This document shows positions 1-34,272 of a stretch of 34,272 nucleotides of DNA, piece after piece. The position numbers were made by a program, and so were the translations under genes. Source of the DNA: Acidimicrobiales bacterium (lineage in GTDB: Bacteria; Actinomycetota; Acidimicrobiia; Acidimicrobiales; RAAP-2); assembly GCA_025351385.1 (NCBI GenBank), contig JANXWA010000034.1:94406-128677 (forward strand), in the 5' to 3' direction. The notes beneath the pieces were generated by a model. It made no database searches and was not told the origin of the DNA. It saw only the letters and a list, made by a program, of their open reading frames with translations. Numbering within the stretch: position 1 is the first letter of the stretch; every line of letters begins with the position of its first letter.

Positions 1-1037
1 CCGAACCCGGCCGTCCTCGTCGCCTCCATCATCGCGGTGACGTCGTCGCGCTTCACGCGAAGCCCGTAGCGCACGCCGTCGAAGCGCGCGAGGTTGCTCG
101 ACGCCTCGGCCGGCGCGATGAGGTAGTAGGCGGAGAGCCCCAAGCGGAACTCGGGGATCGACAGCTCCACCACGGTGGCGCCGGCCTCGCGCAACGCCGC
201 GACGGCCTGGTCGACCGACGCGACCACGTCGGGGTCGGCGCCGTCGACGAGCTCGCGCACCAGGGCGATGCGCTTGCCAACGACGCCGCTCTCGACGTGG
301 GCGACGAGCGACGGGGCGGGCTCGGGCAGCGACGTCGAGTCCATCGGGTCGTGCCCGGCGATGGCCTCGAGCACGATCGCCGCGTCCATCACGGTCTTGG
401 TCAGTGGTCCGATCTGGTCGAGCGAGCTCGCGAAGGCGATCAGGCCGTAGCGCGAGACGAGGCCGTAGGAGGGCTTCACCCCGACGAGCCCGCAAAGCGC
501 TGCGGGCTGGCGGATCGATCCGCCCGTGTCGCTGCCGATCGCGATCGGGGTCATGTCGGCCGCGACCGCGGCCGCCGAGCCGCCCGAGGAGCCTCCCGGA
601 ACCCGCGAGGGGTTGAGGGGGTTCTTCGTCGGCCCGAAGGCTGAGTTCTCAGTCGACGAACCCATGGCGAACTCGTCGAGGTTGGTCTTGCCCACCGGCA
701 CAGCGCCGGCGGCGAGCAGTCGGTCGACCACCGTCGCGTTGTACGGCGGGCGCCAGCCCTCGAGGATCCTCGACGAGCACGTGGTCGGGACGCCGTTCTG
801 GCAGAGGTTGTCCTTCAGCGCGACCGGCACGCCGGCGAGAGGGCCGACCGCCTCGCCCCGCGCGACCCTCTCGTCGATTCGCGAGGCCGCCGCCCGGGCG
901 CCCTTTTCGTCGACGTGGAGAAAGACGTTCAGCTCCTCATTGCGCTCGCGCACCGCGGACAGGGCCGCGTTCAGCTCGGCCATCGCGGTCGTCGCCCCGC
1001 TTCGCACCTCGCGCGCAACCTGCTCGGCGGTCTTCAC
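1..1037 (-). CDS. gatA: Glutamyl-tRNA(Gln)/aspartyl-tRNA(Asn) amidotransferase subunit A, C-terminus cut by window edge
   Basis: GatA releases ammonia from glutamine so that GatCAB can convert mischarged Glu-tRNA(Gln) or Asp-tRNA(Asn) to the correct aminoacyl-tRNA. The 345 codons present carry the amidase-signature triad: Lys75 in V-A-L-K-D-N, Ser150 in P-G-G-S-S-G-G-S and nucleophile Ser174 in D-T-G-G-S-I. Family proteins run to about 480-490 residues, so roughly the last 140 lie beyond base 1. The GTG start at 1037 is chosen because it overlaps the gatC stop as GTGA, which suggests translational coupling. This start gives the triad the spacing usual for GatA. gatB is not in the window; it could lie just beyond the left edge. 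Confidence 0.96.
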
Positions 1038-1336
1038 GGCGACTCGCCCATTATTCGCGGCACGGCGAATCGGTGGTCCTGGCTGTCAGGCGCCATGGCG
1101 AGCACGACGTCACGCTCGAGGCTCGGCCGCACGACGTCGTCGCGCACGACGTTGATGAGACCGAAGGGGTGGGCCGTCGCGACGACACCCTCGAGGTCGA
1201 GCGAGGCCATGTCGTTGGCGTGCTCGAGGACCTGGCCGAGCTGCTCGGTGAACATGTCGAGCTCGGCGTCACTCAAGGTGAGTCGCGCCAGACGCGCGAC
1301 GTGGGCGACGTCCTCACGGCGAAGAGGTGAGCTCAC
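1034..1336 (-). CDS. gatC: Glutamyl-tRNA(Gln)/aspartyl-tRNA(Asn) amidotransferase subunit C
   Basis: This 100-residue protein is the small GatC subunit, which wraps around and stabilises the GatA-GatB interface. The N-terminal [15 protein letters not shown] and the following [11 protein letters not shown] are the usual GatC signature, and the C-terminus has the R-x-D-V-V-R-P-S-L and F-A-V-P-R-I motifs. The GTG start at 1336 overlaps the stop of the upstream hydrolase by four bases (GTGA), and its own stop overlaps gatA in the same way. The hydrolase, gatC and gatA are therefore probably one translationally coupled transcript. Longer readings upstream in this frame run into the hydrolase gene and are not believable. 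Confidence 0.95.
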
Positions 1337-2079
1337 GAGAACACCGTGGCCAGGAACTCCATTGTCGCGCTCTCGACCAGTTCGCGGTCGTTGTCGAGGG
1401 TCGCCACGTGATACGAGTCCTCGAGCCACACCAGCTCGGTCGGCCCGGTCACCGAGGCCATGTAGTCGTCGCAGTTGTTCCAGTACACGACGTGGTCCTC
1501 GCGGCTCACGATCAAGAGAGTGGGCGCGGTGATCCTCGAGAGGCCCGCGTGGACGGTCTTGATGCCCTCGATCAGGGTCTTCAAGCTGCGCATCGGCGTG
1601 CCGGCGTACGCGAACCCGTCGCCGCCGTTCTTGAGGTCCGAGCCGATGCCGTCGACGACCTCGAGGCCGGCGTCGATCAACTGGTCGATCGCGTTCTCGT
1701 CGGCCTCGCCGGGCGACGTCACGATCGGGTTGATCAGCACCGACCCGACGACCGGACGCTCCTCGGCGACGAGGGTACTGAGTCCGCCGCCCATCGACAG
1801 TCCGACCACGGCGACGCGCGCGCACCGGGCGGCGAGCTCATCGAAGGACGCCAGCGCCGCGCCGGACCAGTCGGACCAGGTCTTCGTCGTCAGATCCTCG
1901 ATGGTGGTGCCGTGGCCCGGCAGCAAGGGGAGCTCGACCGTGTAGCCGGCGCCCGCGGCGCGAAGAGCGAGCGAGCGCATGGTGGCCGGACCGGCCGTGA
2001 ATCCGTGCAGCACCAACACGCCGAACGGGCCACCCGGGGACGAGAACGGCTCTTGGCCCTTCACAATTTCGAGAGTCAT
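1333..2079 (-). CDS. Alpha/beta hydrolase, carboxylesterase / monoacylglycerol-lipase type
   Basis: This 248-residue serine hydrolase resembles Est30-type carboxylesterases, which cleave short to medium acyl esters or monoglycerides. It shows L-H-G-F-T-A-G near residues 24-30 (oxyanion-hole region), P-G-H-G at 54-57, nucleophile Ser95 in G-L-S-M-G-G, acid Asp195 in S-R-E-D-H-V-V and His224 in S-Y-H-V. That is a complete catalytic triad. No signal peptide is seen, so it is probably cytoplasmic. It leads the gatC-gatA transcript with GTGA overlap, an association that may only reflect shared expression. A TAGGCT hexamer lies eight bases before the ATG, so transcription may begin at or next to the start codon. 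The true substrate cannot be read from the sequence. Confidence 0.9.
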   Translation of the reverse strand: MTLEIVKGQEPFSSPGGPFGVLVLHGFTAGPATMRSLALRAAGAGYTVELPLLPGHGTTIEDLTTKTWSDWSGAALASFDELAARCARVAVVGLSMGGGLSTLVAEERPVVGSVLINPIVTSPGEADENAIDQLIDAGLEVVDGIGSDLKNGGDGFAYAGTPMRSLKTLIEGIKTVHAGLSRITAPTLLIVSREDHVVYWNNCDDYMASVTGPTELVWLEDSYHVATLDNDRELVESATMEFLATVFS

Positions 2080-2087
2080 AGGCCTAG

Positions 2088-2093
2088 AGCCTA
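2088..2093 (-). promoter_or_regulatory. Candidate -10 element (TAGGCT) for the hydrolase-gatC-gatA transcript
   Basis: On the minus strand TAGGCT is followed by eight bases and the hydrolase ATG at 2079. Spacing is one or two bases longer than the other leaderless-type promoters here, so the mRNA may have a leader of zero to two bases. No clear -35 is seen. Confidence 0.45.
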
Positions 2094-2102
2094 CCTACTG
2101 CG

Positions 2103-3713
2103 CTAAATGGACGGCTTCGTGCGGGGCCGCGGAATCGAGTGGATGAAGAGCGCCGAGAAGAGTCCTACCGCGCCGACGCAGGCCCCGATGAAGAACGGCA
2201 GCTGGAAGGTCGCCAGCAGCGCCGCGCCGGGCTTCGCGTGGCCCAGGTGGTGGCGATGCACGAGCGCCTGCTGCACCGTCTCGAGCACCTGGATGCCCGC
2301 GACCTCGCCGACCTGCATCGCGAGCATCTGGGCCGCGGTCATGACGCCGAACTCGTTCGGCTTGACCTCGTTGGCCATGACCGAGCTCGACGACGGCATC
2401 GCGACGCCCATGCCGAGGCCCGACAGCGCGAGAGCAACCGCGATCATCCAGGTGCCCGAGCTCGGCGACAGCAATGCGAACAGGCCCAGCGACGCGGTGA
2501 GGAACGTGGCCCCCGCGATGGCGCTCACCCGCTCGCCAATACGCACGGCCACGTAGCCCGCGATCGGCGAGCAGAGAGAGAACGTGATGGGCCGCGCGAT
2601 GGCCAGCGCGCCGACGTGCGGGATCGAGTAGCCGTAGCCCTGCTCCATCAACAGCGGAAAGAGGAAGAAGGCGCCGAAGTAGGCGAAGTTCGCCGTCGCG
2701 CGCAACACCATCGGCATCACGAAGTTACGCCGTCTGAAGTAGTGCGCGGGGATGAGCGGATTGCGTGCGGTGCGGATCCGCTGGACGAACGAGAGGGTCA
2801 TCAACGCCGACAGGGCGAACGCGGAGAGGCACCATACACTCGACCAGCCGACGCTCGGGCCGATCGAGAGGCCCAGCATCAGCGTCGTGACGGCGAGTGA
2901 GAGCGACCAGCTGCCCAGCCAGTCCATCCGCTTGAACTCGAGCCTGGCCTCGGCCTTCTTCTGGACCTCCTCAGCGTGCGTGCCGCGGCGCTTGGGCAGC
3001 ACGATTGACACCACACAAAAGGCCACCACGAGCAGAACCAGCTGGAACCAGAAGAGCGCCCGCCACCCGTAGGCCGCGATGATGGGGGCGCCGAGCGACA
3101 CCCCGATGACCGGTCCCCCGGCGCCCACGAGGCTCCACCATCCCATCGCCTTCACCCGCTCCTCGCGCCCGAAGACCATGTTGATCAGCGCTCCCGACGC
3201 CGTGCCCGTCGCCGCCCCCTGGATGCCGTCGAGCGCTCGAGCGAAGAGCAGCATGTCGACGTTGTGCGCGACCGCGGTCAGAATCGCCGAGACCATGGCC
3301 CCGAGCAGCCCGAAAAGGTAGAGCCGGCGGTGGCCGTAGATGTCGCCGGTCTTCCCGAGGATCGGGGCCGCCAGGCCGTAGGCGAGCAGGGGGCCGACCA
3401 TCGTCCACGTCAGCACCGTCACGCTCGTGTGGAACTGCGTCGCCACGGTCGGCAGCGCCACGATGAAGACGGTGAAGGTGAAGTTGAGCGCGAACAGGCC
3501 CGCCAGCAGCGACCACAGGACCCACCACTCGTAACGCGACGAACCCTCGGCGCGCGCTTGCACGCGGTGGCGCAGCATCCGCAGCCAGTTGAGGTCGCTC
3601 CCCGCCTCGTTGCCGAGCGTGCCGAAGGCCTCCGCGCCGGGATCGGTGCGGGCGTTCAGAAGCCCGTCGGGGTCCTCGCGGTCCAGATGCGCCGCCGGGC
3701 GCTCGTCGCTCAC
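2103..3713 (-). CDS. MFS transporter, drug:H+ antiporter family
   Basis: This 536-residue membrane protein belongs to the major facilitator superfamily, probably the EmrB/QacA-like drug exporters. A hydrophilic N-terminus of about 60 residues (rich in D, R and E) precedes the first membrane helix at about 64-90. Motif A reads G-D-I-Y-G-H-R-R at about 123-130, and about 12-14 hydrophobic segments follow. A charged cytoplasmic loop (K-R-R-G-T-H-A-E-E-V-Q) lies mid-protein. The GTG start at 3713 overlaps the stop of the short-chain dehydrogenase as GTGA, so the two are co-translated and may act on a related compound. The cargo is unknown. The stop lies 23 bases before the hydrolase start, which seems to have its own promoter. 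Confidence 0.88.
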   Translation of the reverse strand: MSDERPAAHLDREDPDGLLNARTDPGAEAFGTLGNEAGSDLNWLRMLRHRVQARAEGSSRYEWWVLWSLLAGLFALNFTFTVFIVALPTVATQFHTSVTVLTWTMVGPLLAYGLAAPILGKTGDIYGHRRLYLFGLLGAMVSAILTAVAHNVDMLLFARALDGIQGAATGTASGALINMVFGREERVKAMGWWSLVGAGGPVIGVSLGAPIIAAYGWRALFWFQLVLLVVAFCVVSIVLPKRRGTHAEEVQKKAEARLEFKRMDWLGSWSLSLAVTTLMLGLSIGPSVGWSSVWCLSAFALSALMTLSFVQRIRTARNPLIPAHYFRRRNFVMPMVLRATANFAYFGAFFLFPLLMEQGYGYSIPHVGALAIARPITFSLCSPIAGYVAVRIGERVSAIAGATFLTASLGLFALLSPSSGTWMIAVALALSGLGMGVAMPSSSSVMANEVKPNEFGVMTAAQMLAMQVGEVAGIQVLETVQQALVHRHHLGHAKPGAALLATFQLPFFIGACVGAVGLFSALFIHSIPRPRTKPSI

Positions 3714-4588
3714 TTCAGCAGAGTGGGCAGTTGCGCAGCGAGTTCACTGACCGTCCATCGGTCGTTCTTCTCGAGGGTGTCGGTCATGGTCCAGTTCTGG
3801 AACCGGCGCACGGTGCCGCCCTGGACGAAGAACGTCTGGCCGGTCGCCTCACAGTCCTCCATCGCGAGCGTCGCGACGAGTGGCGAGATGTTGGCTGGGT
3901 CCCACACGTCGAAGACCGCCGCGTCCGAGGGCTTCACGACGTGGTCGGAGAGCCCCGGCGTGGACTCGGTCATCCGGGTTCGCGCGGCGGGGGCGATCGC
4001 GTTGGCGCGCACGCCGTAGCGTCCGAGCTCCTCGGCGATGATGACGGTGAAGGCCGCGATGCCAGCCTTGGCGGCGCCGTAATTGGATTGGCCGATGTTG
4101 CCGAGCAGCCCCGACGTCGACGACGTGTTGATGATTGACGCCTTCACCGGGTCGCCGGCCTTGGCCCGCTCGCGCCAGTACGTCGCGGCGTGGCGCGACG
4201 GGACGAAGTGGCCCTTCAGGTGGACCTTGATGACCGCGTCCCAGTCGTCCTCGCTCAAGTTGACGAGCACCCGGTCGCGCAAGATCCCGGCGTTGTTCAC
4301 GAGCACGTGCAACTCGCCGAAGGTGTCCAGCGCGGTCTGGATGAGGCGCTGGCCGCCCTCCCAGTCCGCCACGTTGTCGTGGTTCGCGACGGCCTCGCCG
4401 CCCATGGCCTTGATCTCGGCGACGACCTCCTCGGCCGGTGTGGCGACCTGGTCCGATCCGTCGAGCCCACCACCAAGGTCGTTGACGACGACCTTGGCAC
4501 CCTCGGCGGCGAACAGCAGGGCGTGCTCGCGTCCGATTCCGCGGCCGGCTCCGGTGATAATTGCTACGCGACCGTCCAGTGCACCCAT
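3710..4588 (-). CDS. Short-chain dehydrogenase/reductase, MFE-2/HSD17B4-like
   Basis: This 292-residue classical SDR has the cofactor motif T-G-A-G-R-G-I-G at 12-19, N-N-A-G at 98-101, catalytic Ser157 in N-T-S-S, Tyr170 in S-N-Y-G-A-A-K and Lys174. Asp37 at the end of the second strand (V-N-D-L-G-G) favours NAD(H) over NADP(H). Together with the G-R-V-A-I-I-T-G start, this resembles the dehydrogenase part of peroxisomal multifunctional enzyme type 2 and the actinobacterial relatives used on hydroxyacyl-CoA or steroid substrates. The substrate is inferred from family only. The ATG at 4588 has a good ribosome binding site, AAAGGGGA, five bases upstream. Its stop overlaps the MFS transporter. 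Confidence 0.9.
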   Translation of the reverse strand: MGALDGRVAIITGAGRGIGREHALLFAAEGAKVVVNDLGGGLDGSDQVATPAEEVVAEIKAMGGEAVANHDNVADWEGGQRLIQTALDTFGELHVLVNNAGILRDRVLVNLSEDDWDAVIKVHLKGHFVPSRHAATYWRERAKAGDPVKASIINTSSTSGLLGNIGQSNYGAAKAGIAAFTVIIAEELGRYGVRANAIAPAARTRMTESTPGLSDHVVKPSDAAVFDVWDPANISPLVATLAMEDCEATGQTFFVQGGTVRRFQNWTMTDTLEKNDRWTVSELAAQLPTLLK

Positions 4589-4618
4589 GGTGTCCCCTTT
4601 GAAAGATGTGGTGACCCG

Positions 4619-4624
4619 ATTGTA
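4619..4624 (-). promoter_or_regulatory. Candidate -10 element (TACAAT) for the SDR-MFS transcript
   Basis: TACAAT lies 30 bases before the SDR start on the minus strand, followed by AAAGGGGA as ribosome binding site. This gives a leadered mRNA, unlike most first genes here. A -35 hexamer is not obvious at 16-18 bases. Confidence 0.35.
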
Positions 4625-4643
4625 ACGAGCAATCTGAAGGCCC

Positions 4644-4940
4644 CTAGACCTGACCTCGTCGCCAGAAGTAGGGGGGACGGGCGTGCGCGTGGTAGTGGTC
4701 GGGGATGTTGCGCATGTGGTCGTCGACCTTCCAGTTGCCCCGGCCGAGCGCCTCGTCGGCGACGAGGCCGAGGGCCCCGAGGAGCCGTACGCGCACCTCG
4801 TCGGGCGGCGCCGAGTCGTGGACGCGCCACACCACCATCGGCACGAGGCAGATCTCGCAGTCCGCGATCCAGCAGTCGTCGTCCTGGAAGTACCGCGTCG
4901 TCACGACCGCGGCCTCGCAGAGGTCACAGTCGAGCCTCAT
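4644..4940 (-). CDS. Small conserved Cys/His-rich protein with zinc-ribbon-like cysteines and a HIT-like histidine run
   Basis: This 98-residue protein has two Cys pairs, C5-x-x-C8 and C28-x-x-C31, which could bind one zinc. Between them and after is D-C-W-I-A-D-C-E-I-C-L-V-P-M-V-V-W-R. Near the end is I-P-D-H-Y-H-A-H-A (79-87), which matches the H-x-H-x-H pattern of HIT-family nucleotide hydrolases. I believe similar proteins occur widely in Actinobacteria as uncharacterised proteins, but I cannot name a function. The ATG at 4940 overlaps the stop of the PASTA kinase homologue as ATGA, so it is translationally coupled and probably works with, or is at least expressed with, that protein. A longer in-frame reading to 5378 lies antisense-like within the kinase gene and is rejected. 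Confidence 0.8.
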   Translation of the reverse strand: MRLDCDLCEAAVVTTRYFQDDDCWIADCEICLVPMVVWRVHDSAPPDEVRVRLLGALGLVADEALGRGNWKVDDHMRNIPDHYHAHARPPYFWRRGQV

Positions 4941-6829
4941 TTCACATTCAACGAGACCGTAGAGAGTCGCTTGACCTTCGTGCCCGCGGCCGGGATCTGC
5001 GACACGACGCTCGTCCACGTGGGATTGGGGCCGGAGCCCGGCCCGCTGGTCGTGTAGTAGAGGCCGACGGCCTTCATCGCGGCCAAGACCTGAGCCTCGT
5101 TCTTCCCGACGACGTTGGGCATCGAGACGAGCGGCTGGGCGACCGTGGTGGTGGTCGTTGACGTGGTTGACGTGGTTGTCGCGCCGGCGACCGTCGTCGT
5201 GGTCGTGCCCGAGGCGACCGTGGTGGTGGTGGTCGAGGTGCCCGTCCCCTTCGAGAGCGCCAGCACCAGCGTCGAGTGCAGCGGGACGGCCGGCGGTGCC
5301 GGCCTGTTCTTGTAGAGGATCTTGGCGACCCGCCCGGCCGGCACGACGGCGCTCGTCACCGAGGCCGAGCTCGGACACTGTGCGCTGATCTTCTTCTTCG
5401 CGAGCTGCGCGGTCGCCGTGCCGCAGTCCTCTCCGATCAGGGTGGCGGGCAGCGTGACCATGACCGGGCCGTCCGAGATCGTGACCGTGATGACCTGGCC
5501 GCTCTTGGCGCCGGTGCCCGCCGCCGGGCTCTGCGAGATGATCCCGTTCTTGGCAACGGACGACGAGTTGGCGTGCTGGTTCGCCGTCACCGTGAAGCCG
5601 TCAGCCTGCAGTTGCGTCGCCGCCTCGGAGAGGGTCAGGTTGGTCAGGGAGGGGACGTTGTGGTTCTGGCTGAAGAGGCCGAGCTTCCACGCGGCTCCCC
5701 CGCCGACCGCGACGACCACGAGCAGCAGCGCGGCGAAGAAGAACGCCAGTCGGCGGTTGCGCGGCGGTCGCTCGTAGTCGATGTGCTCGAGCCCGAGCGG
5801 CGCGGCGCGGCGCGGCGACGGCGCGGCGCTACCCGGGACCCAGTCGTCGGCCGCGCGAACCCTCACGGGTCGGGGCGTGCGCGGGGGGATCGACGAGGTG
5901 GTGCCGGTGATCTGGTCGGGCGAGGGCGGTCGAAAGCCGATGGAGCTGCGCGGCTCGGTCGGCGTGAACTGGGCCAGAAGCGGCACCTCGCCTCGGACGG
6001 GCGCCACCACCAGGGGCGTTGCGTCGCTCACCACGCCCGAGAGACGGCTCGCGAACGGCTCGGCGTCGAGGCGTAGACGCGGGTCGGGCACCGCGGCCTG
6101 GGCGAGCAGCATGTCGAGGGTGCCGAGCTCGGGGCGTACGGGCAGCGACGAGTTGATGCGCGCGCGCAGCACCGCCTCGGGCGTCATGCCCTCGAAGGCC
6201 GTGGTGCCGGTGACGGCCTCGAAGATGATGAGGGCCAGCGCGTAGACGTCGCTCTTGGGTCCGGCCGGATCGCCGATGGCCTGCTCGGGGCTGAGGTAGC
6301 GCACGTCGTCGAGCGTGAAACGCTCGCGGTAGGCCGTAGAGAGGCCGGCCAACGCGATGTCGCTCAGACGGACCCGACCCTCCGCGTCGAAGAGCAGCTT
6401 CGACGGCGAGAGCGACCCGTGCACGAATCCGTTGTCGTGGACGTAGCCCAGCGCGCTCGCGACGTCGCGGCCGAGTCGGGCGCCGTCGTCGACGCTGAGT
6501 CGACGTCCCGACGCGAGTATGTCCTCGAGCGAGCCGCCCGTCAGGAACTCGGTGATCATGAAGATCGCCCCGCCCTCCTGGCCCCCGTCGTAGACGCGCG
6601 CGAGGTGGGGGTGGCTCAAGGTCGCGGCGCGCACGATGCGGTCGCGAAAGGCCCGACGGACATCCTCGTGCTCCGCCAATCGCGGCAACAGCACCTTCAC
6701 GACGACCGTGCGCTGCAGGGAGAGGTCTTGGGCGACGTAGACCTCAGCCGTCTGGCCGACGCCGAGCAGCTCGTCGATGCGGTAGCGGTTGACCAGGTGG
6801 TGACCGGAGGAGAAGGTGGACGGTGGCAT
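4937..6829 (-). CDS. PASTA-domain Ser/Thr protein-kinase homologue, predicted pseudokinase
   Basis: This 630-residue protein is laid out like PknB/StkP: kinase domain about 12-265, juxtamembrane linker, one membrane helix at about 361-379, and extracellular PASTA repeats at about 391-453, 454-527 (degenerate) and 566-630. A Thr-rich linker precedes the last repeat. The glycine loop G-V-G-Q-T-A-E-V and ATP lysine Lys45 (V-V-V-K) remain. The catalytic loop, however, reads H-G-S-L-S-P-S-K at 137-144 instead of H-R-D-L-K-P-x-N, so the catalytic Asp, the Lys and the metal-binding Asn are all lost. DFG reads D-I-A (157-159) and the alpha-C Glu is Arg64. It is probably a muropeptide-sensing scaffold or regulator rather than an active kinase. 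ATG 6829 is preferred, with AGGTAAGG 12 bases upstream; a TTG at 6841 is possible. Confidence 0.9.
   Translation of the reverse strand: MPPSTFSSGHHLVNRYRIDELLGVGQTAEVYVAQDLSLQRTVVVKVLLPRLAEHEDVRRAFRDRIVRAATLSHPHLARVYDGGQEGGAIFMITEFLTGGSLEDILASGRRLSVDDGARLGRDVASALGYVHDNGFVHGSLSPSKLLFDAEGRVRLSDIALAGLSTAYRERFTLDDVRYLSPEQAIGDPAGPKSDVYALALIIFEAVTGTTAFEGMTPEAVLRARINSSLPVRPELGTLDMLLAQAAVPDPRLRLDAEPFASRLSGVVSDATPLVVAPVRGEVPLLAQFTPTEPRSSIGFRPPSPDQITGTTSSIPPRTPRPVRVRAADDWVPGSAAPSPRRAAPLGLEHIDYERPPRNRRLAFFFAALLLVVVAVGGGAAWKLGLFSQNHNVPSLTNLTLSEAATQLQADGFTVTANQHANSSSVAKNGIISQSPAAGTGAKSGQVITVTISDGPVMVTLPATLIGEDCGTATAQLAKKKISAQCPSSASVTSAVVPAGRVAKILYKNRPAPPAVPLHSTLVLALSKGTGTSTTTTTVASGTTTTTVAGATTTSTTSTTTTTVAQPLVSMPNVVGKNEAQVLAAMKAVGLYYTTSGPGSGPNPTWTSVVSQIPAAGTKVKRLSTVSLNVK
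5141..5245 (-). repeat. Thr-rich low-complexity coding repeat in the PASTA protein linker
   Basis: Three imperfect copies of a unit encoding T-T-T-T-T-V-A-x (residues about 529-563) appear on the plus strand as runs of gaccgtggtggtggt-type sequence. They encode an extracellular, probably extended or glycosylated linker before the last PASTA domain. Such T-T-T-T-V tracts are frequent in Acidimicrobiia. Copy number may vary between strains. Confidence 0.8.
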
Positions 6830-6857
6830 GGGCGTAACCAACCTTACCTAGGTGCGT

Positions 6858-9946
<3,089 letters not shown>

Positions 9947-9974
9947 CGTCCCAGTCTGCCAGCCGAGGGGATCG

Positions 9975-11138
9975 CTATGCCTCGTCGCGGAGCTTGTAGA
10001 CGACCGACGAGAGAATGCGAATGAGGACGTCGACGTCCTGCGGGGTCGTCTCGGGGCCCATCGAAAGGCGTAGCGAGCCCCGGGCCCGCTCCACCGGCAC
10101 CCCCATCGCGGCGAGTACGTGACTCGGTTCGGCGGCGCCGCTCGAACAGCTCGCAGCAGCCGAAGCGCACACGCCCTCCTGGTCGAGCAGGAAGAGCAAC
10201 TCGTCGCTGGCGAGCCCCTCGAACGTCAGGTGCACCGTGCCGGGGACCCGAAACGCCTCGAGCGCCGTGATCCGGCAGCCCGGCAGCAGGCTGAGGGCCA
10301 CGGTCAGCTTGGACTGGAACGACGTCACCCGTTCGGCGACGTCGGCCAACTCCTTCAACGTCACGCGAACAGCGGCGGCCAATCCGACGGCCGCGGCCAC
10401 GTCGACCGTGCCGCCCCGTCGACCCCGCTCCTGTCCCCCGCCGGGCACCACCGCATCGAGGTCCACGTCGTTGCGCAGTATCAGCGCCCCACTGCTCACC
10501 GGCCCGCCGATCTTGTGGGCGCAGATCGAGATCATGTCGATCGAGGCGGTCACCATCGAAAGATTGAGCCACGGCGCGCCGGCCACGGCGTCGGTGTGGG
10601 TCGTCACCCCGCCGGGGATCAGGCTCTTCGCCATCGCGTTCACCCCTTCGAGGGGCTGGCGCACGCCGGTCTCGTTGTTCACCGCCATGACGCTCACGAT
10701 CGCGGAGTCCTCGCTCAGGACCGATTCGAGTGAGTCCAGGTCGAGGACGCCGTCGTGGTCGACGTCGACGTAGGCCACGCTGACGCTCTCGAAGTCGCGC
10801 GCCATCTTCTCGGCCGCGTCGATGATGGCGTGGTGCTCGATGCGCGAGATGATGATCTGGGACCGTTCGTGGGTGCGGCGGTGGTGGTTCGTCACGCCCG
10901 CGACCGCCAGGTCGCACGACTCGGTGCCGCCTCCGGTGAAGATCACCCCGCCGGGCTTGGCCCCCACGAAGGCCGCCACCTCGTCACGGGCCTCCTCGAT
11001 GGCCCGGCGGGCCTGTCGAGCGGCCCGGTGGCTCCCCGAGGGGTTGCCGACCACGCCGTGCAACCATGGCTCCATGGCCTCGGCGACCTCGTCGCGACGT
11101 GGAGCGGACGCAGCGTGGTCGAAGTAGTACAGGCTCAC
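9975..11138 (-). CDS. Cysteine desulfurase (NifS/IscS family)
   Basis: This 387-residue class V PLP enzyme converts cysteine to alanine and an enzyme-bound persulfide. It has G-G-T-E-S near 70-74, N-N-E-T-G at 154-158, PLP Lys209 in A-H-K-I-G-G-P and the sulfur-accepting Cys331 in A-A-S-C-S-S-G. P-S-H-V-L and R-G-S-L-R-L-S near the end are typical. The motif around the PLP-binding Asp reads H-T-D-A-V-A-G-A-P (181-189), so the Gln usually three residues after the Asp is Ala. The GTG start at 11138 overlaps the aldehyde dehydrogenase stop as GTGA and gives the usual Y-F-D-H-A-A beginning. The mnmA gene directly downstream suggests it supplies sulfur for tRNA thiolation, perhaps also for Fe-S clusters. 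Confidence 0.93.
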   Translation of the reverse strand: MSLYYFDHAASAPRRDEVAEAMEPWLHGVVGNPSGSHRAARQARRAIEEARDEVAAFVGAKPGGVIFTGGGTESCDLAVAGVTNHHRRTHERSQIIISRIEHHAIIDAAEKMARDFESVSVAYVDVDHDGVLDLDSLESVLSEDSAIVSVMAVNNETGVRQPLEGVNAMAKSLIPGGVTTHTDAVAGAPWLNLSMVTASIDMISICAHKIGGPVSSGALILRNDVDLDAVVPGGGQERGRRGGTVDVAAAVGLAAAVRVTLKELADVAERVTSFQSKLTVALSLLPGCRITALEAFRVPGTVHLTFEGLASDELLFLLDQEGVCASAAASCSSGAAEPSHVLAAMGVPVERARGSLRLSMGPETTPQDVDVLIRILSSVVYKLRDEA

Positions 11139-12499
11139 GCCACGTAGTAGGACTTGATGTTCGTGAACTCGCGCAGTCCGAACTCGCCCAACTCGCGTCC
11201 GAATCCCGACTCCTTCGTACCGCCGAAGGGCAGTTCGGGCATCGAGGCGACGATCGAGTTGGCGAAGACCATGCCGACGTCGAGGCCGGCGATGGCGGCA
11301 TCGATCTCGGCCTGATCGGTCGCGTAGATCGCGCCACCGAGGCCCCACGGGGTCGCATTGGCGAACTCGATCGCGCCGTGCAGGTCGTCGACGACCTGGA
11401 CGACGGCGACGGGCCCGAACAGCTCTTCGCAGCCGGCCCGAGAGTCGGCGGGCACGTTGGTCAGCACGGTCGCCGGGAAGTAGTAGCCCTTGCCCTTCAA
11501 CGGCGCGCCGCCGGTGTGCACGACCGCGCCCTTGGCGACGGCGTCGGTCACCTGAGAGGTCAGTTCGTCGAGCTGGACCTTGCTCACGACCGGTCCGAGG
11601 ACGGTCGACGGGTCCATCGGGTCCCCGGTCGGCACGACCGACATCGCGGCCACGAACTTCGAGATGAATTCGTCGGCCCGCTCCTTCACCACGATGTAGC
11701 GCTTCGACGCGATGCAGGCCTGTCCGTTGTTCTGCACGCGTGCCGTGACCGCCAGGGGCACGGTGACGTCCATGTCCGCGGAGCCCGCGATGATGAAGGG
11801 GTCCGAACCCCCGAGCTCGAGCACGGCCTTCTTCAGGTTCCTACCCGCGAGCTCGGCCACCGAGCGGCCCGCGCGGTCCGAGCCGGTCAGCGTCACCGCC
11901 GCGATGCGCGGGTCGGCGATGATCGTCGCGATCTGGTCGTGGCCGATGAACAACGTCGTGACGATGCCCTTGGGGAAGCCGGCGCGCATGAACAGGTCCT
12001 CGATGTACTTCGCGCAACCCGGCACGTTCGAAGCGTGCTTCAGGACCATGACGTTGCCAGCCATCACCGTCGGGGCGGCGACGCGGATGAACTGCCACAG
12101 CGGGAAGTTCCAGGGCATCACGGCCAGCACGGCGCCAATCGGGTCGAAGCGGTAGCCGCTCAGCGATCCCTTGGTCGCCACGATCTCGTCCGCGAGCATC
12201 GACTCGGCGTGCTCGGCGTAGTAGCGCATGGTGGCGGCGCACTTGGCGGCCTCACCTTTGGCGGAGTTGAAGGTCTTGCCCATCTCGCTCGTCATCAATT
12301 CGGCGACGATCGGGATCTCGCCCTCGAGCAACTCGGCGGCACGCAGCATCAACTGGGCGCGGTCCTTCATGGGCGTGAGCTTCCACTGCTGAAAGGCGGC
12401 GGCGGCGTGTTCAAGAGCGTGGTCGACCTCGGCGGGCGTGTGGCCGTCGAACTCGGCGACGACCTCTTCAGTGGCTGGATTGGTGGCTATGAATGGCAT
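11135..12499 (-). CDS. gabD: NAD(P)+-dependent succinate-semialdehyde dehydrogenase-like aldehyde dehydrogenase
   Basis: This 454-residue aldehyde dehydrogenase oxidises a semialdehyde, probably succinate semialdehyde, to the acid. The general base Glu228 sits in L-E-L-G-G-S-D-P-F and the nucleophile Cys262 in G-Q-A-C-I-A-S-K-R. The G-S-D-P-F and C-I-A-x-K-R combination is characteristic of the YneI/Sad and mycobacterial GabD1 subgroup. M-P-W-N-F-P-L-W and the C-terminal P-F-G-G-T-K-E-S-G-F-G-R are also family hallmarks. ATG 12499 is chosen over an 18-codon longer reading because it begins four bases after the MFS stop and gives the usual P-F-I-A-T-N-P-A-T-E start. It could finish a GABA or polyamine degradation begun by the genes at 25-30 kb, but this is inference. 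Confidence 0.92.
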   Translation of the reverse strand: MPFIATNPATEEVVAEFDGHTPAEVDHALEHAAAAFQQWKLTPMKDRAQLMLRAAELLEGEIPIVAELMTSEMGKTFNSAKGEAAKCAATMRYYAEHAESMLADEIVATKGSLSGYRFDPIGAVLAVMPWNFPLWQFIRVAAPTVMAGNVMVLKHASNVPGCAKYIEDLFMRAGFPKGIVTTLFIGHDQIATIIADPRIAAVTLTGSDRAGRSVAELAGRNLKKAVLELGGSDPFIIAGSADMDVTVPLAVTARVQNNGQACIASKRYIVVKERADEFISKFVAAMSVVPTGDPMDPSTVLGPVVSKVQLDELTSQVTDAVAKGAVVHTGGAPLKGKGYYFPATVLTNVPADSRAGCEELFGPVAVVQVVDDLHGAIEFANATPWGLGGAIYATDQAEIDAAIAGLDVGMVFANSIVASMPELPFGGTKESGFGRELGEFGLREFTNIKSYYVA

Positions 12500-12503
12500 G
12501 GCT

Positions 12504-13754
12504 CTATTCTGCCAGCAAAACCGGAAGGGCAGTCGGGGTTGAACCCATTTCACCCCAGACCGTCGGACGAAGCGCCGTGACGGCGACCAGCACTAGCGCC
12601 AGCACCCCAGCGGCGGCGACGGTCACCGGGCGCACGCCCCAGGACTTGGCGAAGGACGCCTGGGCGAGGGCCCCCACCGGATAGAAGATGGACAGTGACA
12701 GCGTGTAGAGCGAAAGGATCCGCGAACGCTCGCTGAGCGGCGCGTGCAGTTGCACTGCCGTGTTGAGGCCGGTCAGCGTGCCGACGTAGGCGCCACCGAG
12801 CACCACGAGGGCCGCCACCGCGCAGGCCAGATTCGGCGCGAGGCCGTAGAGGGCGAGCGCGACGGCGATGGTCGCGAGTGAGCCGCGCAGCACCGCCAAG
12901 CGCGACGTCCGCTTGGCGAGCGCCGGTAACGTTACGGCGCCCAGCACCGCGCCGACCCCTTGCGCCGTGACGAGCCACGACACGCCGACCTTGCCGGCGT
13001 GCAGCGTCTGGATCGCCATGGCCGGCACCAGCGCGATGAAGGGGCTCGCGATGATCGCGACGGTGCCCACCGCGATGATGGGGTAACGACATCCCCGCAC
13101 GGCCCACGCCTGCTTGGCCCCGACGACAGTCTCGGCCCAGACGTGGATTTTCGTGGTGGGCTTCGGTCGTGGTGCGCTTCTCACGAACGAGAAGATGAAA
13201 ACGACGAAGATGAACGACGCGGCGTTGAGGGCGAAGCAGAGCCCGGGAGAGCCGAAGGCCAGCGCCACGCCCGCGAGCATCGGGCCGATGATGCGCCCGA
13301 GATTGAACTGGGCCGATGACAGAGAGACCGCGGCGAGCACCTCGTCACGGTCGACGAGGTCCGGCAGCAATGACTGCCAGGCCGACCACGAGGCCGAACT
13401 GCACAGGCCCTCGCCGAGGGCGAGGTAGCAGGCCAGTTGGGGCGTCAGGTGCTTGGTCAGGGCGGCGATCGCCAGGGCGCTGGCGGTCGCCGCCATCACG
13501 AGGTTGTTCAACTGGATCCAGCGCTGCCGGCTCCAGCGATCGGCGATCACGCCCCCGAGAGGCGAGCCGATCAGCGCCGGCGACCACGCAGCGACCGTCA
13601 GGAGTCCGAGCCACTGCGGATTGTGCGTCGTCTCGGTGAGGTACACGCCCAGGGCCACGGTCTGCATCCAGGTCCCCGTCGAGGAGACGAAGGACGACAC
13701 GAGCGAGAGAGCGAAGCTTCGGTGTCGGATCGGAGCGAACGAAGCAGAAGCCAT
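12504..13754 (-). CDS. MFS transporter, EntS-like (MFS_3) exporter
   Basis: This 416-residue protein has about 12 hydrophobic helices and the features of the EntS/MFS_3 group: F-A-L-S-L-V-S-S-F-V-S-S-T-G-T-W-M-Q in helix 1, motif A-like G-G-V-I-A-D-R-W-S-R-Q-R, and N-L-G-R-I-I-G-P in helix 5. EntS exports enterobactin, but close relatives move many small molecules, so the cargo is unknown. The ATG at 13754 is favoured over GTG 13778 because a TAGCGT hexamer lies seven bases upstream, the leaderless arrangement seen repeatedly in this window. It heads a seven-gene minus-strand run that continues through the aldehyde dehydrogenase to the PASTA protein. Confidence 0.88.
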   Translation of the reverse strand: MASASFAPIRHRSFALSLVSSFVSSTGTWMQTVALGVYLTETTHNPQWLGLLTVAAWSPALIGSPLGGVIADRWSRQRWIQLNNLVMAATASALAIAALTKHLTPQLACYLALGEGLCSSASWSAWQSLLPDLVDRDEVLAAVSLSSAQFNLGRIIGPMLAGVALAFGSPGLCFALNAASFIFVVFIFSFVRSAPRPKPTTKIHVWAETVVGAKQAWAVRGCRYPIIAVGTVAIIASPFIALVPAMAIQTLHAGKVGVSWLVTAQGVGAVLGAVTLPALAKRTSRLAVLRGSLATIAVALALYGLAPNLACAVAALVVLGGAYVGTLTGLNTAVQLHAPLSERSRILSLYTLSLSIFYPVGALAQASFAKSWGVRPVTVAAAGVLALVLVAVTALRPTVWGEMGSTPTALPVLLAE

Positions 13755-13761
13755 AGGGGCA

Positions 13762-13767
13762 ACGCTA
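13762..13767 (-). promoter_or_regulatory. Leaderless-type -10 element (TAGCGT) for the seven-gene minus-strand run
   Basis: TAGCGT, then seven bases, then the ATG at 13754. Transcription would start at or within a base of the start codon. This supports the shorter MFS start and marks the probable head of the operon running to 4644. Confidence 0.55.
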
Positions 13768-13802
13768 ACGCTCGGCACTCCGCGAGCGGCCGTCGAGGAC
13801 GA

Positions 13803-13940
13803 CTACTCCTCGGTCGTTGCGTCGCCGTTGCTCTTCGAGCGCGGTCGAAGCGCGAACCACCACACGGACACGATCGTCGCGAGCGCGCCGAGGACACCGA
13901 TGCCGGACTTCACGACCTTGCCCTTGGAGTTGTCAGCCAT
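13803..13940 (-). CDS. 45-residue single-pass membrane peptide, unknown function
   Basis: The peptide has a basic N-terminus (M-A-D-N-S-K-G-K-V-V-K), one hydrophobic segment at about residues 13-31 (I-G-V-L-G-A-L-A-T-I-V-S-V-W-W-F-A-L) and a charged tail ending in T-T-E-E. Topology by the positive-inside rule is ambiguous because both ends are basic. Support for a real gene is the TACGAT hexamer exactly six bases before the ATG, the leaderless arrangement of neighbouring genes, and its position after the yceI terminator. The longer in-frame reading to 14111 is Ser/Arg shadow sequence inside yceI. I do not recognise the family. It lies 48 bases upstream of the MFS exporter on the same strand. 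Confidence 0.6.
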   Translation of the reverse strand: MADNSKGKVVKSGIGVLGALATIVSVWWFALRPRSKSNGDATTEE

Positions 13941-13946
13941 GGTCCC

Positions 13947-13952
13947 ATCGTA
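13947..13952 (-). promoter_or_regulatory. Leaderless-type -10 element (TACGAT) for the 45-residue peptide
   Basis: TACGAT is followed by six bases and the ATG at 13940. It sits just after the yceI terminator hairpin, so the peptide has its own transcript. Confidence 0.5.
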
Positions 13953-13961
13953 ACGAGCAAA

Positions 13962-13988
13962 ATGCCGGGGGCGACGTGCCCCCGGCAT
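13962..13988 (-). terminator. Rho-independent-type terminator after yceI
   Basis: A perfect 11-bp stem (ATGCCGGGGGC paired with GCCCCCGGCAT) with a five-base loop starts 20 bases past the yceI stop on the minus strand and is followed by TTTGCTC. The stem is very GC-rich and the T-run short, as is common in actinobacteria. It separates yceI from the small membrane peptide. Confidence 0.8.
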
Positions 13989-14007
13989 ATGCGCGAAACG
14001 CGTCGGC

Positions 14008-14586
14008 CTAGGCCGCCTGGTGCGCCTCGATGGCGAACTCGAGGACGATCTTATTGCCGACGATGAGGCTGCCGTTCTCGAGGTTGCCCTGGAAGCTGAC
14101 GCCGAAGTCACGACGGTCGATCTCGGCGCGAGCCTCGAAGCCCGTGACGGTCGCGCCAGGGGTCATCGACGGGCCGGAACCCAGGAACTCCAGCGAGAAG
14201 ACGACCGACTTGGTGACACCGCGAAGCGTCACGTCGCCGACCAGCTCGAAGTCGTCGCCCTTGGCCGAGACCTTGGTCGACGTGAAGGTGAGCGTCGGGC
14301 TGTTCTCGAGGTCGAGGAAGTCGGCGCTCTTGAGGTGGCCGTCGCGCATCTCGTTGTCGGTGGTGATGCTGGCGGCCTGGACGACGGCCTCGACCGAGGA
14401 GGTCTCGGGGGTCTCTCCGATGGTGATCGTGCCGGCGAAGTCCGTGAAACGGCCACGGACCTTGGACGCCACGAGGTGGCGGGCAACGAAGCCGACCGTC
14501 GAGTGGACGGGGTCGATCGTGTAGACGCCGGGGGCGGGAAGGTTGCCGGTGCCGGTAACTTCAACGTTGATGGTGGAATTGCTCAT
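14008..14586 (-). CDS. yceI: YceI family protein
   Basis: This 192-residue protein is a YceI-type lipocalin-like beta-barrel, a family that binds polyisoprenoid or other amphipathic molecules. It shows the family opening G-V-Y-T-I-D-P-V-H-S-T-V-G-F-V-A-R-H, the central N-E-M-R-D-G-H-L-K-S-A-D-F-L-D (about 87-101), D-V-T-L-R-G-V-T-K and D-R-R-D-F-G-V. No signal peptide is present, unlike the periplasmic E. coli YceI, so it is predicted cytoplasmic. The ATG at 14586 has AGGAGA six bases upstream. It is read divergently from a MarR regulator, and the shared region holds a strong promoter overlaid by a palindrome, so it is very probably repressed by that MarR protein. Confidence 0.93.
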   Translation of the reverse strand: MSNSTINVEVTGTGNLPAPGVYTIDPVHSTVGFVARHLVASKVRGRFTDFAGTITIGETPETSSVEAVVQAASITTDNEMRDGHLKSADFLDLENSPTLTFTSTKVSAKGDDFELVGDVTLRGVTKSVVFSLEFLGSGPSMTPGATVTGFEARAEIDRRDFGVSFQGNLENGSLIVGNKIVLEFAIEAHQAA

Positions 14587-14627
14587 TTGATTCTCCTGTT
14601 CTCATGGCACTGGGGGGTGCACTGATC

Positions 14628-14657
14628 AGTATAGTTGTATATGCAACTATTTGTCAA
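14628..14657 (-). promoter_or_regulatory. Sigma70-type promoter of yceI
   Basis: On the minus strand a perfect -35 TTGACA (14657-14652) is separated by 18 bases from TATACT (14633-14628). Transcription would start near 14621, giving a leader of about 35 bases with an AGGAGA ribosome binding site. It is the best consensus promoter seen in the window. Confidence 0.8.
14631..14650. promoter_or_regulatory. Probable MarR operator, 20-bp palindrome
   Basis: ATAGTTGTATATGCAACTAT pairs at nine of ten positions per arm. The size and A/T-rich centre are typical of MarR-family operators. It fills the spacer and part of the -10 of the yceI promoter, so binding would block RNA polymerase. A further half-site (AACTAT) lies at 14675-14680, near the marR start, consistent with autoregulation. 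Confidence 0.7.
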
Positions 14658-14684
14658 GCAGTAATTTATAAAGTAACTATGCGC

Positions 14685-14690
14685 TATACT
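14685..14690 (+). promoter_or_regulatory. Leaderless-type -10 element (TATACT) for marR
   Basis: TATACT is followed by six bases and the ATG at 14697, so the transcript would begin at the start codon. No good -35 lies 16-18 bases upstream; the TTGTCA at 14651 is too far away. Confidence 0.6.
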
Positions 14691-14696
14691 TCCGGT

Positions 14697-15161
14697 ATGA
14701 CCTTCCTTCCCAGCGCCTGCCCCTCCGGGGATGAGAAGGTCCAACTCTTCGGGCTGTTGTTGGAGACCAACGCCCGGCTGGCCCGAAGTCTCGGCCTCGA
14801 GCTGGAGTCGTCCTGCGAGCTTCCGCTCGCCTGGTTCGACGTCCTGTTGCAACTTCGCCGAGCGCCCGACGGCCGGCTCAAGATGAACCAGATCGCCGAC
14901 GCCATCGTGCACTCGACCGGCGGCACCACCCGACTCGTCGACCGACTCGAAGAGGCCCAATTGGTCGAGCGCCAGAACTGCCCCAACGACCGGCGCGCGA
15001 TCCATGTGGCGATCACCGACAAGGGCAACGTGAAACTCGACGAGGCCCTCGGCGTGCACCTCGAGTACCTCGAGGGCACTCTCGCCAATCGACTCAGCTG
15101 CGACGAGCGCGCCACGCTCGCCACATTGCTGACGAAGCTCAACCGCCCCGCTAAGCCTTAA
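14697..15161 (+). CDS. MarR family transcriptional regulator
   Basis: This 154-residue winged helix-turn-helix protein dimerises and binds palindromic operators, usually releasing DNA on binding a ligand or on oxidation. It has the dimerisation helices at both ends, the recognition-helix region H-S-T-G-G-T-T-R-L-V-D-R-L (72-84) and the wing C-P-N-D-R-R-A-I-H-V-A-I-T-D-K-G (95-110). ATG 14697 is chosen, not an in-frame ATG at 14604, because the longer form would run through the yceI promoter and operator, and a TATACT hexamer lies six bases before 14697. Cys8, Cys40 and Cys95 could allow redox sensing, but that is speculation. The likely targets are yceI and itself. Its last 11 bases overlap the ileS end. 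Confidence 0.92.
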   Translation: MTFLPSACPSGDEKVQLFGLLLETNARLARSLGLELESSCELPLAWFDVLLQLRRAPDGRLKMNQIADAIVHSTGGTTRLVDRLEEAQLVERQNCPNDRRAIHVAITDKGNVKLDEALGVHLEYLEGTLANRLSCDERATLATLLTKLNRPAKP

Positions 15162-18100
15162 CGACCCAGGCCCGCGCCACGCGACCGTCGTCGAGCTCGA
15201 GCATCGTGCCCTCGCCCGGTCCCTCGCCCACGATGACCTCGGCGGCGAGCACCTCGGCGGCCAGCGTGGCGTAGCCGTCGGCCAGGTCGTCGATGCTGGT
15301 CACGTAGAGCACGATCCGGTCCGACACGTCGAGTCCGGAGTTCTTGCGCAGGTCCTGAACCTGGCGCACGACGTCGCGCAGGTAGCCCCGACGGAGCAGC
15401 TCGTCGTTCATCGTGAGGTCGAGCGCGATGACCTCGCCGCCGTCGCGCGACACGGCGTAGCCGCCCTGGCCCTTCACTCGCAGCTCGATGTCGTCGCCCC
15501 CGAGCTCGAAGGTGCCCGTCGAGAGCGTGACGCTAACGGTGCCACCATTCTCCAGCGCCTGGGCCGCGGCCACCGAATCGAGTGCCGCAAGAGCCGGCTT
15601 CAGCTCTTTCACGGCCTCCCCGAGCCGCGGGCCGACCGTGCGGAAGTTCGGCACGAGCTCGAAGCTCAACACCGCGGCGAGGTCGGTGCCGTACTCGAGC
15701 ACGTCGACGTTGAGCTCGTCCTCGACGACCCCCTCGGGCGGCGAGGGCGAGCCCGGCGGCAGGAAAACGAGTGCACGGGCCAGAGGTTGGCGGACCTTGA
15801 CGCCGGCCTCGGCGCGCGCCGCGCGACCGAGTGACGTGAGGCTGCGCGCCACCTCCATGGCCTCTTCGGAGGAGACGTCGCGGCGCACGGGGTCGCTCTC
15901 GGGCCAGTCGGCCAGGTGAACCGAGTCACTGGGCGACACGTCGAAGAGCTCGGCGTAGAGGCGCTCGGCCACGAACGGGCAGAACGGGGCCAGCAGGAGC
16001 GTCACCCGTTGGAGCACCTCGAGCAGCGTCGCCTGCGCCGCCAGCGAGTCGGCCCGCGGGGTGTTCGGGTCAGTGCGCCAGAAGCGACGACGGTTGCGCC
16101 GAACGTACCAGTTCGAGACGTCGTCGATGAACTGGGCGAGGGCGTCGGTGCCCCCGAGCGGCTCGTAGCCGTCGAGCGCGGTCGTCACCGCGACGGTCAC
16201 GTACTCGAGGCGCGAGAGGATCCACCGGTCGATCGGAGGGCGCTGGTGCGGGGCCGGTACTCCCGAGTCGGACGGGTCGAACTCGTTGAGCGACGCGTAG
16301 GTCGTGAAGAAGCTGAAGGTGTTCCACAGCGTGGCCAGCGTGTCGCGCAGCGAGGCGTCGATGGCGCCGAGGCTGGCGCGCGTGGAGGTCCACGGCGATC
16401 CCTGGGAGAACATCCACCAGCGCAGCGGGTCAGCGCCACGCGTGTTGAGGACCTCCCAGGGGTCGATGACGTTGCCGACCGACTTGCTCATCTTCTTGCC
16501 GGTCTCGTCGACGATGTGCCCGAGGCAGAGCACGTGCTCGTAGGGCTTCGCGCCGAAGACCAGCGTGTTCACCGCGAGCAGCGAGTAGAACCAGCCGCGG
16601 GTCTGGTCGATGGCCTCGACCACGAGCTGGGCCGGGAACTGCATCGCGTCCTCGCTCCCGGCGACGTGGGGGTAGCCGACCTGCGCGGCCGGCATCGCGC
16701 CCGAATCGAACCACGCGTCGATGACCGGCTCGACCCGTCGCGCCTCGGCGCCACACGTGCGACAGCTCACGACCACCTCGTCGATGGCGGGACGGTGAGG
16801 GTCGAGGTCGCTCAGGTCGCGTCCGGCCAGTGTCGACAGCTCGGCCAGAGACCCTACGAAATTCACGTGGTCGTCGGGGCAGCGCCAGATGGGCAGCGGC
16901 GTCCCCCAGAAGCGGTCGCGCGACAGCGCCCAGTCGACGTTGTTCTCGAGCCATTCGCCGAACCGGCCTTCGCGAATATGGGTGGGGTGCCAGTCGATCG
17001 TCGCGTTCTCAGCGAGCATCTCGGCCTTGAACGTGCTCGTCGCGACGTACCAACTGGGCTTGCCCCAATAGATGAGCACGGTATTGCAGCGCCAGCAGTG
17101 CGGCAACGAGTGCTCATAGTGCGACCGGCGGATCAGCGTGCCACGCCGCTCGAGCTCGTCGTTGATCGCGTGATTGGCGGCGCGCACGTCCTGGCCCTCG
17201 AGCCAGGCGACGTCCGAGGTGAAGCACCCGTCGGGACCGACGGGGTTGACCGTGGGCAGGCCGTGGGCGCGCGCAATCTGGCGGTCGATCTCGCCGAAAG
17301 CCGGAGCCTGGTGGACGAGGCCAGTCCCCTCGTCGGTGGTCACGTAGTCGGCGGCGACCACGTAGCAGGCGTCGACGCCGTCGGGCAGCGCCACGTCGTC
17401 GAACGGGCGCTCGTAGTGCACGCCGACGAGGGCGCTCGTCGCCAGGACGGCGTCGTACGTGGCGCCCTCGCCGAAGACGGCCTCGACGAGGTCCTTCGCG
17501 ACGACGGTCCCGTCGACCACGGCGTAGTCGACATCGGGATTGACCGCGACCGCGACGTTCGACAACAGCGTCCAAGGGGTCGTCGTCCACACCGCCAGGT
17601 GCGTGGCACCGGACAGCCCGCCGTGCGACGGCGCGTCAGTGATGCGCAGTCGCACGTAGCCGCTCTCGTCGACCTCGTCGGTGTAGACCTCGGGCTGGCC
17701 GAGCTCGTGGCTCGAGAGTGCGGTCCCGCACCTCGGGCAGTAGGGCACAACCTTCAGGTCTTCGTAGAGCAGCCCCCGATCGAACAGCTGCTGGAGGTGC
17801 CACCACACCGACTCCACGTAGGACGGGTGGAACGTGTAGTACGCGTGCTCCATGTCCGTCCAGTAGCCGATCCGCTCAGTGAGTCGCTCGAACTCGCCGA
17901 CGTAGGTGAGCACCGACTCTCGGCACAGGCGGGTGAACTCCTCGATGCCGACCTCGTCGACGATCGCGCGCTTGCCCGAGATGCCGAGCTGCTTCTCCAC
18001 CTGGACCTCCACGGGCAGGCCGTGGGTGTCCCAGCCGGCCCGGCGCGACACATAACGGCCCTGCATTGTCTGGTACCGGCAGAACAGGTCTTTGTAGATG

Positions 18101-18285
18101 CGGGCCCACACGTGGTGCAGGCCCGGCATGCCGTTGGCCGTGGGCGGGCCCTCGTAGAAGACCCAGGGCTCGGCGCCTTGGCGATGGCCCATCGAACGGG
18201 CGAAGACGTCGTTGGCCTTCCAGCGGGCGAGCTCGGCCTCCTCGAGGGCCACAAAGTCAAGTTCGGCGCTGACGGGGCGAAACAC
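15151..18285 (-). CDS. ileS: Isoleucyl-tRNA synthetase, eukaryote-like class 2 type
   Basis: This 1044-residue protein charges tRNA(Ile). The HIGH-type motif reads P-T-A-N-G-M-P-G-L-H-H (48-58) and the KMSKS loop is intact at 598-602. The CP1 editing domain shows T-T-T-P-W-T-L (234-240) and D-E-G-T-G-L-V-H-Q-A-P (318-328). Two Cys pairs (C-P-R-C near 183-186 and C-W-R-C near 397-400) are visible. The G-x-H-H form and overall layout match the eukaryote-like IleS group, whose members are often less sensitive to mupirocin. The GTG at 18285 is chosen because AAGGAGA sits just upstream; the ATG at 18345 would add 20 residues with no ribosome binding site. Confidence 0.97.
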   Translation of the reverse strand: MFRPVSAELDFVALEEAELARWKANDVFARSMGHRQGAEPWVFYEGPPTANGMPGLHHVWARIYKDLFCRYQTMQGRYVSRRAGWDTHGLPVEVQVEKQLGISGKRAIVDEVGIEEFTRLCRESVLTYVGEFERLTERIGYWTDMEHAYYTFHPSYVESVWWHLQQLFDRGLLYEDLKVVPYCPRCGTALSSHELGQPEVYTDEVDESGYVRLRITDAPSHGGLSGATHLAVWTTTPWTLLSNVAVAVNPDVDYAVVDGTVVAKDLVEAVFGEGATYDAVLATSALVGVHYERPFDDVALPDGVDACYVVAADYVTTDEGTGLVHQAPAFGEIDRQIARAHGLPTVNPVGPDGCFTSDVAWLEGQDVRAANHAINDELERRGTLIRRSHYEHSLPHCWRCNTVLIYWGKPSWYVATSTFKAEMLAENATIDWHPTHIREGRFGEWLENNVDWALSRDRFWGTPLPIWRCPDDHVNFVGSLAELSTLAGRDLSDLDPHRPAIDEVVVSCRTCGAEARRVEPVIDAWFDSGAMPAAQVGYPHVAGSEDAMQFPAQLVVEAIDQTRGWFYSLLAVNTLVFGAKPYEHVLCLGHIVDETGKKMSKSVGNVIDPWEVLNTRGADPLRWWMFSQGSPWTSTRASLGAIDASLRDTLATLWNTFSFFTTYASLNEFDPSDSGVPAPHQRPPIDRWILSRLEYVTVAVTTALDGYEPLGGTDALAQFIDDVSNWYVRRNRRRFWRTDPNTPRADSLAAQATLLEVLQRVTLLLAPFCPFVAERLYAELFDVSPSDSVHLADWPESDPVRRDVSSEEAMEVARSLTSLGRAARAEAGVKVRQPLARALVFLPPGSPSPPEGVVEDELNVDVLEYGTDLAAVLSFELVPNFRTVGPRLGEAVKELKPALAALDSVAAAQALENGGTVSVTLSTGTFELGGDDIELRVKGQGGYAVSRDGGEVIALDLTMNDELLRRGYLRDVVRQVQDLRKNSGLDVSDRIVLYVTSIDDLADGYATLAAEVLAAEVIVGEGPGEGTMLELDDGRVARAWVVKA

Positions 18286-18309
18286 TGGTCTCCTTCGATG
18301 AGTCCACCA

Positions 18310-18315
18310 ATCGTA
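18310..18315 (-). promoter_or_regulatory. Candidate -10 element (TACGAT) for ileS
   Basis: TACGAT lies 25 bases before the GTG start on the minus strand, followed by AAGGAGA. This predicts a short leader with a ribosome binding site. No clear -35 is visible, and there is no room for a T-box leader between ileS and the divergent GNAT gene. Confidence 0.4.
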
Positions 18316-18346
18316 GTGAACCGACGGGCGCCGACCTGCCGGCACC

Positions 18347-18352
18347 TACTGT
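18347..18352 (+). promoter_or_regulatory. Leaderless-type -10 element (TACTGT) for the GNAT gene
   Basis: TACTGT, six bases, then the ATG at 18359. The divergent ileS promoter starts about 30 bases away. Confidence 0.5.
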
Positions 18353-18358
18353 CGTGGA

Positions 18359-18832
18359 ATGCCGACTCCGACCATCGACGACGAACCGATCGACTCACAC
18401 GGGGCGGCGGGCCTGTACCACGCGGCGGTCGATGAGCTCGAGCGCCGTTACGGGGGGGCCGACGACGGTCCGTTGTTGGATACCGGCGAGCTCGCGCCGC
18501 CCCTCGGGCTCTTCCTCGTCGCGCGCGTCGACACCCACCTGGCCGGTTGCGTCGGCGTGCGCTCGATCGGCGATCCGGGCGAGCACCTGGGCGAGGTGAA
18601 GCGCCTCTGGGTCCGGCCGGACCTTCGCCGCGTCGGCGTGGCCGCGGCCCTGATGGATGAGGTCGTCGAGCGCGCCCGCTCTCTCGGCTACCGGCGGCTC
18701 TACCTCGAGACGGGACCGGCCCAGCCCGAGGCGTTGGCCTTCTACGCCAAGATCGGCTGGTCTTCCGTCGACGAGTTCCCTCCTGGCGCGTTCACGCACC
18801 ACGAAGCCCACCGCTTCACCTTCGCGCTCTAG
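18359..18832 (+). CDS. GNAT family N-acetyltransferase
   Basis: This 157-residue GCN5-related acetyltransferase carries the acetyl-CoA pyrophosphate-binding segment V-K-R-L-W-V-R-P-D-L-R-R-V-G-V-A (80-95), in which R-R-V-G-V-A is motif A. The later L-E-T-G ... A-L-A-F-Y-A-K-I-G-W is the usual beta-5 to alpha-4 region. It transfers an acetyl group to an unknown amine. It is read divergently from ileS with a leaderless-type promoter. Its TAG stop shares the bases CTAG (18829-18832) with the TAG stop of the convergent HAD gene. Confidence 0.88.
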   Translation: MPTPTIDDEPIDSHGAAGLYHAAVDELERRYGGADDGPLLDTGELAPPLGLFLVARVDTHLAGCVGVRSIGDPGEHLGEVKRLWVRPDLRRVGVAAALMDEVVERARSLGYRRLYLETGPAQPEALAFYAKIGWSSVDEFPPGAFTHHEAHRFTFAL

Positions 18833-19488
18833 TCAAACTGCGCGTCGAGCCACGACGAGGTCAGGTCCTCGAGTGAGTCCAGCACGAGGTCGGCGATGAT
18901 GAACGCCGGCTGGGCGCGGTCGTCGACCGTCGGCACGGCCACCACCGTCATCGATCCGGCCTTCGCCGCGAGGACCCCGGCCGCGGAGTCCTCGAAGACG
19001 AGGCAGTCCTTCGGGGCCATGTTGAGCGACGAGGCCGCGGTGAGAAAGACCCCCGGGTGGGGCTTACCGAACGGCTCGAACTGCGCGGAGTGGACCGAGG
19101 CGAAACGGGTGGCCAGGTCGAAGTGGCGAAGGCAGCGCTCGATCAGCGCCAGCGGCGTCGAGCTCGCCAGCGCGATCGGCCCCCGTTCGCTCGCGAGGTC
19201 GAGGGCGCGCGTCGCGCCCGGCATCATGCGCCCCTCGGAGTCGACCAGATCGCCGACGCGCGCGAGCAGGCTCGCGACGACCTCGTCGACGCCCGGTCCT
19301 CGCCAGGGGTACTGCGCGAACCAGAAATCGACGACCTCATTGACGAACATGCCCTTGGTGGAGCGGTCCTGGGCCTCGTCGAGGGGAACCCCGAGCCCCC
19401 CGAAGACTGCGACCTCGGCCCGGTGCCACAGGATCTCGGTGTCGAACAAGAGCCCGTCCATGTCGAAGAGCGTCGCTCGCAGAGTCAC
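18829..19488 (-). CDS. HAD superfamily phosphatase, HxpB / beta-phosphoglucomutase-like
   Basis: This 219-residue HAD hydrolase has motif I F-D-M-D-G-L-L-F-D-T-E with nucleophile Asp9 and Asp11, motif II A-S-S-T near 108-111, Lys142 in F-G-K-P-H-P and acidic motif III V-F-E-D-S-A-A-G-V (Glu166, Asp167). A helical cap lies between motif I and II. The order and D-x-E-x-L-W-H opening resemble HxpB, which removes phosphate from sugar phosphates such as 2-deoxyglucose 6-phosphate. GTG 19488 is preferred over GTG 19506, as CAGAGT lies six bases before it and the protein then begins just ahead of the first strand. The longer form would add M-C-Q-S-C-G. Confidence 0.88.
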   Translation of the reverse strand: MTLRATLFDMDGLLFDTEILWHRAEVAVFGGLGVPLDEAQDRSTKGMFVNEVVDFWFAQYPWRGPGVDEVVASLLARVGDLVDSEGRMMPGATRALDLASERGPIALASSTPLALIERCLRHFDLATRFASVHSAQFEPFGKPHPGVFLTAASSLNMAPKDCLVFEDSAAGVLAAKAGSMTVVAVPTVDDRAQPAFIIADLVLDSLEDLTSSWLDAQFD

Positions 19489-19515
19489 CCCGCAACTCTG
19501 GCACACGACGCCCGG

Positions 19516-19521
19516 TACGGT
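19516..19521 (+). promoter_or_regulatory. Leaderless-type -10 element (TACGGT) for the tandem GNAT gene
   Basis: TACGGT is followed by six bases and the GTG at 19528. It lies just upstream of the divergent HAD gene start. Confidence 0.5.
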
Positions 19522-19527
19522 GTCCGC

Positions 19528-20454
19528 GTGAGCACGGTGCGACCGCTTCGACCGGACGACGTCGACGAGGTCGTCGCCCGGATTGAGCGACGACTCCGAG
19601 CCGACGCTGCCTTCCAGCCGCTGATCAATCCCGCGTTCTCACCCGAGCTGCTGGCGAACGCGCTACGCCACGCGACCGATTCGACGTGGGTGGCCGAGGA
19701 CGGTGGGAGGATCGTCGGCCACCTCTACGGGGCGCTCCTCGGGGACGAGACCTACGATCGGGGCGCGTGGGTCGGTCCCGACGGCGCCTCCTTCAACGAC
19801 GTCGACGTCCTGGGCGACCTCTACGAGACCGCCGGGGCGGCATGGATTGACTCGGGGGCGCTCGAACACTACGTCTGGACCGTAGACGACGACTCGATGA
19901 CCGACGGTTGGCAGGAGATGGGCTTCGCGCGCATGCACCGGCGCGGAGTAGCGGTCCTTCCGCGACCGCTCAACCACCGGTTACCTGATGGCTACGCCCT
20001 GCGACGAGGTGACGTCGACGACATTGAGATCGCCGTCGCCCTCGACCACGAACTCGACGCCGCCCAACGACTCGGACCGAGCTTCTCGCTCACATCGCCC
20101 GCCTCGAGCCGCGAGGACCTCGTCGAGACCCTGGCCGACCCCGAGACGCACTATTACATCGTTCTACGCAGCGGACTCGCCGTCGCCCAGTGCATCACCT
20201 TCCCGCTTCCGACACGACGTGGCTCGTTCGACGCGTCCCTGCACCTGAGCGCGGTGACTGTAGGACCAGAAGACCGCCACCGCGGCGTCGCGACCGCGAT
20301 GGTCGATCGGGCCTTCGCCGACGCCGCGGTCGCGGGCTTCACCCACGCCGAGACGAACTGGCGCGTGACCAACCGCCGCGCGCAGCGGTTCTGGACGGCC
20401 TACGGCTTCTCGCCGACCTACGTGCGACTTCACCGCACGATCGGAGCTGGTTAG
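19528..20454 (+). CDS. GNAT family acetyltransferase with two tandem GNAT domains
   Basis: This 308-residue protein has two GNAT-like halves, each of about 150 residues. The second half has a good acetyl-CoA motif, V-T-V-G-P-E-D-R-H-R-G-V-A (243-255), followed by N-W-R-V-T-N-R-R-A-Q-R-F-W-T-A-Y-G-F. The first half keeps fold cues (V-A-E-D-G-G-R-I-V-G-H-L-Y, G-W-Q-E-M-G-F-A-R-M) but lacks an R-x-x-G-x-G/A loop, so it probably does not bind acetyl-CoA. The layout recalls mycothiol synthase MshD, but I see no firm match, so the substrate is left open. GTG 19528 is set by the TACGGT hexamer; the earlier reading from 19057 lies antisense to the HAD gene. Confidence 0.85.
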   Translation: MSTVRPLRPDDVDEVVARIERRLRADAAFQPLINPAFSPELLANALRHATDSTWVAEDGGRIVGHLYGALLGDETYDRGAWVGPDGASFNDVDVLGDLYETAGAAWIDSGALEHYVWTVDDDSMTDGWQEMGFARMHRRGVAVLPRPLNHRLPDGYALRRGDVDDIEIAVALDHELDAAQRLGPSFSLTSPASSREDLVETLADPETHYYIVLRSGLAVAQCITFPLPTRRGSFDASLHLSAVTVGPEDRHRGVATAMVDRAFADAAVAGFTHAETNWRVTNRRAQRFWTAYGFSPTYVRLHRTIGAG

Positions 20455-20933
20455 CTCAGCGCCGCTTCGATGGCGGCGACGAGGTTCGGGTCCTCGGGGG
20501 TCACCTGCGGGGCGAAGCGCTGGACGGTGCCGTCCGGTCCCAGCAGGAACTTCTCGAAATTCCATCGGATGTCACCGGTGTAGCCGTCGGTGCCCGTCGC
20601 CTGCGTGAGCTCGGCGTACAGCGGGTGACGTTCGTCGCCGTTCACGTCGACCTTCTCGAAGAGCGGGAACGTCACGCCGTAGGTCGTCGAACAGAATGTC
20701 TGGATCTCTTCGGCGGAGCCCGGCTCTTGACCCATGAACTGGTTGCAGGGTATCCCCACGACGTTGAAGCCGCGCGCCGAGTACGTCTCTTGGAGCACTT
20801 CCAGTCCGGCGTACTGCGGTGTCAGGCCGCACTTGGAGGCGACGTTGACGACCAGCGTCGTCTGGCCGGCGTAGGGGGCGAGTGAGGCGTCGTCCCCGTT
20901 CAGAGTGTGCAGGGGGATGTCGTAGATGCTCAT
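20451..20933 (-). CDS. Glutathione peroxidase family protein, probably thioredoxin-dependent
   Basis: This 160-residue peroxidase reduces hydroperoxides. It has peroxidatic Cys35 in N-V-A-S-K-C-G, the tetrad residues Gln69 (F-M-G-Q-E-P), Trp124 and Asn125 (W-N-F-E-K-F-L), and I-P-C-N-Q-F at 61-66. Cys81 sits 46 residues after Cys35, where two-Cys members of the family place the resolving cysteine used with thioredoxin. Actinobacteria generally lack glutathione, so thioredoxin or a similar donor is the likely partner. TAGAGT lies six bases before the ATG. It is read divergently from the quinone oxidoreductase gene, so the two may respond together to oxidative stress. Its stop overlaps the GNAT stop by four bases. 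Confidence 0.94.
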   Translation of the reverse strand: MSIYDIPLHTLNGDDASLAPYAGQTTLVVNVASKCGLTPQYAGLEVLQETYSARGFNVVGIPCNQFMGQEPGSAEEIQTFCSTTYGVTFPLFEKVDVNGDERHPLYAELTQATGTDGYTGDIRWNFEKFLLGPDGTVQRFAPQVTPEDPNLVAAIEAALS

Positions 20934-20939
20934 TGAGCG

Positions 20940-20945
20940 ACTCTA
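20940..20945 (-). promoter_or_regulatory. Leaderless-type -10 element (TAGAGT) for the peroxidase gene
   Basis: TAGAGT, six bases, then ATG at 20933 on the minus strand. Confidence 0.55.
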
Positions 20946-20973
20946 ACGGCTTCGCTTCGCGAGACGACCGCCG

Positions 20974-20979
20974 TAGGCT
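20974..20979 (+). promoter_or_regulatory. Leaderless-type -10 element (TAGGCT) for the quinone oxidoreductase gene
   Basis: TAGGCT, six bases, then GTG at 20986. The same hexamer leads the dehydratase gene at 32438 and the hydrolase at 2079. Confidence 0.55.
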
Positions 20980-20985
20980 GGGCCC

Positions 20986-21936
20986 GTGCAGGCCGTTGTC
21001 ATCGAAGACCGAACCCTCACGGTCGTCGAACGACCGACGCCCGAGCCGGGGGCCCATGACGTCGTCGTCGCCGTGCGCGCCGCCGGGGTCAACGCGGCCG
21101 ACCTCTTGCAGCGACAGGGCTACTACCCCGCGCCGGCCGGATGCCCGGCGGACGTCCCCGGCCTCGAGATGGCCGGGATCGTGAGCGCCGTCGGGGATCA
21201 GGTCCACGAGCCCCTGCTCGGACGACGCGTCTGCGCGGTCGTCGGTGGAGGAGCCCAGGCGACACACTGCGTCGTGGCGAGCGAGCACCTGATCTTCCTG
21301 CCCGACCACGTGGACTGGCCACAGTCCGGAGGCTTCGCCGAGGCCTTCACGACGGCCCACGACGCGCTGGTGACCCAGGCAGGCATTCGAGAGGGCGATC
21401 GGGTGCTGATATCGGGAGCCTCGGGCGGCGTTGGCGTCGCCGCCGTCCAGATCGCCCACCTCATCGGCGCCCACGTGACGGCGGTGACGAGGACGAGCGA
21501 GCACCACGGTGCGCTGGTAGCCCTCGGAGCCGACGAGACGGTGACGCTCGATCAGGTGTCAGGTCTCGACCCGGTCGACGTGGTGCTCGAACTGGTCGGG
21601 GCGGCGCACCTCGCCCTCGCCCAGCACCTGCTCGCCCCCTTCGCTCGCGTCGTGGTGATTGGCGTGGGTGGGGGCGGGAGTCGCGTCGCCCTCGAACTAC
21701 TCCTCCTCATGGCCCGTCGGGCGACACTCACCGGTTCGACGCTTCGCTCGAGGTCACGCGAGGAGAAGGCGACCGTGGCGGACCTGGTTAACCAGGCGCT
21801 GGTGCCGCGCTGGACGACCGGCGAGTTGCGGGTCCCGCTCGCACGGACCTTCGACCTGGCCGAGGCCGATGCCGCCTACGAGTACTTCGCGCGGCCGGGC
21901 AAGTTCGGCAAGGTCGTGCTATGCGTCGAGGACTAG
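20986..21936 (+). CDS. Zinc-independent medium-chain oxidoreductase, NADPH:quinone reductase-like
   Basis: This 316-residue protein is an MDR-family quinone or enal reductase. It shows A-A-G-V-N-A-A-D-L-L-Q-R-Q-G-Y-Y (about 32-47), P-G-L-E-M-A-G-I-V-S-A-V-G-D (about 58-71) and the cofactor loop I-S-G-A-S-G-G-V-G-V-A-A-V-Q-I-A (about 142-157), the variant used for NADPH. The zinc-binding Cys/His set of alcohol dehydrogenases is absent. P-G-K-F-G-K-V-V-L closes the protein as usual. It would reduce quinones or similar electrophiles. The DUF5522 gene starts 17 bases after its stop and may be co-transcribed. Confidence 0.92.
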   Translation: MQAVVIEDRTLTVVERPTPEPGAHDVVVAVRAAGVNAADLLQRQGYYPAPAGCPADVPGLEMAGIVSAVGDQVHEPLLGRRVCAVVGGGAQATHCVVASEHLIFLPDHVDWPQSGGFAEAFTTAHDALVTQAGIREGDRVLISGASGGVGVAAVQIAHLIGAHVTAVTRTSEHHGALVALGADETVTLDQVSGLDPVDVVLELVGAAHLALAQHLLAPFARVVVIGVGGGGSRVALELLLLMARRATLTGSTLRSRSREEKATVADLVNQALVPRWTTGELRVPLARTFDLAEADAAYEYFARPGKFGKVVLCVED

Positions 21937-21952
21937 GCGCCGACTGCACCGG

Positions 21953-22168
21953 ATGATGTCAGTCCCGCATCCCCATCCGAGCCGGTGTGATCCCGCCCGT
22001 CCTGACTACGACGCGATAATCGAGGCCCACGAGCGGGCGGTCGCCCTCGGGCAGGCGAGCTATCGAGACCCGTCGACCGGTCTCATGGTGCTGACGGTCG
22101 CCACGCACCTGGCCCGTGGGACGTGTTGCGAAAGTGGATGTCGCCACTGCCCGTACCTGATCGACTAA
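21953..22168 (+). CDS. DUF5522 family small cysteine-rich protein
   Basis: This 71-residue protein matches the DUF5522 pattern: Y-R-D-P-S-T-G-L-M-V-L-T (37-48), then R-G-T-C-C-E-S-G-C-R-H-C-P-Y (55-68). Cys58, Cys59, Cys63 and Cys66 could bind a metal, but the family has no known function. The ATG at 21953 or the adjacent one at 21956 is the only sensible start; the longer reading from 21659 lies within the quinone oxidoreductase gene. It follows that gene by 16 bases. Its TAA overlaps the TAG of the convergent exporter by three bases (22165-22168). Confidence 0.85.
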   Translation: MMSVPHPHPSRCDPARPDYDAIIEAHERAVALGQASYRDPSTGLMVLTVATHLARGTCCESGCRHCPYLID

Positions 22169-23679
22169 ACGGCGACGGGACCTTCGTCGTGCTGGCCGAG
22201 ATGGTGGCGGTCGATGTTGGCGAGCAGGTAGAAGGAGACGGCGGCCAGGAGCAGCATCAAGGACCCGAACCGGAACGCCTGGTCGTAGCCGTGCACGTTG
22301 GCCGCGATCCGTAGGGCAACGGCCCCGGCATGGTCGGCGGGGTGGTGCAGGCTCGCCGCGACGAAGGCCGAGGCGCTCGAGACCACGATCGTGTTCTGGA
22401 TCGCGGTGCCGAAGGAGCCGCCGATCTGCTGAGCGGTCTGTAGTACCGCCGAGGCGGCGCCGGTGTCCCCTGGGCGCACATTGAATAGCGCCGTCGAGGA
22501 GATCGCGACGAACGCCAGTCCTAGGCCGAGGCTCGCCACGACCATTGCCGGCATGACGTGGCCCAGGTAGGAGCTGTGGGGCTGGATGAACGAGAGGATG
22601 AACAGGCCGACAGCGCCCATGAAACAGCCGAGAGTCGCCAAGGGCCGTGGGCCGACTCGGGGCAGGAACTGGCTGCACGCGCCAGCCGACACGATGATCC
22701 CCACCGAGAAGGGCAAGAACAAGAGACCCGACTTGACGGCCGAGTACTGGTGGACGTACTGGAAGTAGAACGTCATGAACAAGAACATCCCGAAGAGTCC
22801 GAGACCGACGAAGATCTGGGACAGGTACGCACCGGCCCGCACGCGGTCGGTGATCAGGCGAAGGGGCAGCAGCGGCGACTTGATCCGGCTCTCGAGGACG
22901 AAGAAGAAGGCCAGCAACACCGCCCCGACAGCCATGTAGGGCCAGGCGCTAGTCGAACCCCAGCCGTCGGTGGACGCCTGCGAGACGCCGTAGACGATGG
23001 CGACCATGCCCACCGTCGCGGTGAGCGCTCCGGGCACGTCGTAGTGGGGATGACCGTCCACCTTGGACTCATGGATGTTGGGCAGGGCGAGCGAGAACGC
23101 GATGATCGCCATCGGGGTATTGACGAAGAGGCACCACCGCCACGACAGGTACTGGGTGAGCAGTCCCCCCGCGATCAATCCGATTGCCGCGCCGACTCCT
23201 GACAACGCACCGAACACGCCGAAGGCCTTGGCCCGCTCCTTGGAGTCGGTGAACGTGACCGAGATGAGCGACAGCGACGCCGGGGCGAGGAGCGCTCCGA
23301 AGATCCCTTGGAGGGCCCGTGCGCCGAAAAGCATCTGCTGGTTCATCGCGAAGCCGCCGAGCAACGACGCGCCCGCGAAGCCCAAGAGACCGATCAGGAA
23401 GGCCCTCTTTCGCCCCATGTAGTCGCCGATCCGTCCACCGAGCAAGAGGAATCCGCCGAAGGTGAGCGTGTAGGCCGTCACGGCCCACTGGTAGTTCTTG
23501 GTCGCGATGCCGAGCCCGCCCAGTGAGCGGGGCAGCGCGGCGTGCGGCAGGGCGATGTTGACGATGGACGCGTCCAGCACGACCATCAATGCGGCAATGG
23601 CGATGACGAAGAGCGCGAACCAGCGGCGCGGGTCAGGGACGTCAGCGTGGACGACGAAGCTTTCCGATGACTCTGACAC
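22165..23679 (-). CDS. MFS transporter, DHA2 family (14-TM drug exporter)
   Basis: This 504-residue exporter shows the DHA2/EmrB-QacA pattern with about 14 membrane helices: L-D-A-S-I-V-N-I-A-L-P in helix 1 (35-45), motif A G-G-R-I-G-D-Y-M-G-R-K-R and A-R-A-L-Q-G-I-F-G-A in helix 4. Helix 5 carries motif C, here G-A-A-I-G-L-I-A-G-G, with Leu in place of the usual Pro. W-R-W-C-L-F-V-N-T-P follows. Such pumps expel drugs, dyes or own metabolites using the proton gradient. The GTG at 23679 has a G-rich run (GGGGGG) just upstream, and the next in-frame Met is at residue 32, after helix 1 has begun. No regulator sits next to it. Confidence 0.92.
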   Translation of the reverse strand: MSESSESFVVHADVPDPRRWFALFVIAIAALMVVLDASIVNIALPHAALPRSLGGLGIATKNYQWAVTAYTLTFGGFLLLGGRIGDYMGRKRAFLIGLLGFAGASLLGGFAMNQQMLFGARALQGIFGALLAPASLSLISVTFTDSKERAKAFGVFGALSGVGAAIGLIAGGLLTQYLSWRWCLFVNTPMAIIAFSLALPNIHESKVDGHPHYDVPGALTATVGMVAIVYGVSQASTDGWGSTSAWPYMAVGAVLLAFFFVLESRIKSPLLPLRLITDRVRAGAYLSQIFVGLGLFGMFLFMTFYFQYVHQYSAVKSGLLFLPFSVGIIVSAGACSQFLPRVGPRPLATLGCFMGAVGLFILSFIQPHSSYLGHVMPAMVVASLGLGLAFVAISSTALFNVRPGDTGAASAVLQTAQQIGGSFGTAIQNTIVVSSASAFVAASLHHPADHAGAVALRIAANVHGYDQAFRFGSLMLLLAAVSFYLLANIDRHHLGQHDEGPVAV

Positions 23680-23761
23680 GGACCCCCCAGATTTCTCTCG
23701 ACTTGCGAAAAGGACCCACGGGACCAGCGAGCCCTATGAGTCCTTCACGTGAATCGGATGA

Positions 23762-24880
23762 TTACAGCAGTGAGCGTAGTGGGCTGTAGTCCAGCCCAAG
23801 CGAGTCGGCGACCGGACCGTAGGTGACGGCGCCGTCGACAACGTTCACGCCCTCAGCCAGCGCATCGTCGGCGAGCACGGCCTCGCGCCAACCGTGGCGT
23901 GCGAGCTCCATGGCGTAGGGCAACGTCGCGTTCGCCAGCGCGTACGTCGAGGTGTAGGGCACGGCGCCAGGCATGTTGGCCACGCAATAAAAGATCGAGC
24001 CGTTGACCTCGAAGACGGGGTCCGAGTGCGTCGTCGGACGGGTCGCCTCGAAGCACCCGCCCTGGTCGACCGAGATGTCGACCAGCACCGAGCCGGGCCG
24101 CATGCGCGCGACCAGGTCGTTGCTCACGAGCTTGGGGGCCCGAGCACCGACCACGAGGACCGCGCCGATGACGATGTCGGCGTCGAGGCAAGCCTCCTCG
24201 AGAGTGAGCGTCGACGAGGCGATCGTCTGGACGCGACCATCGAAGTGGATGTCCACTTGACGAAGCCGTTCGAGGTTGCGGTCGAGGATCTTGACGTTGG
24301 CGTGAAGTCCGACCGCCATGGTGGCGGCGGCTAGTCCCGAGACTCCAGCACCGATGACCACGACGTTGGACGGCGCGACGCCGGGCACCCCGCTGATCAA
24401 TGAGCCGTGACCGCCGCCGGGCCGCATGAGGTGGTGCGCGCCCATCAGTGGCGCCATCCGTCCTGCGACCTCGCTCATCGGCGTCAAGAGCGGCAACGAG
24501 TTGTCGCGCAGGCGCACGGTCTCGTAGGCGATGGCGACATTGTTGGCCTGTACCAGCGCGTCAGTGCACTCGCGCGACGCCGCCAGATGGAGGTACGTGA
24601 AGAGCACCTGGTTCTTGCGCGCCGCGAGGCGTGGGTACTCGGGCGCGATCGGCTCCTTCACTTTCATCACGAGGTCGCTGTCGGCCCAGACGTCGTCGAC
24701 GGAATCGATGATGGTCGCGCCGTTGGCGACGTAGTCCGCGTCAGCGATCGACGATCCCACTCCCGCGCCATGTTCGATCAAGACCTTGTGACCGGCCCCC
24801 GTGAGCTCACGAGCGCCGGCCGGCGTCAGCGCCACCCGGTATTCGTCGGTCTTGATTTCCTTCGGTACGCCGATGATCAT
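23762..24880 (-). CDS. ald: Alanine dehydrogenase
   Basis: Ald interconverts L-alanine and pyruvate plus ammonium with NAD(H). This 372-residue protein has the normal length and residues: Arg15 in E-Y-R-V-A, Lys75 in M-K-V-K-E-P, His98 in Y-L-H-L-A-A, the NAD loop V-I-G-A-G-V-S-G and the Asp in V-D-I-S-V-D-Q-G-G. The ATG at 24880 has AAAGG eleven bases upstream. It follows the amino-acid permease on the same strand by about 42 bases and is probably in its operon. With a pyruvate-using aminotransferase encoded across the divergent region, its likely job here is to deaminate alanine made by that enzyme, regenerating pyruvate. Confidence 0.97.
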   Translation of the reverse strand: MIIGVPKEIKTDEYRVALTPAGARELTGAGHKVLIEHGAGVGSSIADADYVANGATIIDSVDDVWADSDLVMKVKEPIAPEYPRLAARKNQVLFTYLHLAASRECTDALVQANNVAIAYETVRLRDNSLPLLTPMSEVAGRMAPLMGAHHLMRPGGGHGSLISGVPGVAPSNVVVIGAGVSGLAAATMAVGLHANVKILDRNLERLRQVDIHFDGRVQTIASSTLTLEEACLDADIVIGAVLVVGARAPKLVSNDLVARMRPGSVLVDISVDQGGCFEATRPTTHSDPVFEVNGSIFYCVANMPGAVPYTSTYALANATLPYAMELARHGWREAVLADDALAEGVNVVDGAVTYGPVADSLGLDYSPLRSLL

Positions 24881-24922
24881 CGTTGATCATCCTTTCTGTT
24901 CTCCCGCGTCTGAGCGCAGTCG

Positions 24923-26425
24923 TTAATCGTTCACGTCAAGGGTGTCGTAGGAAACCCTCGGCTGGCTCCAGAACCCAGTCTTGCCCCTCGTGAACCACAT
25001 GGAGATCAACAGCGCTGGAACCGACGACGCCAACACTATGACGTCGGGAATCGAACTCGAGCCGCCGCCACTTATCACCTTGTAGCAGACAAACAAGAGG
25101 GCGACGCCCCCGATGAAGGGGAGGTAGATCATCGTGAGATTCGCACGGAAGCCCTGCCCGATGGTCTTCCTGAAGGCCCACGCGCACCCGAGTCCCGTGA
25201 TCCCGTAGTAGAAGGCGACCAGGACGCCGATGTTCAACACGAGGTTGTTGAAGACGCTGGCACTCGATGACGAGAATGTCGTCAGCATGATTCCGAAGAG
25301 CGACAAGAGGGCGACGATCGCCGTGCCCAGTGCAGGCGTCTTGAACTTCTCGTGAATCGAGCTGAAGACCTTCGGGAACACGCCGTCGCGCGACATGGAC
25401 AGCGTGATGCGGGCCGCGGGCAGCACTGTCGTCTGCGTGGTCGCCACGGTCGACGAAAGCACCGCGAAGACCATCACGTAGCTGGCCCATGGTCCAAAGA
25501 GCTGCTGACCAAAGTAGAAGAGGATCCCGCCGCCTTGATGGGCGTTGATGCCCGAAGGCCCGAGCAGCATTTGGATCGCCACGAAGTTGAGTAGAAAGAC
25601 GAACAGCAGAAGCCACATTGAAATGAGTCCGGCCCGTCCCGGGATGCGACTCGCGTCCTTGGACTCCTCGTTCAGATTGAGTGCAGTGTCCCAACCCCAG
25701 AAGAAGAAGACGCCCAGGGCAAGCCCACTCGCCAAAGCTCCGAAGCTGTGAATGTGGAACGGGTCCAGCCAGGCGAAGGAGAAGTTCATCGAGTGCACGG
25801 GGTGACTGATCCAGACCTTGACGATGCCCCCCAGGGAGAAGCCGAGGACGCAGATGTACTCGATGATCACCATCACCCACTGGGCGTTCGTCGTCCAGCG
25901 GATGCCGTAGATGCAGATGAACGTGACGAACATCAGCCAAAGAGCGGCCACAATGGCGATGTCCTTGGAGTTGGTGATCGATGCCGCACTGACCAGGTGG
26001 AGAGCCGAGTGCATGAACTGCAGCGTGTAGCCGCCCGCCAACAACGGAGCCGTGGTGCAGAACAGAACCGAGGTCCACACCTGAACCCAGCCATTGATCC
26101 ATCCCACCGACGGATGGACGACCTGGCTGAGCCAGGAGTAGCTCGCACCACAGTTCGGGTTTCGGCGGTTCAGATGGAAGTACGAAAGTGCGATGAACAT
26201 GACCGGAACGAACGAGACCACGAGCGCTGCCGGACTCGCCAGACCGATGCCGCCGATAACGAACACGGCCGCCAACGTAGATGCGAGCGAATAGGCCGGT
26301 GCCACCGACGACACGGCGACGGCAGTCGCGTCGAAAAGGTTCAACTCGTCGTGACGAAGTTGCGCTGCCTCTTCCGACTCCGGAACAGGAGCACCAAACG
26401 GACCCCTGACGTCATTTATGGACAT
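24923..26425 (-). CDS. APC superfamily amino acid / amine permease
   Basis: This 500-residue permease has about 12 membrane helices. The first, A-V-A-V-S-S-V-A-P-A-Y-S-L-A, carries the unwound small-residue segment of APC transporters. N-P-N-C-G-A-S-Y-S-W follows in helix 3, and W-G-W-D-T-A-L-N-L-N-E-E in helix 6. It imports an amino acid or amine in symport with protons. ATG 26425 is favoured over ATG 26434, because AGGGGG lies about nine bases before it and touches the other. It is divergent from an Lrp-type regulator and followed by ald. GC content seems lower by eye than in neighbouring genes, which could indicate later acquisition; this was not computed. Confidence 0.9.
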   Translation of the reverse strand: MSINDVRGPFGAPVPESEEAAQLRHDELNLFDATAVAVSSVAPAYSLASTLAAVFVIGGIGLASPAALVVSFVPVMFIALSYFHLNRRNPNCGASYSWLSQVVHPSVGWINGWVQVWTSVLFCTTAPLLAGGYTLQFMHSALHLVSAASITNSKDIAIVAALWLMFVTFICIYGIRWTTNAQWVMVIIEYICVLGFSLGGIVKVWISHPVHSMNFSFAWLDPFHIHSFGALASGLALGVFFFWGWDTALNLNEESKDASRIPGRAGLISMWLLLFVFLLNFVAIQMLLGPSGINAHQGGGILFYFGQQLFGPWASYVMVFAVLSSTVATTQTTVLPAARITLSMSRDGVFPKVFSSIHEKFKTPALGTAIVALLSLFGIMLTTFSSSSASVFNNLVLNIGVLVAFYYGITGLGCAWAFRKTIGQGFRANLTMIYLPFIGGVALLFVCYKVISGGGSSSIPDVIVLASSVPALLISMWFTRGKTGFWSQPRVSYDTLDVND

Positions 26426-26634
26426 TTTGACCATCCCCCTAATTAAGATCCGCTACCGCGACCAATCCTTTGTGCCCTGTGCCACTCTGCCAGATATTGC
26501 CGGGTTCTTGCAACATTTGAAGCAGATATACGTCCTTGTATAGAAATATGACGACTCTATTCGTCGCAAAATGCCCCTATACTGTCTCTATCCGCAGCCA
26601 CGGAGCCTTCGGGCCACCGAGCCTGGAGCACACA
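26426..26634. promoter_or_regulatory. Divergent regulatory region between permease-ald and the Lrp operon
   Basis: About 209 bases, noticeably A/T-rich. It contains TATACT at 26578-26583 (plus strand) and a TTGAAG (26517-26522) to TATAGA (26539-26544) pair 16 bases apart, both candidate promoters for the Lrp operon. An inverted repeat, TATAC and GTATA with a six-base gap (26527-26542), is a possible operator for the Lrp protein. No clear consensus promoter for the permease stands out. Lrp-type regulators typically bind such divergent regions next to their own gene. Confidence 0.5.
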
Positions 26635-27159
26635 ATGGCAGCCAACAAACCACAACGAAAGAGCGCAAAGAGTGTCGATCGATCGACCCTCGAGCTCATC
26701 TCCTCTGCACCGGGCGGCCTCGACGCGATCGACCGCCAGATCATCAGCCAACTGCAGATCGACGGTCGACGTGCCTACGGCGCCATCGCCGATGAGGTCG
26801 GACTCTCTGAGGCGGCCGTACGACGTCGCGTGCAGCGCATGCGCGAGACGGGCGTGATGCAGATCGTGGCGATCACCGATCCGCTGCAACTCGGCTACGG
26901 CCGCGAGGCTCTGATCGGCATTCGCGTGCACGGTGACGTCCGTCTCGTCGCCGACAAGATCGCCTCAATCGAAGAGGCCAACTACGTGGTCATGACCGCG
27001 GGCAGCTTCGACATCATCGCCGAGCTGATCGCCGTCGACGACGACGCGCTGGTCCACCTACTTAACGACTCGATCCGGAGCATTCCGGGCGTCACCGAAG
27101 TCGAAACGTTTCTGTATTTGAAGTTATCGAAGCAGACCTATGCCTGGGGGGCAAAATGA
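26635..27159 (+). CDS. Lrp/AsnC family transcriptional regulator
   Basis: This 174-residue protein has an N-terminal helix-turn-helix, L-D-A-I-D-R-Q-I-I-S-Q-L-Q-I-D-G-R-R-A-Y-G-A-I-A (about 28-51), with recognition helix S-E-A-A-V-R-R-R-V-Q-R-M. A RAM ligand-binding domain follows: G-S-F-D-I-I-A-E-L and S-I-P-G-V-T-E-V-E-T-F-L-Y-L-K. A basic tail of about 27 residues precedes the HTH. ATG 26635 is chosen because TGGAG lies eight bases upstream; the extra 33 codons to 26536 run through the promoter region. ATGA overlap couples it to the aminotransferase. It probably senses the amino acid or amine handled by this locus and controls both the operon and the divergent permease. Confidence 0.93.
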   Translation: MAANKPQRKSAKSVDRSTLELISSAPGGLDAIDRQIISQLQIDGRRAYGAIADEVGLSEAAVRRRVQRMRETGVMQIVAITDPLQLGYGREALIGIRVHGDVRLVADKIASIEEANYVVMTAGSFDIIAELIAVDDDALVHLLNDSIRSIPGVTEVETFLYLKLSKQTYAWGAK

Positions 27160-28577
27160 CGATTCACGAGATCATCACCGACGGAGTCAACTTCACCGAC
27201 GAACGACACGCCAGTCACAACTACTCCGAGCGAGCCCGTAGGAACCTATGGCTGCAGATGTCGCGAATGGGCGCCTACGACGAGCACAAGGAGATCCCGA
27301 TCATGGTGCGCGGCGAGGGCACGCGGGTGTACGACGCGAACGGCGTCGAGTACTTCGACGGCCTGTCGGGGCTCTTCACCAACATGCTCGGGCACGGCCG
27401 TGCGGACATCGCCGCGGCCGCCGCCGAGCAGATGACCAAGATGGCCTTCTTTCCGCTGTGGACGTACGCCCACCCCAAGGCCATCGAGCTGGCCGAGAAG
27501 CTCGCGAGCCTCGCCCCGGGCGACCTCAACCGGGTCTTTTTCACATCGGGCGGCGCCGAGGCCAACGAGAGCGCGTGGAAGCTCGCTCGCCAGTACCACA
27601 AGATGCGCGGCGACACTGACCGCTACAAGGTGATCAGCCGCGACGTGGCGTACCACGGCACGACGCTCGGCGCGTTGACGATCACCTCGCTCGAGGGGTA
27701 CCGCAAGCCGTTCGAGCCGCTCGTGCCAGGTGCGGTCAAGGTGCCCGTCGTGAACTTCTATCGCGCCGAACAGCATCGCGACGACTTCGAGGCATTCGGA
27801 CTCTGGCAGGCCCACCAGATCGAAGAGGCGATCCTGCGAGAGGGTCCCGAGACCGTCGCGGCCGTCTTCCTCGAGCCCGTGCAGAACGCCGGCGGGTGCT
27901 TCAATCCCCCGCCCGGCTACTGGCAGGCCGTGCGCGAGATCTGCGACCGCTACGGCGTCATACTTGTTTCGGACGACGTGATCTGCGCCTTCGGGCGACT
28001 GGGCACCTGGTTCGGTGGTCAGAAGTTCGACTACGTACCGGACATCATCACCTGCGCCAAGGGCATCACCTCGGGCTACGCCCCGCTCGGCGCGATGATC
28101 GTCTCGGACCGACTGGCCGAGCCGTTCCAGCACGGCGACAACTCCTTCGTCCACGGCTTCACCTGGTCGGGCCACCCGATGGCGTGCGCGGTCGCGCTGA
28201 AGAGCATCGAGATCATCGAGACCGAGAAGGTTCTTGAGAACGTGCTCGAGAACGAGGACTACTTCCGCCAGAGCCTGTTGAACCTCAAGGACATCCCGAT
28301 CGTCGGCGACGTCCGGGGCTCGGGTTACTTCTGGGGCGTCGAGCTCGTGAAGAACCAAGAGACCCGCGAGACTTGGGCGGGCGAGGACGCCGAGCGACTG
28401 CTCCGCGGCTACGTCTCGCCCGAGATCTTCCGCCGCGGGCTGATCTGCCGCTCGGACGACCGAGGCGACCCCGTCGTCCAATTGGCCCCACCGCTGATCT
28501 CCACCCGCGCCGACATCGACTTCATGGTCGGCACGATGCGCGAGGTCTTCACCGGAGCGGCCAAGCTCTTCTCCTGA
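27156..28577 (+). CDS. Class III PLP aminotransferase (omega-amino acid / amine:pyruvate type)
   Basis: This 473-residue fold-type I enzyme moves a terminal amino group, typically from a diamine, omega-amino acid or similar amine, to pyruvate or 2-oxoglutarate. It has F-T-S-G-G-A-E-A-N-E at about 129-138, A-Y-H-G-T-T near 165-170, Asp273 in V-S-D-D-V that binds the pyridine nitrogen, and PLP Lys302 in T-C-A-K-G-I-T-S-G-Y. The second residue of the usual D-E-V motif is Asp. Putrescine or beta-alanine aminotransferases are the nearest relatives I can suggest; the exact substrate is not readable. It is coupled to the Lrp gene (ATGA), and its stop overlaps the next ATG (TGATG). Confidence 0.94.
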   Translation: MTIHEIITDGVNFTDERHASHNYSERARRNLWLQMSRMGAYDEHKEIPIMVRGEGTRVYDANGVEYFDGLSGLFTNMLGHGRADIAAAAAEQMTKMAFFPLWTYAHPKAIELAEKLASLAPGDLNRVFFTSGGAEANESAWKLARQYHKMRGDTDRYKVISRDVAYHGTTLGALTITSLEGYRKPFEPLVPGAVKVPVVNFYRAEQHRDDFEAFGLWQAHQIEEAILREGPETVAAVFLEPVQNAGGCFNPPPGYWQAVREICDRYGVILVSDDVICAFGRLGTWFGGQKFDYVPDIITCAKGITSGYAPLGAMIVSDRLAEPFQHGDNSFVHGFTWSGHPMACAVALKSIEIIETEKVLENVLENEDYFRQSLLNLKDIPIVGDVRGSGYFWGVELVKNQETRETWAGEDAERLLRGYVSPEIFRRGLICRSDDRGDPVVQLAPPLISTRADIDFMVGTMREVFTGAAKLFS

Positions 28578-29965
28578 TGCGACTACCACAGTCACTGTGG
28601 TGGTCGTCGCTGGACGAGCCGGTCGTTCCGCGACCATCGTTGCAACGCCACCTCGACGTCGACGTCGCCATCGTCGGCGGTGGGTTCACGGGACTTTGGA
28701 CGGCGCGCGAGCTAAAGCGTCGCGACCCGAGCCTGCGGATTGCCGTGCTCGAGAAATCGGTCTGCGGGTTCGGCGCCTCCGGACGCAATGGCGGATGGGC
28801 CTCGGCCCTCTATCCCCTCAGTGACGACACCGTCGTCAAACGCTACGGCGTCGAGGCCTTCAACGCGCAGCGCCACGTCCTCTACGACGCGGTCGCCAAT
28901 CTCGGTGCCTGCGCCAAAGAGGACGGCATCGACGCGCGTTTTACTCAGGGCGGGACCCTGACTTTCGCCCGCTCCGAGGTCCAGTCCGCACGTTTGCGCG
29001 CGAGCATCGAATCGTCTCGTGAGTGCGGCGTCGGGCCCGAGGACCTCGATTGGCTCGAGGGGGAGTCCCTCACGGCCCACGGCCACCTCGACGGCGCCCT
29101 CGGGGCGAAGTTCTCGCCGCACTGCGGGCGCATCGACCCCTCCCGACTGGTGCGGGGTCTCAGTGACGCCGTCGAACGACTCGGCGTCGAGGTCTACGAG
29201 GAGACGGCGGTCACGCGCATCGTCCCCGGCCGTTGCGGTCGCCAGCCCGAAGTCGTCACCATCGGTGCGAGCGTCCACGCTGACTTCGTTGTGCGCGCCA
29301 CCGAGGCCTTCACGACGACACTGCCGGGCGAACGACGCACCGTGGCGCCGATCTACTCGCTGATGGTCGCCACCGAGCCGCTGTCGAGCAGCTTCTGGGA
29401 CGAGGTGGGCTTCGCAAAGTGCCAAACCTTCGCCGACAACCGACACCTCATCATCTACGGCCAGCGAACGCACGACGACCGCATCGCCTTTGGCGGGCGT
29501 GGATCTCCGTACCACTTCGGATCGACGGTCGAGGAGCGCTTTGACGCGAACCCCAAGGTCTTCGCGATGCTCGAAGCGACTCTGCACGAACTGTTCCCCA
29601 ACCTGAATGGCGTCATCACGCATCGTTGGGGTGGTCCGATCGCCATGCCGCGCGACGGCTCGCCGTCGGTCCTCGTCGACTACGACTCAGGACTTGCGTC
29701 GGCCGGCGGCTACACCGGCGACGGTGTCGTGCTGAGCCACGTGGCCGCCACCGCAATGGCCGACCTGTTGACCCAGCCCGACGAAGAGACCGAGTTCACG
29801 CGGCTACCGTTCGTGCACCACCGCAACCGGCACTGGGAGTTCGAGCCCTTCCGCTGGCTCGGCATCAACGTCGGACTCGGCCTGGGGACCTGGGCCGACC
29901 GGGTCGAGGAGCGCCGCGGAGTCGAGAGCCGCGCTGGCCACCTACTGGACCGTCTGCTCAACTAG
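28577..29965 (+). CDS. FAD-dependent amine oxidoreductase, PuuB-like (DAO family)
   Basis: This 462-residue flavoprotein has the FAD-binding V-A-I-V-G-G-G-F-T-G-L-W-T-A (30-43) with Glu59 at the end of the second strand, and G-A-S-G-R-N-G-G-W (67-75), characteristic of the group containing gamma-glutamylputrescine oxidase PuuB. The C-terminal G-Y-T-G-D-G-V completes the FAD site. It would oxidise an amine or N-substituted amino acid to the aldehyde or oxo acid plus amine and peroxide. The ATG at 28577 overlaps the aminotransferase stop. The gene pair suggests successive or alternative steps in amine breakdown. No gamma-glutamylputrescine synthetase (PuuA) is in the window, so the full Puu pathway is not shown. 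Confidence 0.9.
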   Translation: MRLPQSLWWSSLDEPVVPRPSLQRHLDVDVAIVGGGFTGLWTARELKRRDPSLRIAVLEKSVCGFGASGRNGGWASALYPLSDDTVVKRYGVEAFNAQRHVLYDAVANLGACAKEDGIDARFTQGGTLTFARSEVQSARLRASIESSRECGVGPEDLDWLEGESLTAHGHLDGALGAKFSPHCGRIDPSRLVRGLSDAVERLGVEVYEETAVTRIVPGRCGRQPEVVTIGASVHADFVVRATEAFTTTLPGERRTVAPIYSLMVATEPLSSSFWDEVGFAKCQTFADNRHLIIYGQRTHDDRIAFGGRGSPYHFGSTVEERFDANPKVFAMLEATLHELFPNLNGVITHRWGGPIAMPRDGSPSVLVDYDSGLASAGGYTGDGVVLSHVAATAMADLLTQPDEETEFTRLPFVHHRNRHWEFEPFRWLGINVGLGLGTWADRVEERRGVESRAGHLLDRLLN

Positions 29966-29973
29966 GTGCGGCG

Positions 29974-30612
29974 CTACTTCAGGATGTTCACGGCTCTCGC
30001 CGCAACGATCGCGATGGTCACCAGCGAAACCATCGACTCGGTGGCGAACAGAGCCTTGGCGCGAAATGACAGGGGCATGGCGTCGGCCGGCGCGAAGCTC
30101 GTGCCGTTGGCGAAGCTCGTGTAGAGGTAGTCGAAGAACCTCGGATGCCAGTCGGGCGACGCGAGGGTGGGATTCTCCATCTGGGGGAACTGGAGGTCCG
30201 GATACTCCATCTCGCCCCCGGCGCGTAGGTGCGGCCCCCCGCGATCAATCTCCCAGAGCCACAGGCCGTAGACGATGACGTTCGTGAGCCACACCGAGAC
30301 TGCCGAGTAGACGAGGTTGCGGCCCTGGGACACGTTCGCGACCAGAAGGTGTCGTACGAGTAGCCCCATCGACACCACGTTGGCCACGGTGATGACGGCG
30401 ATCAGCACGATCGTGAGACGTCGGACCCATGACGACTCGTTGGGGTGGCGGTGCTTGGTCGCCGAGAGTGGGATGAGGGGCAGGGCGATGAGGATCGGCA
30501 ACAACCATCGGGGGCCGACGACGAGGCGGTTCGGCAGCACTATGTAGAGCCCGACGCAGGCCAACAACGCCAACGAGGCCGGCCACCTCGGTTCAGGTCG
30601 GACGGACTCCAC
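29974..30612 (-). CDS. Uncharacterised integral membrane protein with channel-like C-terminus
   Basis: This protein of about 212 residues has hydrophobic helices at about 14-31, 35-52, 65-85, 102-120 and 185-208. Between helices 4 and 5 it has F-D-Y-L-Y-T-S-F-A-N-G-T-S-F-A-P-A-D and then E-S-M-V-S-L-V-T-I-A-I-V-A-A-R-A-V-N-I-L. This arrangement resembles the pore helix, loop and inner helix of two-TM potassium channels, but the T-V-G-Y-G filter is missing. I believe similar proteins exist in other Actinobacteria, without known function. GTG 30612 is preferred, with AGTAGG nine bases upstream; a TTG at 30621 is possible. It starts about 10 bases after the stop of the exported protein and is probably co-translated with it. 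Confidence 0.75.
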   Translation of the reverse strand: MESVRPEPRWPASLALLACVGLYIVLPNRLVVGPRWLLPILIALPLIPLSATKHRHPNESSWVRRLTIVLIAVITVANVVSMGLLVRHLLVANVSQGRNLVYSAVSVWLTNVIVYGLWLWEIDRGGPHLRAGGEMEYPDLQFPQMENPTLASPDWHPRFFDYLYTSFANGTSFAPADAMPLSFRAKALFATESMVSLVTIAIVAARAVNILK

Positions 30613-30622
30613 GACGACCAAC

Positions 30623-31420
30623 CTACTTGAGAACTGTTTGACCGAGGGAGGAAAGGTGTTGTGGGATCAGTATCGACGTGAACGCCGCCGAAGCGAGGAT
30701 CTTCTGAATGGTCGACCGCGACACCGGTCGGACATCGGAACGAAGAGGGGCAATGATCGGTCCACCGTGGTTGTACGAGAGTACGACCGCGGTGATCGTC
30801 GTCGTCGAGTGCCGGGCCGTGATCGTGACTGAGCTCTGGGTGACCTCGCCCTGGGCGCCGGTGGTGAGGCTCCAGTCGAGCGAAGCGAGGCGGGCCGGCT
30901 GATTGGCGGGGCCGAGGATGTTCGAGACGGCCACGTTGTTGCGGATGAAGTGGTACGTCGTGTAGTAGCCACTCGTGGTGATCGTCTCTTGACCGAATCC
31001 CCCGATGAGTCCGATGTCGGGCTTGGTCATCTCGAGGGCCAATCCGAAGAGCGCCGGCTTTGTGGCCGGAATCATCAGCCACGGCCCCGACGAGCTCGCG
31101 GCCGAACCGGCGTAGAGGTGATGTCCGACGAGTCGAAGGTCGACTGCGGCCACCGAGAACACCAACGGGAAGCTGATCGTCGCCTCGACGTTGTTGGTCG
31201 AGAAGTCGACGTTGACGTTGGCCGAGAGGCTGTAGGCCTGGCCGGTCGAGGCGGTAACCAGCAGATTCGCTGACTTTGGCGGGTAGCCGTTCAAAGCTAG
31301 GGGGTCCTTGGCGGGACCGTTGGAACTCGAGTCGGTGGCGGCGAAAAAGATGCCGGTGATCGAAAGGGAGAGGGCGACGGCGGCGAGCAGCATGGCCCCG
31401 GAACGTGTGGACACTGCCAT
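30623..31420 (-). CDS. Uncharacterised exported or membrane-anchored protein
   Basis: This 265-residue protein begins with a signal-like segment: M-A-V-S-T-R, a hydrophobic run at about 9-28, then a region rich in S, N and P. There is no lipobox Cys. The rest is rich in beta-forming and Ser/Thr residues (F-S-T-N-N-V-E-A-T-I-S-F, G-Y-Y-T-T-Y-H-F-I), and the pattern of strands vaguely resembles the LppX/LprG lipid-carrier fold, a weak suggestion only. I do not recognise the family. A TAGGGT hexamer six bases before the ATG sets the start. The channel-like membrane protein follows directly, so the two may form an envelope unit. Confidence 0.8.
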   Translation of the reverse strand: MAVSTRSGAMLLAAVALSLSITGIFFAATDSSSNGPAKDPLALNGYPPKSANLLVTASTGQAYSLSANVNVDFSTNNVEATISFPLVFSVAAVDLRLVGHHLYAGSAASSSGPWLMIPATKPALFGLALEMTKPDIGLIGGFGQETITTSGYYTTYHFIRNNVAVSNILGPANQPARLASLDWSLTTGAQGEVTQSSVTITARHSTTTITAVVLSYNHGGPIIAPLRSDVRPVSRSTIQKILASAAFTSILIPQHLSSLGQTVLK

Positions 31421-31426
31421 AGAACC

Positions 31427-31432
31427 ACCCTA
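31427..31432 (-). promoter_or_regulatory. Leaderless-type -10 element (TAGGGT) for the exported-protein operon
   Basis: TAGGGT, six bases, then ATG at 31420 on the minus strand. Confidence 0.55.
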
Positions 31433-31463
31433 CCGGTCGGTTCTCGACGGATCAGCGCCGGAC

Positions 31464-32438
31464 TTACGCCAGCGGTTCACGCAGTAGTTCGACCAGCAGC
31501 TCGTGGGAGATGTTTCGCCCGCTCGCCACGAAGCCAATTCGCGACGTCGTGTCATTCACGTGATTACCGGTGATCGCCGCGTAGGAGGCGGCGGCCGAGC
31601 CCTCCATGACGAGCCCGTTCGTCTCAATCGTCTCGCGCACCGCCCGGCGTATCTCGATCTCGGGTACCAAGATGAGCGGCACCCGATAGCGCGCAATCAG
31701 TTCGTTCGTCACTGAGCCGTCGTCGCCGCCCCCGGCGAGCCCGTCGGCGATGGTGGGGCGGTGGACGACCTCGCCCATCGTGGCGCCGCGCAGCACGTGA
31801 TAGAGGGCTGCGCTCTCGGCTGGCTGGATCCCGGTGACGCGGATGTCGCCACGTCCGTGATCGTCGCGCGACAGCAGGATCCCCGAGATCATGCCACCGC
31901 CGCCCACCGATACCACCAGGTGCTCGATCTCTGGCGCTTGGAGCAGCATCTCGTCGAGGACCGTCGCCTGGCCGGCGATGACGTTGGTGTCGTTGAAGGG
32001 CGAGATGTAGCGGATCGAGCGCTCCTGGGCGAGCTCGAGGCCGTGCGTTTGGGCGTCGTCATACGACGACCCGAATTGGATGAGTTCAATGTCGTACTCG
32101 CGGAGCTTCTTGACCTTGGCGTGCGACGCGTTCGCGGGCACGACGACGGTGGCGCGAACGCCGAGGACCATCGACGCGTGGGCGATCCCGAGTCCGTGAT
32201 TGCCGGCCGACGACGTGACCACGGCGCCACTCGGGTCGTCCCGGTGGGCGGCGTCGATGGCGGCCAACGCACCGCGAACCTTGAACGACCCGGTCGGCTG
32301 GAGACTCTCGAGCTTGGCCAGCACCGGGCGGCCCCGCAGCGAGATCGTCACCGTGGGCGTGGCCACCAGGTGATCGCCGATGACGCGTCGGGCCGCTTCG
32401 AGTTGATCGGCGGAGGGAGGAAGGACGTGACGAATCAT
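31464..32438 (-). CDS. Threonine/serine dehydratase-like PLP enzyme (fold type II)
   Basis: This 324-residue enzyme carries PLP Lys53 in P-T-G-S-F-K-V-R-G-A, S-S-A-G-N-H-G-L-G-I-A, and the phosphate-binding glycine run V-S-V-G-G-G-G-M-I-S-G. It matches short catabolic threonine ammonia-lyases and serine racemase/dehydratases, which give 2-oxobutyrate or pyruvate plus ammonium. The C-terminal regulatory ACT domain of biosynthetic IlvA is absent, so feedback inhibition by isoleucine is not expected. E-G-S-A-A-A lies near the end as in relatives. TAGGCT seven bases before the ATG gives a leaderless start. It may add to amino-acid catabolism encoded at 24-30 kb, though it has its own promoter. 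Confidence 0.9.
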   Translation of the reverse strand: MIRHVLPPSADQLEAARRVIGDHLVATPTVTISLRGRPVLAKLESLQPTGSFKVRGALAAIDAAHRDDPSGAVVTSSAGNHGLGIAHASMVLGVRATVVVPANASHAKVKKLREYDIELIQFGSSYDDAQTHGLELAQERSIRYISPFNDTNVIAGQATVLDEMLLQAPEIEHLVVSVGGGGMISGILLSRDDHGRGDIRVTGIQPAESAALYHVLRGATMGEVVHRPTIADGLAGGGDDGSVTNELIARYRVPLILVPEIEIRRAVRETIETNGLVMEGSAAASYAAITGNHVNDTTSRIGFVASGRNISHELLVELLREPLA

Positions 32439-32445
32439 CCGGGTC

Positions 32446-32451
32446 AGCCTA
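32446..32451 (-). promoter_or_regulatory. Leaderless-type -10 element (TAGGCT) for the dehydratase gene
   Basis: TAGGCT, seven bases, then ATG at 32438 on the minus strand. Confidence 0.55.
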
Positions 32452-32485
32452 TCTTGCCCATTTATCGGCCTTTTTTACCAACAGG

Positions 32486-32491
32486 TAAGGT
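32486..32491 (+). promoter_or_regulatory. Leaderless-type -10 element (TAAGGT) for the CadD-like gene
   Basis: TAAGGT, six bases, then GTG at 32498. A T-rich tract (TTTTTT, 32471-32476) lies upstream between the divergent starts. Confidence 0.55.
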
Positions 32492-32497
32492 CGGCGC

Positions 32498-33064
32498 GTG
32501 CATTCGTTACCCGGGGTCGTCATCGTCGCCTCGCTCGCCTTCTGGGGCACCATGTTCGACAACTTCTTCGCCTTCGCCGCGCAGCTTGTCATCACCGACC
32601 GCAGTCGATACCGACGCGTCGGGTGGGCGCAAGCAATCGGAGTCGCAGCGCTCATCGTGCTCGCGGCAGGCGTCGGTTCCCTACTCGCGCCGATCCCCCT
32701 TCCGTGGGTCGGCATTCTGTGCGTCGCACCGTGGGGACTGGGGGTGCACGCGTGGCGCCACCGAGAGCGGCCGGTGGTCGAGCAATTCCGTCGCGGCGCA
32801 ATCACCACGTTCACGCTGACCCTCGCCCTCGGCGGAGACAATCTCGCCGTGTGGATACCGCTGCTTCGCGCGAACGGGGTCGTGCACGCCCTGGTCACCA
32901 TCGTGACGTTCGCCGCGTGGGAGGGGCTCTTCGTCGTCACCACCCAATCCCTCACCAGCCATCCGCGAGTCGTCAAGTGGGGGGCCAGGCACGCGCCGTC
33001 ATTGTTCCCATGGGTCTACTTCGCTCTGGGGGTGCTGATCCTTTTCGAGTGCGGCACCCTGTAA
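32498..33064 (+). CDS. CadD-like cadmium resistance / cation transporter
   Basis: This 188-residue membrane protein has about five hydrophobic helices and two short acidic-polar motifs facing each other in the two halves: F-D-N-F-F-A-F at 20-26 and L-G-G-D-N-L-A-V-W-I-P-L-L at 111-123. This pattern is that of the CadD family within the LysE transporter superfamily, some members of which confer cadmium resistance. The second motif is the closest match. The actual ion is not proven. The GTG start at 32498 is set by the TAAGGT hexamer. It is divergent from the dehydratase gene and is followed 48 bases later by an MFS gene with its own promoter. Confidence 0.78.
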   Translation: MHSLPGVVIVASLAFWGTMFDNFFAFAAQLVITDRSRYRRVGWAQAIGVAALIVLAAGVGSLLAPIPLPWVGILCVAPWGLGVHAWRHRERPVVEQFRRGAITTFTLTLALGGDNLAVWIPLLRANGVVHALVTIVTFAAWEGLFVVTTQSLTSHPRVVKWGARHAPSLFPWVYFALGVLILFECGTL

Positions 33065-33099
33065 CGTCGTCGGAACGAAGAACGGCGATACCAGACCAC

Positions 33100-33105
33100 T
33101 AGCGT
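33100..33105 (+). promoter_or_regulatory. Leaderless-type -10 element (TAGCGT) for the last MFS gene
   Basis: TAGCGT, seven bases, then GTG at 33113. An earlier in-frame GTG at 33104 falls inside the hexamer and would not be on the predicted mRNA. Confidence 0.5.
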
Positions 33106-33112
33106 GGTCGCC

Positions 33113-34270
33113 GTGACGCCCAACACTCCGCAGCAGACCCTTCGACGCCTCACGATCATCGTGGCGATCCAGTGGATGGGCGCGACGTTGGGGCTTCCCC
33201 TGCTCCCTCTGTTCCTGGAGCATCGCGGCGGCACGCCCACGATCATCGGCTTCATCATGGCGTCGTTCTTCGTCGCCGGCGTCGCCACGCAGTTCGCGCT
33301 CGGTCGCCTAGCCGACAAGATCGGACGTCGACCGGTCCTGATCGCGAGCCTCGTCGCCTACGCGATCGCCAGCATGGCGTACGTGCTGCCGGTGACCGCT
33401 CCGTGGTTCACCGTGGCACGAATGGTGCAGGGCGCCTCGGCCGGCGCTATCGAAGTCGCGTCGATGTCAGCGGTGGCGGCGCTCTTCTCCGAGGAGACCC
33501 GAGGGCGGGCGATCTCGCGGATTATCGCCGCCCAGCTGTTCGGCCTCGCCATTGGCCCAGTGGCCGGCGTCGTCGTGCCGGTGAAGGCGCTCGGCTGGGC
33601 CTTTTTCACCGCCGGACTGGTCAGTCTCTGCGCCGCGGGCGTCGCGTTTCGCACGAACCTCGGCGACAAGGCCTACGACCCGACGCCGTTGCCTCGGCTG
33701 CAACTGAACCAACAGCTGGTCGGTGCCCTCTTCGCCGCCAGCGCGAGCGGCCTCGCGATCGGCGTCTACGAGGCGTGCTGGAGCCTGCTGATGCACGCGC
33801 ACCACGCGTCGACGTTGCAGATCAGGCTCAGCTGGACACTGTTCTGCCTTCCCTGGGTGCTGCTCAGTGGGGTCGGCGGTTGGCTGGCCGACCACGCCAA
33901 CCGCCGCTTCATCGCCCTCGCCGGGCTCTTCAACAACGCGGTGTTCCTCTCGATATACCCGCACATCCACAACAACAATCTGATGCTGTTCTTGGGCTCG
34001 CTGGAGTCGATCGGCTCGGCGCTCTCGGTGCCGTCGATTTCGTCGTTGATGAGTCAGGGGGCCGTCCACCGCGAACTGAGTCGCCGTCAGGGCCTCTTCG
34101 CTACCTCCAACACGGCGGCGCTCGCTCTCGCCGCCGGACTCTCGGGCTTTCTCTTCACGGTGAATTCGGCGCTGCCGTTCACGGTCATGGCAATCGTCTC
34201 GGCCACGTTGGCCGCGACCACGCTCTGGTGGTGGCGCGACGTGACCGGCAACATCACTCACCGGCTCTAG
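33113..34270 (+). CDS. MFS transporter, DHA1 family (MdtG/Bmr-like)
   Basis: This 385-residue transporter is complete; its TAG ends two bases before the window edge. It has about 12 helices, with Q-W-M-G-A-T-L-G-L-P-L-L-P-L-F-L in helix 1, motif A G-R-L-A-D-K-I-G-R-R-P at about 64-74, and V-A-R-M-V-Q-G-A-S-A-G-A in helix 4. A second, weaker motif A copy, G-G-W-L-A-D-H-A-N-R-R, starts the second half. Such DHA1 proteins are usually drug or metabolite exporters. It is one of four MFS transporters in this window. The GTG at 33113 is chosen from the promoter spacing, removing three residues from the longest reading. Confidence 0.88.
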   Translation: MTPNTPQQTLRRLTIIVAIQWMGATLGLPLLPLFLEHRGGTPTIIGFIMASFFVAGVATQFALGRLADKIGRRPVLIASLVAYAIASMAYVLPVTAPWFTVARMVQGASAGAIEVASMSAVAALFSEETRGRAISRIIAAQLFGLAIGPVAGVVVPVKALGWAFFTAGLVSLCAAGVAFRTNLGDKAYDPTPLPRLQLNQQLVGALFAASASGLAIGVYEACWSLLMHAHHASTLQIRLSWTLFCLPWVLLSGVGGWLADHANRRFIALAGLFNNAVFLSIYPHIHNNNLMLFLGSLESIGSALSVPSISSLMSQGAVHRELSRRQGLFATSNTAALALAAGLSGFLFTVNSALPFTVMAIVSATLAATTLWWWRDVTGNITHRL

Positions 34271-34272
34271 GC

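Follow-up and report, generated by a model that had tools for sequence, protein, structure and literature searches.

A predicted PASTA receptor pseudokinase beside ligA in a genus of Acidimicrobiales

Introduction

Directly downstream of ligA, on the minus strand of the window (that is, of the whole 34,272-nucleotide stretch of an Acidimicrobiales genome analysed here), the open reading frames include a gene for a PASTA receptor, and comparison of its residues with those of relatives makes it a well supported prediction that the protein is a pseudokinase, and that it is so genus-wide. In the best reading this receptor pseudokinase would work by heterodimerisation or scaffolding. The more specific proposal, that a ligA-linked PASTA Ser/Thr kinase of Acidimicrobiales turned into this protein without leaving its place and that it pairs allosterically with active PknB, is one that we hold with roughly even confidence. 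PASTA receptors and pseudokinases are themselves known kinds, and the unusual element is the repeated loss at one locus. Among the matches listed in the open-access literature no paper on PASTA pseudokinases in Acidimicrobiales was found, and in the accessible part of the review PMC12599244 the word PASTA turns up once, within a reference title, so that no family of PASTA pseudokinases is named there.

The comparison encompassed 99 genomes of the genus to which the window genome (G000) belongs, with 92 copies of the receptor read, 89 of them linked to ligA and three outside this set, two of which are without the catalytic loop; G059 and G067 gave receptor fragments only and stand outside the copies read. 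No receptor copy was found in five of the 99 genomes (G018, G024, G065, G102, and G114), and since one of them is 95% complete, the receptor may be dispensable. In the family of this genus, f1, 64 copies were read in 63 of 73 genomes from outside the genus. For family f7, 121 genomes from a larger group were searched and 33 loci were read among the better matches, 30 of them ligA-linked, and in families besides f1 and f7 the receptor was read in 14 of 15 genomes.

Layout and Surroundings of the Receptor Gene

The gene (4937..6829, minus strand, as are all features given below) encodes 630 amino acids if translation begins at the ATG at 6829; the protein P0001, used here for numbering, begins four codons earlier at a TTG. 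The ATG is the favoured start because five relatives (G008, G012, G014, G049, and G058) carry TAG in the aligned upstream stretch and have an open frame from about there. The protein consists of a kinase-like domain (P0001 residues 20-273; 6023..6784), detected by Pfam as Pkinase (PF00069, 3e-26) and PF07714 (4.8e-24) and having PknB as the closest solved chain by sequence match to structures (1.9e-33), a variable linker, one strong hydrophobic membrane helix LAFFFAALLLVVVAVGGGA (5693..5749) revealed by hydropathy, and outer PASTA domains, of which Pfam calls the first (5471..5656) and the last (4943..5128), the stretch between them looking like a divergent repeat without a Pfam call. The hydropathy helix recurs in all 88 genus copies long enough for the test, and PASTA domains are present in 10 of 10 relatives scanned. 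One membrane helix with outer PASTA domains is the layout of PASTA kinases, and the intact membrane and sensor parts noted in a previous sequence-only reading of this DNA are confirmed by these calls. Structure prediction from two sequences only gave a pLDDT of 33.9, and a promoter and terminator scan gave nothing above shuffled controls.

The immediate upstream neighbour and synteny anchor is ligA, the gene of NAD-dependent DNA ligase (6858..9053), with mnmA (8885..9946) upstream of it; downstream follow genes for a short-chain dehydrogenase (3710..4588) and an MFS transporter (2103..3713), which are the first and the second neighbours in many relatives. The order mnmA-ligA-receptor on one strand is maintained across the genus, the family, and the order, often with the dehydrogenase and MFS genes next. 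Same-strand ligA was found upstream at 181 of the 203 loci read (89/92 in the genus, 49/64 in the rest of f1, 30/33 in f7, and 13/14 in other families), and the unlinked loci may include contig ends. Scanning of contigs revealed one close relative (L066) and two distant ones.

Loss of the Catalytic Set Within the Genus

Eight minus-strand codons (6398..6421) encode HGSLSPSK at the place where active PASTA kinases of PknB/Stk1 type have HRDxKPxN. This loop had been pointed out by the sequence-only reading, and its residue numbers (Ser139, Ser141, and Lys144 in the loop, the remaining Lys45, and Arg64 at the place of the alpha-C Glu) are correct if counted from the ATG at 6829. Two further alterations reported there, DFG changed to DIA (6353..6361) and alpha-C Glu changed to Arg (R68 of P0001; 6638..6640), were found in the sequence as well. 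Comparison of the 89 ligA-linked genus copies extends the loss far beyond one genome: metal-binding Asn is found in none of them, the catalytic Lys in one, the catalytic Asp in 10, and the alpha-C Glu in eight (as against 56 of 56 ligA-linked intact relatives), and the beta-3 Lys, loop Asp, and Asn never occur together in the 89 readable copies. The pairing of beta-3 Lys (K49 of P0001; 6695..6697) with the alpha-C Glu, expected for an active enzyme, is broken on one side, the Lys being present in 76 of 88 copies and the Glu in only eight of 89; the first Asp of the DFG motif is retained in 86 of 89. At the position of the catalytic Asp the residues are A (25 copies), S (21), E (17), D (10), G (9), Q and T (2 each), and V, N, and R (1 each). 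The ten copies with loop Asp read LGDLSPGS (seven) or HADLSPDK (three), and all of them are devoid of the catalytic Lys, the metal-binding Asn, and the alpha-C Glu.

A degenerate loop is thus shared genus-wide by orthologues next to ligA, whereas the exact letters HGS vary within the genus. Orthologues with an intact HRD loop, regarded beforehand as a possible refutation, do exist outside the genus but account for none of the 89 copies inside it; therefore the change is lineage-wide and not a strain artefact. Kinase homology combined with lineage-conserved absence of the HRD Asp (79 of 89 copies) and of the Asn (89 of 89) corresponds to what is called a pseudokinase, so that the earlier prediction, made for the window protein, would apply through the genus. 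The NCBIfam model of PknB (NF033483, cut-off 450 bits) assigns to the window receptor 269.5 bits, the controls being 565.8 for PknB of the same genome, 465.1 and 407.5 for two intact relatives, and 307 for an f7 form; as one of the intact relatives also falls under the cut-off, missing it proves little by itself.

The altered domain is under purifying selection. Estimated by simple counting, and with synonymous change running high in some pairs, the median dN/dS of the kinase domain is 0.056 (0.027-0.186) in 22 genus pairs vs 0.090 (0.022-0.192) in 22 intact pairs, and that of the outer part is 0.159 in 22 genus pairs vs 0.275 in 20 intact pairs. The low value for the kinase domain, together with the open frame and the existence of 89 genus copies, bears out the former description of the protein as conserved rather than decaying. 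The activation loop (6284..6361) is about four residues shorter than in intact relatives (25-27 residues in the genus vs 29-31) and is devoid of the TEP site and of the GT before the APE-type motif. TEP is found in 0 of 88 genus copies, 0 of 30 f7 copies, and 0 of five g22 copies (g22 being one of the genera of f1) vs 53 of 56 intact ones, the exceptions being G135 (g21), G143 (g24), and G162; Thr or Ser occupies the second place of GT in nine of 88 genus copies. The phosphorylatable activation loop of PknB/Stk1 is therefore missing.

Intact and Degenerate Relatives at the Same Locus

Beyond the genus the same locus mostly harbours intact kinases. Setting aside g21, g22, and g24, all 52 copies from f1 genera outside the window genus retain DFG, the alpha-C Glu, and the Asp, Lys, and Asn of the loop; 51 of the 52 also have the beta-3 Lys, which is replaced by Gln in G134. 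Six further f1 genomes have an intact loop, and four others (G125, G126, G131, and G169) yielded no more than a PknB-like paralogue, apart from one further fragment in G126. In families other than f1 and f7, 13 of 13 ligA-linked copies are intact, and so is the copy of G035, which lacks the link to ligA and is possibly a paralogue. Two intact receptors were observed in G119 (L154 and L185), one linked to ligA and the other without ligA in the piece read, which suggests duplication or mixed assembly.

Degeneration is nevertheless not confined to the genus of the window. One of six g24 copies (G145) reads HSAITPTN, the remaining five being intact, and the single g21 copy has HGDLKPSN with a degenerate activation loop. 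The catalytic Asp is lost in all five g22 copies (HGA), and their beta-3 Lys is changed to Arg. As a separate observation, this group (L269-L272 and L172) combines Asp to Ala and Lys to Arg replacements and yet retains both the alpha-C Glu and the metal-binding Asn. In the 30 ligA-linked copies of f7 the catalytic-Asp place is occupied by Glu in 18 and by Asp in 10; the Asn is retained in four, the loop Lys in one, and the alpha-C Glu in one, with the whole set in none. Loss in f7 is thus less complete than in the window genus, and the receptors of G205 and G240, in which the beta-3 Lys, Asp, and Asn are all present, may be active, as far as can be predicted from these residues. Some replacements run parallel: Lys stands at the metal-binding Asn site in 71 of 89 genus and 18 of 30 f7 copies, and Ser or Thr replaces the catalytic Lys in 77 of the 89 genus copies and in 19 of the 30 from f7.

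The number of losses was estimated on two trees, built for ligA and for the kinase domain by quick searches on 83 loci chosen from the 203 read, five PknB rows being added to the kinase tree as outgroup and one chosen locus with short ligA being left out. In both trees the genus (25 rows), f7 (18), and g22 (5) each form one side of a branch, and intact lineages sit between f7 and the window genus. With loop Asp plus Asn counted as intact, the minimum is five changes on either tree, one of them being the G205 exception within f7. A single clade of f7 and the genus was rejected (p-AU 0.00236 on the kinase tree and 0.00124 on the ligA tree), as was one uniting f7, the genus, g21, and g22 (kinase tree, p-AU 0.00266), the groups compared being taxonomic ones, although the tests were run after the trees were viewed and long branches can sway the results according to the program's warning. 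The genus together with g21 and g22 forms one side of a branch of the kinase tree (support 49), an arrangement that was not rejected, and they may share one event or its first step from HRD to HG. The catalytic site thus degenerated at least three times, in the genus, in f7, and in one g24 species, with g22 perhaps belonging to the genus event; probably there were four losses instead of three.

Possible Partner and Mode of Action

A second PASTA kinase with active appearance, proposed earlier as something to look for elsewhere in the genome, was found: an intact kinase of PknB type is encoded at L013:6673-8595 in a cluster with FhaA, a second FHA protein, a PP2C phosphatase, and a PBP. Close matches to this PknB, some of them partial, are present in 97 of 99 genus genomes, and none was detected in G050 and G067, both incomplete. 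R10, L33, and D76 of PknB are what we take to be its back-to-back dimer contacts, and all three are present in the intact kinase of the window genome and, along with HRDxKPxN, in the 30 best PknB matches. Their equivalents in the window receptor are Arg (6785..6787; 88 of 88 genus copies), Leu (6716..6718; 85 of 88), and Asp (6587..6589; 89 of 89), so that the genus holds the residue set of a PknB-type back-to-back dimer, as seen at the level of sequence. The same three equivalents are retained in 56 of 56 intact relatives each and in five of five g22 copies each. In f7 the counts are 28/30, 8/28, and 23/30, and because of this weak retention the same partnership cannot be assumed there. In the accessible parts of the sources, PknB is described as forming back-to-back and front-to-front dimers, with dimerisation held to precede activation (PMC6428115, PMC6333020), and one Leu and one Asp in the dimer of MviN are regarded as analogous to residues required in other bacterial kinases (PMC12599244).

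The proposed course of events would be as follows. Wall fragments or lipid II would be the ligands of the outer PASTA domains, and on the inner side the pseudokinase lobe would pair back-to-back with active PknB; this pairing would activate or restrain PknB allosterically, the pseudokinase itself phosphorylating nothing, and the linker motif GFRPPSPDQI could serve as a docking or phospho-site in this partnership. Pairing with PknB appears to be the simplest use for such a protein, although the R/L/D residues could equally serve folding or homodimers, since intact relatives (56/56) hold them too. Nucleotide binding or some chemistry is also possible, the beta-3 Lys and the first Asp of DFG being mostly retained and the loop Asp still standing in 10 of 89 genus and 10 of 30 f7 copies. 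Several close PknB-type copies were seen in G092 (C11, C13, and C53), G043 (C58 and C51), and G058 (C21 and C3), and the window genome encodes one further Ser/Thr kinase with intact HRDVKPAN in a 562-codon frame (G000:C36:8665-9393, L009), which makes another possible partner.

The linker deserves separate consideration. Within this otherwise variable stretch a short juxtamembrane motif RSSIGFRPPSPDQI (5909..5950) is conserved, with G302 in 95%, F303 in 99%, and P306 in 99% of 88 copies, and it is a candidate docking or phosphorylation site. The pattern GF-x(1,2)-P, defined after the motif was seen, occurs in 84 of 88 genus linkers vs a shuffled mean of 6.5, and a stricter form of the motif in 40 of 88. 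Elsewhere the pattern is found in 5/5 g22, 1/1 g21, 3/6 g24, 10/34 other f1, and 1/12 other-family linkers and is absent from 28 of 28 f7 linkers. The motif may be a docking or phosphorylation site or simply a trait of this branch. It is also the base of the foremost alternative to pairing through the dimer face, namely an MviN-like phosphorylated scaffold, in which phosphorylation by PknB, either of the linker (e.g., near RSSIGFRPPSP) or of the domain, would bring an FHA protein to the membrane, the dimer face being beside the point. FHA domains prefer phosphothreonine, while the motif is best retained at its Gly, Phe, and Pro and not at a Thr; moreover, the pattern is present in 10 of 34 intact f1 relatives, therefore is not special to dead forms, and is missing from all 28 f7 forms, and the dimer residues are nearly invariant in the genus. 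The scaffold is for these reasons rather unlikely in our estimate, even if a conserved Ser/Pro-containing motif within a variable linker, the clustering of FhaA, second FHA protein, PP2C, and PknB genes, and the precedent of PknB phosphorylating MviN and recruiting FhaA, given in the part of the review available (PMC12599244), all speak in its favour.

What is kept of the nucleotide site admits one more interpretation, which we consider improbable: the domain may act as a nucleotide-sensing switch, binding ATP or ADP without hydrolysis and then shifting its contacts. K148 at the Asn site might pair with the DFG Asp (D161) and replace the metal ion by a putative salt bridge, which would be in line with retention of the beta-3 Lys (76/88) and DFG Asp (86/89) and with the Lys at the Asn site in both the genus (71/89) and the separately derived f7 (18/30). 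However, the alpha-C Glu, the partner of the beta-3 Lys, is missing in 81 of 89 copies, and several early-branching members of the genus have His or Arg in place of this Lys. Retention of the Lys and DFG Asp, plus the loop Asp in 10 of 89 copies, might likewise be expected from a kinase fold turned to other chemistry, such as AMP transfer as in SelO, glutamylation, or weak phosphotransfer, and pseudokinases with new chemistry have precedent (PMC12599244, in its accessible part). This is quite improbable, since the catalytic-Asp position drifts among A, S, E, G, and D, unlike a catalytic site, and no new invariant polar cluster was noticed among the listed conserved sites. A decaying gene, an assembly error, or a misread frame, to which failure to find the receptor in five of 99 genus genomes might point, is highly improbable given purifying selection, the conserved position by ligA, the membrane helix in 88 of 88 copies, and a frame that runs uninterrupted across the kinase domain in the genus copies examined, other than those truncated by contig ends; a strain artefact is disfavoured in the same way by the 89 genus copies and the low dN/dS.

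Relation to Known Systems

Allosteric pairing with PknB, the reading that we prefer, places the receptor nearest to the PknB/Stk1-type PASTA kinases, with which it shares the kinase-like domain, the single membrane helix, the outer PASTA domains, and the dimer-residue equivalents; unlike them, it is without the loop Lys, Asp, and Asn, the alpha-C Glu, the FG of DFG, the TEP site, and the GT of the activation loop. Among pseudokinases proper, MviN has its pseudokinase domain joined to a MurJ-type flippase, and EssB/YukC is not known to carry PASTA domains. Comparison with the accessible part of the review (PMC12599244) reveals both likeness and divergence. The MviN domain (ActPs3) is likewise a membrane pseudokinase of actinobacteria, linked to the control of the cell wall and described as forming a back-to-back dimer, but its Lys motif reads VALT and its activation loop carries a deletion, whereas the window receptor retains the Lys and has PASTA domains as its outer part. 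With the beta-3 Lys retained and one membrane helix followed by PASTA domains, the receptor falls outside ActPs3. ActPs1, ActPs2, and DYD are also actinobacterial Ser/Thr pseudokinases, partly membrane-associated, and differ by substitution of all three residues in ActPs1, by Lys to Arg in DYD, and by Lys to Arg, HRD to HRN, and a mostly deleted DFG in ActPs2 (PMC12599244, same part); the receptor, retaining the Lys and the DFG Asp and reading HGS, does not belong to ActPs2 either. EssB/YukC resembles it in being a pseudokinase at the membrane that serves as a scaffold within a homodimer, but it is part of type VII secretion, and its glycine loop is degraded along with each of the three catalytic motifs, again according to the portion of PMC12599244 at hand.

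We tentatively propose, as a possibility that we rate below an even chance, that in Acidimicrobiales the PASTA receptor next to ligA marks a hotspot of repeated change from kinase to pseudokinase, covering a genus of 99 species, much or all of f7, g22, and one g24 species. Within this proposal, the parallel changes of the genus and f7 (Asn to Lys, and catalytic Lys to Ser or Thr) suggest that the intact kinases at this locus would already have been mainly allosteric partners of PknB, in a bacterial analogue of HER3-type receptor pairing. Kinase-pseudokinase receptor pairs are known in animals, and if the proposal is true, this locus would be their bacterial counterpart. It represents a natural experiment, in which one gene in one place has retained or lost its catalytic residues several times with the fold still selected, and with the presumed dimer residues also under selection in the window genus. 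With such a set, what a cell-wall receptor signals by contact could be told apart from what it signals by phosphorylation.

Two more frames of the window genome touch on the same subject. One, of 371 codons (G000:C27:48427-48816, L014), has two PASTA matches, lies near a contig end, and gave no kinase match in the kinase search of the same genome. The other, of 1818 codons, includes a kinase-like stretch (G000:C34:10360-10938, L012; PF00069, 5.2e-16).
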